Of a stretch of 64,000 nt of DNA, positions 1 to 64,000 are shown in pieces. Position numbers and translations under genes: made by a program. The stretch's first letter is position 1, and every line of letters starts with the position of its first letter. The notes beneath the pieces are model-generated. The model was not told where the DNA came from. It searched no databases and was given only the letters and a program-made list of their open reading frames with translations. Source of the stretch: Agromyces tardus (GTDB lineage Bacteria; Actinomycetota; Actinomycetes; Actinomycetales; Microbacteriaceae); the NCBI RefSeq assembly GCF_003710805.1, contig NZ_RHHB01000001.1, positions 186,001-250,000 on the forward strand. Direction: 5' to 3'.

Positions 1-2
1 CG

Positions 3-740
3 CGCGTCGAGCTCGCCGTCGAGCCGAGCTACCGGATGCGGCAGCGGCTCCACGTGGGCCTCGACTGGGACGTGCTCGCCGATCGGTTCGACGACGTCAC
101 CGCGGCGGGCACGAGCGTGAGCCTCTTCACGCACTGGGGTGCGCCCACCGTGGAGCACGTGCTCGTGAAGCAGCGCGTCGACGGGTCGTTCGACGCATCC
201 GTGCTCGACGCCGTTCGCGAGGCCGAGGCGGGGGAGCGGTTCGACCAGGTGAGCTGGACCCCGCAGGACGGCAGCGTCGGGCCGTGGCTGGAGCGCCTGC
301 CGCACTTCCGGCTCGAGGAGACGCCGTCGTTCGGCGACGAGATCCAGTCTGAGTACTTCGTGCCGAGGGCGCACGCGCCGGCGGCGATCGCGGCGGTGCG
401 CGAACTCGCGGCCGACATCGATCCGCACCTGATCATCACCGAGATCCGCACGATCGCGGCCGACGACACCTGGCTCGGCCCGGCGTCGGGGCGCGACACG
501 GTGGCGATCCACTTCACGTGGATGCGGCACGACGACGCCGTGCGCGCCCTGCTGCCGGGCATCGAGGCGGCACTGCATCCGTTCGACGTGCGACCGCACT
601 GGGGCAAGTGGAACGCGTTCGACGACGCCGGCATCGCGGCCGCGTATCCGCGCCTCGCCGACGCCCGCGCGCTCTACCGCGACCTCGACCCCGAGGGCGT
701 CTTCTCGAACGCGTACCTGGAGCGGCTCGGGGTGCGCTGA
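3..740 (+). CDS. Alditol/xylitol oxidase-type FAD oxidoreductase, C-terminal part (5' end outside window)
   Basis: The reading frame is open to the left edge, so only the C-terminal 245 residues are present. The visible part resembles the sugar-acid-lactone oxidase (ALO) C-terminal domain of the VAO-type flavoprotein family: an HFTW strand near residue 168, then an HWGK motif followed by a YPR...R...DPEGVFSNAYLERL ending that is typical of alditol (xylitol, sorbitol) oxidases. Such enzymes oxidise polyols with oxygen through covalent FAD. The FAD-binding half with its attachment histidine would lie upstream of the window, so cofactor attachment cannot be checked. L-gulonolactone or arabinonolactone oxidase is a possible alternative in the same superfamily. 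Confidence 0.8.
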   Translation, partial: RVELAVEPSYRMRQRLHVGLDWDVLADRFDDVTAAGTSVSLFTHWGAPTVEHVLVKQRVDGSFDASVLDAVREAEAGERFDQVSWTPQDGSVGPWLERLPHFRLEETPSFGDEIQSEYFVPRAHAPAAIAAVRELAADIDPHLIITEIRTIAADDTWLGPASGRDTVAIHFTWMRHDDAVRALLPGIEAALHPFDVRPHWGKWNAFDDAGIAAAYPRLADARALYRDLDPEGVFSNAYLERLGVR

Positions 741-788
741 GACGGTCGCACTGCAGGAGGGCCGAGGGGCCTTGGCATACCTGCCGGG

Positions 789-826
789 CCGCGGCATCCG
801 ACCGGCTCAGGTGACGGATGCCGCGG
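789..826. terminator. Perfect 12-bp inverted repeat between convergent genes
   Basis: CCGCGGCATCCG (789-800) and CGGATGCCGCGG (815-826) are exact reverse complements around a 14-base loop. It lies between the stop of the oxidase gene and the stop of the minus-strand hydrolase remnant, so a bidirectional terminator is plausible. There is no T-tract. The arms are made from the GCGGCATCCG word that is over-represented throughout the window. Confidence 0.5.
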
Positions 827-835
827 CGAGGGTGG

Positions 836-1090
836 CTACCGGGCGGCGTCGAGGATGACCTCGGTGACCTCCGCAGGATGGCTCATCATCACGACGTGCG
901 AGCTGTCGATCTCGAGGGTCGTCGCCCCCGCGCGCTCGGCCATGACGCGCTCGGCCTCCGGGGGGATGGTGTGGTCCTGCGATGCCACGACGTACCAGCT
1001 CGGAATGGTCTTCCACGCCGGCTCGCCCGACGGGGTGAACAGCGCCTGCAGGGCGGCCGGCCGCTGGGACGCGGCCGGGCCGCTCGCATT
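836..1090 (-). pseudogene. Alpha/beta hydrolase remnant (C-terminal third only)
   Basis: Read on the minus strand to a TAG at 836-838, this stretch encodes about 83 residues with normal codon use: an ASQRP segment, FTPSGEPAWKTIPSWYVVA, SQDHTIPP, then DSSHVVMMSHP and VTEVILDAAR. This is the end of a small alpha/beta hydrolase: the acid-loop region (SQDHTIPP) and the catalytic histidine (SSHVV) are kept, while the oxyanion region and nucleophile elbow are absent. The remnant loses similarity near 1090, where a plus-strand coding fragment begins. I read it as the 3' end of a truncated gene. A complete relative of the same family lies at 25986-26789. Confidence 0.7.
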
Positions 1091-1215
1091 GGATCTGCGC
1101 CGAGCCCGGCTGGGAGGAGGTCGCCGACTACGCGCTGGACTGGGCGCTCGCGCACGCGACGCCGGCCGCCGTGGTCGCGACCGGGCAGGATCGGGCTACC
1201 CGACCGACCGCATGA
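1087..1215 (+). pseudogene. Short plus-strand coding fragment of unknown origin
   Basis: From about 1087 the plus strand reads as strongly GC3-biased, protein-like sequence (HWICAEPGWEEVADYALDW, then ALAHATPAAVVATGQ) up to a TGA at 1213-1215. It has no plausible start or upstream continuation, because upstream lies the oppositely oriented hydrolase remnant. It overlaps the last codons of the minus-strand epoxide hydrolase. I do not recognise the family. It is probably the end of another broken gene, left by a rearrangement that also truncated the hydrolase. Confidence 0.35.
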
Positions 1216-2269
1216 ACGCGCTGAGCTCGTCGGCGATCAGCTGCGGCTCCTCGAACGCGAGGAAGTGGCCGCCGCGGCCGGGCGTGGAGTACTGGCGGAT
1301 GTCGCTGGCTGCGCGATCGGCGATGGACCGCGGGAACAGGTCCAGCGGCGGCTCGTGGCTGCGGGTGACCGCGACCGGCACCGGGATCGTCGGACGCGGC
1401 GCGTTCTGCGGATAGTCCAGGTACTGCCGGAACGAGGTGCCGATCGACTCCGTCGCCCAGTAGAGCGTGAGGATCGTGCAGAGCGTGTCGCGGTCGAAGC
1501 GGCGCTCGAGGTCGCCGCCGCAGTCGCTCCAGTCGCGGTACTTGTCGATGATCCACGCGGCGAGTCCCGCGGGGGAGTCGGCGAGGGCGGCCGCGATCGT
1601 GTCGGGACGGGTGCTCATGATCCAGCTGTAGCCCGAGTCCCATTCGTCACGCTGCTCCTCGGCGTCGAGGAACGCCTGCTCGGCCGCCGTGATGGGCGAC
1701 GCGTCGAAGTCGGCGGGGAACGGCCCGTGGATCACGTGCAGGCCGGCGACCTCGTTCGGGTACATGGTGGCGAGCCATCCGGATGCCGCGCCGCCGATGT
1801 CGCCCCCGAACGCGAAGTAGCGCTCGTAGCCGAGGGTGTCGGTCATGAAGGTGTGGAACGCCTCGGCGATGGCCGCCCGCGTGAGCGGACCGTCGACGAG
1901 GTCGGAGTACAGGAAGCCCGGGAGCGACGGGATGACCACGTCGACGTCGAGCAGGTCGGCGAGCGGCAGCATCTCGAGGAAGCTGCTCGGCCAGCCGTGG
2001 GCGAGCAGCACCGGCGGCCGACTCGCGTCGCGGCGCAGGTGCACGAAGTGCTGGCCGCGAGCGCGGAACTGCGGGTAGGCGTTGAGCCGCGCCTCGGCGG
2101 CGCGCCAGTCGAAGTCGTTCGCCCAGTACGCCACGAGTTCGCGCAGGTACGCCGGGTCGGTGCCCGCGGTCCAGCCGGGCGCGCTCGGGGTTGTGAACCG
2201 GGTGCGCGTGAGCCGCGAGCGAAGGTCGTCGAGCACGTCGTCGGCGACGGAGATGGTGAAGGGATCCAT
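1196..2269 (-). CDS. Epoxide hydrolase family protein (EHN-type alpha/beta hydrolase)
   Basis: The 357-residue protein starts with the N-terminal EHN region (DVLDDLRSRLTRTRFT... FDWRAAEARLNAYPQF) typical of bacterial relatives of microsomal epoxide hydrolase. It then shows the oxyanion-hole motif HGWPSS near residue 92 and the nucleophile elbow GGDIGG, where Asp replaces the Ser of esterases. A GRGGHF segment near the C-terminus supplies the catalytic His. The expected reaction is hydrolysis of an epoxide to a diol through an ester intermediate; the substrate is unknown. There is no signal peptide, so it is cytosolic. It stands alone, divergent from the zinc-ribbon gene. A second EHN-type enzyme is at 42273-43490. 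Confidence 0.88.
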   Translation of the reverse strand: MDPFTISVADDVLDDLRSRLTRTRFTTPSAPGWTAGTDPAYLRELVAYWANDFDWRAAEARLNAYPQFRARGQHFVHLRRDASRPPVLLAHGWPSSFLEMLPLADLLDVDVVIPSLPGFLYSDLVDGPLTRAAIAEAFHTFMTDTLGYERYFAFGGDIGGAASGWLATMYPNEVAGLHVIHGPFPADFDASPITAAEQAFLDAEEQRDEWDSGYSWIMSTRPDTIAAALADSPAGLAAWIIDKYRDWSDCGGDLERRFDRDTLCTILTLYWATESIGTSFRQYLDYPQNAPRPTIPVPVAVTRSHEPPLDLFPRSIADRAASDIRQYSTPGRGGHFLAFEEPQLIADELSAFMRSVG

Positions 2270-2348
2270 GGCTCGACGCTAGCGAACGGACCTCCACTCG
2301 GCCGGGCGCAACCCCCTGATGCCGAGGCGACGTGATCCGTACGATCGG

Positions 2349-2609
2349 ATGATGTTCCTGATCTTCGGCGTGACCCCGCGCGAGCGGGTGCTGACGGTCG
2401 TGGCGTTCGTGTGCGAGCACTGCGGAACGCACGCGACCCAGCACGTGATCGAAAGCGCCAGCAGGTTGTCGAGCTTCTTCATCCCACTGCTCGCGCTCTC
2501 GCGACGCTACTTCGTCGTCTGCTCGAACTGCGGCGGCACGACGGCCCTGACCAAGGACCAGGCCATGCACGGCGTCGAGTGGGCATCGCACCACCGCGAG
2601 GTGAGCTGA
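2349..2609 (+). CDS. Zinc-ribbon domain protein, small
   Basis: An 86-residue protein with two CxxC knuckles: CEHC near residue 26 and CSNC near residue 60, which would form one zinc ribbon. A hydrophobic stretch (SSFFIPLLALSRRYFVVC) sits between them. The N-terminus (MMFLIFGVTPRER) matches the short zinc-ribbon-15 type proteins found in many actinobacteria, whose role is unknown. The ATG pair at 2349 and 2352 is preferred over an earlier in-frame start because family members begin with this FLIFG segment. It has no operon partner on its strand. Confidence 0.75.
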   Translation: MMFLIFGVTPRERVLTVVAFVCEHCGTHATQHVIESASRLSSFFIPLLALSRRYFVVCSNCGGTTALTKDQAMHGVEWASHHREVS

Positions 2610-2637
2610 CCCGCCGGCGGTTCGTCCGGCCGCCGGC

Positions 2638-3009
2638 TCAGCTCAGTGCGACGAGCAGGCTCAGCACTGCGAGCACGGTCACGACCGGCGTCATCGTGTA
2701 GCGTTCGGGCTTGCTCCGGGAGAGGGCGTTCATCACGATGCCGAGCACGAAGTAGCCGAACACGATCCACATTCCCACGATCGAGACCCCATCGGGCACG
2801 ACGTCGATGAGTCCCGCGCGGTCGAGTGCGAGCACGGCGATCACGGCGTAGATCACGATCGACACGAGGCTGCCGATCCGCAGCCTCGCCGGAAGGACGC
2901 GGTGCGCGCCGCCCCACGCGAAGCGGCCGAGCGGCGCGCCGAGCGCGAGCGCGAGCTGGAACACCGCGAGCGCGCAGAGGATGACGGTGAGTGCGATCGC
3001 GGCGGCCAT
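2638..3009 (-). CDS. Small integral membrane protein, four predicted helices
   Basis: A 123-residue, strongly hydrophobic protein with four likely membrane segments: about residues 4-24, 47-66, 77-97 and 104-122. A conserved-looking loop after helix 1 reads LGRFAWGGAHRVLPARLRIGS, which I have the impression is shared by a widespread family of uncharacterised small membrane proteins. No catalytic motif is visible. It runs in the same direction as the next membrane protein upstream (3036-3695), with a 26-base gap, so the two may be co-transcribed. Function unknown. Confidence 0.7.
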   Translation of the reverse strand: MAAAIALTVILCALAVFQLALALGAPLGRFAWGGAHRVLPARLRIGSLVSIVIYAVIAVLALDRAGLIDVVPDGVSIVGMWIVFGYFVLGIVMNALSRSKPERYTMTPVVTVLAVLSLLVALS

Positions 3010-3035
3010 CCGCCGAGCCTATCGCCGGCTGGTCC

Positions 3036-3695
3036 TCACAGGCCCGCCAACAGCGACGGCAGTGCCGTGAACGCGATGAGGAAGGCCGCAGCCACGGTCG
3101 CGGCGATGCCGAGCATGGCGAGCGCGGGCACGACGGACCGGAGCCGCACCGCGAGCACCGCGAGGAGGGTCGCTCCGAGCGCGACCACGACCCACCAGTA
3201 GGCGGGGCTCGTCGTGTCGCCGATCACGGTGAGGCCGTAGACGCCCTCGCCGACGAGGACGCCGGCGAGCAGTCCCGCGCCGACGACGGCGGGCCAGACC
3301 TCGCGACGCACTGCGAACGCGGCCGCGCCGACCACCGGACCGGTGACGGCGCCGATCACCGCCCACGTCACCGGGTCGAATTCGATCCCGCGGATCGCCG
3401 AGGTGAACGCGTAGCCGAGGGTGAGGGCGACGAAGGCCGCTGCGCCGCCGAGCGCCGCCTCGGCGTACCCGCGGGCCGACACGTACACGAGCACCGCCGT
3501 CGGGATCGCCCATCCCGACGCGGAGTTCGCGAGCGACGCGAACTCGGGCGGCAACAGGAGCTGCCCGTACGACGTCAGTCCGCCGAGGAGGAACGCGGCG
3601 ACAGCCACGACGGCGACGCGCACGCCCGCGCCGGTCCCACGCCGTTCGCGGTGCAGGCGGTCGGACCCGGAGCGGGCGGCGGTGGGGGCGGTCAT
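3036..3695 (-). CDS. Multi-pass membrane protein (DUF6518-like)
   Basis: A 219-residue protein, taking the start at 3695 (MTAPTAARS), which removes an unlikely leader. After a basic N-terminus it has about six membrane segments, including VAVVAVAAFLLGGLTSYGQ, ATAFVALTLGYAF-like and LALLAVLAVRL-like stretches. The GGLTSYGQ and ANSASGWAIPTA segments, placed between helices 1 and 2, resemble the DUF6518 family of unknown function. No transport signature is visible. It probably forms a short operon with the small membrane protein just downstream. Confidence 0.65.
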   Translation of the reverse strand: MTAPTAARSGSDRLHRERRGTGAGVRVAVVAVAAFLLGGLTSYGQLLLPPEFASLANSASGWAIPTAVLVYVSARGYAEAALGGAAAFVALTLGYAFTSAIRGIEFDPVTWAVIGAVTGPVVGAAAFAVRREVWPAVVGAGLLAGVLVGEGVYGLTVIGDTTSPAYWWVVVALGATLLAVLAVRLRSVVPALAMLGIAATVAAAFLIAFTALPSLLAGL

Positions 3696-3851
3696 GGTTC
3701 CATCTTGGAGGGAGCGCACGGCGCGGCCGCCGCGCGGGGGTGCGGAATCATCCGCAGGGATGACGTCCGCACGATCGCTCGAGCCGGCCGGCCGCCGGGA
3801 CGGCGCCCGGCGACGGCGCCCCGGTACGGCGCCCGCGTGACGGCGCCGCGC

Positions 3852-4601
3852 TCAGCCCTGCGCAGTCGGGCGGATGATGAGCTCGTTCACGTCGACCGCG
3901 GCGGGCTGGTCGATCGCGAACGCGATGGCGTCGGCGATCGCGGATGCCGGGATCGCCAGCTGCTCGGCCGCCGCGCGCGCGGCCGCCTGGGCGTCGGGAG
4001 CGCCGCCGCGATCCGTCAGCTCCGACCGCGTGAGTCCGGGGCTCACGACCGTGACGCGGACGTCGCGCTCCTCCTGCCGGAGCCCCTCGGAGAGCGCCGC
4101 GACGGCGAACTTCGTCGCGCTGTAGACCGCGGCGGTCGGGTCGGCTCGGTGGCCCGAGACCGAGGAGACGTTCACGATGTGCCCACCGCCCTGGGCCCGC
4201 ATCTGCGGCAGCACGGCCGCGATGCCGTAGAGCACCCCGCGCAGGTTGACGTCGATCATCCGCTCCCACTCGTCGATGCGCAGGTCGGCGACCGCCGACA
4301 GTGCCATGACGCCCGCGTTGTTGACCAGCACGTCGATGCGGCCGTGCTCCGCGATCGCCGCGGCGGCGAAGGCGCGCACGGACTCCAGGTCGGTCACGTC
4401 GAGCTCGAGCGGGGTCACGGATGCCCCGTCCGCACGCAGTTCCTCGGCGAGTGCCGTGAGGCGGTCGGTGCGGCGTGCGCCGACGACGACGCGGTGGCCG
4501 AGCGCTGCGAGCCGGCGCGCTGTCGCCTCGCCGATGCCGCTGCTGGCTCCGGTGATGAGGATGGTCTTGGGGTGGGTGGTGATGGAGGCGATGCCGGTCA
4601 T
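3852..4601 (-). CDS. Classical short-chain dehydrogenase/reductase
   Basis: A 249-residue Rossmann protein with the TGASSGIG cofactor motif at residues 18-25, NNAG at 94-97, catalytic Ser in NVSSVSG (residue 147) and YxxxK with Tyr160 and Lys164. The ARR after beta-2 suggests NADP(H) preference. The substrate is unknown. The start at 4601 (MTGIAS) was chosen; an in-frame ATG at 4610 would add three residues. It is divergent from the XRE regulator at 4713 and the shared gap holds a perfect palindrome, so this SDR is very likely the regulator's target, as in many actinobacterial SDR/MmyB-type pairs. Confidence 0.88.
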   Translation of the reverse strand: MTGIASITTHPKTILITGASSGIGEATARRLAALGHRVVVGARRTDRLTALAEELRADGASVTPLELDVTDLESVRAFAAAAIAEHGRIDVLVNNAGVMALSAVADLRIDEWERMIDVNLRGVLYGIAAVLPQMRAQGGGHIVNVSSVSGHRADPTAAVYSATKFAVAALSEGLRQEERDVRVTVVSPGLTRSELTDRGGAPDAQAAARAAAEQLAIPASAIADAIAFAIDQPAAVDVNELIIRPTAQG

Positions 4602-4651
4602 GTCCACCATTCGACCGCCGCGCGATCGAACGGGGAAGGCAGCGCGAGCCG

Positions 4652-4666
4652 GGGTGCACTGCACCC
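4652..4666. promoter_or_regulatory. Perfect 15-bp palindrome in the SDR/XRE divergent gap
   Basis: GGGTGCA (4652-4658), a central C, and TGCACCC (4660-4666) form an exact palindrome. It lies about 50 bases upstream of each divergent start codon. The position and symmetry suit a dimeric XRE repressor controlling both its own gene and the SDR. That assignment is inference. Confidence 0.65.
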
Positions 4667-4712
4667 ACCCAGCCCGCCTCGGCCCGAGGCATCCGCGGGT
4701 AGTATCCGCAGC

Positions 4713-5540
4713 ATGACCACCGGAGAAGGCGACCTCGGCGCGTTCCTCCGCGCCAATCGCGCGCGGGTGCACCCCGCCGACGTGGGCCTTGCCGGAGGCG
4801 TCTCGGGGCGCCGGGTGGCCGGGCTGCGCCGTGAGGAGGTCGCCGTGCTCGCGGGGGTGAGCGCCGACTACTACGCCCGCCTCGAACAGGGCAGGGAGCG
4901 CAACCCCTCGCCGCAGGTGTTCGACGCGATCGGGCGTGCCATGCGCCTCAGCGCCGACGCGCGCGGTCACCTGTTCCGGCTCGCGGGGCTGAACCCGCGA
5001 CTCGTGCCCGACCGTCGCGCCGACCGGGTGCATCCCGCCCTGCTCGAACTGCTCGACGCCTTCCCGGGGGCGGCGGCCTACGTGCTCGGCCCGGCCTTCG
5101 ACGTGCTCGCCGCCAATGCGATCGCCGACGCGCTGCTCTCGCCGTTCGACCCCGAGCGCAACATGCCGCGCATCCTGTTCACCCACCCCGAGGCCCGGCG
5201 CGTGTTCGCCGAGTGGCCGATCGTGGCCGAGTCGACCGTGCACGCGCTGCGGCTGAACGCGGGCCTGTTCCCCGGCGATCAGGCGATCGCCGACCTCGTC
5301 GCCGACCTCGACGCGCGCTCCCCGGAGTTCCGCGGACTCTGGGCCGCGCAGGGCGTCGGCGGTCTCGCGCGCGCGTTCAAGGTCTTCGTGCATCCCGAGG
5401 CCGGCCGGATCGAGCTGACCTACCAGACCTTCGACGTGCACGACGCCCCCGGCCAGCAGCTGCTCGTCGGCACCCCCGTGCCCGGCAGTCCCAGCGAGCA
5501 GGCGCTCACGTTCCTCGCCGCGATGGTCGCTCGGTCCTAG
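4713..5540 (+). CDS. XRE-family regulator with MmyB-like ligand-binding domain
   Basis: The 275-residue protein begins with an XRE helix-turn-helix: LRREEVAVLAGVSADYYARLEQGRERNPSPQV at about residues 37-68. The R-R-E-E-V-A and YYxRLEQG pattern is diagnostic of the MmyB group. The rest (ALLELLDAFPGAAAYVLGPAFDVLAANAIADAL... ARAFKVFVHPEAGRIELTYQTFDV) matches the MmyB-like ligand domain, a PAS-like fold thought to bind a small hydrophobic molecule. It is expected to repress the divergent SDR and be relieved by a substrate-like effector. A 15-bp palindrome between the two genes is the likely operator. Confidence 0.9.
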   Translation: MTTGEGDLGAFLRANRARVHPADVGLAGGVSGRRVAGLRREEVAVLAGVSADYYARLEQGRERNPSPQVFDAIGRAMRLSADARGHLFRLAGLNPRLVPDRRADRVHPALLELLDAFPGAAAYVLGPAFDVLAANAIADALLSPFDPERNMPRILFTHPEARRVFAEWPIVAESTVHALRLNAGLFPGDQAIADLVADLDARSPEFRGLWAAQGVGGLARAFKVFVHPEAGRIELTYQTFDVHDAPGQQLLVGTPVPGSPSEQALTFLAAMVARS

Positions 5541-5639
5541 GTGCCGCGCACCGAGGCAGCCACGGTCTTCCTCATCTGCGGGCGCGGGGCCATGGTGGAT
5601 GCAGCGCCCGAACGGGCCGCGTCCGTCGAAGGGAACGAC

Positions 5640-5942
5640 ATGACCGAGATCCTCGAGATCACCACGCTCCGGCCCGCCCCGGGGCTCGCCGTGGCCGACT
5701 TCATCGCGGCGAACGACGACATCAACGAATACCTGAAGCGGCAGCCGGGATTCCTGTGGCGCCGCATCGTCGAGCGCGACGACGGCACGATCGTCGACAT
5801 CGTCGCGTACGACGACCTCGCTCATGCCGAGCGCGGGGCAGCCGGCATCACGGGCGAGATGGCGGGTTCGCCCGTGCACGCGGCCATCGACCACGGCACG
5901 GTCGACTGGCAGCTCACCCGCGTGCTGCAGCACGTCGAGTAG
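5640..5942 (+). CDS. Small ABM-like (dimeric alpha/beta barrel) protein
   Basis: A 100-residue protein beginning MTEILEITTLRPAPG, with the start set by a GAAGGGA sequence eight bases upstream. The pattern (beta strand, helix ADFIAANDDINEYLKRQPGF, strand WRRIVERDDGTIVDIVAYDD, helix AHAERGAAGI) resembles antibiotic-biosynthesis-monooxygenase or heme-degradation-like ferredoxin-fold proteins. No substrate can be inferred and the monooxygenase activity is not assured for this fold. The gene follows the XRE regulator on the same strand after 99 bases. Confidence 0.7.
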   Translation: MTEILEITTLRPAPGLAVADFIAANDDINEYLKRQPGFLWRRIVERDDGTIVDIVAYDDLAHAERGAAGITGEMAGSPVHAAIDHGTVDWQLTRVLQHVE

Positions 5943-5963
5943 CTCGCAGCACGTCGGGGCGAT

Positions 5964-5994
5964 CGCGCGGCCGCGACCTCGTGGATGCCGCGCG
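5964..5994 (+). terminator. Hairpin downstream of the ABM-like gene
   Basis: CGCGCGGC (5964-5971) and GCCGCGCG (5987-5994) are perfect reverse complements around 15 bases, 21 bases after the stop codon. No T-tract follows, so efficiency as an intrinsic terminator is uncertain. Confidence 0.4.
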
Positions 5995-6125
5995 GCCGTG
6001 GGCCGCAAGCCCTAGGAACCGCCGTCGCGCGTGGCTAGCCTGAACTGGCACGCGGCGGGGCGCGGCATCCGGAGCACCGAGGTGCCGCCGAGCACCGGCG
6101 CACCAGCGAAGGGGGACTTGCAGTA

Positions 6126-6602
6126 ATGGACATCACCGACAACGGACCCGAGCCGAAGGCGTTCGACATCGAGGCCGCCACCAAGGAGAACGAGAACTAC
6201 CGCGTCGTGGCATGGACGGGGAAGTACCTCCAGGTGACGCTCATGTCGATCCCCGTCGGCGAATCGATCGGCCTCGAGGCGCACCCCGAGACCGACCAGT
6301 TCCTGCGGCTCGACGCCGGCAGGGGACGGGTGAAGATGGGCCCCGAGAAGGACCGGCTGACGTTCCAGGAGGACGTCGCCGACGGCTGGAGCATCCAGGT
6401 GCCCGCCGGCACGTGGCACGACGTCGAGAACACGGGCGACGAGCCGCTGCGCCTCTACACGGTCTATGCCCCCGTGCATCACGCGCCCGGCAAGGTGCAG
6501 AAGACGGCGGATGACGCCGAGCGCGACGAGGAGGCGGGCGCCGACGAGCCGCCGTCGTGGGCTGTCGAGCCCGAGGCCGGCCAGCCCGACGAGCACGCCT
6601 GA
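6126..6602 (+). CDS. Cupin-domain protein with acidic C-terminal tail
   Basis: A 158-residue protein. A single cupin barrel occupies about residues 20-115: motif 1 contains GLEAHPETDQFLRLDAGRG, with only one histidine where metal-binding cupins usually have two, and motif 2 reads VPAGTWHDVENTGDEPLRLYTVYAP. The VHHAPGKVQKT segment follows, then an acidic tail (DDAERDEEAGADEPP). Proteins of this shape are often annotated as mannose-6-phosphate-isomerase-like cupins, but nothing shows isomerase activity. A purine-rich GAAGGGGG lies ten bases before the ATG. A strong hairpin follows the gene. Confidence 0.8.
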   Translation: MDITDNGPEPKAFDIEAATKENENYRVVAWTGKYLQVTLMSIPVGESIGLEAHPETDQFLRLDAGRGRVKMGPEKDRLTFQEDVADGWSIQVPAGTWHDVENTGDEPLRLYTVYAPVHHAPGKVQKTADDAERDEEAGADEPPSWAVEPEAGQPDEHA

Positions 6603-6633
6603 GCGGCGGGGCGGCCGGCAGCAGGCCGGCACG

Positions 6634-6662
6634 CGCGCCCGCCGGTGACGGCGGGCGCGTTT
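6634..6662 (+). terminator. Strong intrinsic-type terminator after the cupin gene
   Basis: An exact 11-bp stem, CGCGCCCGCCG (6634-6644) with CGGCGGGCGCG (6649-6659), closes a GTGA tetraloop and is followed by TTT. It separates the cupin gene from the fructan-operon promoter. Confidence 0.7.
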
Positions 6663-6745
6663 CGCGCTCCCTCGTGTGAGGGTCGCCTCATCTGAGGCGA
6701 GTTCGGCGCGATGTCGTGGCTGAATTCCTCGCGTGTCCTCGGTCG

Positions 6746-6828
6746 TGATCAAACGCTTGATCGCGCTGATTAAACGCTTGACCATCCCTCGAGCGCGTCG
6801 TATGATCGTCCTGATCAAACGCTTAACC
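6746..6828 (+). promoter_or_regulatory. Fructan operon promoter with three LacI-type operators
   Basis: A sigma70-like promoter is readable: TTGACC at 6778-6783, a 17-base spacer, TATGAT at 6801-6806. Three copies of a near-palindrome overlay it: TGATCAAACGCTTGATC (6746-6762), TGATTAAACGCTTGACC (6767-6783, covering the -35) and TGATCAAACGCTTAACC (6812-6828, at the expected transcription start). Copies 1 and 2 are exactly 21 bp apart, two helical turns, so they lie on the same DNA face. The central CG and symmetry fit LacI-family operators, and a LacI gene is in the operon downstream. Binding by that protein is inference. Confidence 0.8.
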
Positions 6829-6845
6829 AAAGGACATCAGCGACG

Positions 6846-8369
6846 ATGCGACACGCAGTCTTCTTCCAGCCCGCCGGCGCGTGGGTCGGCGACGTCATCC
6901 CCTGGCAGGAGGACGGCGTCTTCCACCTGTTCTACCTGCACGAGCAGCGCCGCTCGCCGAAGCCGGGCACGCCGTGGCATCTCGTCACCACCCGCGACCT
7001 CGTGCACTTCGACGATGAAGGCCTCGCATTCGCCGCGGGGGAGGCGGACGCATCCGACTTCAACGCCTACACAGGCAGCATCGTGCGCGATTCCACCGGG
7101 GCGCACCACCTCTTCTACACCGGCCAGAACCCGCGTCGACTCGGTGACGACGGCCTTCCCCTCCAGCTGGTGATGCACGCGACGAGCACCGACGGCATGA
7201 CGACCTGGCAGCGGCACCCCGAGCACACCTTCGGCGCACCCGACGGCTACGAGTCGGCGGACTGGCGTGACCCGTTCGTCTTTCGCGACGATGAGGCCGG
7301 GCTCTGGCGCATGCTCATCGCAGCACGGCACGTCGACGGGCCGGAACGTCGCCGTGGCGTCATCGCCCAGTGCGTCTCGCGCGACCTCGCCACGTGGGAA
7401 CCGGCCGAGCCGTTCTGGGATCCCCGTCGCTACATCACGCACGAGTGCCCCGAGGTGTTCCAGTGGGGCGACTGGTGGTACCTCGTCTCGTCCGAATTCT
7501 CCGAGTCGTTCACCACGCGGTACCGGATGTCGCGAAGCCTCCACGGACCATGGCAGGTACCGACGCACGACTCGATCGACGGGCGCGCCTACTACGCGGC
7601 GAAGTCGGCCGAGCGCGATGGTCGCCGGTTCTTCTTCGGCTGGATCGCGAGCCGCGACGGCGGCCGCGACGACGGAGCCTGGCGGTGGGCCGGCACGCTC
7701 TCGGTGCTCGAGGCGAGGCAGAACGCCGATGGCACGCTCGCGTTCGGCTTCCCCGCCGAGTCCACAGGCAGCTTCACCGCTGACGAGGCCGTCGCGTTCG
7801 ACAGTGCCGACAGCGCCGAGCCGGCGCCGGTCGTCGGGGCGCCCATCCCGCTCCGCGCACCCGACGGCTATCGGGCGGTCGTGTCGCGAGACGATTTGCC
7901 TGATGCCTTCCACGCAGCGGTGACCTTCGACATCGCACCCGGCACGACCGAGTGCGGCATCCTCCTGCGTGCCAGCGCCGATGGCGACGAGGGCTACATC
8001 CTCCGCCTCGAGCCGAAGCGCGGTCGCATGGTCTTCGACCGCTGGCCGCGACCGCGCACCGGTGACGGGCAGTGGGAGGTCTCGGGCGATGTGCCGTATG
8101 TCATCGAGCTCGAGCGCTCATGCGATCTCCCGCCCGGCCGGCACACGGTCGAGCTCATCGTCGACGGCGACCTCTGCGTCGCGAACCTCGACGGCAGCGT
8201 CAGCCTCAGCACCCGGCTATACGACCGCCCGACCGGTCGGCTGGGACTGTTCGTCGGCGAAGGGGCCGCGATCGTGAACGGATGCCGCGTACGCACCCGT
8301 CGCGAGCCGGAACCCGTCGCCGACCCGGTCGGATCCGGGGCGCTCGCCGCGGCATCCGCCACGACCTGA
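6846..8369 (+). CDS. Glycoside hydrolase family 32-like enzyme with divergent nucleophile motif
   Basis: A 507-residue protein with the GH32 five-bladed propeller followed by a C-terminal beta-sandwich. The nucleophile motif is WVGDVIP (Asp16) instead of the usual WMNDPNG; the RDP motif is at 141-143 (Asp142, transition-state stabiliser) and the acid/base lies in HECPEVF (Glu200). So all three catalytic acids are kept. There is no signal peptide, so it acts inside the cell on imported fructo-oligosaccharides or a related fructoside. It is the first gene of the operon, 17 bases after the third operator. The altered motif 1 suggests a non-standard specificity, for example a fructosyltransferase or anhydride-forming enzyme; this is inference. 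Confidence 0.85.
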   Translation: MRHAVFFQPAGAWVGDVIPWQEDGVFHLFYLHEQRRSPKPGTPWHLVTTRDLVHFDDEGLAFAAGEADASDFNAYTGSIVRDSTGAHHLFYTGQNPRRLGDDGLPLQLVMHATSTDGMTTWQRHPEHTFGAPDGYESADWRDPFVFRDDEAGLWRMLIAARHVDGPERRRGVIAQCVSRDLATWEPAEPFWDPRRYITHECPEVFQWGDWWYLVSSEFSESFTTRYRMSRSLHGPWQVPTHDSIDGRAYYAAKSAERDGRRFFFGWIASRDGGRDDGAWRWAGTLSVLEARQNADGTLAFGFPAESTGSFTADEAVAFDSADSAEPAPVVGAPIPLRAPDGYRAVVSRDDLPDAFHAAVTFDIAPGTTECGILLRASADGDEGYILRLEPKRGRMVFDRWPRPRTGDGQWEVSGDVPYVIELERSCDLPPGRHTVELIVDGDLCVANLDGSVSLSTRLYDRPTGRLGLFVGEGAAIVNGCRVRTRREPEPVADPVGSGALAAASATT

Positions 8370-8437
8370 ACACCGCACCACCAGACAACTGAACACATTT
8401 CCCCTCACACCCGCTTCAATCAATGGAGATGAACGAC

Positions 8438-9787
8438 ATGACGCACACCCGAATCAGGGCCGCGGTGGTGGCCGCCGCAGCCGCGGTCGCACTCGTGCTC
8501 AGCGGCTGCGCCGGCGGCGGCAGCGCCGGCACCGATCCCGGCGACGTCGACCCCGCAGGCGAGATCACCCCACGCGAGATCTCGTGGCTGCTCTCGCGGC
8601 CGGCCGACGGCGGCGTGATCACCGCCATGCAGCAGATCGCGGACGAGTACGCCGCCGACCACCCGGGGTTCTCACTGAACCTCATCACCACGCCCGACCG
8701 GCCCTCGTACATCCAGAAGTACGAGACGCTCGCCGCGGCGAACAAGCTGCCCGAGCTGTTCGACACCGACGCGACGCCGTTCGCGAGGAAGCTCGCCGAC
8801 CAGGGCCGCATGATCGACGCCGAGAAGCTCCTGAAGAGCCTCGACCTGTACGACGACTACCGCCCCGCGGCGCTGAACTACCAGCGGTTCGACGACGGCT
8901 CGCTGTACATGATCCCGTTCGAGTTCCAGCTGGAGTTCTTCTGGTACAACACGGCGCTCTTCGAGCAGGCGGGCGTGCAGGTGCCCGAGTCGCTCGACGA
9001 CTTCCCGGCGATGTGCACGGCGCTGCGCGCGGCGGGCGTCACTCCGATCGCCCTCGACGGCCAGGACCAGTGGCCGCTCGAGCGGTACATGGCGTACCAC
9101 CCGTTCCGCACCGCGGGGCCCGAGTACGTGCAGGAGCTCAAGAAGGGCGACGCGAAGTTCGCCGATCCCGACGGCCAAGCGGCCGTGGACTGGCTCCACT
9201 CGCTCGGCGAGGCGGGATGCTTCGCGCAGGGCTTCTCGTCGACCGGGTACGCCGATGCGCAGGCGCTCTTCACGTCGGGCAAGGCCGCCGTGTACAACAT
9301 CGGCACGTGGGAGCTCGGGAACCTCGCCACCGAGAACCTCGACCCGGCGGTGCGCGACGACATCGACTACTTCACGTTGCCGCTCACGCCAGACGCTGTG
9401 ACCGCGGCGAACGAGTACGTCACGCCCTCGGGAATCGGCATGGCCGTGAACGCGAAGACCTTCGACCCGCTCGTGCGCGACTTCCTCGCGTTCGCCCTGA
9501 AGCGGTACCCGGAGGTGTACGCCGCCACCGGTGCGCTCTCGCCGACCTCGAACGTCGAGACCACCATCCCCGACAACGCGACCCCGCTGTACGAGCGTGC
9601 CGTCGAGCAGGCGAACGACGTCGGCGAGCAGATCGCGATGCCCTGGGACACCCAGCTCGACCCGACCTCGAACACCCGGTTGCAGCAGGAACTGACCCTG
9701 CTCGTGCAGGGTGAGAGCACGCCCGACGAGTTCATCGACACGATGGACTCCACGATCGCCCAGAACGGCCCGGCCGCGTTCGAGTGA
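8438..9787 (+). CDS. Sugar ABC transporter substrate-binding lipoprotein
   Basis: A 449-residue family 1 extracellular solute-binding protein. A lipoprotein signal peptide (IRAAVVAAAAAVALVLSGC) ends at the lipobox LSGC, so it is anchored outside the membrane. The body shows typical features such as EYAADHPGFSLNLITTPDRPSYIQKYETLAA and an FFWYNTALFEQAGV hinge segment. The start at 8438 is preferred to 8423 because a TGGAG sequence lies nine bases before it. It is followed by two permeases and sits between two GH32 genes, pointing to capture of fructans or fructo-oligosaccharides. Confidence 0.92.
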   Translation: MTHTRIRAAVVAAAAAVALVLSGCAGGGSAGTDPGDVDPAGEITPREISWLLSRPADGGVITAMQQIADEYAADHPGFSLNLITTPDRPSYIQKYETLAAANKLPELFDTDATPFARKLADQGRMIDAEKLLKSLDLYDDYRPAALNYQRFDDGSLYMIPFEFQLEFFWYNTALFEQAGVQVPESLDDFPAMCTALRAAGVTPIALDGQDQWPLERYMAYHPFRTAGPEYVQELKKGDAKFADPDGQAAVDWLHSLGEAGCFAQGFSSTGYADAQALFTSGKAAVYNIGTWELGNLATENLDPAVRDDIDYFTLPLTPDAVTAANEYVTPSGIGMAVNAKTFDPLVRDFLAFALKRYPEVYAATGALSPTSNVETTIPDNATPLYERAVEQANDVGEQIAMPWDTQLDPTSNTRLQQELTLLVQGESTPDEFIDTMDSTIAQNGPAAFE

Positions 9788-9796
9788 TGCCGAGGT

Positions 9797-9821
9797 GGCG
9801 GGGGCCCCGACTGCCCCCGCC
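9797..9821 (+). promoter_or_regulatory. Intercistronic hairpin after the binding-protein gene
   Basis: GGCGGGGGC (9797-9805) and GCCCCCGCC (9813-9821) form a perfect 9-bp stem with a 7-base loop, 9 bases after the stop codon and 36 bases before the first permease start. There is no T-tract. Hairpins here in other sugar operons raise binding-protein mRNA stability or reduce read-through, which fits the usual excess of binding protein over permease. Confidence 0.5.
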
Positions 9822-9857
9822 GCCGCCCCGGCCCGCTTCCCCATCCGAGAGAGGCCC

Positions 9858-10754
9858 ATGATGAGCAGCACCATGCTCCCCAACCGCTCGAAGACCTCGG
9901 TCCTCGTCTTCCTCCTCCCGCCGCTCCTGCTGTACGGGATCGCCGTGCTCTTCCCGATCGTGCAGTCGCTGTTCCTCAGCTTCTTCAGCTGGGACGGCAT
10001 CACCGACCTGCGGTTCGTCGGGTTCGACAACTACGCGCGCATGTTCGTCGGCGACGACGTCTTCTGGACCGCGTTCTCCAATTCGCTCGGCTACCTCGTC
10101 ATCTGCCTCGTGCTGCAACTCGGCGGCGCGCTCGTCGTCGCGAGCCTGCTGATCTCGCTGCGCCGCGGCCGCGAGCTCGTGAAGACGCTCTACCTGCTGC
10201 CGGCGGTGATCTCGACCGTGGCGATCGCGTTCCTCTTCCAGCGCATCTACTCGCTGGAACCGACCGGACTGCTGAACCAGCTGCTGCAGTGGGTCGGGCT
10301 GGGGGAGCTGCAGCAGGCGTGGCTCTCGAACGTCGACACGGTGCTCGCCGCCGTGTCCATCCCCGAGGGCTGGCGCTTCACGGGGCTCTACATGCTGATC
10401 ATCTACGCCGCGCTGCTCGCGGTTCCCCAGGAGCTCGAGGAGGCGGCTCGGCTCGACGGCGCGAACTGGTGGCAGGTCTTCACGAAGATCCGCTTCCCAT
10501 ACATCCGTCCCGTCTGGATCACGACCACGATCATCGCCGCCACGTACGCGCTGCGCGGATTCGACATCCCGTACCTGCTCACGAACGGCGGGCCCGGTCA
10601 GGCATCCGAACTGCTCACCACCTACATGTACAAGACCGCCTTCACGCACACCGACTACGGCTACGCCAGCACCATCTCGGTGTTCATCGTCGTCGAGTGC
10701 CTCATCGCGGTCGGGCTCATCATCCTGCTGCTCCGACGGAAGGCCGACGCATGA
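9858..10754 (+). CDS. Sugar ABC transporter permease (MalF-type)
   Basis: A 298-residue inner-membrane protein with six predicted helices, starting with VLVFLLPPLLLYGIAVLFPIVQSLFLS. The EAA loop reads EEAARLDGANWWQVFTKIRFPYIRPVW, the contact site for a transport ATPase. The first of two adjacent ATGs (9858, 9861) is used. It overlaps the next permease by four bases (ATGA). No ATP-binding subunit is encoded in this operon, so a shared MsiK-like ATPase elsewhere in the genome probably energises it; that is established for many actinobacterial sugar importers. Confidence 0.93.
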   Translation: MMSSTMLPNRSKTSVLVFLLPPLLLYGIAVLFPIVQSLFLSFFSWDGITDLRFVGFDNYARMFVGDDVFWTAFSNSLGYLVICLVLQLGGALVVASLLISLRRGRELVKTLYLLPAVISTVAIAFLFQRIYSLEPTGLLNQLLQWVGLGELQQAWLSNVDTVLAAVSIPEGWRFTGLYMLIIYAALLAVPQELEEAARLDGANWWQVFTKIRFPYIRPVWITTTIIAATYALRGFDIPYLLTNGGPGQASELLTTYMYKTAFTHTDYGYASTISVFIVVECLIAVGLIILLLRRKADA

Positions 10755-11665
10755 CCACCCACACGGCCATCGCCCCACCCTCGACGACGATGACGACGCC
10801 GGTCGAGCGCGATCGGATGCCGCAGCGCCGCCGGCGCCGCCTCGACCTGCATCGCACGCTCGCGAGCGTCATCGTCACGCTCATCGTGATCGTGCAGGTG
10901 TACCCGCTCGCGTGGCTCTTCCTCACGAGCCTGCGCACGGAGCAGGACTTCGCGAGCGGCAACCCGTTCGCACTGCCGACCGAGCTCACGCTCGACAACT
11001 ACGCTCGGGCCTTCGCGACCGGGAACCTCGGACTGAACATCGTCAACAGCCTCGTCGTGACGCTCGGGGCGAACCTGTTCATCGTGCTGCTCGGCATGAT
11101 GGCCGCCTACGCGATCCAGGTGCTCGGGTTCCGCCTCAGCCGTGTGGTGCGTGCGTTGTTCCTGATCGGCATCATCGTGCCGGTGCAGATCGCCCTCGTG
11201 CCGCTGTTCATCGACTACTCGTCGGTGAACCTGCTCGACACGTACCTGTCGATGATCATCCCGCTGGCCGGATTCGCGCTGCCGATGTCGGTCTACCTGT
11301 TCTCGTCGTTCTACGAGTACATCCCGCGGGAGACGTACGAGGCGGCGTCCATCGACGGCGCCGGTCCGTACCGCATCTTCGGGCAGATCACGTTCCCGCT
11401 CTCGGTGAACACGATCGTGACGATCGTGCTCGTGAACAGCATCTTCATCTGGAACGACTTCATCTTCGCCAACACCTTCGTGCTGTCGGATGAACTGAAG
11501 ACCATCCCGCTCGGCCTGCAGAACTACATCGGCGCGATGGGCAACGTGGACTGGACCGCGACGTTCGCAGCCGTGTGCATCACGATCACGCCGTTGCTGC
11601 TCGTCTTTCTCGTGCTGAACAAGGCGATGATCTACGGTCTGGAGAGCGGAGCCACGAAGGGATGA
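10751..11665 (+). CDS. Sugar ABC transporter permease (MalG-type)
   Basis: A 304-residue six-helix permease. A Thr/Arg-rich cytosolic N-terminus (to about residue 37) precedes the first helix LASVIVTLIVIVQVYPLAWLFL. The EAA motif reads YEAASIDGAGPYRIFGQITFPLS. It forms the translocation pore together with the upstream permease. Its start overlaps that gene's stop by four bases and its own stop overlaps a possible LacI start, so translation of the whole transporter-repressor block is probably coupled. Confidence 0.93.
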   Translation: MTTHTAIAPPSTTMTTPVERDRMPQRRRRRLDLHRTLASVIVTLIVIVQVYPLAWLFLTSLRTEQDFASGNPFALPTELTLDNYARAFATGNLGLNIVNSLVVTLGANLFIVLLGMMAAYAIQVLGFRLSRVVRALFLIGIIVPVQIALVPLFIDYSSVNLLDTYLSMIIPLAGFALPMSVYLFSSFYEYIPRETYEAASIDGAGPYRIFGQITFPLSVNTIVTIVLVNSIFIWNDFIFANTFVLSDELKTIPLGLQNYIGAMGNVDWTATFAAVCITITPLLLVFLVLNKAMIYGLESGATKG

Positions 11666-11667
11666 CG

Positions 11668-12681
11668 ATGAGCGAGCAGGGTCGATCGTCGCATCCGGTG
11701 ACGATGCGTGAGGTCGCGCAGGCTGCGGGGGTGTCGGTGGCCACGGTCTCGCACGTCGTGAACGACAACCCGAACGCCCGCATCGGCGATGCCGCGCGTG
11801 AGCGGGTGCGGAAGGCGATCGAGGAACTCGGCTACCGACCCAATGCCCTCGCGAAGAACCTCGTGAGCGGCCACTCGAAGTTCATCGGCCTGGTGGCCGA
11901 CGCGATCGCGACCACGCCGTTCGCGGGCCAGATCATCCACGGCGCGCAGGACGAAGCCTGGCGACAGGGGTACGTGCTGCTCGTCGCCAACACGGAGGGC
12001 GACCGGGAGGTCGAGGACGAGGCGATCGGAATGATGCTCGAGCACAAGGTGCGCGGCATCCTCTACTCCACCTGGTACCACCGGGCGGCGGAGATCCCTC
12101 CGGCCCTGCTCGAGACGGACGTGGTGCTCGTCGACTGCTACTCCGAGGCGGGCGAGGCGCCGGCGGTCGTGCCCGACGAGGTGCAGGGCGGCCGCGCCGC
12201 GACCGAGCTGCTCGTCGAGGCCGGCCATCGACGGATCGCGATCATCAACACGACCACGCCGTCGCCCGCCCATGAGGGACGGCTGCGCGGCTACCGCGAG
12301 GCGCTCGAGCACGCGGGCATCGCGTTCGATCCCGCGCTGGTCTTCGACGCGCGTCCCGAGCAGGAGGGCGGATTCGACGCGGTCGGCGCGGTCCTCGACG
12401 CCGGGGCGACCGCGGTGTTCTGCCACAACGACCGGGTGGCGATGGGACTCTACGACGGGCTGCGGGAGCGCGGCCTGTCGATCCCGGCGGATGTCGCGGT
12501 CGTCGGCTTCGACAACCAGGAGGTCATCGCCGCGCACCTCCGGCCGCCGCTCACCACCGTCGCACTGCCGCACTACGAACTCGGCGCCGCCGGTGTGCGG
12601 ATGCTGCTCGGCATCGACGCCGTGCCCGACGGCGGACGCCTCGAGGTGGCGTGCCCGCCGGTGCTCCGCGACTCGATCTGA
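11668..12681 (+). CDS. LacI-family repressor of the fructan operon
   Basis: A 337-residue regulator. The N-terminal HTH reads VTMREVAQAAGVSVATVSHVVNDNP, with the hinge helix region RPNALAKNLVSGHSK; the rest is a periplasmic-binding-like sensor domain ending in AVVGFDNQEVIAAHLRPPLTTV. The start at 11668 leaves six bases after GAAGGG; an ATG at 11662 that overlaps the permease stop is the alternative. Being inside the operon it controls, it would be negatively autoregulated through the three operators at 6746-6828. The likely inducer is an imported fructoside or its product. Confidence 0.92.
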   Translation: MSEQGRSSHPVTMREVAQAAGVSVATVSHVVNDNPNARIGDAARERVRKAIEELGYRPNALAKNLVSGHSKFIGLVADAIATTPFAGQIIHGAQDEAWRQGYVLLVANTEGDREVEDEAIGMMLEHKVRGILYSTWYHRAAEIPPALLETDVVLVDCYSEAGEAPAVVPDEVQGGRAATELLVEAGHRRIAIINTTTPSPAHEGRLRGYREALEHAGIAFDPALVFDARPEQEGGFDAVGAVLDAGATAVFCHNDRVAMGLYDGLRERGLSIPADVAVVGFDNQEVIAAHLRPPLTTVALPHYELGAAGVRMLLGIDAVPDGGRLEVACPPVLRDSI

Positions 12682-14192
12682 TGACGATGACAGACCACGA
12701 GGCGTCGATCGCCGACGGCGTGTCCCTCGATCCGTACCGGCCGGCGTTCCATTTCACGCCCGCCGAGAACTGGATGAACGACCCCAACGGACTCGTGTGG
12801 ATCGACGATCGCTACCACCTGTTCTTCCAGTACAACCCCGAGGGGGCCGACTGGGGCAACATGAGCTGGGGTCACGCGACGAGCCCCGACCTGCTGACCT
12901 GGACGGAGCATCCGGTCGCGCTGCCGTACCGCGACGACGAGCAGGTCTTCTCGGGTTCGGTCGTCGTCGACCACGCGAACACCTCGGGGTTCGGCGATGG
13001 GGTGATCCCGCCCCTCATGGCGATGTACACGAGCGTGTACCCCGACGGTCGGCAGGCGCAGTCGCTCGCGGTCAGCGTGGACTCGGGAACCACGTGGCAT
13101 CCGTTCGCCGGCAACCCGGTGCTCGACCGCGGGTCGCACGCGTTCCGCGACCCGAAGGTCATCCGAGCGGCGGACCGCGATGGACGCGAGCGCTGGGTCA
13201 TGGTCGCAGTGGAGGCCGAGCGGCGTGAGGTGCTCGTCTTCAGCTCGGACGACCTGCGCGAGTGGCGGCACGAGTCGACCGTCGGGGCGTTCGGCCCCGG
13301 GGGAGTGGTGTGGGAGTGCCCCGATCTCTTCCCGCTCGACGTCGACGACGACCCGCTGCGTCAACGGTGGGTGCTGCTCCTCAGCATCAATCCGGTCGGT
13401 GCGGATGCCGATCCGGATGGCTCGTCCATGGCGTATCTCGTGGGGGATTTCGACGGGCATCGGTTCACGCCCGACGAATCCCCCGGGTGGCAGCGACTCG
13501 ATCACGGCCGGGACTTCTACGCCGGCGTCACGTTCGACAACGCCCCAGACGGCCGGCGCATCATGCTGGGCTGGATGAACAACTGGCGGTACGCGGCCGA
13601 CATCCCCACGGCGCCGTGGCGCGGCGCCATGTCGCTGCCGCGGGAGCTCGCGCTCCGGACGATCGACGGACGGGTGCGGCTCGTCCAGTCGCTGCCGCGC
13701 GAGCTCGCTGCGATCGATCCGGCAGCGGGCGAGACACTGCTCGACGGCGTCGACCTCGACGGCGTTCGTCGACTTCCGATCGGCTGCAATGTGCTGCTCG
13801 ACGTCGAGTGGGAGCCGCGAGGCGCGAGGCGGATCGGCATGGACCTGCTCGTCGGCGACGGCACCGCGACGCGACTCTCGTACGACGTGGAGAGCGGCCG
13901 CCTCTCGCTCGATCGGTCGAACTCGGGCCACGTCGACGTGCATCCCGACTTCCCCTCGTCGAGTCGTGCGCTGGTCCCGCTGCGCGAGGGACGGCTGCGG
14001 GTCCAGCTGGCGGTCGACGGATGCCTCGTGGAGGTGTTCGCCGACGACGGCGCCGTGACCGTGTCCGACCAGGCGTTCGCGGATGCGGACGCGGTCGGCG
14101 GTGCGGTGTTCGCGGACGGCCCGTCGACGGTGTGGGTTCGCCGCCGGACTGCGCTCGCTGCCCGCGACGACCCTGACGTGCGACGCGGGTGA
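12681..14192 (+). CDS. Canonical glycoside hydrolase family 32 (fructosidase/levanase type)
   Basis: A 503-residue enzyme with all standard GH32 motifs: WMNDPNG at 31-37 (nucleophile Asp34), FRDPKV with Asp157, and VWECPDLF with acid/base Glu212. The propeller is followed by a beta-sandwich with the usual EVFADDGAVTVSDQAF ending. It lacks a signal peptide, so it cleaves fructofuranosyl bonds of sucrose, inulin- or levan-type oligosaccharides after import. The ATG overlaps the LacI stop by one base (TGATG), making it the last gene of the operon. It is far from the upstream GH32 in motif 1, so the two enzymes likely have different jobs. Confidence 0.94.
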   Translation: MTMTDHEASIADGVSLDPYRPAFHFTPAENWMNDPNGLVWIDDRYHLFFQYNPEGADWGNMSWGHATSPDLLTWTEHPVALPYRDDEQVFSGSVVVDHANTSGFGDGVIPPLMAMYTSVYPDGRQAQSLAVSVDSGTTWHPFAGNPVLDRGSHAFRDPKVIRAADRDGRERWVMVAVEAERREVLVFSSDDLREWRHESTVGAFGPGGVVWECPDLFPLDVDDDPLRQRWVLLLSINPVGADADPDGSSMAYLVGDFDGHRFTPDESPGWQRLDHGRDFYAGVTFDNAPDGRRIMLGWMNNWRYAADIPTAPWRGAMSLPRELALRTIDGRVRLVQSLPRELAAIDPAAGETLLDGVDLDGVRRLPIGCNVLLDVEWEPRGARRIGMDLLVGDGTATRLSYDVESGRLSLDRSNSGHVDVHPDFPSSSRALVPLREGRLRVQLAVDGCLVEVFADDGAVTVSDQAFADADAVGGAVFADGPSTVWVRRRTALAARDDPDVRRG

Positions 14193-14214
14193 GGGGAAGC
14201 CCGCGATGGGCGCC

Positions 14215-14280
14215 GGATCATGCCGCGTCGGTTCAGGGATCATGCCGCGTCGGTTCAGGGATCATGCCGGGTCGGTTCCG
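14215..14280. repeat. Three tandem copies of a 22-bp unit
   Basis: The unit begins GGATCATGCCGCGTCGGTTC and recurs at 14215, 14237 and 14259; copies 1 and 2 are identical and copy 3 differs at a few bases. The third copy contains the TGA stop and the last codons of the minus-strand gene at 14262-15173. The array may be a duplicated gene end. Confidence 0.85.
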
Positions 14281-15173
14281 TCGATGCCGCCGCCGGCGGC
14301 CTCACCGCCGAGCAGCAGCGGCAACAGCTGGATGCCGATCGCGCTCGCGACGTACCGGTTGCGTCGGTCGCTCGTGAGCGAGGCGACCCAGTCGAATCGG
14401 CCCAGGTCCACCGGGCTCAGGAACGCGCCGTCGCGCGCGTGCACCCCGTACTGCACGCGGAAGCCGTCGTAGTAGGCGGCCTCGATCGGCTCGCGCACCA
14501 CCTCCACGTCGGGAAAGGCTTCCGCGATCGCCGCGACGGTGCGGTCGCCGAGCACCCGGCGCGCCTCGTCCGACGACACGGTGGCGCGCGGCGCGGCGAA
14601 TCGCACACCGTGCCGCTCCGCCGCGAGCTCGAGCTGGCGGCGGTACACGGCGAGATGCGCGACCACCGCCTCGACCTCGAACGCGTCCTCGGGCCGCGCC
14701 CGACCGGCGTCGGCGAGTGCGAACATGCGGAAGTGGCGGGTCCGGCCCCGGCCTGGAGGCGCCGCCTGCATCCGCAGCACCTGGTGCACCGTGCAGAGGC
14801 GCACCGCACCGAGCGGCGCCTCGCGCAGGCGGCGCGCCGCTTCGAGTGCGAGCACGTTGGTGGGGTCGGAGACGACCTCGCTCGGGCGGATGGTGGAGAG
14901 CGTGCGGTCCTGAGAGGTCGGAGCGACCACCGAGGCGGCGCCGAGCGGCGCCACTGGCGACAGCAGGAGCGCGTCGTAGCCGGGGGCGGCCTCGAGCGCG
15001 AGTGCGTCGAACGCGAGCGCCGTGCGCAGGTCGAGCGGCGATGGCTCCACCGTCGAGTCGTCGCGCCACTGCGCGAGCAGGTCGGCGGGCCGTCGCCGAG
15101 CCGCCCGCTCGCGGGCCTCGTCGAGCAGCTCCCCGCGCCGGTCGTGCGCCGATCCGTGGTCGTCGATCGCCAT
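14262..15173 (-). CDS. Conserved-looking protein of unknown function, possibly class II aminoacyl-tRNA-synthetase-like
   Basis: A 303-residue soluble protein starting MAIDDHGSAHDRRGELLDEARERAARR. I do not recognise a named family with certainty. The middle (DALLLSPVAPLGAASVVAPTSQDRTLS, then VLRMQ...GRTRHFRMFALADAG) and the end (FDWVASLTSDRRNRYVASAIGIQLL) recall motif 2 and motif 3 regions of class II aminoacyl-tRNA synthetase folds, as in HisZ-like paralogues without an anticodon domain. That resemblance is weak and is inference. The start at 15173 was chosen because upstream codons look non-coding. It follows the NmrA-like gene on the same strand after a 135-base gap. Confidence 0.6.
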   Translation of the reverse strand: MAIDDHGSAHDRRGELLDEARERAARRRPADLLAQWRDDSTVEPSPLDLRTALAFDALALEAAPGYDALLLSPVAPLGAASVVAPTSQDRTLSTIRPSEVVSDPTNVLALEAARRLREAPLGAVRLCTVHQVLRMQAAPPGRGRTRHFRMFALADAGRARPEDAFEVEAVVAHLAVYRRQLELAAERHGVRFAAPRATVSSDEARRVLGDRTVAAIAEAFPDVEVVREPIEAAYYDGFRVQYGVHARDGAFLSPVDLGRFDWVASLTSDRRNRYVASAIGIQLLPLLLGGEAAGGGIDGTDPA

Positions 15174-15308
15174 CCCCCCATCGTGGGCCGCCCGCCTCGG
15201 GCACGCCAGCGCGGCGCGCTGTTCGCGCTCGAGGCCAGCGCGACCGACGTGCTCGTGCGAGACGGTGCACGATGGCAGTCGCACGCACGGCACGTCGGTC
15301 CCTGACGG

Positions 15309-16124
15309 TCAGGCCCGCGTGCCCAGCCGGGCGGCTTCGGTGAACACCGTGCGCGCGTCGCGCGGCGGCCGGCCGAGCGCCTCGAGCACCCCGGTGGTCG
15401 GGGACTCGTTGCGGCCGTCGAACACCTCGCGGCACAGCTCGGTGAGCATCGTCGCCACGTCGGCGCCCGCCTCGGCGGCGACGGCCGCGTGGAACTCGTC
15501 GAACTCGACGGGGAGGTACTGCACGTCGCGACCGTGGATCTCCGACAGCAGGGCGGCGACCTCCTCGAAGGTCATCGACTGCGGTCCGGTCACCTCGTGG
15601 ACGCGCCCCTCGTGCCCGCGGCCGGTGAGCGCCTCGACCGCGACCGCCGCGATGTCGTCGACGTCGACGAACGGCTCGCGCACTCTCCCGGCCGGGAGGG
15701 CGAGCACGCCCGAGAGCACGGCGTCGCGCAGCATCCCCTCGGTGAAGTTCTGCAGGAACCAGCTCGCGCGCACCACGGTGGCGGGGATGCCGGATGCGAA
15801 CAGGAGCTCCTCGCACCGACGCGCTCCCTCCTCGCCCCGCCCCGAGAGCAGCACGATGCGCTGCACGCCAGCATCCCGGGCGACCTCGGTGAGGCGGGCG
15901 ATGGCCGCCTCCGACCCCGGCGCGGCGAGATCGGGCACGTAGGCGGCGTACAGTCGATCGACGCCGTCGAGGGCTCGCCGCCAGCCCTCCGGCTGCTCCC
16001 AGTCGAACGCGGGAGCAGTGCCGCGGGCGAGGCGGCGCACACTGCTGCCGCGGTCCTCGAGGAGGTCGGCGATACGCCGTCCGGTCTTTCCGGTTGCGCC
16101 GATCACGGCGATGGTGGAGGTCAT
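15309..16124 (-). CDS. NmrA-like NAD(P)-binding protein
   Basis: A 271-residue atypical SDR with the N-terminal Rossmann motif VIGATGKTGRRIADLL (GxxGxxG). There is no YxxxK pair, as expected for NmrA/HSCARG or quinone-reductase-2-like proteins. Other readable parts are RIVLLSGRGEEG, ATVVRASWFLQNFTEG and EVTGPQSMTFEEVAALLSE, which place it close to the QOR2/NmrA group. A GGAAGGA lies seven bases before the ATG. It is divergent from an AraC regulator at 16270, which is the obvious candidate controller. Confidence 0.86.
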   Translation of the reverse strand: MTSTIAVIGATGKTGRRIADLLEDRGSSVRRLARGTAPAFDWEQPEGWRRALDGVDRLYAAYVPDLAAPGSEAAIARLTEVARDAGVQRIVLLSGRGEEGARRCEELLFASGIPATVVRASWFLQNFTEGMLRDAVLSGVLALPAGRVREPFVDVDDIAAVAVEALTGRGHEGRVHEVTGPQSMTFEEVAALLSEIHGRDVQYLPVEFDEFHAAVAAEAGADVATMLTELCREVFDGRNESPTTGVLEALGRPPRDARTVFTEAARLGTRA

Positions 16125-16269
16125 GGCGAGTCCTTCCGATGGTGTGGTTGTCCCTGTCCATCCACCATCGACGCGTCTCGGCGGACGGACAATCGCCAGA
16201 AGTACCCTTTTCTTTGCCGTACGTCCTCCCACCGGGATGCTCGGCAGGGCGGCATGCCACGCTGGACGC

Positions 16270-17322
16270 ATGGTCAACCCGCGCACCCTCGTGGCCGCCG
16301 GCACCGCGGCCGAGCCCGTCGACCGGCTCGCCGACGGCCTGCACCAGCTTCGCTTCACCGGAGCGCTCTACTGCCGCGCAGAGCTCTCCGCGCCCTGGGG
16401 CGTCGAGTTCCCCGCGCTCGAGGGGTACATGATGCTTCCCGTCGTGCTGTCGGGGCGTTGCGTGCTCGAGATCGGCGACGAACGACATCCGCTCGAAGCG
16501 GGCAGTGCTGCGCTCATCACGCGCGGCACCCCGCACCGGCTCCTGAGCACGGCGGATGCCGCGGCGACGCCGCTCTTCGACATCCCCGTCGAGCAGCTCA
16601 GCGACACGTACGAGCACATGCGCTTCGGCGGCGGCGGCGAGCGCGCCCAGATCGCGTACGCCGCGATGCAGGTCGACGCCCCGCTGACCGCCCGCCTCGT
16701 CGCGGAACTGCCCGACGTGATCCGCGTCGACGCGTGGGACGACGGCGAAGGCGGCGCCTTCCGCACCGTGCTCCGCCTGCTCGCGCGTGAGGCCGAGGTG
16801 ATCGAGCCGGGCGGCGAGGCCGTCATGACACGGCTCGCCGACGTGCTCGTCATCCAGGTGCTCCGGCGCTGGCTGCACCTCGCCGACGCGACCACCGGTT
16901 GGCTCGCCGCGATCCGCGACCCGCACATCGGCCGCGCCATCGGCCGCATGCACGCGCGCCCCGACGCCCCGTGGACGCTCGTCGAGCTCGCCCGCGCGGC
17001 GAACATGTCACGCTCGGCGTTCGCGGAGCGGTTCACGGCGCTCGTCGGCGAGCCGCCGATGCGCTACCTCGCGGGCTGGCGGCTGGAGCAGGCCGGCTCG
17101 CAGCTCGCTCGCACCGACGACCCGATCGCGGCGATCTCGACCCGTGTCGGCTACACCTCGGAAGCCGCCTTCAGTCGCGCGTTCAAGCGCCACCACGGCG
17201 TCACGCCGGGCGCGGCACGTCGGGCGGCTGCCACGGCGTCGCCCCTCACGGCGGTACGAGCCGCCGGGGTGCCGGCTTCGCCCGGGGCCGGCGGGCGGCG
17301 CGAGACCACTCCGCCCCGCTGA
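16270..17322 (+). CDS. AraC-family regulator with N-terminal cupin domain
   Basis: A 350-residue protein. Residues from about 20 to 190 form an AraC_binding-type cupin (LEGYMMLPVVLSGRCVLEIGDERHPLEAGSAALITRGTPHRL). The C-terminus carries two AraC HTH motifs: WTLVELARAANMSRSAFAERFTALVGEPPMRYL and DDPIAAISTRVGYTSEAAFSRAFKRHHGVTPG. A Pro/Gly-rich tail of about 35 residues follows. It is transcribed away from the NmrA-like gene, with 145 bases between the starts, and probably regulates it. It is convergent with the PucR gene, leaving only four bases between the two coding sequences. Confidence 0.92.
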   Translation: MVNPRTLVAAGTAAEPVDRLADGLHQLRFTGALYCRAELSAPWGVEFPALEGYMMLPVVLSGRCVLEIGDERHPLEAGSAALITRGTPHRLLSTADAAATPLFDIPVEQLSDTYEHMRFGGGGERAQIAYAAMQVDAPLTARLVAELPDVIRVDAWDDGEGGAFRTVLRLLAREAEVIEPGGEAVMTRLADVLVIQVLRRWLHLADATTGWLAAIRDPHIGRAIGRMHARPDAPWTLVELARAANMSRSAFAERFTALVGEPPMRYLAGWRLEQAGSQLARTDDPIAAISTRVGYTSEAAFSRAFKRHHGVTPGAARRAAATASPLTAVRAAGVPASPGAGGRRETTPPR

Positions 17323-17326
17323 CTCC

Positions 17327-18919
17327 TCAGTCGGCGGCCGACCGCAACTGCAGCCAGGCCGCGAGCCGCTCGTCGGGCGTCTCCACCCGGATGCCGTGCG
17401 CCTCGCTCGCCCGACGGAGCCGGTGACGCACCGTGTTCTCGTGCACCTCGAGCCGCTCCGCGGTCTGCGCGACGTTGCCGAAGCTCTCCAGCCACGTGAG
17501 CAGGGTCTCGGCGATGGGACGGGTGCCCTCGCCGGCGTTCAGGGCCTCGAGCGCCGGGTCCCGGAGTTCGTCCGAGCCGGCGAAGAGCTCGGCGGCCCGC
17601 TCCACGACGAGGCTCGGGCGCAGGCCGTCGGCGGTGACGATGCGCGGCATCCGCTCGCGTGCGTGGGCGCCACGTGCGGCCGCGGCGAGCAGGCGGTCGG
17701 CGAGCTCACGGGCCCCCGCGACGTCGCCCGACCGGTGGGCGGGACCGGTGACGGCCACCCGGGTGCCCTCGCCGACGAGCCGATCGATGAGCGGCAGGAG
17801 CGGACGCGCGACCGCGATCGCCTCCCCGACGTCGCTCGCGGCGAAGAGCGTGTAGACCTGCCCGCGGTGGGCCACGGCCACGACGTCGGGGCGGTGCAGC
17901 ACGAGGTGCCGGATCACGGTCGAGCGGAGCTGGGCGATCGCCGTGGGTCCCGCACCCGGCACGTCGAAGGCGAGGAGGATCGCGCCGCGCTCCTCGGGAA
18001 TGCCGAGCTCGGCGAACTCGGTGCCCGTGAGATCGATGCCGGTCAGGAGCGTGCGCAGGCGGTCCTCGCGCGGTCGCTGATTCGTCGCGTGCGCGCGGAG
18101 GTCGTCGAGCAGGTGCGCGCTCGCGAGGGCGCCGGCGCGCCGCATCCGCTCCTCCTGCTGGGGCGTCACCGGACCCTCGCCGGAGGCGTCGATCGCCCAG
18201 ATGCTGCCGAGCGGCAGTGCGCCGGCCCGGATCGCGAAGGCCACGCGCGGCTCCTCCTCACCGAGGCGCGGGTACTTGACCGGCCGATCGGATCGGAGCA
18301 CGGTGCGGTACTGGTCGTCGTTGTACGGTGACGCCGGCACCTGCCGCGCCAGGATGCCGTGCGTGCGGAGCGCGTCGATGAGCTGACCGGGCACCGACGA
18401 GTACGCGAGGATGTTGCGGCTCAGGTCCTCGATCGCGACCGAGCCGCCGAAGAACTCGGCGAGCTCGTTCGCGAGTGCGAAGAGCGGCTCGGCGCCCCGG
18501 TCCTGCGGGCCGGCGAGCGGCGCCTCGGCCTCGCCCAGGAGGTGCGTGAGCTGCGCATCGAGGAGTCGCCAGCTGATCCGCTGGGCGACCCGGAGGAGTG
18601 CGAGTCCGGTGGACTCCGCGATCGCCTCGAGCGCGGGAACCCGGTCGGCGCTGCACTTCACCGCGACTCCCGCCGCTCCGTGCTCGGCCGCGTCGGCGGC
18701 GACGGCCGCGAGGCGCGCGGTGCTGAGCGAGGCGGTCGAGGGGGCGAGCAGCAGCAGGCCCGTGGCATCCGGGACCTCATCGGCGATGTCGAGGAACTCG
18801 GTGCCGGTGACGGCCGCGTGCGTGCCTGCCGAGCCGATCGGGGTGACGGTGCGCGGTCCGAGCTGGTCGACGAGGTCGGCGACCGTCACGGGCGGGCGCG
18901 TGACGTGCGCGACCGACAT
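17327..18919 (-). CDS. PucR-family transcriptional regulator
   Basis: A 530-residue regulator with the N-terminal PucR domain (VTVADLVDQLGPRTVTPIG... ADAAEHGAAGVAVK), a GAF-like central region (ANELAEFFGGSVAIEDLSRNILAYSS) and the C-terminal PucR HTH_30 (PIAETLLTWLESFGNVAQTAERLEVHENTVRHRLRRASE). PucR proteins usually activate purine, amino-acid or polyamine degradation genes in response to a substrate. It is divergent from the LysA-like enzyme and amino-acid importer, which are the likely targets. The start at 18919 is used; an in-frame ATG at 18940 would extend it by seven residues. Confidence 0.92.
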   Translation of the reverse strand: MSVAHVTRPPVTVADLVDQLGPRTVTPIGSAGTHAAVTGTEFLDIADEVPDATGLLLLAPSTASLSTARLAAVAADAAEHGAAGVAVKCSADRVPALEAIAESTGLALLRVAQRISWRLLDAQLTHLLGEAEAPLAGPQDRGAEPLFALANELAEFFGGSVAIEDLSRNILAYSSVPGQLIDALRTHGILARQVPASPYNDDQYRTVLRSDRPVKYPRLGEEEPRVAFAIRAGALPLGSIWAIDASGEGPVTPQQEERMRRAGALASAHLLDDLRAHATNQRPREDRLRTLLTGIDLTGTEFAELGIPEERGAILLAFDVPGAGPTAIAQLRSTVIRHLVLHRPDVVAVAHRGQVYTLFAASDVGEAIAVARPLLPLIDRLVGEGTRVAVTGPAHRSGDVAGARELADRLLAAAARGAHARERMPRIVTADGLRPSLVVERAAELFAGSDELRDPALEALNAGEGTRPIAETLLTWLESFGNVAQTAERLEVHENTVRHRLRRASEAHGIRVETPDERLAAWLQLRSAAD

Positions 18920-18966
18920 TGGAGAAATCTCACCATGCATGCGCTAAAGATATGCCAGATCTCCAA
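18919..18966. promoter_or_regulatory. Inverted repeat in the PucR/LysA-like divergent gap
   Basis: TTGGAGA at 18919-18925 and TCTCCAA at 18960-18966 are exact reverse complements; with one extra base in the left copy the similarity extends to TTGGAGATCT. The left arm touches the PucR start codon. A TAGGCT at 18989-18994 could be the -10 for the LysA-like gene. This is a candidate PucR-binding region. Confidence 0.35.
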
Positions 18967-19038
18967 CCATCTGGGCGAGCGAACTTCCTAGGCTTGCCAA
19001 CGGCGGCCGCGATGACGCGTCGCCGCGGAGGAGGAACG

Positions 19039-20349
19039 ATGACTGCGACCCGGCCCGCACCCGAGGGCACCCGCCTCGGGGAGCTCTGGCGGATCCTGCC
19101 CGAGGAGGCGACCGCGAGCGGCGACGGCGTGCTCGAGATCGGGGGCGTGGCGGTCACGGAACTGGCCGAACGATTCGGCACGCCGCTGCACGTCTACGAC
19201 GAGGCCGGCCTGCGCCGCCAGATCCGCCGCTTCGTCGACGGGCTGCGCGACCGGTGGCCAAACTCGGAGGTGCTGTTCGCCTCGAAGTCGCTGCCGGCGG
19301 TCGGGATGTACCGCATCGCGCAGGAGGAGGGCCTCTCGGTCGACATCGCGGGCGGGGGCGAACTGCAGCTCGCACTCGCCGCGGGCGTCGACCCCGCTCG
19401 ACTCCACTTCCACGGCAACGCCAAGACCGACGCGGAGCTGCGCATGGCCCTCGACGCGGGCATCGACACGATCATCGTCGACAACGACGATGAGCTCGAT
19501 CGCCTCGAGCGGCTGCTCGAGCGGCCGCAGAGGCTGCTGCTGCGCGTCATCCCCGGTGTCGAGGCGAAGACGCACGCCTCGCAGGCAACGGGCGGCGTGC
19601 ACTCGAAGTTCGGCCTGCCGCTCGACCAGGCGGAGCGCGCGATCGCCCGCATGCAGACCCACCCCCTGATGCGGTTCGAGGGCGTGCATCTGCACATCGG
19701 CTCGCAGATCCTCGACACCGCGCAGTTCGCGGAGGCCGTCGCGAAGATCTCGACGGTCGGCACCTTCGGCACCTACGACGTCGGCGGCGGACTCGGCATC
19801 AGCTACACCTACGCCGAGGAGGCGCCGAGCGTCGAGTCCTACCTCGACGCGATCGTCGCGGCCGCGAGGGCGTACCTGCCGGCCGACGCCCGGCTCCTCA
19901 TCGAGCCGGGCCGGTCGATCGTCGCGCGCGCCGGCGTGACCCTCTACCGGATCACGACGGTGAAGCGGACCGGCCGCACGTTCGTCGCGGTCGACGGCGG
20001 CCTCGCCGACCAGATGGACATCGCGCTCACGCAGCAGCGCTACGAGGCGATCATCGCCGACCGGCTGCACGAACCATGGACCGAGACGGTGCAGCTCGTC
20101 GGGCGCCAGTGCGAATCGGGCGACCTGCTCGTCGACGGTGCTCCGATGCCACCGGCCCGGGTCGGCGATCTCGTGGTGATGGCCGGCACCGGCGCCTACG
20201 CCTACACGATGTCGAACAACTACAACGGGGCGCTGAAGCCGGCGATCGTCTTCGTCGGCGACGGTGACGCCCGACTCGTCACGCGCCGCGAGACCTACGA
20301 CGACCTGCTCGCCACACACGCCCCGGCACTCGCCGGCGCGCTCGTCTGA
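19039..20349 (+). CDS. LysA-like fold-type III PLP decarboxylase
   Basis: A 436-residue alanine-racemase-fold/decarboxylase protein. The PLP lysine is in EVLFASKS (about residue 83). Other family features are HFHGNAKTDAELRMAL, GVHLHIGSQI, the phosphate-binding glycines in YDVGGGLGISYT, IEPGRSIVARAG, and the second-subunit CESGD motif near residue 360. These match diaminopimelate decarboxylase or a close paralogue acting on another basic amino acid. A GGAGGAGGA sequence precedes the ATG. It is encoded with an amino-acid importer and a PucR regulator and not with argS or hom, which suggests a catabolic or modified-amino-acid role in place of housekeeping lysine synthesis. Confidence 0.88.
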   Translation: MTATRPAPEGTRLGELWRILPEEATASGDGVLEIGGVAVTELAERFGTPLHVYDEAGLRRQIRRFVDGLRDRWPNSEVLFASKSLPAVGMYRIAQEEGLSVDIAGGGELQLALAAGVDPARLHFHGNAKTDAELRMALDAGIDTIIVDNDDELDRLERLLERPQRLLLRVIPGVEAKTHASQATGGVHSKFGLPLDQAERAIARMQTHPLMRFEGVHLHIGSQILDTAQFAEAVAKISTVGTFGTYDVGGGLGISYTYAEEAPSVESYLDAIVAAARAYLPADARLLIEPGRSIVARAGVTLYRITTVKRTGRTFVAVDGGLADQMDIALTQQRYEAIIADRLHEPWTETVQLVGRQCESGDLLVDGAPMPPARVGDLVVMAGTGAYAYTMSNNYNGALKPAIVFVGDGDARLVTRRETYDDLLATHAPALAGALV

Positions 20350-20400
20350 CCAGGCCACCCCGGCCACCGATCCCCACCCCCGATGACAAGGAAGTCACTC

Positions 20401-21336
20401 ATGATCGCACGCACCACCACGCTGCTCGGCGCCGCGGCGGTCGCCGCCGCGCTCGTCCTCACCGGATGCTCCGGTTCGGGCGGTGCGGGCGCCGCCGCCG
20501 CGGCAGCCGGCCCCGACCTCCCGATCGGCGACGAGGTCTCGACCACGGTCGACCCGGCCCTCACCGCACTGCTGCCCGACGACATCGTCGAGAAGGGCCG
20601 CATCGACGTCGCCGTGGACATCCCGTTCCCGCCCATGGCGATGTACGACGACACCAACCGCGAAGTCGGCTTCGACCCCGAGCTGGGTCGCCTGCTCGGC
20701 CAGAAGCTCGGCATCGACGTGTCGCTCAACAAGCAGGCGTTCGACTCCGTGATCCCGTCGCTGCAGGCGGGCAACAACGACATCATCATGAGCGGGATGA
20801 ACGACACCCCCGAACGCCAGGAGACGCTCGACTTCGTCGACTACACGCACGGCGGGTTCGCCATCCTCGTCGCCGCGGGCAACCCGAAGGGCATCACGAC
20901 CCAGGCCGACCTGTGCGGCACGACCGTCTCGGTGCAGAAGGCCACCGTGCAGGGCGAGCTGCTCCGGGCGATGGACTGCGGGTCGGATCCCGTGACGGTG
21001 ACGGAACTGCCCTCCGACCTCGATGCGCAGACGGCCCTGCGCGCGGGCAAGAGCGATGCCTACGTCTCGGACGCCGTCGTCGCGGAATACGTCGCGGCGA
21101 CCACCGCGGACGGCGAGGCCTTCGACGTCGTGCGCGACCCCGAGAACCCGGCCGGGTTCAACCCCGTCTACAGCGGCATCGGCCTCCTCAAGGACGACGC
21201 CGGGCTGACCGAGGCGATCCGGCAGGCCCTGCAGGCCCTCATCGACGAGGGCACCTACCAGCAGGTGCTCGACCGCAACAACATCGGCGCGTACGCCGTC
21301 GCGTCGGCCGAGGTGAACCAGGGGGCGGCGCAGTGA
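20401..21336 (+). CDS. Amino-acid ABC transporter substrate-binding lipoprotein
   Basis: A 311-residue family 3 solute-binding protein. The signal peptide ends at the lipobox LTGC near residue 20, followed by a Gly/Ala-rich linker. The binding domain reads [39 protein letters not shown] and [32 protein letters not shown], typical of polar amino-acid receptors. The start at 20401 is preferred over 20383 because AAGGAAG lies nine bases upstream. Its stop overlaps the GTG of the permease. The neighbouring LysA-like enzyme suggests a basic or dibasic amino acid as ligand. Confidence 0.92.
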
Positions 21337-22310
21337 CCGCCCTGCACGACGCGACCCTCGCGCTCGCACCGGATGCCACCGACGACGATGTCGTGGCGAT
21401 CCCCCTTCGCCGCCCATGGCGCTGGATCAGCGCCGCCGTGGTGCTGCTGCTCGTCGCGGCATTCGCCTCCTCGGTGCTGACCAATCCGAACATCGACTTC
21501 GCGGCGATCGGCGAGTTCCTCTTCGACCCGCGGATCCTCGAGGGCGTCTGGCTGACGTTGCTCATCACCGCCATCTCGATGATCGTCTCGACGGTGCTCG
21601 CGATCGTCGTCGCGGCGATGCGGCTCTCGTCGAACCCGGTGCTCTCGACGGTGGCGTGGTTCTACGTCTGGGCCTTCCGCGGTACGCCGCTGCTGGTGCA
21701 GATCGTGCTGTGGGGCTACCTGGGCCTGCTGTACGCGAAGCTCACCGTCGGCATCCCGTTCACCGACGTCGTCTTCTGGCAGGTGAACACCAACGAGCTC
21801 ATCAGCGCGTTCGTCGCGGGCCTGCTCGCCCTCACGCTGAACCAGGCCGCCTACTCGTCGGAGATCGTGCGGGCCGGCATGCTCTCGGTGGACGAGGGCC
21901 AGCGCGAGGCCTCCTACTCCCTCGGCATGTCGCCGCTCTACACGTTCCGCCGGGTGCTGCTGCCGCAGGCGATGCGGGTGATCATCCCGCCGATGGGCAA
22001 CGAGACCATCTCGATGCTGAAGAACACCTCGCTGCTGTCGGTGATCGCCGTGCTCGAGATCTACACGCAGGCGACGGTGATCTCGTCGCAGAACCTCAAG
22101 CAGGTGGAGCTGCTCATCGTCGCGAGCCTCTGGTACCTCTTCATGACGAGCGTGCTCTCCATCCCGCAGTACTACCTCGAACGGCGGTACGGCCGCGGCA
22201 CCAGCCGCACCCTGCCGCCCACTCCGTTGCAGCGGGTGCGTCGTGCGCTCGCAACGCGTCGGCCCGCTCCCGCGCCCGCGCCCGAGACCAAGGAGGTCAG
22301 CGTCGTATGA
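21333..22310 (+). CDS. Amino-acid ABC transporter permease (HisM/GlnP type)
   Basis: A 325-residue permease with a GTG start overlapping the receptor stop (GTGA). After a hydrophilic N-terminus it shows [18 protein letters not shown], the family-specific [23 protein letters not shown] helix and [11 protein letters not shown]. The EAA loop reads [34 protein letters not shown]. The extra N-terminal helix and a Pro/Ala-rich C-terminal tail ([12 protein letters not shown]) make it longer than the usual 220-260 residues. As there is one permease gene, the pore is probably a homodimer. Confidence 0.92.
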
Positions 22311-23113
22311 GCGCCACCGCCCCCATCAGCCCCACCGTCGCCGAGGCTCCCGCGCGAGCGCTCGTCGAGATCCGCCGGGTTCGCAAGAGCTTCGGCGCCC
22401 ACGAGGTGCTCCGCGACGTCTCGCTCGCGGTGCCCGAGGGCACGGTGACCGTACTGCTCGGGCCCTCGGGATCCGGCAAGTCCACGCTGCTGCGCTGCAT
22501 CAACCACCTCGAGACGATCGACGGGGGCCGCATCATCGTCGATGGCGAGCTCATCGGCTACCGGCAGGCCGGGCACAACATCCATGAGATGACGCCGAAG
22601 CAGATCGCGAGGCAGCGGCGTGCGATCGGCATGGTGTTCCAGCGGTTCAACCTCTTCCCGCACCTGACCGCGCTCGAGAACATCACCGAGGCGCCGATCG
22701 GGATCGGGGGCGTGCCGCGGGCGCGGGCCAGGGCGCGGGCGAACGAGTTGCTCGACCGCGTGGGCCTCGCCGCGTTCGCCGGGCACTACCCGGCGCAGCT
22801 CTCGGGCGGACAGCAGCAACGCGTCGCGATCGCGAGGGCACTCGCCATGGATCCGAAGCTCATGCTGTTCGACGAGCCCACGTCGGCGCTCGACCCCGAG
22901 CTCGTGGGGGACGTGCTCGACGTCATGCGCGAGCTCGCCCGCGACGGCATGACCATGATCGTCGTGACCCACGAGATCGGCTTCGCGCGGGGTGTCGCCG
23001 ACCAGGTGGTGTTCATGGACGGCGGGGTCGTCGTCGAGGCCGGCCGCCCCGAGGACGTGCTCGACCATCCGCAGCGCCAGCGCACCCGCAACTTCCTGGA
23101 GAGCGTGCGCTAG
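22307..23113 (+). CDS. Amino-acid ABC transporter ATP-binding protein (GlnQ type)
   Basis: A 268-residue ABC ATPase. Walker A reads GPSGSGKST, the Q-loop [10 protein letters not shown], the signature LSGGQQQR, Walker [13 protein letters not shown] and the H-loop VVTHEIGF. This pattern, especially [18 protein letters not shown], is diagnostic of the polar amino-acid uptake family. Its ATG overlaps the permease stop by four bases. With the receptor and permease it forms a complete importer, unlike the sugar system upstream. Confidence 0.95.
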
Positions 23114-23120
23114 CCGCGTC

Positions 23121-23492
23121 TCAGCCCTCGGCAGGCTCCCCGCGGTTCCAGCGGGTGAGCTTGCCGGGGGCCGACGACAGCCAGACGTCGCCGATCGAGC
23201 CGTCGGGTTCCACGCCGATGCAGAGCACGCCGACGACCTCGCCGCCGGGTCGGCGCAGCACGAGCCCGGGCCCGCCGTTCACCCGGACGGGTTCGAGCGA
23301 GGCATCCGGATGCCGCATCCGCCGGGTTCTCAGCGCAGGGATGACGCTCGCCCGTCCCTGCTCCGATCCGCCGGTGTCGTCGCCGGTGTCGACCACCATG
23401 CGCACGGCGTCGCTCAGCAGGCGCGCCAGCGCCACGTCGTCGCCCTGATCGAGCGCGGCGATGAGGCGGGCGGCGACGTCGTCACGCGGCAC
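23121..23492 (-). CDS. NTF2/SnoaL-like small protein encoded after an ECF41 sigma factor
   Basis: A 123-residue protein with a GTG start that overlaps the end of the sigma-factor gene by 11 bases, so it is translationally coupled. The sequence ([34 protein letters not shown]... [43 protein letters not shown]) resembles the SnoaL/NTF2-like domain that ECF41 sigma factors carry at their own C-terminus. It may therefore act as a free partner or modulator of the sigma factor; this is inference. It shares no readable catalytic residues with SnoaL cyclases. Confidence 0.7.
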
Positions 23493-24360
23493 GATGGGTC
23501 ACGGCGGCGAGCTTGTGGGGGTTCATCATCCAGAGCACCTGGTCGATGCCGTCGGCGGAGGCGACGACGGTGAGCACCGCCATCGTGGTGCCGTCCTTCG
23601 ACAGCACGACCGCAGGCTGGCCGTTGGCGACCGTCTCGGTGACCGACACGCCGTCCCAGAAGTGCGTGTGGAACGCGCGCACGAACTTCGCGACCGTCTC
23701 CCGGCCACGCACCGGGAACTTCGAGGCGCGCACGACGCCGCCGCCATCGGAGTACGACACGACGTCCTCGGCGAAGAGCCGCTCGAGCTCGTCGAGGTCG
23801 CCGGTCTTCGCGGCGCTCACGAACGCGGTGAGCAGGCGACGCTGCTCCTGCTGGGAGACCTCGCGTCGTCGCTCGCCGGCGAGGTGCTTGCGAGCACGGC
23901 TGACGAGCTGGCGGGCAGCTGGCTCGGAGAGCTGCACGATGTCGCAGATCTGCGGGTACGAGTAGGCGAACGCCTCGCGCAGCACGTACGCCGCCCGCTC
24001 GGTCGGCGTGAGCCGCTCGAGCATGACCAGCACCGCGAATCCGAGCGCCTCGGCTCGCTCGGCGCCGAGGGTGGGGTCGTTGCTCGTGTCGACGGGCTCC
24101 GGCAACCAGGGGCCGATGTACGTCTCGCGGCGCACGCGGGCCGACTGCAGCGCGTTGATGGCGAGCCGGGTGGTGGCGGTGGCGAGGAAGGCCGCCGGTT
24201 CCAGCACGACGGAACGGTCGGTGCCCTGCCAGCGCAGCCAGGTCTCCTGCACGATGTCCTCGGCCTCGGATGCGCTGCCGAGCATGCGGTAGGCGATGCC
24301 GAAGAGACGGGGTCGCACGGCTTGGAAGACGTCGAGCGCGTCGTCGAGGTTCGCATCCAT
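23482..24360 (-). CDS. ECF41-group sigma factor (SigJ-like)
   Basis: A 292-residue ECF sigma factor. Region 2 is VRPRLFGIAYRMLGSASEAEDIVQETWLRW and region 4 is LTPTERAAYVLREAFAYSYPQICDIVQLSEPAARQLVSRARKHL. The linker holds the ECF41 hallmark WLPEP, and the C-terminal SnoaL-like extension has SYSDGGG and NPHKL, close to the group's DGGGK and NPDKL. In ECF41 proteins this extension acts as a built-in regulator, with no separate anti-sigma factor. It is the fourth gene of a five-gene unit; its partners are two NAD(P)-binding proteins and a hydrolase, the oxidoreductase class usually linked to ECF41. Confidence 0.92.
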   Translation of the reverse strand: MDANLDDALDVFQAVRPRLFGIAYRMLGSASEAEDIVQETWLRWQGTDRSVVLEPAAFLATATTRLAINALQSARVRRETYIGPWLPEPVDTSNDPTLGAERAEALGFAVLVMLERLTPTERAAYVLREAFAYSYPQICDIVQLSEPAARQLVSRARKHLAGERRREVSQQEQRRLLTAFVSAAKTGDLDELERLFAEDVVSYSDGGGVVRASKFPVRGRETVAKFVRAFHTHFWDGVSVTETVANGQPAVVLSKDGTTMAVLTVVASADGIDQVLWMMNPHKLAAVTHRAA

Positions 24361-24372
24361 GTGGCGATCCTG

Positions 24373-25224
24373 TCAGTCGGCCGACGGGGCCGACACGGCT
24401 GACGGGGCCGACACGGCTGAGGGGGCCGACACGGCTGCGGGGGCCGACCCGGCCGACGCGCCACCGACCGGCCGGCCGGTGGCCGCGAGCCACTCGTCGA
24501 ACCGAGTCGGCGCGATCGTCGCGTCGGAGCCGGGAAGGAGCTCGCGCTCGTCGAGGTCGGTGCCGAAGTAGCGCGCGAGCGGGTCCTCGACCACCTCGCG
24601 CGGGTCTCGCCGCATCTGCAGCGCCCGTCGCACGATCTCCTCGAGTCGGAACTGCTCGGGGCCGGCGAACTCCACGATGCCGTTGAGCGGCGAGCCGGTG
24701 GCGGTGTCGGCCACCGCGGCGGCGACATCGTCAGCGGCCATCGGCTGGACGAGGGCGTCGGCGAGGCGCACGGTGTCACGGCTGGTCGCGGCATCCGCGA
24801 TGTGCGGGAGGAACTCGAAGAACTGGGTGGCGTGCACGATCGTGTACGGCTGTCCCGACCGGCGGATGAGCTGCTCCTGGGCCGCCTTCGCGGCGAAGTA
24901 GCCGCGCTCGGTGCGCGCCAGCCGATCGGTGCCGACGACCGAGAGGGCGAGGTGGTGGCGCACGCCTGCCGCGGCGCCGTACGTGAGCAGGTTGAGGGTC
25001 GACCCGTAGAAGAAGTCCTTCGCGCCGCGCTCGTCGAGGTACCCGGAGTTCGAGACGTCGATGACCGCGATCGCCCCGGCGAGGGCCTCCGCGAGGCCCT
25101 CGCCGGTGTAGGAGTCGACCCCGGTCGCGCGCGACGCGGAGACGACCTCGTGGCCGTCGGCCGCGAGCCGCGCCACGAGTCGGGTGCCGATGAGGCCGGT
25201 GCCGCCGATGACCGCGATCTTCAT
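24373..25224 (-). CDS. NAD(P)-binding epimerase-like protein, ECF41 partner 2
   Basis: A 283-residue atypical SDR with the N-terminal motif IGGTGLIGTRLVARLAADGHEVV. Other shared features are AVIDVSNSGYL, HHLALSVVGTDRL, GYFAAKAAQEQLI and ATQFFEFL. It is closely similar to the gene directly upstream (25231-25989), so the pair arose by duplication. It belongs to the conserved oxidoreductase/epimerase genes associated with ECF41 sigma factors. The C-terminus ends in an extra tail of repeated PSAVSA units from an 18-bp tandem repeat, absent from the paralogue. It is followed by the sigma gene after 12 bases. The substrate is unknown. Confidence 0.88.
   Translation of the reverse strand: MKIAVIGGTGLIGTRLVARLAADGHEVVSASRATGVDSYTGEGLAEALAGAIAVIDVSNSGYLDERGAKDFFYGSTLNLLTYGAAAGVRHHLALSVVGTDRLARTERGYFAAKAAQEQLIRRSGQPYTIVHATQFFEFLPHIADAATSRDTVRLADALVQPMAADDVAAAVADTATGSPLNGIVEFAGPEQFRLEEIVRRALQMRRDPREVVEDPLARYFGTDLDERELLPGSDATIAPTRFDEWLAATGRPVGGASAGSAPAAVSAPSAVSAPSAVSAPSAD
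24383..24454. repeat. Four tandem 18-bp units in the 3' end of a coding sequence
   Basis: Units of GACGGGGCCGACACGGCT at 24383 and 24401 are identical; those at 24419 and 24437 carry one to a few changes. On the minus strand they encode SAPSAV-type hexapeptides at the end of the preceding protein. The multiple of three keeps the frame. Confidence 0.88.
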
Positions 25225-25230
25225 GGCGGG

Positions 25231-25989
25231 CTACCTCACCGTGGCCGTCTGGGCGGCGAGCCAGTCGGCGAACGTGGTCGTCGACAGCTGGGCCTCGGGC
25301 CCCGGCACGAGCTCGGTGCCCTCGAGACGAGTGCCGAAGTACGGCGCCTCGGGGTCGGAGATCACGGCGCGGGTGTCGCCCTTCGCCGCGAGTCCCGTGC
25401 GGATGAGCTCGTCCATGCCGATGCGCTCGGGCCCGCCGATCTCGAGGACGCCGTCGATCGGGTCGCCCGCGGCGACGCGCGCGACGGCTGCCGAGACATC
25501 CGCCGCGGCCATCGGCTGCATGAACCCGGTCGACACGCGTGCGGTGCCGTCGACGGTGACCTCGTCGGCGATGCGCCCGACGAACTCGTAGAACTGGGTC
25601 GCCCGCACGATCGAGTACGGCCGGCCCGAGTCCTCGATGAGCCGCTCCTGGGCGACCTTCGCGCGGAGGTACCCGCTGTCGGGCAGGCGGTCGCTGCCCA
25701 CGACGGAGAGCGCGACGTGGTGGGTGACGCCGGCATCGCGCTCGGCGGCGAGCAGGTTCGGGGTGGACGTCGTGAAGAACGCGAGCACGTCGTCGTCGGC
25801 GAACGACGGCGAGTTCGACACGTCGACGACCACGTTCGCGCCGACGAGCACCTCGGCGAGCCCCTCGCCGGTGATGGTGTTCACGCCGGAGTTCGGCGAG
25901 GCGGCGACGGCCTCATGGCCGTGCTCGGCGAGGAGTTCGACGACCTTGGATCCGATGAGGCCGGTGCCTCCGATGACGACGATCTTCAT
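25231..25989 (-). CDS. NAD(P)-binding epimerase-like protein, ECF41 partner 1
   Basis: A 252-residue paralogue of the downstream gene: IGGTGLIGSKVVELLAEHGHEAV, VVVDVSNSPSFAD, HHVALSVVGSDRL, GYLRAKVAQERLI, ATQFYEFV. It lacks the YxxxK signature and belongs to the NmrA/NAD-dependent epimerase group usually encoded beside ECF41 sigma genes. The start overlaps the hydrolase stop by four bases. An ECF41-type promoter motif lies 54 bases before its start, inside the upstream gene, so it can probably be transcribed independently of the hydrolase. Confidence 0.88.
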   Translation of the reverse strand: MKIVVIGGTGLIGSKVVELLAEHGHEAVAASPNSGVNTITGEGLAEVLVGANVVVDVSNSPSFADDDVLAFFTTSTPNLLAAERDAGVTHHVALSVVGSDRLPDSGYLRAKVAQERLIEDSGRPYSIVRATQFYEFVGRIADEVTVDGTARVSTGFMQPMAAADVSAAVARVAAGDPIDGVLEIGGPERIGMDELIRTGLAAKGDTRAVISDPEAPYFGTRLEGTELVPGPEAQLSTTTFADWLAAQTATVR

Positions 25990-26789
25990 GACTGGGTGCC
26001 TTCCATCAGGGCTGCGGCGAATCCGCTGCCGTCACGTAGCTCTGACCGGGCAGTCACCGGATCTGTGACGACGGCGACGGCATCGACGGCATCGATGATC
26101 GTGGCGGCGACCTCGTCGGGCCGCGAGACACTGGTCGCGTGCGAGGCTCCCGACAGCTCTCGCGTGCCGCGCGAGCCTGCGCGCTCGGCCCCGGCGCGGA
26201 ACACGGCGGCCGGGATGTTGCGGTCCTCGGAGCCGAACACGTGCCAGCTCGGCCGGTCGCGCCAGCCGGGAACGGGTGCCTGCACGGCGGCCGTCAGCGC
26301 CGCCTCGGTCGCGGGTCGCTGGGTCGCGCCCATCACGCCGGCCACCTGCGCCGGCACATCTGCGGCGAACTGCTCGTGGAAGCGGTCGCGGCGGATCACC
26401 AGCTCGACGCCGCCCGTCGAGATCGGGTGCGCGTCGAGGGCCTCGGCGAGCGTGCTCCCCGGTGCGCTGGCCGAGAGCGAGAACGCGCTGTCGCCCGGCT
26501 CGGGCACGAATGCCGAGACGTACACGAGTGCGACGACCCGGTCGTCGCCGGCGGATGCCTCGCTGATCACGAGTCCGCCGTAGGAGTGCCCGACGAGCAC
26601 GACGGGGCCGTCGACGGCGGCGATGACGTCGCGCACGTAGGCGGCGTCGCCGGCCAGGCTGCGAAGCGGGTTGGCGACGGCGACGGACGTGATCCCCGCG
26701 GCATGCAGGCGCTCGATCACGCCGGTCCAGCTGGCGGATTCGGCGAACGCCCCGTGCACGAGCACGACGGTCGGCTTCTGTTCTGACAT
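25986..26789 (-). CDS. Alpha/beta hydrolase, first gene of the ECF41 unit
   Basis: A 267-residue alpha/beta hydrolase with VVLVHGAFAESASW (oxyanion region), nucleophile elbow GHSYGG (Ser69), acid region SEDRNIPA and a catalytic His in SGASHATSVSRP. This is a common actinobacterial family often found near oxidoreductases; its substrate is unknown. No signal peptide is seen. Its last codons overlap the start of the next gene. An ECF41-type promoter motif is 52 bases before the ATG. The C-terminal region resembles the broken hydrolase at 836-1090. Confidence 0.88.
   Translation of the reverse strand: MSEQKPTVVLVHGAFAESASWTGVIERLHAAGITSVAVANPLRSLAGDAAYVRDVIAAVDGPVVLVGHSYGGLVISEASAGDDRVVALVYVSAFVPEPGDSAFSLSASAPGSTLAEALDAHPISTGGVELVIRRDRFHEQFAADVPAQVAGVMGATQRPATEAALTAAVQAPVPGWRDRPSWHVFGSEDRNIPAAVFRAGAERAGSRGTRELSGASHATSVSRPDEVAATIIDAVDAVAVVTDPVTARSELRDGSGFAAALMEGTQS
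26044..26070 (-). promoter_or_regulatory. ECF41-type promoter motif before the first NAD(P)-binding gene
   Basis: On the minus strand CGTCACA (26070-26064), 16 bases, GGTC (26047-26044). The described ECF41 consensus is TGTCACA-N16-CGTC, so each half differs at its first base only. It is 54 bases from the start codon at 25989. An identical pair of half-sites with the same spacing precedes the hydrolase gene. Confidence 0.7.
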
Positions 26790-26841
26790 GGTGCTGGTCC
26801 CTTCTCGACGGATGCCCGTGACCTACGGGCTCGATGACTCA

Positions 26842-26868
26842 GACCGATCAGGCGGAGCTGCTGTGACG
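26842..26868 (-). promoter_or_regulatory. ECF41-type promoter motif before the hydrolase gene
   Basis: On the minus strand CGTCACA (26868-26862), 16 bases, GGTC (26845-26842), 52 bases from the ATG at 26789. Half-sites and spacing are identical to the motif at 26044-26070, while the 16-base spacers differ. This supports recognition by one sigma factor, most simply the ECF41 protein of this operon. Confidence 0.75.
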
Positions 26869-26937
26869 AATTCGCCGGATGTCGCGATGCGATCCGCGGG
26901 ATCATTGAGGGACGGACCGTCACTGGAAGGGGGCGCC

Positions 26938-27450
26938 ATGGCCTTCGACACTCCGAACGGCACTCGCGGGGCGCGCCAGCCCGGCCGCAACCGGCTCGAG
27001 CGCTGGGCGAACCTGCGCATGGCCGAGCACGTGCGGCGCACGGGCACCCGCCGCGGCGACATCCTCGTGCTCGTCACGGTCGGCAAGCGGTCGGGTCTCG
27101 AGCGGATGACGCCGGTGCGCTGGTTCCCCGATCCGGGTCACGACGACGGTCCCGAGGCCGGTCGCGGCGACGGCGACGGCGGCGACGGCGACACGCGGCT
27201 CATCGTGGCGTCGGCGGACGGGGCGGCGCGCAATCCCTCCTGGTACTACAACATCGCGGCGCACCCCGACCGGGTGCGCATCGAGTTCGCGGGCCGGCGC
27301 ATCGAGGTGATCCCCGAGCAGCTCCACGGCGCCGAACGCGATGCGGCCTGGCGACGGATCACGGCCCGGGCACGGGGCTTCGCGAAGTACGAGCAGACCA
27401 CCGACCGACAGATCCCGGTCATCCGCCTGACGCCGCGGGCGGGCGGCTAG
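26938..27450 (+). CDS. Deazaflavin-dependent nitroreductase-family protein (DDN type)
   Basis: A 170-residue protein with the DDN/DUF385 pattern: a basic N-terminus, RRGDILVLVTVGKRSGLERMTPVRWF, then LIVASADGAARNPSWYYNIAAHPDRVRIEFAGRRIEV. The GAARNPSWYYN segment is the hallmark of F420-binding split-barrel enzymes that reduce quinones or nitro compounds. A low-complexity insert (DGPEAGRGDGDGGDGD) interrupts the domain after about residue 65. A GGAAGGGGG lies before the ATG. It is transcribed divergently from the ECF41 unit. F420 use is inferred from family. Confidence 0.85.
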   Translation: MAFDTPNGTRGARQPGRNRLERWANLRMAEHVRRTGTRRGDILVLVTVGKRSGLERMTPVRWFPDPGHDDGPEAGRGDGDGGDGDTRLIVASADGAARNPSWYYNIAAHPDRVRIEFAGRRIEVIPEQLHGAERDAAWRRITARARGFAKYEQTTDRQIPVIRLTPRAGG

Positions 27451-27502
27451 ATCGGTCCGCGCGACCGGAATCGGTCCGCCTTGCCACTGCGCCCCCGCAT
27501 CC

Positions 27503-27579
27503 TGCAACTTCAGGGTTGCAAAGCCGTGGAGCAAGTGCAATCATGAGGTTGCAGTAAACGATGCAACCCATCGGTTGCA
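27503..27579. promoter_or_regulatory. Three copies of an ArsR-type operator before the SRPBCC/ArsR pair
   Basis: TGCAACTTCAGGGTTGCA (27503-27520), TGCAATCATGAGGTTGCA (27536-27553) and TGCAACCCATCGGTTGCA (27562-27579) share the pattern TGCAAY-N6-GTTGCA. The third extends to an 8-bp arm palindrome (ATGCAACC / GGTTGCAT). They fill the 155-base gap upstream of the two genes and are spaced 33 and 26 bp. Self-regulation by the ArsR protein is the simplest reading. Confidence 0.75.
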
Positions 27580-27605
27580 TGCATCCGCTGAGAGGACTGA
27601 TCATT

Positions 27606-28085
27606 GTGACCATGACCGACAACCAGGCATCCGTCATCGACGAGGGCGCGTTCACCGTGCGACGCACGATCCGCATCGCCGCCCCCGTCGACAAGGTGTG
27701 GCGCGCCGTGACCGAGCCCGAGCACATCTCCCGATGGTTCGGCCGCACGGTGCTCGACGGCGCGGGGGTGGGAGCCCGGGGCACCATGACGTTCCCCGAC
27801 TACGGCGCCGTGCCGATCCGCGTCGAGGCGATCGACGCCCCGCACACGGTGACCTACCGCTGGGGCAACGACGACGCGCTGGGGCGCCTGCCCGACGCGG
27901 TCGACGAGGCCACCTCGACGGTGTTCACCTTCACGCTCGAGCCGCTCGGTGACGGCACGCAGCTCACCGTCGTCGAGACCGGGTTCGACCGCACCTCCGA
28001 CCCGGCCGCCAACATGGCGAGCCACGGCGAGGGCTGGGTCTCGGAGCTCGACAAGCTCGTCGCCCTGCTCGAGGGCGACGCGTGA
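27606..28085 (+). CDS. SRPBCC/AHSA1-domain protein
   Basis: About 159 residues with the AHSA1 (Aha1-like, START-related) pattern: FTVRRTIRIAAPVDKVWRAVTEPEHISRWFG, TMTFPDYGAVPIRVEAIDAPHTVTYRW, FTLEPLGDGTQLTVVETGF and a C-terminal helix GWVSELDKLVALLEG. Such proteins bind hydrophobic ligands and are commonly paired with an ArsR regulator, as here. The GTG at 27606 is nine bases after GAGGA and is used; the ATG at 27612 is an alternative. The stop overlaps the regulator's GTG by four bases. Ligand unknown. Confidence 0.9.
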   Translation: MTMTDNQASVIDEGAFTVRRTIRIAAPVDKVWRAVTEPEHISRWFGRTVLDGAGVGARGTMTFPDYGAVPIRVEAIDAPHTVTYRWGNDDALGRLPDAVDEATSTVFTFTLEPLGDGTQLTVVETGFDRTSDPAANMASHGEGWVSELDKLVALLEGDA

Positions 28086-28399
28086 CCACCGGAACGCTGG
28101 TCCCGGTGTTCGCCGCGCTCGGAGACGAGACCCGGTGGAGCATCCTGGCTGCGCTCGGCGAGGGCGACGCGTCGGCGTCGGCCCTCGCCGGGCGGCTGCC
28201 CGTCACCCGCCAGGCCATCGCGAAGCACCTCGCGGTGCTGCAGGAGGTGGGTCTCGTGGAGCCCGTGCGGGTCGGCCGCGAGGTGCGCTACCGCGTGGTC
28301 GGCGCGGAGCTGAGCGCCACCGCACGCCGGCTCGAGGCCATCGGGGCCGAGTGGGACCGCCGTCTCGCCGCGATCAAGGAGATCGCCGAGGGGCTGTAG
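28082..28399 (+). CDS. ArsR-family repressor paired with the SRPBCC protein
   Basis: A 105-residue winged-helix protein with a GTG start overlapping the SRPBCC stop. The domain reads PVFAALGDETRWSILAALGEGDASASALAGRLPVTRQAIAKHLAVLQEVGLVEPVRVGREVRYRV; the recognition helix is VTRQAIAKHLAVL. No cysteine is present at all, so it is not a thiolate metal sensor of the ArsR/SmtB class and probably responds to an organic ligand or another signal. Three operator-like repeats precede the operon. Confidence 0.92.
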   Translation: MTTGTLVPVFAALGDETRWSILAALGEGDASASALAGRLPVTRQAIAKHLAVLQEVGLVEPVRVGREVRYRVVGAELSATARRLEAIGAEWDRRLAAIKEIAEGL

Positions 28400-28427
28400 C
28401 CGTCGTCGAGCGGATGCCGCGTCGCGT

Positions 28428-29306
28428 TCACGCCTCGGGGATGGTGCGCGCGAAGGTCTCGGGCGTGATCGAGGCGGGATCGGGGCCGCCGCGCTCGCCG
28501 GTGTCGAGCCCGTCGATGGCCTCGAGTTCCGCCGGCGTCAGCTCGAAGTCGAAGACGTCGAAGTTCTCGACGATGCGCTCGGGCCGCACCGACTTCGGGA
28601 TCGCCGAGCGTCCCTGCTGCAGGTGCCAGCGCAGCATGACCTGCGCGGGCGACCTGCCGTGTTCCGCTGCGATGCCGCCGATCACCGGGTCGGCGAGCAT
28701 GCCGGCGGCGCCGCCGCGGTAGAAGGTGATGCCGCCGATGGGCGACCATGCCTGCGTGAGGATGCCGTGCGCGGCATCCGCTGCCTGCACCTCGGGCTGG
28801 GCGAAGTACGGATGCGGTTCGACCTGGTTGACCGCGGGCACGATGGTCGTGGCATCGAGCAGCGTCTCGAGGTGGTCGGGCATGAAGTTGCTCACGCCGA
28901 TGGCGCGCACGTTGCCGTTGACCAGGAGGGTCTCGAGCGCGCGATAGGCCGCGATCGTTCGGTCGAAGTACACGGGCATCGGCTGGTGGAGGATCAGGAG
29001 GTCGAGCGTGCCGACGCCGAGCTTGCCGGTGCTCTTGCCGAAGGCGTGCAGGGTCTCGTCGTAGCCGTAGTCGCTGATCCACACCTTCGTCTCGATGAAG
29101 ACCTCGTCGCGGGGCAGTCCCGACCGGCGGATGGCCTCGCCGACTTCGCGCTCGTTCAAGTAGGCGGCGGCCGTGTCGATGTGGCGGTACCCGGTGCGGA
29201 GTGCCGTCTCGACGGCGGTCACGGTCTCGTCGGGCGGGGTCTGGAAGACCCCGAAGCCGAGGGCGGGCATCGTCACGCCGTTGTCGAGTTCGAGTGCGTG
29301 GTTCAT
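28428..29306 (-). CDS. Aldo/keto reductase
   Basis: A 292-residue (beta/alpha)8-barrel NADPH-dependent oxidoreductase. The catalytic tetrad is visible: Asp44 and Tyr49 in RHIDTAAAYLNE, Lys74 in IETKVW and His107 in LLILHQP. Further family motifs are VRAIGVSNF and IPKSVRPERIVENFDVFDFEL, the latter binding the cofactor phosphate. This is the 2,5-diketo-gluconate-reductase-like AKR5 group; the substrate is uncertain. It is convergent with the ArsR gene and appears to be a single-gene unit. Confidence 0.93.
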   Translation of the reverse strand: MNHALELDNGVTMPALGFGVFQTPPDETVTAVETALRTGYRHIDTAAAYLNEREVGEAIRRSGLPRDEVFIETKVWISDYGYDETLHAFGKSTGKLGVGTLDLLILHQPMPVYFDRTIAAYRALETLLVNGNVRAIGVSNFMPDHLETLLDATTIVPAVNQVEPHPYFAQPEVQAADAAHGILTQAWSPIGGITFYRGGAAGMLADPVIGGIAAEHGRSPAQVMLRWHLQQGRSAIPKSVRPERIVENFDVFDFELTPAELEAIDGLDTGERGGPDPASITPETFARTIPEA

Positions 29307-29460
29307 CCCCTCGACGCGAGGTCGGGTGGCGCGAATGAGGGAGGACCTGAGAGTCCGTGGTTCGGGAGGGCGTGGGTGCCGGCACTGCCGGTATCGGCGT
29401 GTTCGGCGTAGCCTTCGGTCGAGGTCGGCGCCATCGAGTCGTCGTCGGGACGGAGCCGCG

Positions 29461-30480
29461 ATGAACGTGCGACGACATACGCGTCATGCGAGTGCAAGGA
29501 TGCCGGTGGGTGCGGCTCCGTTCGTCGCGCTCGTCGTGCTCGCGGCGATGTCGGCATGCACGGGGGCGCCGGTACCGGCCGCGAGCCCGTCGGACGCGAC
29601 CGCGGACGCGACCGGGGCCGGACCCGCGGCATCCGGAGCCTTCGACCCTGACATGGTCGACAGTGCCGGTCTGGTCGACATCGGCGGCGGCCGCGAACTC
29701 TTCCTCGAGTGCAGCGGCACCGGCTCGCCGACCGTGGTGCTCATCTCGGGTGCGGGGGTCGCCGCCGACAACTGGGGGTACGCGGTCGCCGACGCGGGAG
29801 CCTCGGTCGAATCGGCGATGCCCTCGGATTCGGCGGTGTTCCCGGCAACGGCGCGGTTCACGCGGGTCTGCGCGTACGACCGCCCCGGCACCCAGCCGTG
29901 GGACGGCAGCGCCGGGGGCTCGACGCCCGTGCCGCAGCCCACGACGACGCAGGCCGATGCTGCGGACTTGGAGGCGCTGCTGACCGCGGCCGAGATCCCG
30001 GGCCCCTACGTGGTCGTCGGGCACTCGCTCGGGGGCCTGATCGCGACCACCTTCGCGCGCACCCACCCCGACGACGTCTCGGGCGTGGTGCTCGTCGATC
30101 CAGCGTCGCAGTTCCTGCAGACCGCCCTGCCGCCCGAGGTGTGGTCGCGCTGGATGCAGTCCGTGGCCGAGGCCGGCGCGAAGCATCCGGAGCTCGAATC
30201 GCCCGACTACCCGTCGAGCATCGCGGCGCTCGACGCCACCCCGCCGCTGCCGCCCATGCCGGCCGCGGTGCTGTCGGCCGACCAGCCGTTCGACTTCCTC
30301 GGCATCGGCGACGCCGACGCCTATTGGCCTCAGTGGCTCGAGGCGCACGCCCTGCTCGCCGCCTCCCTCGGCGCGACGCACGTGACGACGACGAACAGCG
30401 GGCACTTCGTCGCGAACGTCAGCCCGGCGCTCGTGATCGAGCAGATCTGCGCGGTGGTCGCGCCGGCGGACGGGTGCTGA
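29461..30480 (+). CDS. Secreted alpha/beta hydrolase, probable lipoprotein
   Basis: A 339-residue protein with a signal peptide and a lipobox-like LAAMSAC (cysteine about residue 33), followed by a Ser/Ala/Pro/Thr-rich linker. The hydrolase core has VVLISGAGVAADNWG, a conserved CAYDRPGTQPWDG segment, nucleophile elbow GHSLGG (Ser189), VLVDPASQFL and a C-terminal His in TTNSGHFV. It would act at the outer membrane surface face of the cytoplasmic membrane as an esterase-like enzyme. A cysteine pair late in the protein (Cys near 331 and the terminal Cys) could form a disulfide. Substrate unknown. Confidence 0.86.
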   Translation: MNVRRHTRHASARMPVGAAPFVALVVLAAMSACTGAPVPAASPSDATADATGAGPAASGAFDPDMVDSAGLVDIGGGRELFLECSGTGSPTVVLISGAGVAADNWGYAVADAGASVESAMPSDSAVFPATARFTRVCAYDRPGTQPWDGSAGGSTPVPQPTTTQADAADLEALLTAAEIPGPYVVVGHSLGGLIATTFARTHPDDVSGVVLVDPASQFLQTALPPEVWSRWMQSVAEAGAKHPELESPDYPSSIAALDATPPLPPMPAAVLSADQPFDFLGIGDADAYWPQWLEAHALLAASLGATHVTTTNSGHFVANVSPALVIEQICAVVAPADGC

Positions 30481-30580
30481 GGGCGCGGCCCGCTGTCGGC
30501 ATCGGGGAGTCCCGGAAACCGTAGCTCGTCAGGGTATTCGGCCATGATCGGATATCGGTGGGTGCTGGTTGACTGGTCGC

Positions 30581-32059
30581 ATGACCCCGATGGCGACACC
30601 GCTTCTCGAGTCGGCCGCCGACGTGTCAGAGCGTGCGCTGATCGATGAGGTGTTCGTCGGCGAGGTCTTCGATGAGGTGTTCGTCACCGCGTGGGCGGAC
30701 GAGGCGACGATGGCGGGCGCGGCCGCGGGTGTCGAAGCGGCGCTCGCTGCCGACCTCGCCCTGCTCGAATCGCTCGAGCGCACCATTCGGTGGGCGCAGG
30801 CCGAGCAGTACCGGGTCATCGAGGCGGCGAGGGTCAGGCATGCCCAAATCGAGGGCGTGACCGAGGTGAGCAGCCCGGCCCAACGGGAGTTCGCCACGCG
30901 GTCGTTCGTGGCCGAGATCGCGACCACGCTCGTCGTGCCCGAGGCGGCCGCGGGCCGGTTTGTGGCGGATGCCGGCCGGCTCACCGGTGCGCGGGCCGCG
31001 ACGCTGGAGGCGCTCGCGGCCGGTGCGGTGAGCGTCGGGCACGTGCGCTCGATGCTCGAGATCACCCAGACCATGCCGGCCGACGCCGCCGGCGACCTCG
31101 AGCGTCTCGCCCTGGCCGACGCCGCCATGCGCACGAGCGCCGCGTTCCGTGGGCGGGTGCATCGTCTTCGCGAGCGACTGCACCCTGCGTCGCTCAGCGA
31201 GCGTCGTGCGCGGGCCGCCGAAGACCGGCGGGTCGCGCTCGACTCGGCACCCGACGGCATGGCCTGGCTGAGCCTGTTCCTCCAGGCCGAACGCGCCGTC
31301 GCGATCGTCGAACGCCTCGATGCGCTCGCGGCGGCGTCCGACCCCGACCGACCCGACTGCCGCACCAGGGCGCAACGAGCGGCGGATGTCGCCGGAGATC
31401 TGCTGCTCGCGGGCACGCTCGACGCCGCCGACCACCACCTGGCCGCCGCGACGGGGCGGGTCGCAGCGCAGATCGTCGTCACCGTTCCCGTGTTGAGCCT
31501 GCTCGGCGTGACCGACGAGCCCGCGGAGCTCGATGGATACGGCCCGATCGACGCCGAGACCGCCCGTCGGCTCGCGGCGCACGCGCCCTCGGTGCAACGC
31601 CTGCTCGTGCACCCCGAAACCGGCGCGGCGCTCTCGTACAGTCGCACCAGGTACCGGGTCGCCGCAGACCTGGCCGGGTACCTCCGCGTCCGCGACGGGC
31701 GCTGCCGGTTCCCCGGCTGCGCACGCCGGGCGCGACACGCCGACCTCGATCACATCGTCGCATGGGCGCAGGGCGGAAGCACCTCCGCCGAGAACCTCGC
31801 CCACCTCTGCCGTGCGCATCATCGGCTGAAGCACGAATCCGGATGGCGCATGGCGCACGAGCCCGACGGCGTCATCCGCTGGACCTCACCCGTCGGTCAC
31901 GTGCTCCGCACGCTCCCCGAACGGCCGTTCCTCCCTGTGCCGGGGCCGACCGGCTCCCGACCGCCCAGCACTCCGCCCAACCCGCAAGCGCCGACGTTCT
32001 TGCGCCCGGACGCGGATCCCGATCCACCTTGGCTGCACGCCGCATCCGCTGCGGCGTGA
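30581..32059 (+). CDS. DUF222 HNH endonuclease-signature protein
   Basis: A 492-residue protein of the DUF222-HNH family, which is multi-copy in many Microbacteriaceae and mycobacteria. The N-terminal helical DUF222 region runs to about residue 330. The C-terminal HNH nuclease motif reads GRCRFPGCARRARHADLDHIVAWAQGGSTSAENLAHLCRAHHRLKHESGW: two Cys pairs or equivalents for zinc and the His-Asn-His catalytic set. Some copies lie in or contain mobile elements, but none is seen here. The ATG at 30581 is preferred; an in-frame TTG at 30569 would add four residues. Biological role unclear. Confidence 0.92.
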   Translation: MTPMATPLLESAADVSERALIDEVFVGEVFDEVFVTAWADEATMAGAAAGVEAALAADLALLESLERTIRWAQAEQYRVIEAARVRHAQIEGVTEVSSPAQREFATRSFVAEIATTLVVPEAAAGRFVADAGRLTGARAATLEALAAGAVSVGHVRSMLEITQTMPADAAGDLERLALADAAMRTSAAFRGRVHRLRERLHPASLSERRARAAEDRRVALDSAPDGMAWLSLFLQAERAVAIVERLDALAAASDPDRPDCRTRAQRAADVAGDLLLAGTLDAADHHLAAATGRVAAQIVVTVPVLSLLGVTDEPAELDGYGPIDAETARRLAAHAPSVQRLLVHPETGAALSYSRTRYRVAADLAGYLRVRDGRCRFPGCARRARHADLDHIVAWAQGGSTSAENLAHLCRAHHRLKHESGWRMAHEPDGVIRWTSPVGHVLRTLPERPFLPVPGPTGSRPPSTPPNPQAPTFLRPDADPDPPWLHAASAAA

Positions 32060-32073
32060 CCGTCGGGCGCTCA

Positions 32074-32091
32074 CCTCGCTGCGGAGCGAGG
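32074..32091. terminator. Hairpin between convergent HNH and DUF4287 genes
   Basis: CCTCGCT (32074-32080), tetraloop GCGG, AGCGAGG (32085-32091): a perfect 7-bp stem in the 42-base gap between two convergent stops. Probably a bidirectional terminator. Confidence 0.5.
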
Positions 32092-32101
32092 CGGGCCCTG
32101 C

Positions 32102-32392
32102 TCAGGCGTTCGGGTTCGTCGCCGCCCCGTCGAGCCAGAGCGTGTCGGCCGGGTCGCTGTGCGTGCCGCCGCTCTCGACGTGCTTGCGGCTGATCTGCGG
32201 ACCTTTCGTGATGACGTGCACGAGCGCCATCGCGTGCCCACGGCCCAGGCCGTAGTCGTCGGCGAGCCACGCGACGATCGGGGTGGCCTTCGTGTCGGGT
32301 CCGAAGCCCTGCTGCTCGGCGAGCTCGACGAACTGGCGCGGGGTGAGGCCGGTCTTCGCCTCGATGTTGTCGAGGTAGGCCTGGAACGACAT
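32102..32392 (-). CDS. DUF4287-domain protein
   Basis: A 96-residue protein starting MSFQAYLDNIEAKTGLTPRQFVELAEQQGF. The pattern, with KATPIVAWLADDYGLGRGHAMALVHVI in the middle, matches DUF4287, a small helical domain of unknown role often found alone or next to DUF5655. The second half (KGPQISRKHVESGGTHSDPADTLWLDG) looks like a flexible extension. The gene lies between the HNH gene (convergent) and a cupin gene on the same strand, separated by a GTGCG microsatellite. Confidence 0.85.
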   Translation of the reverse strand: MSFQAYLDNIEAKTGLTPRQFVELAEQQGFGPDTKATPIVAWLADDYGLGRGHAMALVHVITKGPQISRKHVESGGTHSDPADTLWLDGAATNPNA

Positions 32393-32418
32393 TGCGGTCT
32401 CCTTCGGTTCGGATGGAT

Positions 32419-32473
32419 CGGTGCGGTGCGGTGCGGTGCGGTCGGTGCGGTGTGATGCGGTGCGGTGCGGTGG
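32419..32473. repeat. Pentanucleotide microsatellite (GGTGC/GTGCG)
   Basis: About ten imperfect copies of the pentamer GTGCG fill this gap, with two interruptions around 32441 and 32452. It sits within the 5' leader of the DUF4287 gene, just upstream of its start codon, so slippage could alter leader length. Confidence 0.8.
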
Positions 32474-32494
32474 CCGCGGCGACGAACGCGGGCC

Positions 32495-32896
32495 TCAGTC
32501 CTCGTCCGCCCACGTCTGCACGATCACGGCCGACGCGTGGATGCACAGCACCTTCAGCCGCCCGTCGCCGACGTTCTCGAAACGATGCCAGACGCCGGCC
32601 GGCACCGTCGCGGTGTCGCCGGCGGCGGCGATCAGCCGGTGATCGCCCATCGTGATCTCGGCGGTGCCCTCCAGCACCACCCAGGTCTCGGTGTACGGGT
32701 GCCAGTGCAGCCCCGGCCCCTCGCCCGGCTCGTTGTCGACGAAGAAGTACGAGACGCCGGCGCCGTGCTCGAGCCCGACGAACCGGCGCGTGCGTCCGGT
32801 CCCGATCCGCAGTGCCTCGGCAGGCACGACCGCGGCGCTGGCCGGGCCCTCCATCGTCGGCGTGAGCGTGATCTCGGCGGGGTTCACGGCGTTCAT
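32495..32896 (-). CDS. Cupin-domain protein
   Basis: A 133-residue single-domain cupin. Motif 1 is GLHWHPYTETWVVLEGTAEI, giving the two His and one Glu of the metal site, and motif 2 is VPAGVWHRFENVGDGRLKVLCIH, giving the third His. All metal ligands are therefore present, unlike the cupin at 6126. No substrate can be assigned. It is divergent from a DUF5937-like ArsR regulator at 33006; the shared gap has a 13-bp inverted repeat, so regulation by that protein is plausible. Confidence 0.85.
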   Translation of the reverse strand: MNAVNPAEITLTPTMEGPASAAVVPAEALRIGTGRTRRFVGLEHGAGVSYFFVDNEPGEGPGLHWHPYTETWVVLEGTAEITMGDHRLIAAAGDTATVPAGVWHRFENVGDGRLKVLCIHASAVIVQTWADED

Positions 32897-32914
32897 GATG
32901 ACCTCGATTCGGTG

Positions 32915-32987
32915 ACGGATGCCGCGGGGCGGTCGCGTCGCGGCGGGCGGCGGGCTGACACCGCAAGGCTCCCGCCGCGGCATCCGT
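32915..32987. repeat. Perfect 13-bp inverted repeat in the cupin/ArsR gap
   Basis: ACGGATGCCGCGG (32915-32927) and CCGCGGCATCCGT (32975-32987) are exact reverse complements separated by 47 bases. Both arms contain the over-represented GCGGCATCCG word. The repeat spans most of the divergent promoter region, so it could be an operator pair or a cruciform-type element. Confidence 0.7.
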
Positions 32988-33005
32988 CGTCGGTAGTGTT
33001 TCGAC

Positions 33006-33995
33006 GTGGATCGAAACTTCGTGGACTTCCGGCTCGCGCCCGGCGACGTCTCGGCGATCCGGTTCGGGGTCTCGCCGGGGCACGAGCTGTGCCACGCGGT
33101 GCGGGTGCTGCAGCGGCCGGCGGAGCATCCGCTGCAGTGGGGCTGGCTGCGCAGCGTGCGCGACCGCGTGCCGCGGGAGGCGTTCGAGCTGTTCGCGGTG
33201 ATCGTGCGCGAGCGCGGGTACTTCCCCGACTTCCTCACGACGACGCCCACGTGGGACCTCGACCCCGTCGACGAGGCCGCGCGGCTGCGGCAGGTGCCCG
33301 ACGAGCTCATGCGGGTCGACCTCGGCAAGGTCGTCGATCGCTCCGAGGGAGCGCGACGCGATGCGGTGCAGCGCATGCTCCACGACCTCCCGCGTGCCCG
33401 TGCGCTGATCGCCGATGCCTGGCTCGAGCTGTGGTCGGCGCTGCTCGCACCGGTCTGGCCGCAGCTCGAGCGCATCCTGCGCGCCGACATCGCGGTGCGC
33501 GCCCGCCGTATCGCCACCGACGGCCTCGCGAGCATGGTCGACGGCCTGCACCACACCGTCGGGTGGCACGAGGGTGCGCTGCGCGTCGAGCTCGGGTTCC
33601 ACTCCGAGGTGCTCGACTGCCGTGGCTCGGGTATCGTGCTCGTGCCCTCGGTGCTCGGCGGCCTCGGCTGCTCGGTGCTCACCGAGCCGCCCGCGCAGCC
33701 GACGCTGTTCTACCCCGCGCAGGGCGTGACCGAACGCTGGGCGGCGGATGCCACGGCGCTCGTCGACGCGCTCGCGGCCCTGCTCGGGCCCGCCCGCGCG
33801 GGCATCCTCCTCGCCGCCCACGAGGCACGCACGACCTCGCAGGTCGCGGCAGATGCCGGGATCGCCGTCTCGACGGCCTCGCACCACCTCACCGTGCTCC
33901 GCGAGGCGGGCCTTGTCGCGAGCCGCCGCGAGGGCGCGCGGATGCTGCACCTGCGCACGCCGCTGGGGGAGGCGCTCGTGGGGGCGACGGGCTGA
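33006..33995 (+). CDS. ArsR-type regulator with DUF5937-like N-terminal domain
   Basis: A 329-residue protein with a GTG start. The first 240 residues (VDFRLAPGDVSAIRFGVSPGHELCHAVRVLQRPAEHPL... VLVPSVLGGLGCSVLTEPPAQPTLFYPAQG) match the DUF5937 domain seen at the N-terminus of many actinobacterial ArsR proteins. The C-terminal winged helix reads LLAAHEARTTSQVAADAGIAVSTASHHLTVLREAGLVASRREGARMLHLRTPLG. It likely senses a small molecule through the N-terminal domain. It is divergent from the cupin gene, its probable target. Confidence 0.88.
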   Translation: MDRNFVDFRLAPGDVSAIRFGVSPGHELCHAVRVLQRPAEHPLQWGWLRSVRDRVPREAFELFAVIVRERGYFPDFLTTTPTWDLDPVDEAARLRQVPDELMRVDLGKVVDRSEGARRDAVQRMLHDLPRARALIADAWLELWSALLAPVWPQLERILRADIAVRARRIATDGLASMVDGLHHTVGWHEGALRVELGFHSEVLDCRGSGIVLVPSVLGGLGCSVLTEPPAQPTLFYPAQGVTERWAADATALVDALAALLGPARAGILLAAHEARTTSQVAADAGIAVSTASHHLTVLREAGLVASRREGARMLHLRTPLGEALVGATG

Positions 33996-34042
33996 GCCGA
34001 GGCGCTGAATCGCCGGGCTGAGCCGCCGGGCTGAGCCGACGG
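33991..34042. repeat. Four tandem 13-bp units after the regulator stop
   Basis: GCTGAGCCGAGGC, GCTGAATCGCCGG, GCTGAGCCGCCGG and GCTGAGCCGACGG follow one another. The first unit contains the regulator's TGA. The array occupies most of the 73-base gap before the thioredoxin gene and may have arisen by slippage. Confidence 0.8.
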
Positions 34043-34068
34043 CAGAGCCGAGTCGTAGGCTGTCGGAC

Positions 34069-34509
34069 ATGACCAGCGTCCAGCCGGGAAAGGTCGTCGC
34101 CTGCCCCTCGTGCGGCACCCGCAACCGCGTGCCGCTCGGCGGCCGTGGCCGGGTCCGCTGCTCGAACTGCCACGCCGACCTGCCCTGGCTCGTCGAGGCG
34201 GATGACGCCACCTTCGACGCCGCCGTGGCGAGCCGCATGCTCGTGCTCGTCGACGTCTGGGCCGTGTGGTGCGGACCGTGCCGCGCGATCGCGCCGGTCG
34301 TCGAGCAGCTCTCACGCGAGCTCGCCGGGCGCCTCAAGGTCGTCAAGGTCGACGCCGACCGCTCGCCCGGGATCTCGCGTCGTCACGGCGTGACCGCGAT
34401 CCCGACGCTGCTGCTCTACCGCGACGGCGCCGAGGTGTCGCGCCAGATCGGCGCCGTGCCGGCGGCGCAACTGCGCGCCTGGGTCGAGTCGGCGCTGCCC
34501 GCCGCGTGA
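34069..34509 (+). CDS. trxA: Thioredoxin with N-terminal zinc ribbon (Trx2 type)
   Basis: A 146-residue thioredoxin. The first 40 residues form a zinc ribbon with CPSC (12-15) and CSNC (31-34), as in E. coli thioredoxin 2 (TrxC). The thioredoxin fold follows with the active site WCGPC (Cys68, Cys71) and the cis-proline in VTAIPTLLLYRDG. It reduces protein disulfides in the cytosol with thioredoxin reductase. Trx2-type proteins are often linked to oxidative stress. It precedes the second ECF41 module on the same strand, but a sigma-specific promoter motif separates them. Confidence 0.95.
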   Translation: MTSVQPGKVVACPSCGTRNRVPLGGRGRVRCSNCHADLPWLVEADDATFDAAVASRMLVLVDVWAVWCGPCRAIAPVVEQLSRELAGRLKVVKVDADRSPGISRRHGVTAIPTLLLYRDGAEVSRQIGAVPAAQLRAWVESALPAA

Positions 34510-34521
34510 TCCGCGAGTGCC

Positions 34522-34548
34522 TGTCACATCCCGCCCCCGGCCGGTGTC
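34522..34548 (+). promoter_or_regulatory. ECF41-type promoter motif before the CMD-like gene
   Basis: TGTCACA (34522-34528), 16 bases, TGTC (34545-34548), 42 bases before the ATG at 34591. The -35 element equals the published ECF41 consensus and the -10 differs only at its first base (CGTC to TGTC). It sits directly ahead of the oxidoreductase gene paired with the ECF41 sigma gene, as expected. Confidence 0.72.
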
Positions 34549-34590
34549 TCCATGTCGACGGCACGACACGACACGAGACCTGGAGCAGAC

Positions 34591-35178
34591 ATGAGCACCG
34601 CACGAATCCCCGCGACCGAGATCACCGGCGGCTACGGCATCCTGGTGAAGGCCGCGATGCGCAGGATGGTCGGGCGGGTGCCCGACTCGGTCGGCGTCCT
34701 GTGGCACAATCCCCGCGTGTTCACCGACCTGATCTCGATCGGGCGGAAGTCCGAGAAATGGCACGCGCTCGACGAGAACCTCGGGTCGTTCGCCCGGATG
34801 GCCGCGGCCGCCGAGGTCGGCTGCGGCTTCTGCCTCGACTTCAACTACTTCCTCGCCCACAACCGCGGGCTCGACGAGGCCAAGGCCCGCGAGGTTCCAC
34901 GGTGGCGCGAGTCCGACGTGTTCACCCCGCTCGAGCGGCGAGTGATGGAGTACGCCGAGGCGATGTGCCAGACCCCGGTCGTCGTCACCGACGAGCTCTC
35001 CGATGCGCTCCTCGCCGAGCTCGGACCGGCAGCGCTCCTGGAACTGGCCGCCGCGGTGGGCCTCATGAACGCGACGGCGCGCATGAACCTCGCCCTCGGC
35101 ATCCGCTCGGACCACTACTCGGATGCGTGCGGCCTGCCGCCGCTCGCCACCCGCTCGGCCGTCGCCGGTGCCGCGTAG
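34591..35178 (+). CDS. Carboxymuconolactone decarboxylase/AhpD-like protein, ECF41 partner
   Basis: A 195-residue CMD-family protein. The redox motif CGFC at about residues 75-78 (EVGCGFCLDFNYFLAHNRGLDEAK) is the AhpD-type CxxC with downstream histidine, so peroxidase-linked or disulfide-relay activity is more likely than decarboxylation. The remainder (FTPLERRVMEYAEAMCQTPVVVTDELSDALLAELGPAALLELAAAVGLMNATARMNLALGI) is the standard helical bundle. The start at 34591 follows TGGAG. CMD proteins are among the commonest genes linked to ECF41, and the sigma gene starts ten bases after its stop. Confidence 0.92.
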   Translation: MSTARIPATEITGGYGILVKAAMRRMVGRVPDSVGVLWHNPRVFTDLISIGRKSEKWHALDENLGSFARMAAAAEVGCGFCLDFNYFLAHNRGLDEAKAREVPRWRESDVFTPLERRVMEYAEAMCQTPVVVTDELSDALLAELGPAALLELAAAVGLMNATARMNLALGIRSDHYSDACGLPPLATRSAVAGAA

Positions 35179-35188
35179 GCTGCCCGTC

Positions 35189-36082
35189 ATGAGCAGTTCC
35201 GCCGGCACCGCCGCCGACCAGTTCGTCCTCCACCGCAGCCTGCTCTTCACGGTCGCGTACGAGCTGCTCGGCTCGGCCGCCGACGCCGAGGACGTGCTCC
35301 AGGAGTCCTGGCTGCGCTGGGCCGGCGTCGACCACGACGGGGTGCGAGACCCGCGCGCCTACCTCGTGCGCATCGTGACCCGGCAGTCGCTCAACCACCT
35401 GCGCACCGTCTCGCGCCGTCGCGAGGAGTACGTGGGCGAGTGGCTGCCCGAGCCGCTGCTGACGCGTCCGGATGTCGCGGACGACGTCGAACTCGCCGAG
35501 AGCCTCTCGGTGGCGATGCTCACCGTGCTCGAGACGCTCGGGCCGGCCGAGCGGGCGGTGTTCGTGCTGCGCGAGGTCTTCGACCTGCCCTACGACGAGA
35601 TCGCGGACGCGGTCGGCAAGACGCCTGCCGCGGTCCGGCAGATCGCGCATCGGGCGAAGGACCACGTGGCGGCGCGCCGCCCGCGCATCCGGGTGGACCC
35701 CACCGAACAGGAGCAGGTGGTCGAGCGCTTCCTCGCGGCGTTCAACACCGGTGACCTGCAGGGTCTCATGGACGTGCTCGCACCAGATGTCGTGGCGGTC
35801 GCCGATGGCGGCGGGAAGGTCCGGGGCGCAGCTCGACGACCGATCGTCGGGGCGGCGAAGCTCGCGGCGTACCTGCTCGGCAGCATGGCGAAGTTCGACG
35901 TGCACCCCGTGGCCACGCCCGCGTGGGTCAACGGGGCGCGCGGCGCCCGGATCGAGGTCGGCGGCGAGCTCGCCGCCGCGGTCAGCGTGACCGTCGAGCA
36001 CGGGCGCATCACCCGCATCTTCTCGATCGCGAACCCCGACAAGCTGGCGCGGCTCGACGCCGAGGCGAGCCTCACGCGCTGA
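35189..36082 (+). CDS. sigJ: ECF41-group sigma factor SigJ-like
   Basis: A 297-residue ECF sigma factor: region 2 LHRSLLFTVAYELLGSAADAEDVLQESWLRW, linker WLPEP, region 4 LGPAERAVFVLREVFDLPYDEIADAVGKTPAAVRQIAHRAKDHV, then a SnoaL-like C-terminal domain with both group motifs intact, ADGGGK and NPDKL. In the described ECF41 members the C-terminal domain regulates activity in place of an anti-sigma factor. Together with the CMD-like gene and the motif at 34522 it forms a minimal regulon. It is a second, distinct ECF41 copy in the window; the other (23482-24360) has the divergent DGGGV and NPHKL versions. Confidence 0.94.
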   Translation: MSSSAGTAADQFVLHRSLLFTVAYELLGSAADAEDVLQESWLRWAGVDHDGVRDPRAYLVRIVTRQSLNHLRTVSRRREEYVGEWLPEPLLTRPDVADDVELAESLSVAMLTVLETLGPAERAVFVLREVFDLPYDEIADAVGKTPAAVRQIAHRAKDHVAARRPRIRVDPTEQEQVVERFLAAFNTGDLQGLMDVLAPDVVAVADGGGKVRGAARRPIVGAAKLAAYLLGSMAKFDVHPVATPAWVNGARGARIEVGGELAAAVSVTVEHGRITRIFSIANPDKLARLDAEASLTR

Positions 36083-36099
36083 CGCGCCGCCGTCAGGCG
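36077..36099. terminator. Hairpin spanning convergent stop codons
   Basis: CGCTGACG (36077-36084) pairs with CGTCAGGCG (36091-36099) with one bulged G around a six-base loop. It includes the stops of both the sigma gene and the VOC gene, so it could terminate both. Confidence 0.45.
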
Positions 36100-36560
36100 T
36101 TCTCGAGCTCGGCGATCACGATCTTCTTCTGCCGCATCATCACCTGCACCTGCTCGGGCCGACGGGTCAGCTCGCCCATGTTCGCCGGGATGATCTGCCA
36201 GCTCACGCCGAACCGGTCCTTGCACCAGCCGCACTGCTCCGACTCGGGCACGTGCGAGAGCTTCGACCAGTACTCGTCGATCTCGGCCTGGTCGCGGCAC
36301 GACACGACGAACGAGATCGACTCGTTGAACCGGAAGAGCGGACCGCCGTCGAGGCACACGAAGTCCACCCCGCTCAGCGTGAACCGACCGTTCAGCACCT
36401 TTCCCGACATCCCCTCGAAGTGCTCGTCGAGCGACTCGTCGGGATACTCGTCGATCCGGTTGACGCGCGAGTTCGGGAACACGTCGACGTAGTACTCCAT
36501 CGCCTCGCGTGCCTGGTCGTCGAACCACAGGCACGGCTGGATGGGTGCGAGCTCGGCCAT
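36093..36560 (-). CDS. VOC-superfamily protein (PhnB type)
   Basis: A 155-residue protein of the PhnB/3-demethylubiquinone methyltransferase-like VOC family: IQPCLWFDDQAREAMEYYVDVFPNSRVNRI, FTLSGVDFVCLDGGPLFRFNESISFVVSC, and the terminal CGWCKDRFGVSWQIIP, which is characteristic. These proteins have the glyoxalase fold; the true activity of this subgroup is uncertain. The start at 36560 follows GGGGTTCCCG. It is convergent with the ECF41 sigma gene and alone on its strand. Confidence 0.9.
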   Translation of the reverse strand: MAELAPIQPCLWFDDQAREAMEYYVDVFPNSRVNRIDEYPDESLDEHFEGMSGKVLNGRFTLSGVDFVCLDGGPLFRFNESISFVVSCRDQAEIDEYWSKLSHVPESEQCGWCKDRFGVSWQIIPANMGELTRRPEQVQVMMRQKKIVIAELENA

Positions 36561-36663
36561 CGGGAACCCCCTCTGTTCGGCGCTGCGCTCGTTCGGCGCG
36601 GCGCCGTCTCGTCCATGAGCCTCGCCGGTCAGGCTACGCCGATGCGTCGGCGAGATCGAGGTG

Positions 36664-37542
36664 TCAGCGCGAAGTGGTGGGCAGCCCGACCAGCTCGGCG
36701 CTCGCCTGCCACAGCCGCGCCGCGGCATCCGTGTCGTAGGAGACCTTGTTGGAGTCCTTGGCCTTGCGGTTGGCGAAGTAGCGGCCCGAGACCCCCTCGA
36801 CGTCGGGGGAGGACGCGAGGAAGATCGGCGTCTCGGCTCCGCCGGCGGGGCTCTTCATGAACGGCTTCGCGATCCCGCTCATCCACGCGAAGTAGGCCGC
36901 CTGGTCCTCCGCGCCGAAATCGGTGCGGGTGACCCCCGGATGCAGCACCGTCGCGGTCACACCGGTGCCCTCGAGACGACGGGCGAGCTCGTACGTGAAC
37001 ATCACGTTGGCGAGCTTCGACTGGTTGTACGCCCGCTGCCCGGAGTACGTCTGCGACCCCTGCAGGTCGTCGAAGTCGATGCGCCCCATCGCCTGGGCGC
37101 CCGACGAGACCGTGACCACCCGCGCGGGTGCGCTCGCCGCGAGCCGCTCGAGGAGCAGGTTGGTCAGCAGGAACGGTGCCAGGTGGTTGACGGCGAAGGT
37201 GCGTTCGAGCCCGTCTGCCGTGACGTGCCGGTGCGCCCAGTAGCCGCCGACGTTGTTCACGAGCACGTCGAGCCGGGGGTAGGTGTCGAGCACCGCCGCC
37301 GCCAGCCGGCGCACCTCGGCCTGCGACGACACGTCGGCGATGAAGACATCCACCGCGTCGTTGCCTGCGAGCGAGCGGATGTCGCCGGCAGCGGACGCGG
37401 CGCGGGTGGCGTCACGTCCCACGATGCCCACTCGGGCGCCCAGCCGGGCGAGCCCGCTCGCGGTCGCCTTGCCGATCCCGCCGGTGCCGCCGGTGATGAG
37501 CACGGTCTTGCCGGCCATCGAAGGGGTGGTGTGGTCGGTCAT
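36664..37542 (-). CDS. Short-chain dehydrogenase (retinol-dehydrogenase-like)
   Basis: A 292-residue SDR with TGGTGGIG at residues 17-24, NNVGG at 96-100, catalytic Ser in TVSSGAQAMGRIDFDDLQG and Tyr172/Lys176 in YNQSK. The spacing between the Ser and Tyr and the HPGVTRTDFG segment resemble retinol dehydrogenase/WW-domain oxidoreductase-like bacterial SDRs. It lies 47 bases after the F420-oxidoreductase-like gene on the same strand, so the pair is probably one operon controlled by the TetR regulator at 38469. Confidence 0.92.
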   Translation of the reverse strand: MTDHTTPSMAGKTVLITGGTGGIGKATASGLARLGARVGIVGRDATRAASAAGDIRSLAGNDAVDVFIADVSSQAEVRRLAAAVLDTYPRLDVLVNNVGGYWAHRHVTADGLERTFAVNHLAPFLLTNLLLERLAASAPARVVTVSSGAQAMGRIDFDDLQGSQTYSGQRAYNQSKLANVMFTYELARRLEGTGVTATVLHPGVTRTDFGAEDQAAYFAWMSGIAKPFMKSPAGGAETPIFLASSPDVEGVSGRYFANRKAKDSNKVSYDTDAAARLWQASAELVGLPTTSR

Positions 37543-37589
37543 CGTCGTCCTCCGTCGTGCCGGATCATGGCGGTGCGGCCGAGCGCGGT

Positions 37590-38270
37590 TCAGCGCACGA
37601 CCTTGAACTGGAAGGCGGGGGTGCCCAGGACACCGTACAACCGCACCCAGACGGGGAGCAGGCTCTCGGTGCCGCGTGCGATGCTCAGGTCGCCGAGGTC
37701 GATGACATCGGCGTGTCCGAACGACTCCAGCAGCCCGGTCACGAGCTGCTTCGCGTCGGCGTCGTTGCCGGAGACGAAGACCGAGTGGTCGCCGTCGAGG
37801 AGCTGCCGCGGATCGGCCATGAGGACCGCGTTCATGGTGTTGAGCGACTTGACCACCTTGACCTCGGGGAATGCCGCCTGGATCTGCTCGGCCAGGGAGT
37901 CGGTGTTGCCGACGAAGAGACTGGGCGGGAACCCCTGCGAGTAGTCGAGGGGGTTGGCCACGTCGAGGAGCACCGTGCCGGCCAGGTGCTCGCGGCCGGC
38001 CGCCTCGAGTGCCGCGATCGACGCGTTGCCCGAGGTCGCGTTCACGACGAGTTCTGCGCCAGCGGTCGCATCGGCGAACGTCGCGAGGGCCACCTGCGGG
38101 TGCCCGTGGGCCCAGTCGGCGTAGGGCGGGTTGCCCATCGCGTCGGACCCGGTGCGCGCCATCGTCGCTGCGACATCGCGGGTGCCCACGGTGACCTCGT
38201 GGCCCAGCTCGGCCAGCCGGCCTGCGAGGGCGCGGCCGACCATTCCAGTGCCCAGTACTGCGATCTTCAT
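37590..38270 (-). CDS. NADP-oxidoreductase coenzyme F420-dependent family protein
   Basis: A 226-residue protein with the N-terminal dinucleotide motif KIAVLGTGMVGRALAGRLAELGHEVTVGTRD. The F420_oxidored family features follow: ELVVNATSGNASIAAL, VLLDVANPLDYSQGFPPSL, VVKSLNTMNAVLM and SGNDADAKQLVTGLLESFG. These enzymes transfer hydride between NADPH and F420 or related acceptors; in this subgroup true F420 use is unproven. It is divergent from the TetR regulator. A promoter (TTGGCA-17-TAGCTT on the minus strand) with an AGAC-N6-GTCT palindrome in its spacer precedes it. Confidence 0.9.
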   Translation of the reverse strand: MKIAVLGTGMVGRALAGRLAELGHEVTVGTRDVAATMARTGSDAMGNPPYADWAHGHPQVALATFADATAGAELVVNATSGNASIAALEAAGREHLAGTVLLDVANPLDYSQGFPPSLFVGNTDSLAEQIQAAFPEVKVVKSLNTMNAVLMADPRQLLDGDHSVFVSGNDADAKQLVTGLLESFGHADVIDLGDLSIARGTESLLPVWVRLYGVLGTPAFQFKVVR

Positions 38271-38331
38271 CGGGTGCTCCTTGCCGTCTCGGAAACGTTG
38301 CTCGCCCAGGGGCGCGACCTGCGCGAGGACC

Positions 38332-38437
38332 AAGCTAGCAGACAGGTCTGTCTATGCCAAGCGCCGGGCTACGGATGATCGCGGTGCGGGATAGGCCGTA
38401 TGCGGTTGTCGCTCAGAGACCGACTTGTCTGTAGAAT
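38332..38437. promoter_or_regulatory. Divergent promoters with two TetR-type operators
   Basis: Operator 1, AGACAGGTCTGTCT (38340-38353), lies in the spacer of a minus-strand promoter: -35 TTGGCA (38360-38355), 17 bases, -10 TAGCTT (38337-38332). Operator 2, AGACCGACTTGTCT (38417-38430), is just before a plus-strand -10-like TAGAAT (38432-38437) upstream of the tetR gene. Both share AGAC-N6-GTCT. Each would block one of the divergent promoters. Confidence 0.72.
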
Positions 38438-38468
38438 GGCTGATCACGTCAGCTTCGAAGGAGCAACA

Positions 38469-39050
38469 GTGCGTCAGGCAGATACCGCGGCCCGGCCCGC
38501 GCGCGAGCGGATCCTCGACACCGCGTTCCGCCTCTTCTACGCTCGCGGGCCTCGGGGCGTCGGGGTGGACACCGTCATCGCCGACTCCGGCGTGGCCAAG
38601 GCCACGCTCTACAAGCACTTCCCGCGCAAGGACGACCTCGTGCTGGCCTACCTCGACACGGTCGACCAGACCTGGTTCGGCCAACTGCGGGCCGCAGCCC
38701 GTGACGCGGGCGACGATCCGCGGGCGCAACTGGTCGGCATGTTCGACGCCCTCGCCAACGCCGCCCGCCGTGAGGGGTACCACGGGTGCGCCTTCATCAA
38801 CACGGCCGCCGAGTCCGAGACCGGCAGTGAGGTGCATGCCCGCACGGTCGAGCACAAGCGAGTCGTTCGAGCCTGGGTCACCGACCTGGCCCGCCGCGCC
38901 GGAGCCGTCGATCCCGACCTCCTCTCCCGGCAGCTGACCATGCTCATCGACGGCGGCCTGGCCGTGGGAGTGCTCGATGCCGATCCCACGGCACCCGACG
39001 CCGCGAAGGCGGCCGCGCGCGCACTCATCGACGCATCCTGCCCGCGCTGA
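38469..39050 (+). CDS. TetR/AcrR-family repressor
   Basis: A 193-residue regulator. The GTG at 38469 is preferred since GAAGGAG lies six bases upstream; upstream ATGs (38436, 38400) lack such a signal and overlap the operator. The HTH is ERILDTAFRLFYARGPRGVGVDTVIADSGVAKATLYKHFPRKDDLVLAYL. The ligand domain contains GCAFINTAAESETGSEVHARTVEHKR, the TetR_C pattern often seen next to dehydrogenase genes. It is divergent from the F420-oxidoreductase-like gene and SDR and probably represses them and itself. Confidence 0.92.
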   Translation: MRQADTAARPARERILDTAFRLFYARGPRGVGVDTVIADSGVAKATLYKHFPRKDDLVLAYLDTVDQTWFGQLRAAARDAGDDPRAQLVGMFDALANAARREGYHGCAFINTAAESETGSEVHARTVEHKRVVRAWVTDLARRAGAVDPDLLSRQLTMLIDGGLAVGVLDADPTAPDAAKAAARALIDASCPR

Positions 39051-39062
39051 CCGTTCCGCTCC

Positions 39063-39527
39063 TCAGATCGGCAGCGGCCGGTCGTCGACGATCGTCTTCA
39101 TGACGAGCGTCGACTCGACCCGGCGCACGCCCGGCAGGGCGGAGAGCCGTTCGTCCCACAGCCGCTGGTAGGCGGGGAGGTCGCGCACGGCGACCCGCAA
39201 CAGGTAATCGGGGTCGCCGAAGAGTCGCAGCGCCTGGATCACCTCGGGGATCTCGGCCACGGCGGCGTCGAAGTCGGGGATCGTCGCCCGGTTCGCCTGC
39301 TCCATGGTGACGAACACGAGCGCTCCGAACCCGAGCCCGACCACCTCGGGATCGATCACCGCGCGGTATCCGGAGATGGCGCCCGACGCCTCGAGGGCGT
39401 GGAGCCGACGGTGCGTCGGCGACATGCTCAGTTGCACCCGCGCGGCGAGGTCGGTGAGGCTCAGGCGGCCGTCCTGCTGGAGTTCGGCAAGGATCTTCCG
39501 GTCGATGGCATCCACGAGGGAGATCAT
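39063..39527 (-). CDS. Lrp/AsnC-family regulator
   Basis: A 154-residue protein. The N-terminal HTH reads IDRKILAELQQDGRLSLTDLAARVQLSMSPTHRRLHALEASGAISGYRAVIDPEVVGLGF and the C-terminal RAM effector domain includes IPEVIQALRLFGDPDYLLRVAVRDLPAYQRLWDERLSALPGVRRVESTLVMKTIV. Such proteins bind amino acids and often control a divergent exporter. The LysE gene starts 94 bases away in the opposite direction, and the gap contains an 18-bp palindrome. The start at 39527 gives the family-standard length. Confidence 0.94.
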   Translation of the reverse strand: MISLVDAIDRKILAELQQDGRLSLTDLAARVQLSMSPTHRRLHALEASGAISGYRAVIDPEVVGLGFGALVFVTMEQANRATIPDFDAAVAEIPEVIQALRLFGDPDYLLRVAVRDLPAYQRLWDERLSALPGVRRVESTLVMKTIVDDRPLPI

Positions 39528-39586
39528 TCCACAGACTGCCCGCGCAGGGAAGAAATCTGGAAGCCTCTTCGGCCTCGCCGCGCGTA

Positions 39587-39604
39587 CGTTCGACATACCG
39601 AACG
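39587..39604. promoter_or_regulatory. Palindrome in the Lrp/LysE gap
   Basis: CGTTCG-ACATAC-CGAACG, 18 bp with perfect 6-bp arms, 17 bases before the LysE ATG. The position would cover the transcription start of the exporter. It is a candidate site for the divergent Lrp-type regulator. Confidence 0.5.
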
Positions 39605-39621
39605 AGGGCAGGAGGGCCGAC

Positions 39622-40290
39622 ATGGACACGCAGTTGCTGCTCGCCTGCTGGGGCATGATGACGTTCATGGTGCTCGTGCCCGGTCCCGACTGGGCGTACA
39701 TCATCGCCGCCGGCACGCGGGATCGCACGATCCTTCCGGCGCTCGCGGGCATCCTCGTCGGCTACCTCGCGGCCGTCGCCGCGGTCGCGGTGGGCGTCGG
39801 CGCTGCCGTGGCGGCGCTGCCGTGGGTGCTCGTCGGCCTCACGTTCGCGGCCGCCGTGTACCTCGCCGTCCTCGGCGTCCGGGTGCTCACGCAACCGCCC
39901 CCGGCGCTCGTCGCCGGCGATGCGGGGGTGCCGAGTGCGTCGGGTGACGGCGGGTCGGGTGCATCCGCCACCCGCCCGTGGCTCCAACTCGCGCAGGGCG
40001 CCGGCGTCAGCGGCCTCAATCCCAAGGGGCTCCTGGTGCTGGTCGTGCTGCTGCCGCAGTTCACGGATGCCGCGGGGTCCTGGCCGATCCCGGTGCAGCT
40101 CGCCGTGCTCGGCCTCGTCTTCGTCGGGAGCTGCGCGATCGTCTACTCCATCGTGGGACTGGGCGCGCGGGCCGTGCTGCGCGCGCGGCCGTCGGCGATG
40201 CGCATCCTCTCCCGCGTGTCGGGCGCCGCGATGGTCGTGCTCGCGTTCGTGCTCGTCGTCGAGCAGGTGTCGCACCTCGTGAGCGGGTGA
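39622..40290 (+). CDS. LysE/RhtB-family amino-acid exporter
   Basis: A 222-residue membrane protein with six predicted helices. The family signature begins MMTFMVLVPGPDWAYIIAAGTRDRTILPALAGILVG (the VPGPD...G.. motif of LysE/RhtB) and later SGLNPKGLLVLVVLLPQF. A small hydrophilic loop (AGDAGVPSASGDGGSGASA) lies between helices 3 and 4. It likely exports an amino acid or analogue by proton exchange. The divergent Lrp regulator suggests induction by that amino acid. GGCAGGAGGG precedes the ATG. Confidence 0.94.
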   Translation: MDTQLLLACWGMMTFMVLVPGPDWAYIIAAGTRDRTILPALAGILVGYLAAVAAVAVGVGAAVAALPWVLVGLTFAAAVYLAVLGVRVLTQPPPALVAGDAGVPSASGDGGSGASATRPWLQLAQGAGVSGLNPKGLLVLVVLLPQFTDAAGSWPIPVQLAVLGLVFVGSCAIVYSIVGLGARAVLRARPSAMRILSRVSGAAMVVLAFVLVVEQVSHLVSG

Positions 40291-40480
40291 GCGGCGCCGA
40301 CCCGCTCGGCCGCGTCGGCCGCGGACGCCGATCGTTGTGGCGGTCGTCGGCCCTGCGATAGTCTCCAGACCTCGGCCCCATCCTGCGCCGGCGCCGCGTC
40401 GTGCCGGTGTCTCGGCTCCGGCCGATGAGCTCGACCCCCTCCCGGGGCCGCCCGCATCCGGTGGAGGGAGCAGAACGCCC

Positions 40481-41113
40481 ATGGCAGCTGACATCCCGGG
40501 CGAAGGCGAGCCCGTCACCTTCGCCGGCGGGGTGCTCGATCGGTATCGCCACGTCTGCGCATTCGTGAACGGGTCGAGCGAGGAGGACGCCGTCCTCGAT
40601 GCCTTCATCAGCCAGGGGATCGACCGCGGCGATCGCCTGCTCTACGTCGTCGACCCGGCGGAGTCGGCGAGGCCCGTCAATCGGCTTCGGCATCTCGGCT
40701 ACGACGCGGCCATGCTCCTCGAGCATCACCGGTGCGAGGTGCGAACGTGGACCGACACCTACCTCCGGGGCGGCAGCTTCGATCAGGCGGAGATGGTCGA
40801 CCTGCTCGATCGGATGCTGGTCGAGGCACGGACGCCGCGGATCCGCATGATGTGCGACATGGGATGGGCGGTCGACAGCTCGCAGGTGGCGGAGCAGCTC
40901 ATCGAGTTCGAGGCCCGGGCCAACTTCATCCACGCGCGCCATGAGCACGTCGTGATCTGTTCGTACGACGCCGCGCAGTTCGACGGCTCGTTCATCATCG
41001 ACATCCTGCGCACCCACCCGATGGTCCTGATCGGCGGGATGCTGCAGGAGAATCCGTTCTTCGTCCCTCCATCGGAGTTCCTGGAGGAGCGGGGCGTGCG
41101 GGCGGATCGCTGA
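40481..41113 (+). CDS. MEDS-domain sensor protein
   Basis: A 210-residue protein covering one MEDS (DcmR-like sensory) domain: HVCAFVNGSSEEDAVLDAFISQGIDRGDRLLYVVDP near the start, DTYLRGGSFDQAEMVDLLDRML in the middle and HARHEHVVICSYDAAQFDGSFIIDILRTHPMVLIGGMLQENPFFVPPSEFL at the end. MEDS domains occur in sensors for hydrocarbons or other small molecules and in anti-sigma-like regulators. A GTGGAGGGAG lies before the ATG. The GAF-LuxR gene starts 16 bases after its stop, so the two probably act together. Its ligand is unknown. Confidence 0.88.
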   Translation: MAADIPGEGEPVTFAGGVLDRYRHVCAFVNGSSEEDAVLDAFISQGIDRGDRLLYVVDPAESARPVNRLRHLGYDAAMLLEHHRCEVRTWTDTYLRGGSFDQAEMVDLLDRMLVEARTPRIRMMCDMGWAVDSSQVAEQLIEFEARANFIHARHEHVVICSYDAAQFDGSFIIDILRTHPMVLIGGMLQENPFFVPPSEFLEERGVRADR

Positions 41114-41129
41114 GGCGGATCGGACCGAC

Positions 41130-42107
41130 ATGGACGCGGCGTCGACGGGGAACTCGCAGGACGACGCGTGGGCGGCCGATTCCCGGCGGTGGTTGCGCGA
41201 CCTGGGTGCGCTCCTGGCGTTGCCCGCGATGTGGGTGGACCACGAACCGGCCGAGATCGCGTCGGGGCTGCTGAGCGTGCTGTTCGGCGTGCTGCAGCTC
41301 GACGGGGCGTATGCGCGTTTCGACGATCCGCAGCGGGGCGGAGGACCCCTCGAGACCTGGCGTCCGTCGGGGTCGAGGATGCCCGCCGAATTGCGGCTGG
41401 TGCTCGATTCCGCCACGCCGCAGGCGCAGGGCGTCACGACGACCGCGGTCGAGACGCCGGGGCTCGAGCCGCTTCGCGTGACACGGGTGCCGCTCGCGCT
41501 GCCGTGGGAGACGGGGCTGGTGCTCGTCTCCTCGGTGCGGAGCGACTTCCCGACGGCGATGGAGACGCACCTGTTGCGCGTCGCCGTGAGCCAGGCGGCG
41601 ATCGCCATCCACACCGCGCGCCGCCTCGCCCACGAACACGCCGCACGTGTGGTCGCCGAGGCTGCCCTGGTGCGACAGGACGAGCTGCTGAGATCGCTCG
41701 TCGCCGATGTCGAGCCGTCGCTCATGTCGCTCTCCCGCCGAGTCCAGGAGGCGTCGCGCCTCCTCGCCGAGCTCGATGCCCTGCACGTGACAACCCCGCC
41801 CGTGACAACCCCGCCCGGGGCAGTTCCGTCCGGGGCAGCCCCGCCCGTGGCCGGTCGCGAGGCTCGGGGCGACTCCGCCGACCGAACGGAGGGCGCGCCC
41901 GCGCGTGCACTGCAGCCGGCGTTGACCCGGCGCGAGATCGAGACGCTCGGCCTACTGGCCCAGGGCCTCAGCAACAAGGAGATCGCGGGTGTCATGTGGC
42001 TGAGCGATCGCACCGTCGAGCGGCACATCACGAGTCTCTATCGCAAGATCGGGGTGGCACGACGGAGCGAAGCCACCGCCTTCGCGCTCCGCCACGGCGT
42101 CGTGTGA
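41130..42107 (+). CDS. LuxR-family regulator with GAF-like N-terminal domain
   Basis: A 325-residue protein. The first 180 residues look like a GAF domain (IASGLLSVLFGVLQLDGAYARFDD... LALPWETGLVLVSSVRSDFPTAMETHLLRVAVSQAAIAIHTARRLAHEHAARV). A short helical linker and a Thr/Pro-rich repeat (VTTPPVTTPPGAVPSGAAPP) follow. The C-terminal HTH is LTRREIETLGLLAQGLSNKEIAGVMWLSDRTVERHITSLYRKIGVARRSEATAFAL. It lacks a receiver domain, so it is not a classical response regulator. The MEDS sensor directly upstream is the probable partner; the epoxide-hydrolase operon downstream is a possible target. Confidence 0.9.
   Translation: MDAASTGNSQDDAWAADSRRWLRDLGALLALPAMWVDHEPAEIASGLLSVLFGVLQLDGAYARFDDPQRGGGPLETWRPSGSRMPAELRLVLDSATPQAQGVTTTAVETPGLEPLRVTRVPLALPWETGLVLVSSVRSDFPTAMETHLLRVAVSQAAIAIHTARRLAHEHAARVVAEAALVRQDELLRSLVADVEPSLMSLSRRVQEASRLLAELDALHVTTPPVTTPPGAVPSGAAPPVAGREARGDSADRTEGAPARALQPALTRREIETLGLLAQGLSNKEIAGVMWLSDRTVERHITSLYRKIGVARRSEATAFALRHGVV
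41787..41846 (+). repeat. Four in-frame 15-bp units in the GAF-LuxR linker
   Basis: GTGACAACCCCGCCC occurs twice (41787, 41802), followed by two related units, GGGGCAGTTCCGTCC and GGGGCAGCCCCGCCC. They encode a Thr/Pro/Ala pentapeptide linker between the sensor and DNA-binding domains. A repeat-number change would lengthen or shorten the linker without a frameshift. Confidence 0.82.
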
Positions 42108-42272
42108 CGGCGCCCGGCCCGGCCCGGCCCGGGTGTGCGCGAGTTGAGGGGTTCCCGCCACGCCGCGCTTCCCCCGTCGGTGAATTGGCGACTCCCACGG
42201 ACGCCGCCGGGTCCGCGCCGCGAGAGAGTCGAGACGCGGCACCAGCCGCGACGATTCCCCGAGGAGCGCATC

Positions 42273-43490
42273 ATGACCATCACGCAACCGCGACCCGACG
42301 CCGAGCACCGCGGCGGCGACACCTCGATCCGCCCGTTCACGGTGGAGTTCCCGCAGGCCGACCTCGACGACCTGCGCCGCCGCATCCGAGACACCCGCTG
42401 GCCGGAGCGCGAGACCGTCGCCGATTCCTCGCAGGGGGTGCAGCTCGCAGTCGTGCAGGAGCTCGCGAAGCACTGGGAGGGCTACGACTGGCGCGGCATG
42501 GAGGCTCGCCTCAACGGCCTGCCGCAGTTCGTCACCGAGATCGACGGGCTGGACATCCACTTCATCCACGTCCGGTCCACCCATGAGGACGCCCTGCCCA
42601 TGATCGTCACGCACGGCTGGCCCGGCTCGATCATCGAGCAGCTGAAGATCGTGGGTCCGCTCACCGATCCGACGGCACACGGCGCGAGCGCCGCCGATGC
42701 GTTCCACCTGGTCATCCCCTCGCTGCCGGGACACGGCTTCTCGGGCAAGCCCGAGCAGACGGGCTGGGATCCGATCCGCATCGCCCGTGCGTGGATCGAG
42801 CTCATGCGTCGGCTCGGCTACGACCGCTACGTCGCCCAGGGCGGCGACTGGGGCAACGCCGTCACCGAGCAGATGGCGCTCCTGACACCTCCCGGACTGG
42901 TCGGCATCCACACGAACATGCCCGCGACGGTCCCGGACTCGATCCAGGCGGCGCTGACGAACGGCGACCCGCCGCCCGCGGACCTGTCGCCCGAGGAGCG
43001 GGGCGCATGGGACCAGCTCGCGTTCTTCTACGCGCATGGGCTGGGGTACGCGCAGGAGATGGCCAACCGCCCGCAGACGCTCTACTCGATCGCCGACTCG
43101 CCGGTCGGCCTGGCTGCGTGGATGCTCGACCACGATGCCCGCAGCTACGACCTCATCGCACGCGTGTTCGCCGGAGCATCCGAGGGGCTCACGCCCGCCG
43201 ACGTGCTCGACAACGTGACGCTCTACTGGCTCACGAACACGGCGGTCTCGTCGGCGCGGCTGTACTGGGAGAGCAAGCTCGCCTTCTTCGCCCCGAAGGG
43301 CGTGACCCTGCCCGTCGCCGTCAGCGTCTTCCCCGACGAGATCTATGCGGCTCCGCGCAGCTGGACGACGCAGGCGTATCCGAACCTCATCCACTTCAAC
43401 CGGCTCGATCGCGGCGGGCACTTCGCGGCATGGGAGCAGCCAGAGCTGTTCGCGCAGGAGATGCGCGCCGCGTTCCGCTCGCTGCGGTGA
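42273..43490 (+). CDS. Epoxide hydrolase family protein (EHN type)
   Basis: A 405-residue enzyme. The EHN region reads FTVEFPQADLDDLRRRIRDTRWPERET... YDWRGMEARLNGLPQF. The oxyanion motif is HGWPGS, the nucleophile is the Asp in AQGGDWGN, and the catalytic His is in DRGGHFAAWEQPELFAQEMRAAF. A longer C-terminal cap than in the 1196-2269 homologue (SIQAALTNGDPPPADLSPEE) places it with juvenile-hormone/microsomal-type hydrolases. GAGGAG lies seven bases before the ATG. It starts a three-gene operon with a dehalogenase-like hydrolase and a thioredoxin-like protein. Confidence 0.93.
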   Translation: MTITQPRPDAEHRGGDTSIRPFTVEFPQADLDDLRRRIRDTRWPERETVADSSQGVQLAVVQELAKHWEGYDWRGMEARLNGLPQFVTEIDGLDIHFIHVRSTHEDALPMIVTHGWPGSIIEQLKIVGPLTDPTAHGASAADAFHLVIPSLPGHGFSGKPEQTGWDPIRIARAWIELMRRLGYDRYVAQGGDWGNAVTEQMALLTPPGLVGIHTNMPATVPDSIQAALTNGDPPPADLSPEERGAWDQLAFFYAHGLGYAQEMANRPQTLYSIADSPVGLAAWMLDHDARSYDLIARVFAGASEGLTPADVLDNVTLYWLTNTAVSSARLYWESKLAFFAPKGVTLPVAVSVFPDEIYAAPRSWTTQAYPNLIHFNRLDRGGHFAAWEQPELFAQEMRAAFRSLR

Positions 43491-43497
43491 TCACGTC

Positions 43498-44445
43498 ATG
43501 TCGAACGAAGCGCTGGGCCGCATCAACCAGGTCGATGCCGGGGAGCTGAACGTGGGGTTCGCCGACCTCGGTCCCGTCGACGGACCCGTGGTCCTCCTCC
43601 TGCACGGCTGGCCCTACGACATCCACGGCTACGCGGATGCCGCCCCGATGCTCGTCGACGCCGGTTACCGCGTGCTGGTGCCGCACCTCCGCGGATACGG
43701 CACGACGCGCTTCCGATCGGCGGGGACGCTGCGCAACGGCCAGCAATCCGTGCTCGCCCTCGACGCGATCGCGCTCCTCGACACGCTCGAGATCCGGACC
43801 GCCGTCGTGGCGGGGTTCGACTGGGGCGCGCGGACCGCCAACATCCTCGCCGCCCTGTGGCCCGAGCGGTGCCGTGCACACGTGTCGGTCAGCGGCTACC
43901 TGATCGGCAGTCGCGACTCCAATGCGCGCCCGCTGCCGCCGTCGGCCGAACTGGCCTGGTGGTATCAGTTCTACTTCGCCACGGAGCGCGGCCGCGCGGG
44001 CTATGAGCAGTACCGCGACGAGTTCGCCCGGCTCATCTGGCGGACCGCGTCGCCGCAGTGGGGATTCGACGACGCGACGTTCGACCGGAGCGCGGCATCC
44101 TTCGACAACCCGGATCACGTCGACATCGTGATCCACAATTACCGGTGGCGGCTCGGCCTCGCCGACGGGGCGCCGGAGCTCGACGACATCGAACGTCGGC
44201 TCGCCCAGCGCCCGCCCATCACGGTGCCCACCATCACGCTGGAGGGCGATGCGAACGGGGCTCCGCATCCGGATGCCGCGTCGTACCGCTCGCTCTTCGC
44301 GGGTCCGTACGAGCACCGGGTCGTCACCGGCGGCGTCGGGCACGCCCTCCCGCAGGAGGCGCCGCGGGCGTTCGCGGACGCGGTGATCGACGCCGATCGT
44401 TCCGCGCAGGCGGAACGCGCACGCGAGGGGGTCGCTCATGTCTGA
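43498..44445 (+). CDS. Haloalkane-dehalogenase/epoxide-hydrolase-like alpha/beta hydrolase
   Basis: A 315-residue alpha/beta hydrolase: VVLLLHGWPYDIHGYADAAPMLVDAGYRVLVPHLRGYGTTRF, nucleophile elbow AGFDWGARTAN with Asp in place of Ser, and a C-terminal GGVGHALPQEAP providing the catalytic His. An Asp nucleophile places it with epoxide hydrolases, haloalkane dehalogenases or fluoroacetate dehalogenases. I cannot choose among these without the halide-binding residues. It begins eight bases after the epoxide-hydrolase stop and its end overlaps the next gene by eight bases, indicating tight coupling. Confidence 0.88.
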   Translation: MSNEALGRINQVDAGELNVGFADLGPVDGPVVLLLHGWPYDIHGYADAAPMLVDAGYRVLVPHLRGYGTTRFRSAGTLRNGQQSVLALDAIALLDTLEIRTAVVAGFDWGARTANILAALWPERCRAHVSVSGYLIGSRDSNARPLPPSAELAWWYQFYFATERGRAGYEQYRDEFARLIWRTASPQWGFDDATFDRSAASFDNPDHVDIVIHNYRWRLGLADGAPELDDIERRLAQRPPITVPTITLEGDANGAPHPDAASYRSLFAGPYEHRVVTGGVGHALPQEAPRAFADAVIDADRSAQAERAREGVAHV

Positions 44446-45499
44446 TCACGCCACGCCGCCGCGGCCGGCTCGCAGCCGGCTGTTCCGGTCCATCGCCCAT
44501 CGCGTCGCGGGTGATCCGGAGGAACTGCCGGTCGAGGGGCGCCTGCCGTCGTTCGATCGGGCGACGAGCTGGCTCAACACCGCGCCGCTCTCACCCGCGA
44601 GCCTTCGCGGTCGCGTCGTCCTCGTCGACTTCTGGACCTACACCTGCGTCAACTGGCTCCGCACGCTGCCGTACCTGAAGGGCTGGGCCGCGAAGTACGA
44701 GGATGCCGGACTGACCGTCGTCGGCGTGCACACCCCCGAGTTCGGCTTCGAGCGCGACCTGCGCAACGTGGTCGCGCAGTCGGGGGCCCTCGGCATCGCG
44801 TACCCCATCGCCATCGACAGCGACTACGGGGTGTGGGACGAGTTCGCGAACCACTACTGGCCGGCCGTCTACCTCGCCGATGCCCATGGACGCATCCGCT
44901 ATCACCACTTCGGCGAGGGCGAGTACGCGCGCACCGAGATGGTGATCCAGCAGCTCCTCGTCGACGCCGGTGCCCAGGACGTCGACATGGACCTGGTCAT
45001 GGTCGACCCGCAGGGGTTGGAGGTCGCCGCGGACTGGGCGTCGCTGCGGTCGCCCGAGACCTACCTCGGCTACGGCCAGAGCAGCGGGTTCGTGTCCGAG
45101 GATGCCGCCTACTACGACCGCAGGCACGCCTACGCCCCGGCCCCGGCCACCCGCCTGCCGCTCAACTCGTGGGACCTCTCCGGCGACTGGACGCTCGCGC
45201 GGCACGCGGCCGTCGGGCACGAACCGGGTGGACGGATCTCGTTCGCCTTCCACGCCCGCGACGTCAACCTCGTCATGGGGCCGGCGAACCGCGGTGCCCC
45301 CGTGCCGTTCCGGGTGTCGATCGACGGCCGACCCGTCGGCGAGGCGCACGGCACCGACGTCGATGCCGACGGCGCCGGCGTGGTCGCCGACCAGAACACG
45401 TACCAGCTGGTGCGCCAGCCGGGGCCGATCAGCGATCGCGTGGTCGAGATCGAATTCCTCGGCGGGGGTGTGGAGGCGTACTGCTTCACGTTCGGCTGA
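44438..45499 (+). CDS. Thioredoxin-fold protein with DipZ-like C-terminal domain, second redox Cys missing
   Basis: A 353-residue protein. The N-terminal half is a TlpA/DipZ-type thioredoxin domain: VVLVDFWTYTCVNWLRTLPYLKGWAAKYEDAGLTVVGVHTPEFGFE. The active site reads CVNW, so Cys70 is kept but the second cysteine is replaced by Trp73; a disulfide-exchange mechanism is impossible without another Cys. The C-terminal half (SWDLSGDWTLARHAAVGHEPGGRISFAFHARDVNLVMGP) matches the beta-sandwich domain found after thioredoxin in mycobacterial DipZ. No signal peptide or membrane helix is seen. It overlaps the hydrolase gene by eight bases. Confidence 0.88.
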   Translation: MSDHATPPRPARSRLFRSIAHRVAGDPEELPVEGRLPSFDRATSWLNTAPLSPASLRGRVVLVDFWTYTCVNWLRTLPYLKGWAAKYEDAGLTVVGVHTPEFGFERDLRNVVAQSGALGIAYPIAIDSDYGVWDEFANHYWPAVYLADAHGRIRYHHFGEGEYARTEMVIQQLLVDAGAQDVDMDLVMVDPQGLEVAADWASLRSPETYLGYGQSSGFVSEDAAYYDRRHAYAPAPATRLPLNSWDLSGDWTLARHAAVGHEPGGRISFAFHARDVNLVMGPANRGAPVPFRVSIDGRPVGEAHGTDVDADGAGVVADQNTYQLVRQPGPISDRVVEIEFLGGGVEAYCFTFG

Positions 45500-45558
45500 C
45501 GGGCGGCGCGGCGCGGCGCGGCGCCTCGGGCGCGGGGCGGGCGCGGCCTCGCGCTGCG

Positions 45559-45981
45559 TCAGTCCTCGGGTTCGAAGAAGAGCGCTCGGAGCTCCTCGGG
45601 CCAGTCCGTGGCGCGCCGCGTTCGGGCATCGACGTGGGCGACGACCATGAGGCAGGTGGCGACGGTCGTGCCCGCGGCATCCGTCATCGTGCACTCGATC
45701 ATCGCGTCGGGCCCGCGGAACTCGCGCACGAACGAGGTGATCGCGATGTCCTGGTCTGCGCCCATCGACCTGATGAAGTCGATCTCCATCCGCCGGATCC
45801 AGGTCATGAAGCCGAGCGTTCCGAGCGTGGGCAGGTCCCAGCCGGCGTACCTCGCCAGTCCCTCCATGCGGTGGTCGGTGAAGTACCGGGCGTAGTTGCC
45901 GGTGCTCACGTGCTGGAACGGGTCGAGCTCCGAGAAGGCGATGCGGTGCGTGGTCTCGTAGACGACCGGCGTGCGCGTCAT
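45559..45981 (-). CDS. Hot-dog fold acyl-CoA thioesterase-like protein
   Basis: A 140-residue single hot-dog domain with the 4-hydroxybenzoyl-CoA thioesterase pattern: YETTHRIAFSELDPFQHVSTGNYARYFTDHRMEGL, where Asp in ELDPFQHV is the expected catalytic residue, then FMTWIRRMEIDFIRSMGADQDIAITSFVREFRGPDAMIECTMTD. Such enzymes hydrolyse acyl-CoA thioesters in the cytosol; chain specificity is unknown. It is convergent with the thioredoxin-like gene across a GGCGC-repeat gap. No operon partner is visible. Confidence 0.9.
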   Translation of the reverse strand: MTRTPVVYETTHRIAFSELDPFQHVSTGNYARYFTDHRMEGLARYAGWDLPTLGTLGFMTWIRRMEIDFIRSMGADQDIAITSFVREFRGPDAMIECTMTDAAGTTVATCLMVVAHVDARTRRATDWPEELRALFFEPED

Positions 45982-46090
45982 GGTGGTTCCCCCGTTCCGT
46001 TCGGCACTGGCCTCGAGGCGGTTCCGTCGCGGCAACGCTACGCCGATACGGCGATACCCGACACGGCCACGGCCGACCTACAGTGAGGTG

Positions 46091-46481
46091 ATGGACGCCT
46101 GCGCCGCCCTCGCCGACTCGATCGACCGTCTCGCGGGGCGCGGCTACCCGAGTCGGCGGTTCCTCACCGAACTGGGCCGTGCGGCGGGGGTGCGTCGCGG
46201 GCCGCTCTGGCTGACCGACGCGGCATCCGGCGCTCGACGACGACACCGACGGGCAGGCGCGGCACTTCGCGGGCACGGTCGCCGTCGCCGCCCGGCTCGG
46301 CGGGTCGATCACGCGCTGGCTCACCGTGCACGTGCTGCGGGATCCGCCCGACAGCGCCGACGGGCGGCTCAGCGAGGAGGCGATCGAGTTCGTCCGACTC
46401 GTGCGTTCGGGCGAGCTCGCGCAGGCGGATGCCGCGGGCTGGGTGCGCCGTCGCCTGTGCCACGTTCCCGCGGCCGAGTAG
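46091..46481 (+). pseudogene. Frameshifted small gene of unknown function
   Basis: From the ATG at 46091 a coding-like frame runs through DACAALADSIDRLAGRGYPSRRF and LTELGRAAGVRRGPLWLTD, then degenerates into Arg-rich sequence. Shifting the frame between about 46211 and 46233 restores good sequence (DDDTDGQARHFAGTVAVAARL, then GGSITRWLTVHVLRDPPDSA) to a TAG at 46479-46481. GC3 bias supports both halves. Either the gene is broken by a single indel or the sequence has an error. The intact product would be about 130 residues; I do not recognise it. Confidence 0.6.
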
Positions 46482-46509
46482 TCGGGCGCCGGTTGGTCGG
46501 GCGAGACTC

Positions 46510-47244
46510 CTAGTCGCGGGCCTCCGCCGCCCGTCGCCGCTCGATGCCCTCGAGCAGCAGGTCGAGCCCGAACTCGAACTCGGTCTGGTCGTCGCACCAG
46601 CCGAGCGTGGAGTCGGGGTCGTCGTGCGCGACCTCGGCGAGCATGGCGGCGAGGTTCGGGGCGAGCCCGGCGAGTTGCTCGAGCTGGGCGGGGGCCGGAG
46701 CGTCGCCGTCGTCGCTGAGCTCCTGCACGTAGCCGTAGACGCGGCTGCCGATCGCGTGCAGCGAGTGGTGGATGAGGTCGAACGACATGCCGCCGGCTCG
46801 CATGATGCCCACGACGCCGTCGATGTGGCGCATCGCGTTCGGTCCGGGTGCGCCGCGCGCGTTCATGATCCAGGGGGCCCACGGATGCCGCAGCAGCACC
46901 CGTCGCGCCCCGAGGATGCGTTCGCGGAGGGCGGGCGCCCAGTTCGCGGCATCCGTCGTCGGCGGCACGCCGAACCCGCCGACCTCGGACTCGACCTCGG
47001 CGAACACCACCTCGACGACGCCGTCGAGGATCGCGTTCTTGTTGGGCAGGTGGTGGTAGATCGACATCGCCTCGACGCCGAGGTCGTCGGCGAGGGCGCG
47101 CATCGTGAGGGCGTCGAGGCCGTCGCGGTCGGCGAGCCGCACCGCGGTCTGCAGCACGCCGTCGCGGCTCAGGCGGGTGCGCTCGGTGCGCGCTGCGCGA
47201 CGGGTGGGCTGCGCACCGGCGCGCTCGGCGGATCTCGACGACAT
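46510..47244 (-). CDS. TetR-family repressor divergent from an alcohol dehydrogenase
   Basis: A 244-residue regulator. A basic N-terminus precedes the HTH: LSRDGVLQTAVRLADRDGLDALTMRALADDLGVEAMSIYHHLPNKNAILDGVVEVVF. The MSIYHHLPNK recognition helix and the ligand domain (WAPALRERILGARRVLLRHPWAPWIMNARGAPGPNAM... YVQELSD) fit the TetR_C_1 group. It is divergent from the zinc-less alcohol dehydrogenase at 47343; three copies of CTTAC-N3-GTAAG lie in the gap, one of them eight bases before its own start codon. Confidence 0.93.
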   Translation of the reverse strand: MSSRSAERAGAQPTRRAARTERTRLSRDGVLQTAVRLADRDGLDALTMRALADDLGVEAMSIYHHLPNKNAILDGVVEVVFAEVESEVGGFGVPPTTDAANWAPALRERILGARRVLLRHPWAPWIMNARGAPGPNAMRHIDGVVGIMRAGGMSFDLIHHSLHAIGSRVYGYVQELSDDGDAPAPAQLEQLAGLAPNLAAMLAEVAHDDPDSTLGWCDDQTEFEFGLDLLLEGIERRRAAEARD

Positions 47245-47251
47245 GCTTCAC

Positions 47252-47335
47252 CTTACAACGTCAGGTTTCGTCGTCCGAGGTCTGGACACGGAGCGATCCG
47301 AGGCGTATCTTACGCTGTAAGACTTACAACGTAAG
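47252..47335. promoter_or_regulatory. Three TetR operators and a promoter
   Basis: CTTACAACGTCAG (47252-47264), CTTACGCTGTAAG (47309-47321) and CTTACAACGTAAG (47323-47335) share CTTAC-N3-GTAAG; the first has one mismatch. The two right-hand copies are 14 bp apart. A plus-strand promoter is readable: TGGACA (47283-47288), 17 bases, TATCTT (47306-47311), with the second copy overlapping the -10. Repression of both genes by the divergent TetR protein is the likely role. Confidence 0.78.
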
Positions 47336-47342
47336 GGAGCCG

Positions 47343-48371
47343 ATGATGACCACCGAACGACCGCTGACCCGGGCATCCGCCACCGCGACGACCATGCGCG
47401 CGGCGCGCATCGACCGCTTCGGCGCACCCGAGGTCGTGCACCTCGCCGACGTGCCGAAACCGCAGCCGAAGCCAGACGAGCTGCTCGTGCGGGTGAAGGC
47501 GACCACCGTGAGCGTCGCCGACCAGCGACTGCGCAGCCGACGCGTGCCGCGCGGGGTCACCCTGCTGGCCGCCCCGACGATCGGGCTGCTCCGGCCCCGC
47601 CTGCACGTGCTCGGCATGGAGGCGGCGGGGGTCGTCGAGTCGGTCGGCTCGGCAGTGACGAGCTATGCGCCCGGCGACGAGGTGATCGTCATGCGCGGCG
47701 CCCGCATGGGGTGCCACGCCGACTACGTGACCGTGCCCGAAGGCGGCGAGGTTGCGCGCAAGCCCCGCAACCGCTCGTTCGACGAGGCCGCCGCCGTGAT
47801 CTTCGGCGGGCACACCGCGGTGCGCTACCTCGACGGGGTGACGATCGGGCCGGGCAGCGAGGTGCTTGTGAACGGCGCGTCGGGCGCGGTCGGCACGGCC
47901 GTCGTGCAGCTCGCCGCGGCCCGCGGCGCGACGGTCACGGCGGTCACGAGCGCACGCAACGCCGACCTCGTGCGTTCCCTCGGAGCCGCCCGGGTCATCG
48001 ACTACGAGCGCGAGGACTTCGCAGCGCCCGGCACCGCGGCGCGCTACGACGTGATCGTGGAGTGCGTGGGCAATGCCCCGTTCGCCCGCGTCGCGCACCT
48101 GATCCGTCCGGGCGGCGCGCTGCTGCTCGTCATCGCCGACCTGCCGGCCATGCTCGCCGCCGGTCGGCAGACGCGCCGCAGCGGCATCCGCGTCGACCAT
48201 CGCGGCGGCGACATGGGCGCCGAGGGGATGTCGCGGCTCGCCGCGCTCGCCGAGGCCGGCGACCTGCGCCCGGTCATCGATCGCACGTACGAGCTCGACG
48301 AGGTCGTCGAGGCCCACCGCTACGTCGACACCGGCCGCAAGCGGGGGAGCGTCGTGCTGCGGGTCGGCTGA
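47343..48371 (+). CDS. MDR-superfamily quinone oxidoreductase/alcohol dehydrogenase
   Basis: A 342-residue medium-chain dehydrogenase: MRAARIDRFGAPEVVHLADVPKPQPKPDELLVRVKATTVSVADQRLR at the N-terminus, LGMEAAGVVESVGSAVTSYAPGDEVIVM, and the cofactor motif VLVNGASGAVGTAVVQLAAARGATVTAV (GxxGxxG). Zinc ligands are absent, so it belongs with NADPH:quinone reductase-like members. A 17-residue Thr-rich leader precedes the usual start; the ATG at 47391 (MRAARI) could be the real one. The divergent TetR protein and three operators suggest induction by a toxic or aromatic substrate. Confidence 0.9.
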   Translation: MMTTERPLTRASATATTMRAARIDRFGAPEVVHLADVPKPQPKPDELLVRVKATTVSVADQRLRSRRVPRGVTLLAAPTIGLLRPRLHVLGMEAAGVVESVGSAVTSYAPGDEVIVMRGARMGCHADYVTVPEGGEVARKPRNRSFDEAAAVIFGGHTAVRYLDGVTIGPGSEVLVNGASGAVGTAVVQLAAARGATVTAVTSARNADLVRSLGAARVIDYEREDFAAPGTAARYDVIVECVGNAPFARVAHLIRPGGALLLVIADLPAMLAAGRQTRRSGIRVDHRGGDMGAEGMSRLAALAEAGDLRPVIDRTYELDEVVEAHRYVDTGRKRGSVVLRVG

Positions 48372-48376
48372 GCCGG

Positions 48377-48397
48377 CGGGCACCCACTGGGCGCCCG
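48377..48397 (+). terminator. Hairpin after the quinone-oxidoreductase gene
   Basis: CGGGC and GCCCG (48377-48381, 48393-48397) plus an inner CCC/GGG pair form an eight-pair stem with one A-C mismatch and a three-base ACT loop, six bases after the stop. No T-tract. Confidence 0.4.
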
Positions 48398-48436
48398 ACT
48401 CGGCGAGAATGGAAGGCGAGGCGAAGGGGTTCCGAC

Positions 48437-48931
48437 ATGGGCGACGACACGACCGGTTCGACGACGGATGCCACGGTGACGGATGTCGCGGCGCCGGCGA
48501 CCGGACACCGCGCAGGCTCCGCGCACGAGGCCGGCCACCGCGCCATCGGCTGCCCCGAGTGCTTCGAGGAGTTGCAGCGCAATCACGACTGGTGGAAGGC
48601 GCGCCCCGAGGGGTCGCGACTCGTCGGGCTCGCGGTGCCGCGCGACGACATGCCGCCGATCCTCGAGCAGCGCACCGACCTGCTGCGCTTCGGCGTGCAG
48701 ATCCTCGACTTCCGGTACCCGACGCCCGATGCGCCCGAGTCGTGGGAGCAGCGCCTCGCCCGCCTGTTCGAGACGCTCCGCGCCGGCGACGTCCTCGTCG
48801 TCGTGAACGAACGCGCCCTCGGCCGTACGCCCGAGGAGGTCACGCGCACCATCCGCACCCTCCGCCGGCACGACCTCGTGGTCAAGGTGCTGAGCCACGG
48901 CGCGCCGCACCTGGAGGACGCGCGGGCGTGA
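48437..48931 (+). CDS. Resolvase-fold-like protein without catalytic serine
   Basis: A 164-residue protein. After a Thr/Ala-rich N-terminus and CPECFEELQRNHDWWK, the sequence RLVGLAVPRDDMPPILEQRTDLLRFGVQILDFRYP followed by LARLFETLRAGDVLVVVNERALGRTPEEVTRTIRTLRRHDLVVKVLS follows the layout of the serine-recombinase catalytic domain, including the conserved ALGR arginine. The YxRVS serine motif of true resolvases is replaced by GLAVPRDD, and no DNA-binding domain follows. It is therefore probably not a recombinase. It overlaps the AlkZ-like gene by four bases, so the two are coupled. Function unknown. Confidence 0.65.
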   Translation: MGDDTTGSTTDATVTDVAAPATGHRAGSAHEAGHRAIGCPECFEELQRNHDWWKARPEGSRLVGLAVPRDDMPPILEQRTDLLRFGVQILDFRYPTPDAPESWEQRLARLFETLRAGDVLVVVNERALGRTPEEVTRTIRTLRRHDLVVKVLSHGAPHLEDARA

Positions 48932-50034
48932 CATCCGACCGCGACCTCGCCCGCTGGCGGCTGCACTCGCAGCGGCTCGCGGCCCCGGTCGCCGACGCCG
49001 AGCAGGTGGTCTCCTCGCTCCTGGGCGTGCAGGCCGAGAACCCGTCGCAATCGGCATGGGCGGTCGCCACCCGCACCACGACGCCCAGCCGAGCCGACCT
49101 CGCCGCAGCGATCGCGAGCGGTCGCGTGCTGCGCACCCACGCGCTGCGGCCGACCTGGCACTACGTGCACGCGGATGACGCGGCGTGGCTGCTCGAGCTC
49201 ACCGCACCGCGGGTGCTGCCCGTCGTCGACCAGCAGTTGCGGCCGCTGGCCGAACGGATGACGCAGCTCACCGACGCCGTGCTGTCGATCCTCGCCGAGG
49301 CCCCCGACCGCACCCGAAGCGACCTCGCGAGCGAGCTGGCCGATCGTGGCATGGAGCTCACCGGCCAGCAGCTCATGCTGCTGCTCGCGCACCTCGAGCT
49401 GCACGCCCTGGTCTGCAGCGGCCAGCCGCGCGAGGAGGAGCACACGTACGCGCTCTTCGCCGACCGGGTGCGGGTCACTCGCCGCCTCGACCGCGACGAG
49501 GCCCTCGCCGAACTCGCCCTGCGGTACTTCACCTCGCACGGCCCCGCGACCGACCGCGATCTGGCGTACTGGGCGACGCTCACCCTCGGCGACGTACGGC
49601 GTGGAATCGCGGGTGCCGCCGCCGGCCTCGCGTCGTTCGAGCACGATGGGCGCACGTTCCGGCACGCGCGCGGTGATCTCCCGGATGAGCGCCCGGAGGC
49701 CGCAGCGCCCTCGGCTCACCTGCTGCAGGTGCTCGACGAGATGTACCGCGGCTACCAGGACTCGCGATGGCTCATCGACGCCGAGGGGCTCGCATCGCGC
49801 GCCCGCGAGTCCGCGATCGGCATGGCGCTCGTCGACGCGCAGCTCGTCGCCGGCATGCGGCGCACGATCGGCACGAGGGCCGTCACGTTCGAGCTGCACC
49901 CGCTGCGAGGGCTGCGCGCACACGAGCTCGCGTCGATCCACGAGGCCGCCGAGCGCTACGCCGCGTACCTCGGCCTCGAGCCGCAACTGCGACTCGAGGA
50001 CCCTGCGCCCGTGCCGGACGCCCCGCGAACGTGA
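48928..50034 (+). CDS. Winged-helix DNA-binding (HTH_42/AlkZ-like) protein
   Basis: A 368-residue member of the HTH_42 (DUF1006) superfamily with a GTG start. Key segments are LARWRLHSQRLAAPVADAEQVVSSLLGVQAENPSQSAWAVATRT, LRTHALRPTWHYVHADDAAWLLELTAPRV, ALRYFTSHGPATDRDLAYWATL and LHPLRGLRAHELASIHEAAERYAAYLG. AlkZ/YcaQ-type DNA glycosylases carry a QxQ motif at the VQAQ position; here it is VQAE (Gln35, Glu37), near the QxD seen in other subgroups. DNA-repair glycosylase activity is thus possible but altered. It is coupled to the resolvase-like gene. Confidence 0.85.
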   Translation: MTSDRDLARWRLHSQRLAAPVADAEQVVSSLLGVQAENPSQSAWAVATRTTTPSRADLAAAIASGRVLRTHALRPTWHYVHADDAAWLLELTAPRVLPVVDQQLRPLAERMTQLTDAVLSILAEAPDRTRSDLASELADRGMELTGQQLMLLLAHLELHALVCSGQPREEEHTYALFADRVRVTRRLDRDEALAELALRYFTSHGPATDRDLAYWATLTLGDVRRGIAGAAAGLASFEHDGRTFRHARGDLPDERPEAAAPSAHLLQVLDEMYRGYQDSRWLIDAEGLASRARESAIGMALVDAQLVAGMRRTIGTRAVTFELHPLRGLRAHELASIHEAAERYAAYLGLEPQLRLEDPAPVPDAPRT

Positions 50035-50083
50035 GATCCACGATCGCGGGGCGTTCGCCCTGCAGCAGGCGTGGTGCGCCCGC

Positions 50084-50844
50084 TCAGTTCAGCTTGCGAC
50101 GGTAGATCGCGATGGCGAAGCCGTAGGCCACGACGAGGATGCCGACGAGCCAGGCGAGGGCGATCCAGATGTCGCTGCCGACGGGCTGCCCGGCGAACAG
50201 GGCCCGGATGGTGTTCACGATGGACGTCACGGGCTGGTTCTCGGCGAACCAGGCGACCGGGGCCGGCATCGAGTCCGTGGGCACGAACGCCGAGCTGATG
50301 AACGGCAGGAAGATCAGCGGGTAGCTGAATGCACTCGCGCCGTCGACGGTCTTCGCCGACAGCCCGGCGATCACGGCGAGCCAGGTCAGGGCGAGCGTGA
50401 ACAGGACCAGGATGCCGGCGACCGCCAGCCAGACGGCCACGGACGCCCCGGTGCGGAACCCCATGATCAGCGCGACGCCGATGACGATCGCGACGGACAC
50501 CAGGTTCGCCACCATGGAGGTGAGCACGTGCGCCCAGAGCACGCTCGACCTCGCGATCGGCATGGACTGGAAGCGGTCGAAGATGCCGCCCTGCAGGTCG
50601 AGGAACAGCCGGTACGCGGTGTACGCGACGCCCGACGCGATCGTGATGAGCAGGATGCCGGGGAGCATGTAGTCGACGTACGACTCGTCGGAGCCGGTGT
50701 CGATCGCGCCGCCGAGCACGTACACGAACAGCAGCATCAGCGCGATCGGCGTGATGGTCGTGGTGATGATCGTGTCGGGACTGCGGACGATGTGGGTCAG
50801 CGATCGGCCGGTGAGCACACCGGTGTCGCCGAGGACGTGCGTGG

Positions 50845-50848
<4 letters not shown>
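50084..50848 (-). CDS. ABC-2 type exporter permease (DrrB-like)
   Basis: A 254-residue membrane protein with six predicted helices: SPDTIITTTITPIALMLLFVYVLGG first, then YMLPGILLITIASGVAYTAYRLFLDLQGGIFDRFQSMPIARSSVLWAHVL and SYPLIFLPFISSAFVPTDSMPAPVAWFAENQPVTSIVNTIRALF, all characteristic of the daunorubicin-resistance DrrB family. It would export drugs or lipids. Its start overlaps the ATPase stop by four bases, and it ends a PadR-DUF1048-ATPase-permease operon. Confidence 0.93.
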
Positions 50849-51647
<799 letters not shown>

Positions 51648-51651
<4 letters not shown>

Positions 51652-52016
51652 TGCTGCTCCTCTCGTTCGGCGTCCTTGATCGCCTTGGTCAGGCGGGCGC
51701 GCTCCTTGTCGATCCACTGCGCGCCGCCGTAGGCCTGGGTGAAGGTCTCGGCGAACTCGACCGGGTCGTCGCCGACGATCGCGCTCACGGGTGTTCCGTC
51801 GATGGCGGCGCGCTCCCAGAGGTCGGCGAAGTCGCCGAGCATCGTGACGAGGGTGTCGCCGTCGACGATGCCGCCGTAGTACATGAAGTACCGCTCGAAC
51901 GCCTTCGCGGCGCTGCGGTAGGGCTCGGCGAGGGCCTCGATGCGGGCCTTGTACTGCCGGTACTGCTTCTTCTGCTCGAGCGATCCCGTGAGGGCCTCGA
52001 TCCACTTGGCTGCCAT
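51648..52016 (-). CDS. DUF1048 protein of a PadR-ABC operon
   Basis: A 122-residue soluble helical protein: MAAKWIEALTGSLEQKKQYRQYKARIEALAEPYRSAAKAFERYFMYYG, then LVTMLGDFADLWERAAIDGTPVSAIVGDDPVEFAETFTQAYGG, matching DUF1048. The family often lies between a PadR regulator and ABC transporter genes, as here, but its role is not known. Its start is two bases from the PadR stop, and its stop overlaps the ATPase start. Confidence 0.92.
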
Positions 52017-52018
52017 GA

Positions 52019-52372
52019 TCAGTTCTCGCCTTCTTCGTGCTGGTGTTCGGTGTGGTCGTGGAGCTGGCCGATCCGTTCCGCGAGGAAGCTCCAGCTCCTC
52101 CAGAACTCGTCGAGGTACTCGCGTCCCTGCGCGTTGAGCGAGTAGACCTTGCGGGGCGGCCCCTTCTCGGAGGGGACCTTCGCCACGTCGACGAAGCCGC
52201 GCTGCTCGATGCGCACGAGCAGTGCGTACACGGTGCCCTCGACGATGTCGCTGAACCCCTCCTCCCGCAGTCGCGCGGTGATCTCGTAGCCGTAGGCCGG
52301 CTGCGTCGCGAGCAGCGCGAGCACGATGCCCTCGAGCGTGCCCTTGAGCATCTCGGTCATCTGCTTTCCCAT
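52019..52372 (-). CDS. PadR-family repressor
   Basis: A 117-residue regulator: MLKGTLEGIVLALLATQPAYGYEITARLREEGFSDIVEGTVYALLVRIEQRGFVDVAKVPSEKGPPRKVYSLNAQGREYLDEFWRSWSFL. This is the compact PadR-s2 type with a winged helix and one dimerisation helix. The C-terminal tail is His/Glu-rich. As first gene of the exporter operon it probably represses its own promoter until a ligand binds; a TACTA-N5-TAGTA palindrome overlaps the candidate -10. Confidence 0.94.
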   Translation of the reverse strand: MGKQMTEMLKGTLEGIVLALLATQPAYGYEITARLREEGFSDIVEGTVYALLVRIEQRGFVDVAKVPSEKGPPRKVYSLNAQGREYLDEFWRSWSFLAERIGQLHDHTEHQHEEGEN

Positions 52373-52405
52373 GAGCGCCTCCCTTCACTACTCGGTGTCA
52401 CTGGG

Positions 52406-52444
52406 TACTACTAGATAGTATGACCGAATACCGGTAGATAGCAA
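52406..52444 (-). promoter_or_regulatory. PadR operon promoter with overlapping palindrome
   Basis: On the minus strand TTGCTA (52444-52439), 18 bases, TACTAT (52420-52415) form a sigma70-like promoter. TACTACTAGATAGTA (52406-52420), a palindrome with 5-bp arms around CTAGA, covers the -10. The AT-rich patch stands out from the GC-rich surroundings. It is a candidate PadR operator. Confidence 0.6.
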
Positions 52445-52569
52445 GGCTGAGTACCAGAGTTCCTCCGTCGCCGTTGACGTAGGGTTGCGCTGGCGCGCTG
52501 AGGCCGCAGGCGCTTCGCCCGCGGCATCCGCTCGCGTTCGCCTTCACCCCACTCGACGCGAGGACCCCC

Positions 52570-54162
52570 GTGAGCCTGATCCGCCTGAACGACGTGAGCA
52601 TGGAGTTCGACGGGCGACCGGTGCTGCGGGAGGCATTCCTCAAGCTGCGACGCGGCGACCGCGTCGGGCTGATCGGCAAGAACGGCACGGGCAAGACGAC
52701 GTTCCTCGAGCTCGTGCTCGGACGGCAGGAGCCGTCGGGCGGCACCGTCGATGTGAGCCTCGGCACCACGATCGGGTACTTCTCGCAGTTCTCCGAGCTC
52801 GACGGCGAGCAGAGCACGTGGCAGACCCTCAGCTCGCACTTCGCCGCGGTGCACGAGACGCAGGCGCGGCTCGATGCGATCGGTGCCCAGCTGGCGCATC
52901 CGATGGCCGACGACGCCATGATGGCGCTGCTCACCGAGCAGGGCGAGCTGTTCGAGCGCATGGACGCGATCGGCGGCTGGACGTACGAGAACACCATCGA
53001 CACCGTGCTCACGAGCCTCGGCTTCGACGAGGAGCGGCGGCACCTGCCCGTCGAGCGTTTGTCGGGCGGATGGCGCAACCGCGCCGCGCTCGCGCTGATC
53101 CTCGTGCAGGCGCCCGACGTGCTGCTGCTCGACGAGCCGACGAACTTCCTCGACCTCGACGGGGTGCGCTGGATCGAAGGCTGGCTCGGCGGCTTCGCCG
53201 GGGCGCTGCTCGTGGTCTCGCATGACCGGCAGTTCCTCGACGGCGTGGTCGACCGCATCGTGGAGATCGAGAACCACCGGCTGCAGGAGTACGAGGGGAA
53301 CTACTCGGCGTACGTGCATGCGAAGCAGTCGCGGCTGAAGATGCTCGCGCGGCAGTTCGCCCACGAGGAGGAGCTGCTGGCCTACGAGCAGGCCGCGTCG
53401 GCCGCGCGTCGCGAGGCGGCCCGCAACCCGTCGAACGCGGTCGCGCGCCGGCTCGCCGACATCAAGAAGCGCCAGGCGCCGCGCCCCATCGACCAGATCA
53501 TCACGGGCATCTACGACGGGCTGCGGGTGTCGAACGACCTCCTGACCGTGACCGGACTGACCAAGGGCTTCAACGGCACGCCGCTGTTCTCGGATCTGTC
53601 ATTCGACCTGCAGCGGGGCGACCGGGTCGCGGTGGTCGGCTCCAACGGGTCCGGCAAGTCGACGCTGCTCGACGTGCTCACGGGCGACACCGAGGCGGAT
53701 GCCGGGACCGTGCGCTGGGCGAAGGGCGTGCGGTTCGTCTCGTACAACCGGGTCGTCGCCGAGCTGGATCTCGACGACACGGTCGGCCACGCGGTGAACG
53801 CGTACCCGGACTCGCTCGCGCTGACCGCGACGAAGAAGAGCGTGAACCGGTTCCTCGCGATGCTGCAGTTCTCCGAGGCCGACCTGCAGCAGAAGATCGG
53901 CACCCTCTCCGGCGGCCAGCGCGCCCGCGTCGCGATCGCCCAGTGCCTGCTCTCCGGCGCGGCGGTGATCGTGCTCGACGAGCCCACCAATCACCTCGAC
54001 ATCACGAGCACCCAGGTGATGGAACGGGCGCTCACCCACTTCCCCGGTGCGGTGATCGTCGTCTCCCACGACCGGTTCTTCGTCGACAAGCTCGCCGACC
54101 GGCTGCTCGTGTTCGACGGCACGCCGCGCGTGCGCGAGACGGCGGCGACCGGAGCGCTCTGA
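52570..54162 (+). CDS. ABC-F family ATPase
   Basis: A 530-residue protein with a GTG start and two ABC domains and no membrane segment. Domain 1: GKNGTGKTT, RLSGGWRNRAALALIL, LLLDEPTNFLD. Domain 2: GSNGSGKST, LSGGQRARVAIAQCLL, VLDEPTNHLD. The inter-domain linker (HAKQSRLKMLARQFAHEEELLAYEQAASAARREAARNPSNAVARRLADIKKRQ) is the charged helical P-site tRNA interaction motif region. ABC-F proteins act on ribosomes, either as translation factors or in antibiotic protection. It is divergent from the PadR exporter operon, which fits a resistance context, but this is not proof. Confidence 0.92.
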   Translation: MSLIRLNDVSMEFDGRPVLREAFLKLRRGDRVGLIGKNGTGKTTFLELVLGRQEPSGGTVDVSLGTTIGYFSQFSELDGEQSTWQTLSSHFAAVHETQARLDAIGAQLAHPMADDAMMALLTEQGELFERMDAIGGWTYENTIDTVLTSLGFDEERRHLPVERLSGGWRNRAALALILVQAPDVLLLDEPTNFLDLDGVRWIEGWLGGFAGALLVVSHDRQFLDGVVDRIVEIENHRLQEYEGNYSAYVHAKQSRLKMLARQFAHEEELLAYEQAASAARREAARNPSNAVARRLADIKKRQAPRPIDQIITGIYDGLRVSNDLLTVTGLTKGFNGTPLFSDLSFDLQRGDRVAVVGSNGSGKSTLLDVLTGDTEADAGTVRWAKGVRFVSYNRVVAELDLDDTVGHAVNAYPDSLALTATKKSVNRFLAMLQFSEADLQQKIGTLSGGQRARVAIAQCLLSGAAVIVLDEPTNHLDITSTQVMERALTHFPGAVIVVSHDRFFVDKLADRLLVFDGTPRVRETAATGAL

Positions 54163-54179
54163 GCGCGGCGCGCGCTCAG
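54159..54179. terminator. Bidirectional hairpin overlapping both stops
   Basis: CTGAGCGCG (54159-54167), loop GCG, CGCGCTCAG (54171-54179): a perfect 9-bp stem. It contains the stop codon of the ABC-F gene and that of the convergent membrane-protein gene. Confidence 0.55.
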
Positions 54180-54700
54180 CCCGTGCCGGCGAGCTCCGTC
54201 GCGATCGGGAGCAGCGCGGCGATGGCGATGACGAGCGCTGCCCCTCCGCCGGCGAGCTTCCAGCGACGATCGGGCAGCGCGAGCATCGAGAGCGCGCCCG
54301 TCGCCACGCCGACCAGGAGCGGGCCGAGTTGGCTCCCCACGATCGCCCACGCGAAGGGGACGTACCCGAGGATCAGTCCCCAGGAGAGCACGGCGGGGAT
54401 CAGTGCGAGCAGGGCGGCGGCGATGGGCCGCCAACGCTCGGTCACCCTGCGGTAGACCAGGGCGATCAGCAGCCCGGCCGGGATCACGAGCAGCGCGCCG
54501 ACGACGAGGGCGACCGGCGGGAAGATCATCGCGAGGAACGTGGCCGCCAGCTGCAATGTCATGCCGCCGTAGCCGATGAGCCCGATGAGCAGGGGTGCGA
54601 GCCACACGTGCCCGCGCGCGCCTGAAGCGGCATCCGGCGGGCGCGGCGACGCGGCCGCCGGTTCGATCGGGCCGACGGCGGGCGGGGGCGAGTCGCTCAT
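54176..54700 (-). CDS. Membrane protein with Pro/Ala-rich N-terminus
   Basis: A 174-residue protein. The first 30 residues are Pro/Ala/Ser-rich and hydrophilic (SDSPPPAVGPIEPAAASPRPPDAA); four to five membrane helices follow, including LAPLLIGLIGYGGMTLQLAATFLAMI, VALVVGALLVIPAGLLIALVY and AALLALIPAVLSWGLILGYVPFAWAIVG. No family was recognised. It is convergent with the ABC-F gene and shares a hairpin with it. Function unknown. Confidence 0.75.
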   Translation of the reverse strand: MSDSPPPAVGPIEPAAASPRPPDAASGARGHVWLAPLLIGLIGYGGMTLQLAATFLAMIFPPVALVVGALLVIPAGLLIALVYRRVTERWRPIAAALLALIPAVLSWGLILGYVPFAWAIVGSQLGPLLVGVATGALSMLALPDRRWKLAGGGAALVIAIAALLPIATELAGTG

Positions 54701-54820
54701 GGTCACGACCGTAGCGCCGCCAGCGGGCTGAGCGAACGGGCGCCGCGTGACCGCCGCCGAACCGTGATCTCCGGACGTGCGGCGGCCGCGGGCGTCGTCG
54801 CGCACGGTCGCGGGCCCCGC

Positions 54821-56773
54821 CTACGCCTCGTCCGCCGGCCGGATGACGCGACGGGCGACGTTCTCGCCTGCGTCGGTCGGCAGCTCCTCGGTGATCCACG
54901 GGCCGGTGCCCTCGCTCGGATCGAGGATGCCCTCCTCCAGCCAGGCGTAGCGTCCGTCGAGCACCCGGGCGGCGAGGCGCTCGTCCGCGGCATCCGTGTT
55001 GTGCCAGAGCTCGTGCAGCAGCCGCTCGGTGCGATGCCGGGACTGGTCGGCGAACGTGTCGGCGAGCTGGTACGCCCCCTTGCCCCGCTCGGGCTGCTCC
55101 GCGGCGATCATCGCCGCGCGCACGCACGTCGCCGACACGGCGAACAACTCGGCGCCGATGTCGACGACGCGGGCGAGGAACCCCTGCTTGGCTTCCAGGC
55201 CGCCCTGCCAGCGGGCCATGCCGTAGAAGGTCGCGCGTGCCAGCTTGCGGCTGGTGCGCTCCACGTAGCGCAGGTGGGGTGCGAGCGCCCCGAACTCGTC
55301 GTACGCCGTCGGCAGGTCACCCGCGCCGGCCACCAGCTGCGGCAGCCAGCGAGCGTAGAACCCGCTGGCGGATGCGGCGGCCTTCGCCTTGCCGGCCAGG
55401 TCGACGTGCGGGTCGATGAGGTCTCCGGCGGCTGTGAGGTGCGCGTCGACGGCCTCCCGCGCGATGAGCAGGCGCATGATCTCGGTCGAGCCCTCGAAGA
55501 TCCGGTTGATCCGCATGTCGCGCAGCACCTGCTCGGCGCCGACCGCGCGTTCGCCGCGGGCGGCGAGCGACGCCGCGGTCTCGAACCCGCGGCCACCGCG
55601 GACCTGCACGAGCTCGTCGGCGATCCGCCAGCCCATCTCCGAGGCCCACATCTTGGCGAGCGCCGCCTCGATGCGGATGTCCTTGCGGTCCTCGTCGGCG
55701 AGCACCCCCGACAGGTCGACCACCGCCTCGAGCGCGAACGTCGTGGCGGCGATGAACGCGATCTTGTGCGCGACCGCGGCGTGCTCGCCGACGGGCCGGC
55801 CCCACTGCACGCGTTCGCGCGACCACTCCCGCGCGATCTTCAGGCTCCACTTGCCCGCGCCGGCGCAGATGGCCGGGATCGCCAACCGCCCGGCGTTGAG
55901 GGTCGTGAGCGCGATCTTGAGCCCCTCGCCCTCGCGCCCGATGAGGTTCTCGGCCGGCACGCGCACGTCGCGCAGCGAGGTGAGCCCGTTCTCGATTCCG
56001 TGCAACCCCATGAAGGCGTTGCGGCGGTGCACGGTGATGCCCGGGGAGTCGGCCTCGACGACGAACGCGCTGATGCCCCCGCGGTGTCCGTCGGACTTCG
56101 GGACGCGCGCCATCACCACGAGCAGCTCGGCGACGACGCCGTTGGTGGTCCACAGCTTGGTGCCGTCGAGCACGTACTCGGTGCCGTCCTCCGAGGGCAC
56201 GGCAGTGGCCCGCAGCCGGGCCGGGTCCGATCCGACCTCCGGTTCGGTCAGCAGGAAGGCGCTGATCGCACCCGCCGCGCAGCGCGGCAGGAACTGCCGC
56301 TTCTGCTCCTCCGTGCCCGCGAGCACGAGCGGCTCGGGCACTCCGACCGACTGGTGCGCCGACAGCAGCGCGCCGATGCTCGCGTTCACCGACCCGATCA
56401 TCACGAGGGCGCGGTTGTAGTAGTACTGCCCGAGCCCGAGGCCGCCGTACTCGACCGGGATCTTCATGCCGAACGCGCCGATCGCCGCGAGGGCCTCGAA
56501 CGTCTCGTCGGGGATGCGCGACTCCCGCTCGATGCGCGCGCCGTCGACGTCGCGCAGCAGCGACTCGAGCGCCGCGAGGAACCGCTCGCCGCGCTCGCGC
56601 CGAGTCGGATCGGGCCGGGGGTGCGGGTGGATGAGCGACAGGTCGAACTGCCCCAGGTAGAGGCCCCTGGCGAAGCTCGGCTTGCGCCAGTCCTGCTCAC
56701 GAGCGGCCTCGGCGACGGCACGCGACTGCTGCGCGTCGACGGGGGAGACGGTGACCTCACGGATGTTGCTCAC
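54821..56773 (-). CDS. Large acyl-CoA dehydrogenase
   Basis: A 650-residue flavoprotein, much longer than the usual 380-400, because of an N-terminal extension (about 90 residues) and a C-terminal domain (about 180 residues), as in very-long-chain-type or FadE-like enzymes. The ACAD core has FGMKIPVEYGGLGLGQ, FLLTEPEVGSDPARL, LDGTKLWTTNGVVAELLVVMARV, and MRINRIFEGSTEIMRLLIAREA, where the Glu is in the position of the catalytic base. It oxidises an acyl-CoA to the enoyl-CoA with FAD. It stands alone, divergent from the protein kinase gene. Confidence 0.94.
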   Translation of the reverse strand: MSNIREVTVSPVDAQQSRAVAEAAREQDWRKPSFARGLYLGQFDLSLIHPHPRPDPTRRERGERFLAALESLLRDVDGARIERESRIPDETFEALAAIGAFGMKIPVEYGGLGLGQYYYNRALVMIGSVNASIGALLSAHQSVGVPEPLVLAGTEEQKRQFLPRCAAGAISAFLLTEPEVGSDPARLRATAVPSEDGTEYVLDGTKLWTTNGVVAELLVVMARVPKSDGHRGGISAFVVEADSPGITVHRRNAFMGLHGIENGLTSLRDVRVPAENLIGREGEGLKIALTTLNAGRLAIPAICAGAGKWSLKIAREWSRERVQWGRPVGEHAAVAHKIAFIAATTFALEAVVDLSGVLADEDRKDIRIEAALAKMWASEMGWRIADELVQVRGGRGFETAASLAARGERAVGAEQVLRDMRINRIFEGSTEIMRLLIAREAVDAHLTAAGDLIDPHVDLAGKAKAAASASGFYARWLPQLVAGAGDLPTAYDEFGALAPHLRYVERTSRKLARATFYGMARWQGGLEAKQGFLARVVDIGAELFAVSATCVRAAMIAAEQPERGKGAYQLADTFADQSRHRTERLLHELWHNTDAADERLAARVLDGRYAWLEEGILDPSEGTGPWITEELPTDAGENVARRVIRPADEA

Positions 56774-56895
56774 GCGAACCTCCTCGTTGCGCCCAATCTA
56801 CGCCGCATTGCATCCCTGCGCCCCCGCCGCAAGCCCCTGAAGGAGTGAGCGCGCGCGGACTACGGTCGGGAGCAACCCCCGAAGGAGCGAGCTCG

Positions 56896-58599
56896 ATGAG
56901 TACTCCGTCCACCCTCGTCGCCGACCGCTACCGACTGGTCAAGCTGCTCGGCACGGGCGGAATGGGCGTCGTCTGGCAGGCGTGGGACGAGCGCCTGCAT
57001 CGGCCGGTCGCGCTCAAGATGCTGCGGACGCAGCCGGAACTGACCGACGCCGAGCGCGAGGTCGCGACCAGCCGCGCCATGCGTGAGGCGCGCATCACCG
57101 CAGGCCTCCATCACGCCCACGCGGTCACGGTCTTCGACGTCGTGGAACACGAGGGCCAGCCGTGCATCGTGATGCAGCTCATCGAGTCGACGCCGCTGTC
57201 GGCGCTCCTGCGCGAGCACGGCACGCTGACGCCGCGCGAGACCGCGCGAATCGGGGCGCAGGTGAGCTCCGCACTCGCGGCGGCCCACGCGATGCGCATC
57301 GTGCATCGGGACGTGAAGCCGGGCAACATCCTCATCACCGACGACGGTTCGGCGCTGATCAGCGACTTCGGCATCTCGCATGCGCTCGGCGACGCGACGC
57401 TCACCGCGACCGGCATGATGCACGGCACCCCCGCCTACCTCGCACCCGAGGTGGCTCGCGGGCAGTCGTCGAGCTTCGCATCCGATGTGTTCTCGCTCGG
57501 CTCGACGCTGTACACGATGCTCGAGGGTGCCCCGCCCTTCGGTGCCGACGCCAATGCGATCGCGCTCCTGCACAAGGTCGCGCGCGCGTCCTACCCTCCG
57601 CCGAGACATGCGGGAGCACTCGCGCCGCTGCTGCGGGAGATGCTGTCGGCCGATCCCCAGCGCCGCCCCGGCATGAAGTCCGTCGCCTCGCGGCTGTCCG
57701 CGATGTACGAGGGCACGGATGCCGCTGCGGCATCCGCATTGCCGACCGTGCCGCTCGCCGCCGCCGCGGCCGGGACCGAGCGGCTGGAGGAGACCGCGGT
57801 GGTGACGCAACGGCTGGACGAACCGACGGCGGTGACGGAGCGGTTGGCCGGAGCGCCGGCGGTCGACCGGCCCGCGCGGAAGCGGCCGGCTCCGCCGCCG
57901 GTTGCACGGCCCGTCGGGAGCAGACCGGGCCCGCCGCCGGTCGAGCCGCCACCGGTCGAGCCGCCGCCGGCCGAGCCGCAGACGGTGCCGGAGGCGCAAC
58001 CGCGTCGCCCTCGCCGATTCGGTGCGCTGGTCGGCATCCTGCTCGTGACGGGCATCGTCCTGCTGGGCGGCGGCGTGCTCCTGTTCGGTCAGCTCGGCCA
58101 GGATGCGGGCGCCGCTGGTGGCCCGGGCGACGGCGGGGCACCCACCACGGCTCAGACGCCGGATGCCGCCGCGACACCGTCGCCCGAGGCATCCGCGCCC
58201 GAGTCGCAGGCCCCGCCGACCACCGCGAACACGTCGCCCCCGCCCGAGGAAGCGACGCCGGCGCCGCCCCCGACCGACGAGCAACGGATCGTCGCAGCAC
58301 TCACGAGCTACTACTCGACCGTGCCCGGCGACCTCGACAGCGCCTGGCCGCTGATGACCGCCGACTACCAGGTGAACCACGTGGGTGGGCGAGATGCCTT
58401 CGACGCCTTCTGGAGCGAGGTCGCGGATGTCGAGATCGCCGACGTCCGTGCCTCCCCGCCCGACGGCGCGCAGGCGACGCTGACCTACACCTTCACCGAC
58501 GGGAGGGTCGTGCAGGAGGTCACCGCGTACCGACTGGTCGACGAGGGAGGCGTGCTCAAGATCGCCGCGACGGAGGTGCTCAGCAGCGTCGAACAGTGA
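56896..58599 (+). CDS. Membrane-anchored Ser/Thr protein kinase (PknB type) with extracellular SnoaL-like domain
   Basis: A 567-residue kinase. The catalytic domain (about 10-270) has the glycine loop LGTGGMGVV, Lys41 in VALKML, HRDVKPGN (Asp139), DFG at 157-159 and APE at 183-185. A Pro/Ala-rich juxtamembrane region with repeated PPPVEPPPVE precedes one helix (RRFGALVGILLVTGIVLLGGGVLLFG). Outside, a Thr/Pro-rich stalk leads to a domain of about 105 residues (IVAALTSYYSTVPGDLDSAWPLMTADYQVNHVGG) that looks NTF2/SnoaL-like and not PASTA. GAAGGAG precedes the ATG. The membrane hydrolase at 58696 follows on the same strand after 96 bases. Confidence 0.93.
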   Translation: MSTPSTLVADRYRLVKLLGTGGMGVVWQAWDERLHRPVALKMLRTQPELTDAEREVATSRAMREARITAGLHHAHAVTVFDVVEHEGQPCIVMQLIESTPLSALLREHGTLTPRETARIGAQVSSALAAAHAMRIVHRDVKPGNILITDDGSALISDFGISHALGDATLTATGMMHGTPAYLAPEVARGQSSSFASDVFSLGSTLYTMLEGAPPFGADANAIALLHKVARASYPPPRHAGALAPLLREMLSADPQRRPGMKSVASRLSAMYEGTDAAAASALPTVPLAAAAAGTERLEETAVVTQRLDEPTAVTERLAGAPAVDRPARKRPAPPPVARPVGSRPGPPPVEPPPVEPPPAEPQTVPEAQPRRPRRFGALVGILLVTGIVLLGGGVLLFGQLGQDAGAAGGPGDGGAPTTAQTPDAAATPSPEASAPESQAPPTTANTSPPPEEATPAPPPTDEQRIVAALTSYYSTVPGDLDSAWPLMTADYQVNHVGGRDAFDAFWSEVADVEIADVRASPPDGAQATLTYTFTDGRVVQEVTAYRLVDEGGVLKIAATEVLSSVEQ

Positions 58600-58695
58600 C
58601 CGGGCGGGGGTATCAAGCGACGCGCCACCCCGCGAAGTGGGGCCACCCACCGGATCGGCCGCGGAGCAGACTCTCGCGTAGGGGAAGGGGAGCCC

Positions 58696-60507
58696 ATGCC
58701 CGGCGGAACGCTCTACGTGTACGTGCCCGGCATCGGCACCGACGACAGCGAGGCGATGCGCCGGCGCATCCTCGACCGGGCCGAGCAGGAGGCCGAGGCG
58801 ACCGGGTCGCCGGCGCCCGTGCTCAAGGTCTTCACCCACCGCATCAAGGCGTGGAGCACGCGCGAGTCGTACCACCTCGGCACCATGGCCCGGAACCTCG
58901 AGGAGTCCATCAAGCTCTGGCACCTCCAGACCGGGGCGACCGACGTGGTGCTCATCGGTCACAGCATGGGCGGACTCCTCGTGCGCTCCGCGTGGCTGCT
59001 CAACCGCGGCTACGACATCCCGTGGGGCGGCGAGCGCGGCGGCATCCGCCGCGACGACACCGGCTGGGCCGCGAACACCAGCCGGATCATCCTGCTCGGC
59101 GTGCCGAACGGGGGCTTCGTGCTGAAGAAGCGCTCCTGGCGACTCCTCTACGCCGTCGCCACGCCGTGGCGCGATTACACCGTGGAACAGGCGAAGGAGG
59201 GCGGGTACTGGGTCACCAACCTCCGGCTCCGCTGGTTGCACGCCTTCCGCGAGCTGTCGAAGAATGCGCCCGACGGCGCGGGCGATCCTCGCCGAGTCTC
59301 CGACACGAAGGCGCCGGATGCCGCGGACTCCCCGGACTCCGCGGACTCCCCGGTCTTCCCGGCCTCCCCGTACGGCGCGCCCGTGTCGGTCGACCAGACG
59401 GCCCCCGCCCCCGCGCGCCTGCCCTACGTGGTCGAGATCCTCGGGCAGCAGGACACCCTCGTGGGCGACGCCGACGTGGGCGACTCCGACTTCCTGCCCT
59501 CCTACCGCGAGCCGATGATCCCCGACACGGATCACGCCCAGCTCGTCGACCTCCGCGATCCGAAGACGGCGGCGGATCGCTGGTGGGTGCTCGAGCACGC
59601 GCTGTTCGCGCCGCCCGAACCGGTCGCCGTCGCACCGACGGTGGATTGCGACGTGTGCTTCATCCTCCACGGCATCCGGGCGGGCAACAAGGACCCGTGG
59701 ATCAGCGACACCGCGGCCGCGCTGGAGGCAAAGGGGTGGGAGGTGCTCCGCCCCAACACCGGCTGGTTCAGCGCCTGGGAGTTCGCGCTCCCGTGGGTCC
59801 GCAACCGCAAGACCCACGAGTTCCTCACGATCTACGGCGACATCGCCCGCAACCACGACATGAACCGGTTCGCGTTCTTCGGACACTCGAACGGCACCTA
59901 CATGGTCGCCCGGGCACTCGACCAGGTCCCCGCGATCCGGTTCCGTCGCATGCTGCTCGCCGGCACCGTGCTCACCCCCGAGTACAACTGGCGCCGCGTG
60001 TTCGCGCGTCAGCAGGTCGGCGCGTGGAACTCCACGAGTGGCCGGTGGGTCGACGGCGTGGTCCACAACGACCGAGCCAGCCGGGACGTGCCGGTGGGCA
60101 TGCTCTGCAGCTTCCTCTCCGGCCTGCGGTTCAAGTCGCGCAGCATCGGCCCCGGCGGGGTGGTCGGCTTCGTCAACTCGGTCGAGGGCCTGCAGGAGGA
60201 CGACCTGCTGTATAAGGGCGGCCACGCCGCCGCACTGAAGACCGGCGCCGCGGGCCGGCTCGACCAGATCGTCGGGTTCCTCGCCGACGGCCGGGCGACC
60301 GACGCGCCCGACCAGCGGCTCGGCGGGGGCTTCCGCGTGCTGATCAACCTCCTCGGGTCGAGGTGGGCGATCCTCGTGCTGCTGGTCTTCCTCGCCCTGT
60401 TCGTGCTCCTCTTCTGGTGGCTCACGACCTTCCTGCCACTCTGGGTGCCGCTGGCGGTCTTCATCGCGTTCGCGGTCGTGGTGCTGATCGGGCTCCGGGT
60501 CGTGTGA
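58696..60507 (+). CDS. Membrane protein with two tandem alpha/beta-hydrolase-like domains
   Basis: A 603-residue protein. Domain 1 (about 1-200) has YVYVPGIGTDDSEAMRRRI and the nucleophile elbow IGHSMGG (Ser90). A Pro/Ser/Asp-rich spacer with repeated DSPDSADSP follows. Domain 2 (about 315-530) begins DCDVCFILHGIRAGNKDPWISDTAAALEAKGWEVL and has a second elbow FGHSNGT (Ser398). The C-terminus carries two membrane helices (LLGSRWAILVLLVFLALFVLLFWWL and LPLWVPLAVFIAFAVVVLIGLRVV). Both serine elbows are intact, so both domains may be active, for example as lipases or esterases. There is no signal peptide, so the domains face the cytosol. It follows the kinase gene. Confidence 0.85.
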   Translation: MPGGTLYVYVPGIGTDDSEAMRRRILDRAEQEAEATGSPAPVLKVFTHRIKAWSTRESYHLGTMARNLEESIKLWHLQTGATDVVLIGHSMGGLLVRSAWLLNRGYDIPWGGERGGIRRDDTGWAANTSRIILLGVPNGGFVLKKRSWRLLYAVATPWRDYTVEQAKEGGYWVTNLRLRWLHAFRELSKNAPDGAGDPRRVSDTKAPDAADSPDSADSPVFPASPYGAPVSVDQTAPAPARLPYVVEILGQQDTLVGDADVGDSDFLPSYREPMIPDTDHAQLVDLRDPKTAADRWWVLEHALFAPPEPVAVAPTVDCDVCFILHGIRAGNKDPWISDTAAALEAKGWEVLRPNTGWFSAWEFALPWVRNRKTHEFLTIYGDIARNHDMNRFAFFGHSNGTYMVARALDQVPAIRFRRMLLAGTVLTPEYNWRRVFARQQVGAWNSTSGRWVDGVVHNDRASRDVPVGMLCSFLSGLRFKSRSIGPGGVVGFVNSVEGLQEDDLLYKGGHAAALKTGAAGRLDQIVGFLADGRATDAPDQRLGGGFRVLINLLGSRWAILVLLVFLALFVLLFWWLTTFLPLWVPLAVFIAFAVVVLIGLRVV

Positions 60508-60637
60508 TGCCGGTGTGCCCGCCGGCAGCTACCGCAGCGGATGCCGCGGCGGCACTTGACGGGCGGGAGCACCCACGTGAGGCTGGTCGCATCCGTCATC
60601 CGCGAAGGCGCGGGATGCCGCGCGAGGGGGCAACCAC

Positions 60638-61006
60638 ATGGACGTCACGACCGACCTCACGACCGAGAAGATCGCCCGCGCGTTCTCGAGCCATCGCTTC
60701 GAGCTCGCGCTGCCGCACCTCGCCGACGACATCGTGTGGACGGTGGTCGGCGCTGATCCGCTCATCGGCCGGAAGGCCGTGAAGAAGGCGATCGAGCGCA
60801 CCGCCGCCGACCTCGCCGCGGTCACCACCGAGTTCCAGCGCTTCCGCACCGTGGTGGGTGAAGACAGCGTGGCGGTCGACAGCCTCGCGCGGTACGTCGA
60901 CGCCGCCGGAGACGTCTCGATCGTGGCATCCTGCGACCTCTACGACTTCGCCGACGACGGGCGCATCACCGAGATCGTCTCCTACCTCGTCGAGCTGCCC
61001 AGCTGA
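60638..61006 (+). CDS. SnoaL-like/NTF2-family protein
   Basis: A 122-residue single-domain protein: TTEKIARAFSSHRFELALPHLADDIVWTVVGADPLIGRKAVKKAIERT, then VVGEDSVAVDSLARYVDAAGDVSIVASCDLYDFADDGRITEIVSYLVEL. This is the SnoaL_2/limonene-1,2-epoxide-hydrolase-like cone fold. The catalytic residues of limonene epoxide hydrolase are not evident, so function is open. It stands alone, 130 bases after the membrane hydrolase. Confidence 0.88.
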   Translation: MDVTTDLTTEKIARAFSSHRFELALPHLADDIVWTVVGADPLIGRKAVKKAIERTAADLAAVTTEFQRFRTVVGEDSVAVDSLARYVDAAGDVSIVASCDLYDFADDGRITEIVSYLVELPS

Positions 61007-61099
61007 TCGGTCGACCGCGCAGCCGGTGATGGCGGGATATCGCGCGCACTCGGCAGCCGCGCGCCGACCGTTGTCGGTGGCAGCCGCGAGAATGAGCTG

Positions 61100-62101
61100 G
61101 TGACTCGACGTGGCCTGATCCTCTTCGCTGCGCTCGGGATCGCCTGGGGCATCCCGTACCTGTTCATCAAGGTCGCGGTGAGCGAGCTGGATCCCGCCAT
61201 GGTGGTCCTCGGCCGTTCGGCCCTCGCGGCGATCCTGCTGCTGCCGCTCGCGTTCTTCCGCCGCGAGGTCGTGTCGGTGGTGCGGCGGTGGAAGCCGATG
61301 CTGGCCTACACCCTCGTCGAGATCATCCTCCCGTGGTACTTCCTCAGCACGGCCGAGCAGCGGCTGCCGTCGTCGACCGCGGGCCTGCTGCTCGCCACGG
61401 TGCCCCTCGCGGGCGTGGCCATCGCCTTCGCGATGGGGCGCCCCGAGCGGCTCTCCCGCATGAACTGGCTCGGCATCGCGTTCGGCATGCTCGGCGTCGC
61501 CGCGCTCGTCGGCCTCGACATCGCCGGCTCCGACCTCATCGCCGTCGCGCAGATGGCGGTCGTGGTCGTGGGGTACGCGCTCGGTCCGGCGATCCTCTCC
61601 CGGTGGATGTCCGACCTGCCCGGCGTCGGCGTGGTCGCCGTCTCGCTCGCGGTCACCGCGGTCGTGTACGTCCCGTTCGTGCTGTTCACCGGTGCGTGGC
61701 CCACGGCGGTGCCGTCGACGGCGGTCATCGTGTCGGTGATCGTGCTCGCGGTGGTGTGCAGTGCGCTCGCGTTCCTGCTCATGGTGGGCCTCATCGCCGA
61801 GATCGGGCCCGTGAAGGCGACGACGATCACCTACGTGAACCCCGCCGTGGCGATCATCGCGGGCGTCGTGGTGCTCGGCGAGCGGGTCACGATCTGGACG
61901 ATCGTCGGCTTCGTGCTCGTGCTCGCCGGTTCCTACCTCGTCACGCGCAAACGGCAGGAGACGCCCGCCGCGGCCGGCGTGGAGGCTGCGCCGGCCGAGC
62001 AGACACCGGCCGATCAGGCATCGGTCGAGCGGCCGACGGCCGAGCGGCCGACGGCCCGGCAGTCACCGGTCGGGCAGGCCGCGGTCGAGCAGCCGCGGTA
62101 G
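61100..62101 (+). CDS. EamA-family (DMT) transporter
   Basis: A 333-residue membrane protein with a GTG start and ten predicted helices in two EamA repeats: LILFAALGIAWGIPYLFIKVAVSELDPAMVVLGRSALAAILLLPLAFF in the first, and VSVIVLAVVCSALAFLLMVGLIAEIGPVKATTITYVNPAVAIIAGVVVLGERVTIWTIVGFVLVLAGSYLV in the second. It probably exports a small metabolite. The C-terminal tail of about 45 residues is hydrophilic with repeated VERPTAERPTARQ-type segments. Substrate unknown. Confidence 0.93.
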   Translation: MTRRGLILFAALGIAWGIPYLFIKVAVSELDPAMVVLGRSALAAILLLPLAFFRREVVSVVRRWKPMLAYTLVEIILPWYFLSTAEQRLPSSTAGLLLATVPLAGVAIAFAMGRPERLSRMNWLGIAFGMLGVAALVGLDIAGSDLIAVAQMAVVVVGYALGPAILSRWMSDLPGVGVVAVSLAVTAVVYVPFVLFTGAWPTAVPSTAVIVSVIVLAVVCSALAFLLMVGLIAEIGPVKATTITYVNPAVAIIAGVVVLGERVTIWTIVGFVLVLAGSYLVTRKRQETPAAAGVEAAPAEQTPADQASVERPTAERPTARQSPVGQAAVEQPR

Positions 62102-62120
62102 CGCGCGAGGCCCGTCGCAC

Positions 62121-62711
62121 TCAGGCCGGATCGATCCGCAGCACCGTCGTCGACTCGCCGACGGTGAGGTCGTCGACGACGCGGATGCCGCGTGCGAGCT
62201 CGTCGACCGCTCCGATCACGGTGCCGAACCGCTCGCGATCGCTGCACACGGCGGTCACGCTCACGAAGTGCGTGCCGAGGTCCCACGTGTACGTCGCGAA
62301 CGGCGGGCGACCGCGCGGCGGAAGCGGCATCTCGAGCTTCTCGCCGACGCCGAGGTAGGTGCCGCGGAACTCTTCGGTGTCGTCGTACTCGATGGGCATC
62401 GACGCCCGGGCGACGCGCAGCTGCGGCGTCGCGGCCTGCACCTGGGCCATCACCACGAGCAGCTCGGGGTCGTCCTTCCAGACCCACACGAGCACCCGGC
62501 CGGCCGCCTTGCGCATGAGGAACGGAACGGCCTGACTCATCGCCCAGGCGGTGAAGCCGCCGCCCGGGCCCGTCGGCGCCGCATCCGGCCCCTTCGCCTG
62601 CGACAGCAGCATCCCGATCGCCGCCTTGCGGTGGCGGCGCCCGCGGAATCCGAGGGAGTCCGTGACGGGCACCCACTTGGATCGATCGGGCTCTGCGTGG
62701 AGTCGGGGCAC
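62121..62711 (-). CDS. Protein of unknown function
   Basis: A 196-residue soluble protein starting MPRLHAEPDRSKWVPVTDSLGFRGRRHRKAAIGMLLSQAKG. The middle (FLMRKAAGRVLVWVWKDDPELLVVMAQVQAATPQLRVARASMPIEYDD) and the end (ATYTWDLGTHFVSVTAVCSDRERFGTVIGAVDELARGIRVVDD) look like an alternating beta/alpha fold. I do not recognise it. It follows the ECF42 sigma gene on the same strand after nine bases, so it is probably co-transcribed and may belong to the sigma factor's unit. Confidence 0.7.
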   Translation of the reverse strand: MPRLHAEPDRSKWVPVTDSLGFRGRRHRKAAIGMLLSQAKGPDAAPTGPGGGFTAWAMSQAVPFLMRKAAGRVLVWVWKDDPELLVVMAQVQAATPQLRVARASMPIEYDDTEEFRGTYLGVGEKLEMPLPPRGRPPFATYTWDLGTHFVSVTAVCSDRERFGTVIGAVDELARGIRVVDDLTVGESTTVLRIDPA

Positions 62712-62720
62712 GCTTCCAGC

Positions 62721-64000
62721 CTACGAGTCGCTGCCGCTGCCGCCGCCGCTGCTGCTGCCGCCGCCGCCGCCGCGGCTGCTGCTGCCGCTGCCGCGCTCGC
62801 GGCCGGCTCGGTCCGTCCCGGATACCGCATCGGCGAGGTCGTCGCGACGGCGTGACAGGGTCGCGACCTCGGCGGTGTTGCCCGCGAGCGCGATGGCCCG
62901 GTCGTAGGCGGCTCGCGCCTCCTCGCGGCGCCCCAGTCGGCGCAGCAGCTCTGCGCGGGTGGCGTGGAAGGCGTGGTACCCGTCGAGTGCGTCGCCGAGG
63001 CGGTCGACGATCTGCAACGCGGCATCCGCGCCTTCGAGCTCTGCGATCGCGATGGCGCGGTTGAGGGCGACGATCGGCGAGGGGTCGAGGCGCACGAGCT
63101 GGTCGTAGAGGGCGACGACCTGCGACCAGTCGGTGTCGCGCGCGTCTCGCGCGTCGGTGTGCGCGGCGTTGATCGCCGCGAGCAGCTGGTAGCGGCCGGG
63201 TGCGACCCCCGACGCCAGGCGCTCGCGCACGAGCCGATGCCCCTCCTCGATGAGCGCGTGATCCCAGGCGTCGCGATCCTGCTCGACGAGCGGCACGAGC
63301 GCGCCCTGCGCCGAGACCCGCGCGGGCCGTCTTGCCTCCGTGAGCAGCATCAGCGCCAGCAGGCCGGTCACCTCGCCGTCGTGGGGCAGCAACTCGCGGA
63401 TCAGGCGTGTCAGCCGGATCGCCTCGGCGGTCAGGTCGGCACGCACGGGGTCGGTGTCGGGGCCGGTCGCGAGGTAGCCCTCGTTGAAGACGAGGAACAG
63501 CACGGCGAGCACGCCGCCGATGCGCGCAGGCAGGTCGCGCGCCGACGGCACGCGATAGGGGATGCGGGCGGCCGCGATCTTCCCCTTCGCCCGGGTGATG
63601 CGCTGCCCGATCGTGCTCTCCTGCACGAGGAAGCCGCGGGCGATCTCGGGCACCGTCAGGCCCCCGACGAGTCGCAGCGTGAGCGCCATGCGGGCTTCCA
63701 TGCCGAGGGCCGGGTGACAGCACGTGAAGATCAGCCGGAGCCGGTCGTCGTCGATGGCGCCGGTCGGCTCGGGCGGGGCGTCATCCGTCAGCATCATCGC
63801 CTCCCGCTGCTTGTCCCTGCGCTTGTGCTCGCGCCGGATCCGGTCGACCGCCTTGCGGTTCGCGGTCGTGGTGAGCCAGGCGCCGGGGTTGGGCGGCACG
63901 CCGTCGGCCGGCCACCGCTGCACGGCCGTCGCGAACGCCTCGGCCGCCGCATCCTCGGCGATGTCGAGGTCGCCGAAGCGCTTGGCGAGCGAGGCGACCA
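62721..64000 (-). CDS. ECF42-group sigma factor with TPR-like C-terminal extension (N-terminus outside window)
   Basis: The frame is open to the right edge; 426 residues are visible. Region 2 remains as VASLAKRFGDLDIAEDAAAEAFATAVQRWPADGVPPNPGAWLTTTANRKAVDRIRRE. Region 4 is LIFTCCHPALGMEARMALTLRLVGGLTVPEIARGFLVQESTIGQRITRAKGKI. The long C-terminal part (RIGGVLAVLFLVFNEGYLA... LRRLGRREEARAAYDRAIALAGNTAE) is the TPR-like extension of ECF42. These sigma factors usually sit next to a YCII/DGPF-domain gene, which would lie beyond the edge. The protein ends in a Ser/Gly tail from a CTG/CCG repeat. Confidence 0.92.
   Translation of the reverse strand, partial: VASLAKRFGDLDIAEDAAAEAFATAVQRWPADGVPPNPGAWLTTTANRKAVDRIRREHKRRDKQREAMMLTDDAPPEPTGAIDDDRLRLIFTCCHPALGMEARMALTLRLVGGLTVPEIARGFLVQESTIGQRITRAKGKIAAARIPYRVPSARDLPARIGGVLAVLFLVFNEGYLATGPDTDPVRADLTAEAIRLTRLIRELLPHDGEVTGLLALMLLTEARRPARVSAQGALVPLVEQDRDAWDHALIEEGHRLVRERLASGVAPGRYQLLAAINAAHTDARDARDTDWSQVVALYDQLVRLDPSPIVALNRAIAIAELEGADAALQIVDRLGDALDGYHAFHATRAELLRRLGRREEARAAYDRAIALAGNTAEVATLSRRRDDLADAVSGTDRAGRERGSGSSSRGGGGGSSSGGGSGSDS
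62731..62792. repeat. CTG/CCG trinucleotide repeat at the end of the ECF42 gene
   Basis: Runs of CTGCCG and CCGCCG triplets, read on the minus strand as alternating AGC and GGC codons, encode a Ser/Gly-only tail of about 20 residues at the C-terminus of the sigma factor. Such runs are prone to slippage in units of three. Confidence 0.85.

Follow-up and report, generated by a model that had tools for sequence, protein, structure and literature searches.

Two copies of the motif CGTCACA-N16-GGTC in the Agromyces tardus window, by which we mean the whole 64,000-nucleotide stretch of DNA that was analysed, are very probably promoters for a class-A ECF41 sigma factor whose transcription units were rearranged into one operon, in which the sigma gene would be reached by read-through and would feed back on itself. 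We put the probability of this reading at about 0.88. The initial annotation had taken the two sites for ECF41-type promoters of an oxidoreductase operon; the comparison of sequences supports that interpretation, and promoter activity is what we infer from it.

Two motifs and a five-gene operon

The sites and genes concerned are the following.

26842..26868, minus strand: putative class-A ECF41 promoter 1, CGTCACA-N16-GGTC then TGAGT; 52 nt upstream of the hydrolase start (ATG at 26789)
26044..26070, minus strand: putative class-A ECF41 promoter 2, CGTCACA-N16-GGTC then AGAGCT; 54 nt upstream of the next start codon (ATG at 25989)
25986..26789, minus strand: alpha/beta hydrolase (Abhydrolase_6), 267 aa; domain match, ORF
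25231..25989, minus strand: NAD(P)-binding protein b (NAD_binding_10 / NmrA-like / Epimerase), 252 aa; domain matches
24373..25224, minus strand: NAD(P)-binding protein a, paralogue of b, 283 aa; domain matches
23482..24360, minus strand: ECF41 (SigJ-like) class-A sigma factor with fused SnoaL_2; domain and family profiles
23121..23492, minus strand: free-standing SnoaL/NTF2-like protein, 123 aa, GTG start, candidate sigma partner; profiles, conservation

A pattern search of the window recovered the exact motif at 26868-26842 and 26070-26044, minus strand, with equal spacing and with spacers (GCAGCTCCGCCTGATC and GATCCGGTGACTGCCC) that have no mutual resemblance, just as the initial annotation had described. 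Its further statements, that the distances to the start codons are nearly equal (52 and 54 nt, counted from the last base of GGTC) and that one promoter lies inside the hydrolase gene, also hold: 26044..26070 falls within the 3' end of the ORF 25986..26789. Both sites show the features expected of ECF41 promoters, namely a −35 element of the TGTCACA type, a spacer of 16 ± 1 and a −10 element with a GTC or GTT core. The first −35 base is C at both, where the published consensus has T, and the first −10 base is G in place of the C of the canonical CGTC.

The genes follow one another in the order hydrolase, NAD(P)-binding b, NAD(P)-binding a, sigma and SnoaL, with junctions of a 4-nt overlap (ATGA), 6 nt, 12 nt and an 11-nt overlap, and no intrinsic-terminator-like site was found in 22900-27100. 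The SnoaL gene comes in addition to those listed in the initial annotation. Both NAD(P)-binding proteins match the NmrA and Epimerase models, the property by which COE genes were recognized in PMC3426412; for protein b the NmrA score of 26.4 is just under the cut-off of 27 and the Epimerase score is above its cut-off. Protein a ends in a repetitive C-terminal tail of about 30 residues, and its relatives align over residues 1-252 or so. The AVSAPS repeats of this tail are encoded by tandemly repeated DNA at 24373-24450 (minus strand), located just where a sigma promoter is absent.

How rare the motif is depends on how it is written. In the window YGTCACA-N16-GGTC occurs twice against a mean of 0.15 in 100 dinucleotide shuffles, none of which reaches two, and the looser YGTCACA-N17-GTC occurs three times (expected 0.39), at the two reported sites and at 34522-34548 on the plus strand. 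The genome-wide motif search proposed by the initial annotation gave a divided answer over 4.06 Mb. The bare motif has three matches and its backwards-read control two, and is therefore not rare enough by itself; the CGGTC form has two matches, both at the reported sites (control 1). With the conserved AGY after the −10 element added, the same two sites are the only perfect ones. A larger regulon was not found in the window genome: beyond these two sites, matches to the extended motif with up to two mismatches stay at control level (21 in all, control 18).

The sigma factor of the operon

The claim that an ECF41 sigma gene belongs to the same operon was borne out by family models, by the fused domain and by short motifs. 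The 23482-24360 protein matches Sigma70_r2, Sigma70_r4_2 and SnoaL_2 over the Pfam cut-offs, TIGR02957 with 350 bits (cut-off 323) and NF007214 (SigJ) with 285 (cut-off 271). Its linker YIGPWLPEP and its C-terminal NPHKL differ by one substitution each from the YVGPWLPEP and NPDKL given for ECF41 in PMC7730460. The nearest solved sequence is Mycobacterium tuberculosis SigJ (5xe7; E 6.6e-46, residues 10-283). Judged by its sequence, then, the protein is an ECF41 factor. A tree of 90 sigma proteins, from which L128 and L135 were left out, separates class A (48 rows, 100/99), class B (15 rows, 100/100) and class C (12 rows, 100/100), and the window protein falls in class A. The genome holds five matches to this class-A protein.

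Conservation of the motif in relatives

We compared 60 Agromyces genomes, 30 of which, the window's own included, have a class-A sigma orthologue (E at most 3.5e-149, the remaining matches being no stronger than 4.7e-107). The locus set comprises 31 members: about 10-14 kb around the sigma gene in the 29 other genomes, a Leifsonia-labelled locus (L039) and the window. L034, L035 and L043 were dropped from the class-A counts as lying on the same contigs as whole-genome loci, and other Agromyces contig loci were likewise excluded as repeats. Under the filter used, three loci are without NAD(P)-binding b and 11 without the hydrolase.

In these 31 loci the GGTC motif stands upstream of 76 of the 79 hydrolase, sigma and NAD(P)-binding b genes, 72 times in exact form (GTCACA-16-GGTC whatever the first base: C 46, T 19, G 6, A 1) and four times with GTCACG. 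It precedes all 20 hydrolase genes (19 exact), all 28 NAD(P)-binding b genes and 28 of the 31 sigma genes (25 exact, three with GTCACG), those of the window, L110 and L115 being the exceptions. The motif lies mostly about 49-55 nt from the start codon, the hydrolase distances spanning 38-63 nt and those of NAD(P)-binding b 49-60 nt. Four among the 31 sigma loci have it at odd distances (9, 9, 64 and 86 nt), where the start codons are uncertain. Positions +3/+4 after GGTC are AG in nearly all class-A sites, and the spacers differ among relatives while the motif stays. The initial annotation had named one observation as evidence against promoters, namely close relatives that have the operon and lack the motif; this was not seen: NAD(P)-binding b retains it in 27/27 and the hydrolase in 19/19 (18 exact, one GTCACG). 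Part of this upstream conservation is inheritance. The idea that the sigma factor regulates itself, put forward in the same place, is strengthened by comparison, as in the relatives alone 28 of 30 sigma genes have their own upstream motif (25 exact, three GTCACG).

The CGGTC form also follows the sigma factor from genome to genome. All 30 genomes with the orthologue contain such sites, 128 in total (control 3), and 7 of the 30 without it contain 11 (control 4); these counts are not independent of gene content, because genomes without the orthologue mostly also lack the cluster.

A putative promoter captured by rearrangement

The usual order in the relatives is hydrolase, sigma, SnoaL, NAD(P)-binding b and NAD(P)-binding a, some parts being absent in some of them, and the order of the window occurs in none of the 30 other loci. 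The hydrolase has 267 aa in the window vs 244-246 aa in 19 relatives, and the promoter and leader of NAD(P)-binding b supply its last 30 or so codons. Going along the gene, the match to the hydrolase ends of the relatives stops about 15 bases short of the second −35 element; the DNA beyond that point matches their NAD(P)-binding b upstream region, most often from the first −35 bases.

26071..26087, minus strand: approximate rearrangement breakpoint, homology switch from hydrolase to NAD(P)-binding b promoter

This interval corresponds to query positions about 75-91 of the fragment compared, single relatives giving 54 to 112. The hydrolase ORF thus contains promoter 2 because it now runs into the promoter and leader DNA of another gene. 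By these alignments the two promoters go back to two distinct ancestral promoters, each being the orthologue of one. That they might be duplicates of one another was rejected, since each resembles the same-gene promoter of the relatives and the spacers are unrelated.

The mechanism that we propose starts from the relatives, where the class-A factor would act on as many as three adjacent units. Every unit would be transcribed from a separate [T/C]GTCACA-N16-CGGTC promoter, placed some 50-55 nt ahead of its start codon. The ancestral units would be the hydrolase, the sigma gene with the free-standing SnoaL gene, and the pair of NAD(P)-binding genes, and a rearrangement in the window genome would have joined them into a single five-gene operon. 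NAD(P)-binding b would have moved with its own promoter, the break falling a little before the −35 element, and the sigma gene, relocated behind NAD(P)-binding a, would have lost its own. Promoter 1 would then serve all five proteins and promoter 2 all except the hydrolase, and the sigma factor would feed back on itself via read-through. As its gene has no upstream motif of its own, autoregulation in the window genome would proceed by read-through only; an undetected Rho-dependent terminator could block read-through into it. The case would illustrate the collapse of a regulon into a single operon, in which the gene upstream has taken a promoter into its coding sequence.

ECF41 classes and their −10 elements

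A second ECF41 system lies 8 kb away in the same window.

34522..34548, plus strand: putative class-B ECF41 promoter, TGTCACA-N16-TGTC then TCCATG; 42 nt before the carboxymuconolactone decarboxylase gene
34591..35178, plus strand: carboxymuconolactone decarboxylase-family gene; CMD profile over cut-off
35189..36082, plus strand: second ECF41 sigma factor (class B), 297 aa; profile, sigma tree

Taken as a whole, 34522-36082 (plus strand) has the look of a textbook ECF41 locus, a decarboxylase gene followed by the sigma gene. The class-B promoters have TGTC in 15/15 Agromyces loci (two with a GTCACG −35 element) and the class-C promoters CGTC in 12/12, always with a spacer of 16. The −35 element and the 16-bp spacing are thus common to classes A, B and C, and the differences lie in the −10 element, in its first base and in the flanks. 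The constancy of the −10 element in classes B and C is partly inherited, because each rests on one orthologous target gene; unlike these, class A rests on several unrelated targets. Going by these sites, the mismatch with the published CGTC is common to the whole class-A sigma subclass. Classes coexist: G018 has all three (L101, L121, L124), and in G031 classes A and B lie within about 5 kb of each other. In the window, GGTC vs TGTC may keep the class-A and class-B systems apart.

Residues 61, 66 and 69 of region 2.4 separate the classes, being T/L/N in A, R/Q/N in B and T/L/D in C. They are candidate determinants of −10 specificity, by inference from the alignment; in structures of other ECF factors, as presented in PMC6411747, region 2 reads the corresponding part of the promoter. 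No subgroup-specific ECF41 −10 elements were found in the literature searched, of which parts were accessible, and the wider ECF literature may describe them. The classes form a natural series of sister sigma factors with one half of the promoter in common and the other half different, so that −10 specificity is testable by swapping single bases and a few region 2.4 residues.

From this we would tentatively suggest a more general picture, which we hold to be somewhat short of an even chance: coexisting ECF41 paralogues would be insulated by the first base and the flanks of the −10 element (CCGGTCnnAGY, GGTGTCTnCATG and nnCGTCGnAGG) on a common −35 element and spacing, class A would add a trans-acting SnoaL subunit and several units, and ECF41 systems would not always have one target and one component.

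Two further observations concern the other classes. L142 (G000:C1:335557-336435) and nine others make up class D, a fourth class of SnoaL-bearing sigma factors (10 tree rows), near whose genes no convincing promoter was found. The class-C epimerase gene of L120 seems disrupted: its tblastn match begins at residue 119, and the ORF after the promoter has 137 aa.

Alternative explanations

Chance matches in a G+C-rich genome would account for a bare motif whose genome-wide count hardly exceeds that of its backwards control, and this origin was rejected as scarcely credible for sites that no window shuffle reproduces and whose orthologues are kept in the relatives. The gene order of the window may be a misassembly. 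Another possibility is that both sites are conserved and only the upstream one is active, the internal one being a relic carried along in the rearrangement: it is now coding, and it lies downstream of another promoter for the same genes. Its motif and the following AGAGCT are nevertheless intact, 54 nt from the start codon as in relatives, which is weak evidence, and over the 90 bases that begin with its −35 element the identity to the functional position is 84-90% in L110, L108 and L096. On balance we consider an inactive internal site unlikely.

It is also conceivable that the sites are read by a sigma factor other than that of the operon, such as a class-B or class-D ECF41 paralogue or a different ECF. 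Five matches to the sigma factor are present in the genome, a class-B locus is close by, and the −35 element is identical in classes A, B and C. However, class B is tied to TGTC and class C to CGTC without exception in the loci compared, and 28 of the 30 genomes without a class-A orthologue do have a weaker sigma match, yet few sites of the CGGTC form (11). Reading by another factor is in our opinion very improbable, and we retain the class-A factor of the operon itself as the one that would recognize both promoters.

The free-standing SnoaL protein

The SnoaL gene overlaps the sigma stop codon in 31/31 loci, by 11 nt in the window; the extent of 4-14 nt depends on the choice of start, here the first in-frame start near the sigma stop. 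Each of the 30 genomes that have the sigma orthologue also encodes this protein (E at most 2.5e-22). Among the genomes that lack the orthologue, the strongest match reaches 9.4e-9 and, by its coordinates, falls within another sigma gene. Outside the genus, 4 of 13 class-A loci have the gene. The predicted structure is confident (pLDDT 90.7), and the order of helices and strands in this model suggests a SnoaL/NTF2 fold. A PDB profile search placed SigJ first, but only at E 0.11. D-x-G-D and KLxxWN are conserved in the protein, the latter resembling the NPDKL end of the fused domains.

That the protein arose by recent duplication of the C-terminal domain of the sigma factor was rejected: all 31 proteins cluster together, apart from the 90 fused domains, with an SH-aLRT of 100, in a quick tree of 129 columns, few for so many rows. 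From position and co-occurrence, the SnoaL protein most likely binds the sigma factor or competes with its fused domain, which makes it a candidate regulator of sigma.

Further sites of the class-A type

In the relatives, further class-A sites stand before genes for GNAT-type acetyltransferases, another alpha/beta hydrolase, NmrA-like proteins and a pyridine nucleotide-disulphide oxidoreductase, among others. Some motif sites do not look like promoters. Among 44 off-cluster CGGTC-form sites from 40 fetched stretches, a subset (G059:C20, for example, was left out), 15 combine [AG][GC] at +3/+4 with an ORF of 130 aa or more that starts 15-85 nt beyond the site, and 29 fail at least one of the two. 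Divergent pairs of putative class-A promoters upstream of the hydrolase in L104, L106, L108, L102 and L097 would feed genes on both sides (acetyltransferase-like, hydrolases).

The third genome match of the bare motif is of another sort. At L003:1501-1527 (G000:C23:193308), TGTCACA-N16-GGTC with GCGGGGTC stands about 45 nt before a possible membrane-protein gene, and its −10 region reads GGGGTC. Similar sites occur in G010 and G012, without a class-A orthologue, and in G029, with one. We set this site outside the class-A system because the GGGGTC form is also found in genomes without the orthologue; it may belong to another regulator.

Comparison with known systems

The closest precedents are the ECF41 systems of Bacillus licheniformis (ydfG) and Rhodobacter sphaeroides (RSP_0606) described by Wecke et al. 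2012 (PMC3426412), where promoters of the form TGTCACA-n16-CGTC/TGTT before COE genes were mapped and shown to be sigma-dependent in the two bacteria. The system examined here is like them in the sigma2-sigma4 core with a fused SnoaL-type domain, in an NmrA/Epimerase-type target gene adjoining the sigma gene, in the GTCACA −35 element, 16-bp spacer and GTC/GTT −10 core, and in the position of the motif before the targets and often before the sigma gene. It differs in a −10 element of GGTC where the earlier work gives CGTC as the consensus and TGTT and CGTC as mapped, and in that two promoters, one of them inside an ORF, would feed one operon. In addition, several units carry the motif in the relatives, whereas ECF41 factors were concluded to control generally one gene or operon (PMC3426412), as PMC6180224 also has it for the single target of Sinorhizobium meliloti RpoE9. 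As far as motif sites can tell, the window genome fits this one-operon rule, from which several relatives seem to depart.

Sigma factors that carry a SnoaL domain occur widely among Actinobacteria, and little is known of their signals (PMC7730460, PMC8999054). M. tuberculosis SigJ (5xe7) has its SnoaL_2 domain only in fused form; here a free-standing SnoaL protein is encoded beside the sigma factor as well. A precedent for a partner protein of a SnoaL_2-bearing sigma factor exists in the ECF56 factor SigG1 of Streptomyces tsukubaensis and its RsfG, the co-transcribed product of the downstream gene, which binds SigG1 (PMC7730460). RsfG is reported there to be without a Pfam domain and belongs with a different ECF group, whereas the candidate presented here is SnoaL-like. 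Altogether, the promoters are of a known kind, that of ECF41, with a class-specific −10 element, a captured promoter and a SnoaL partner gene as variant features, and these findings question the rule of one target and no protein partner per ECF41 factor.
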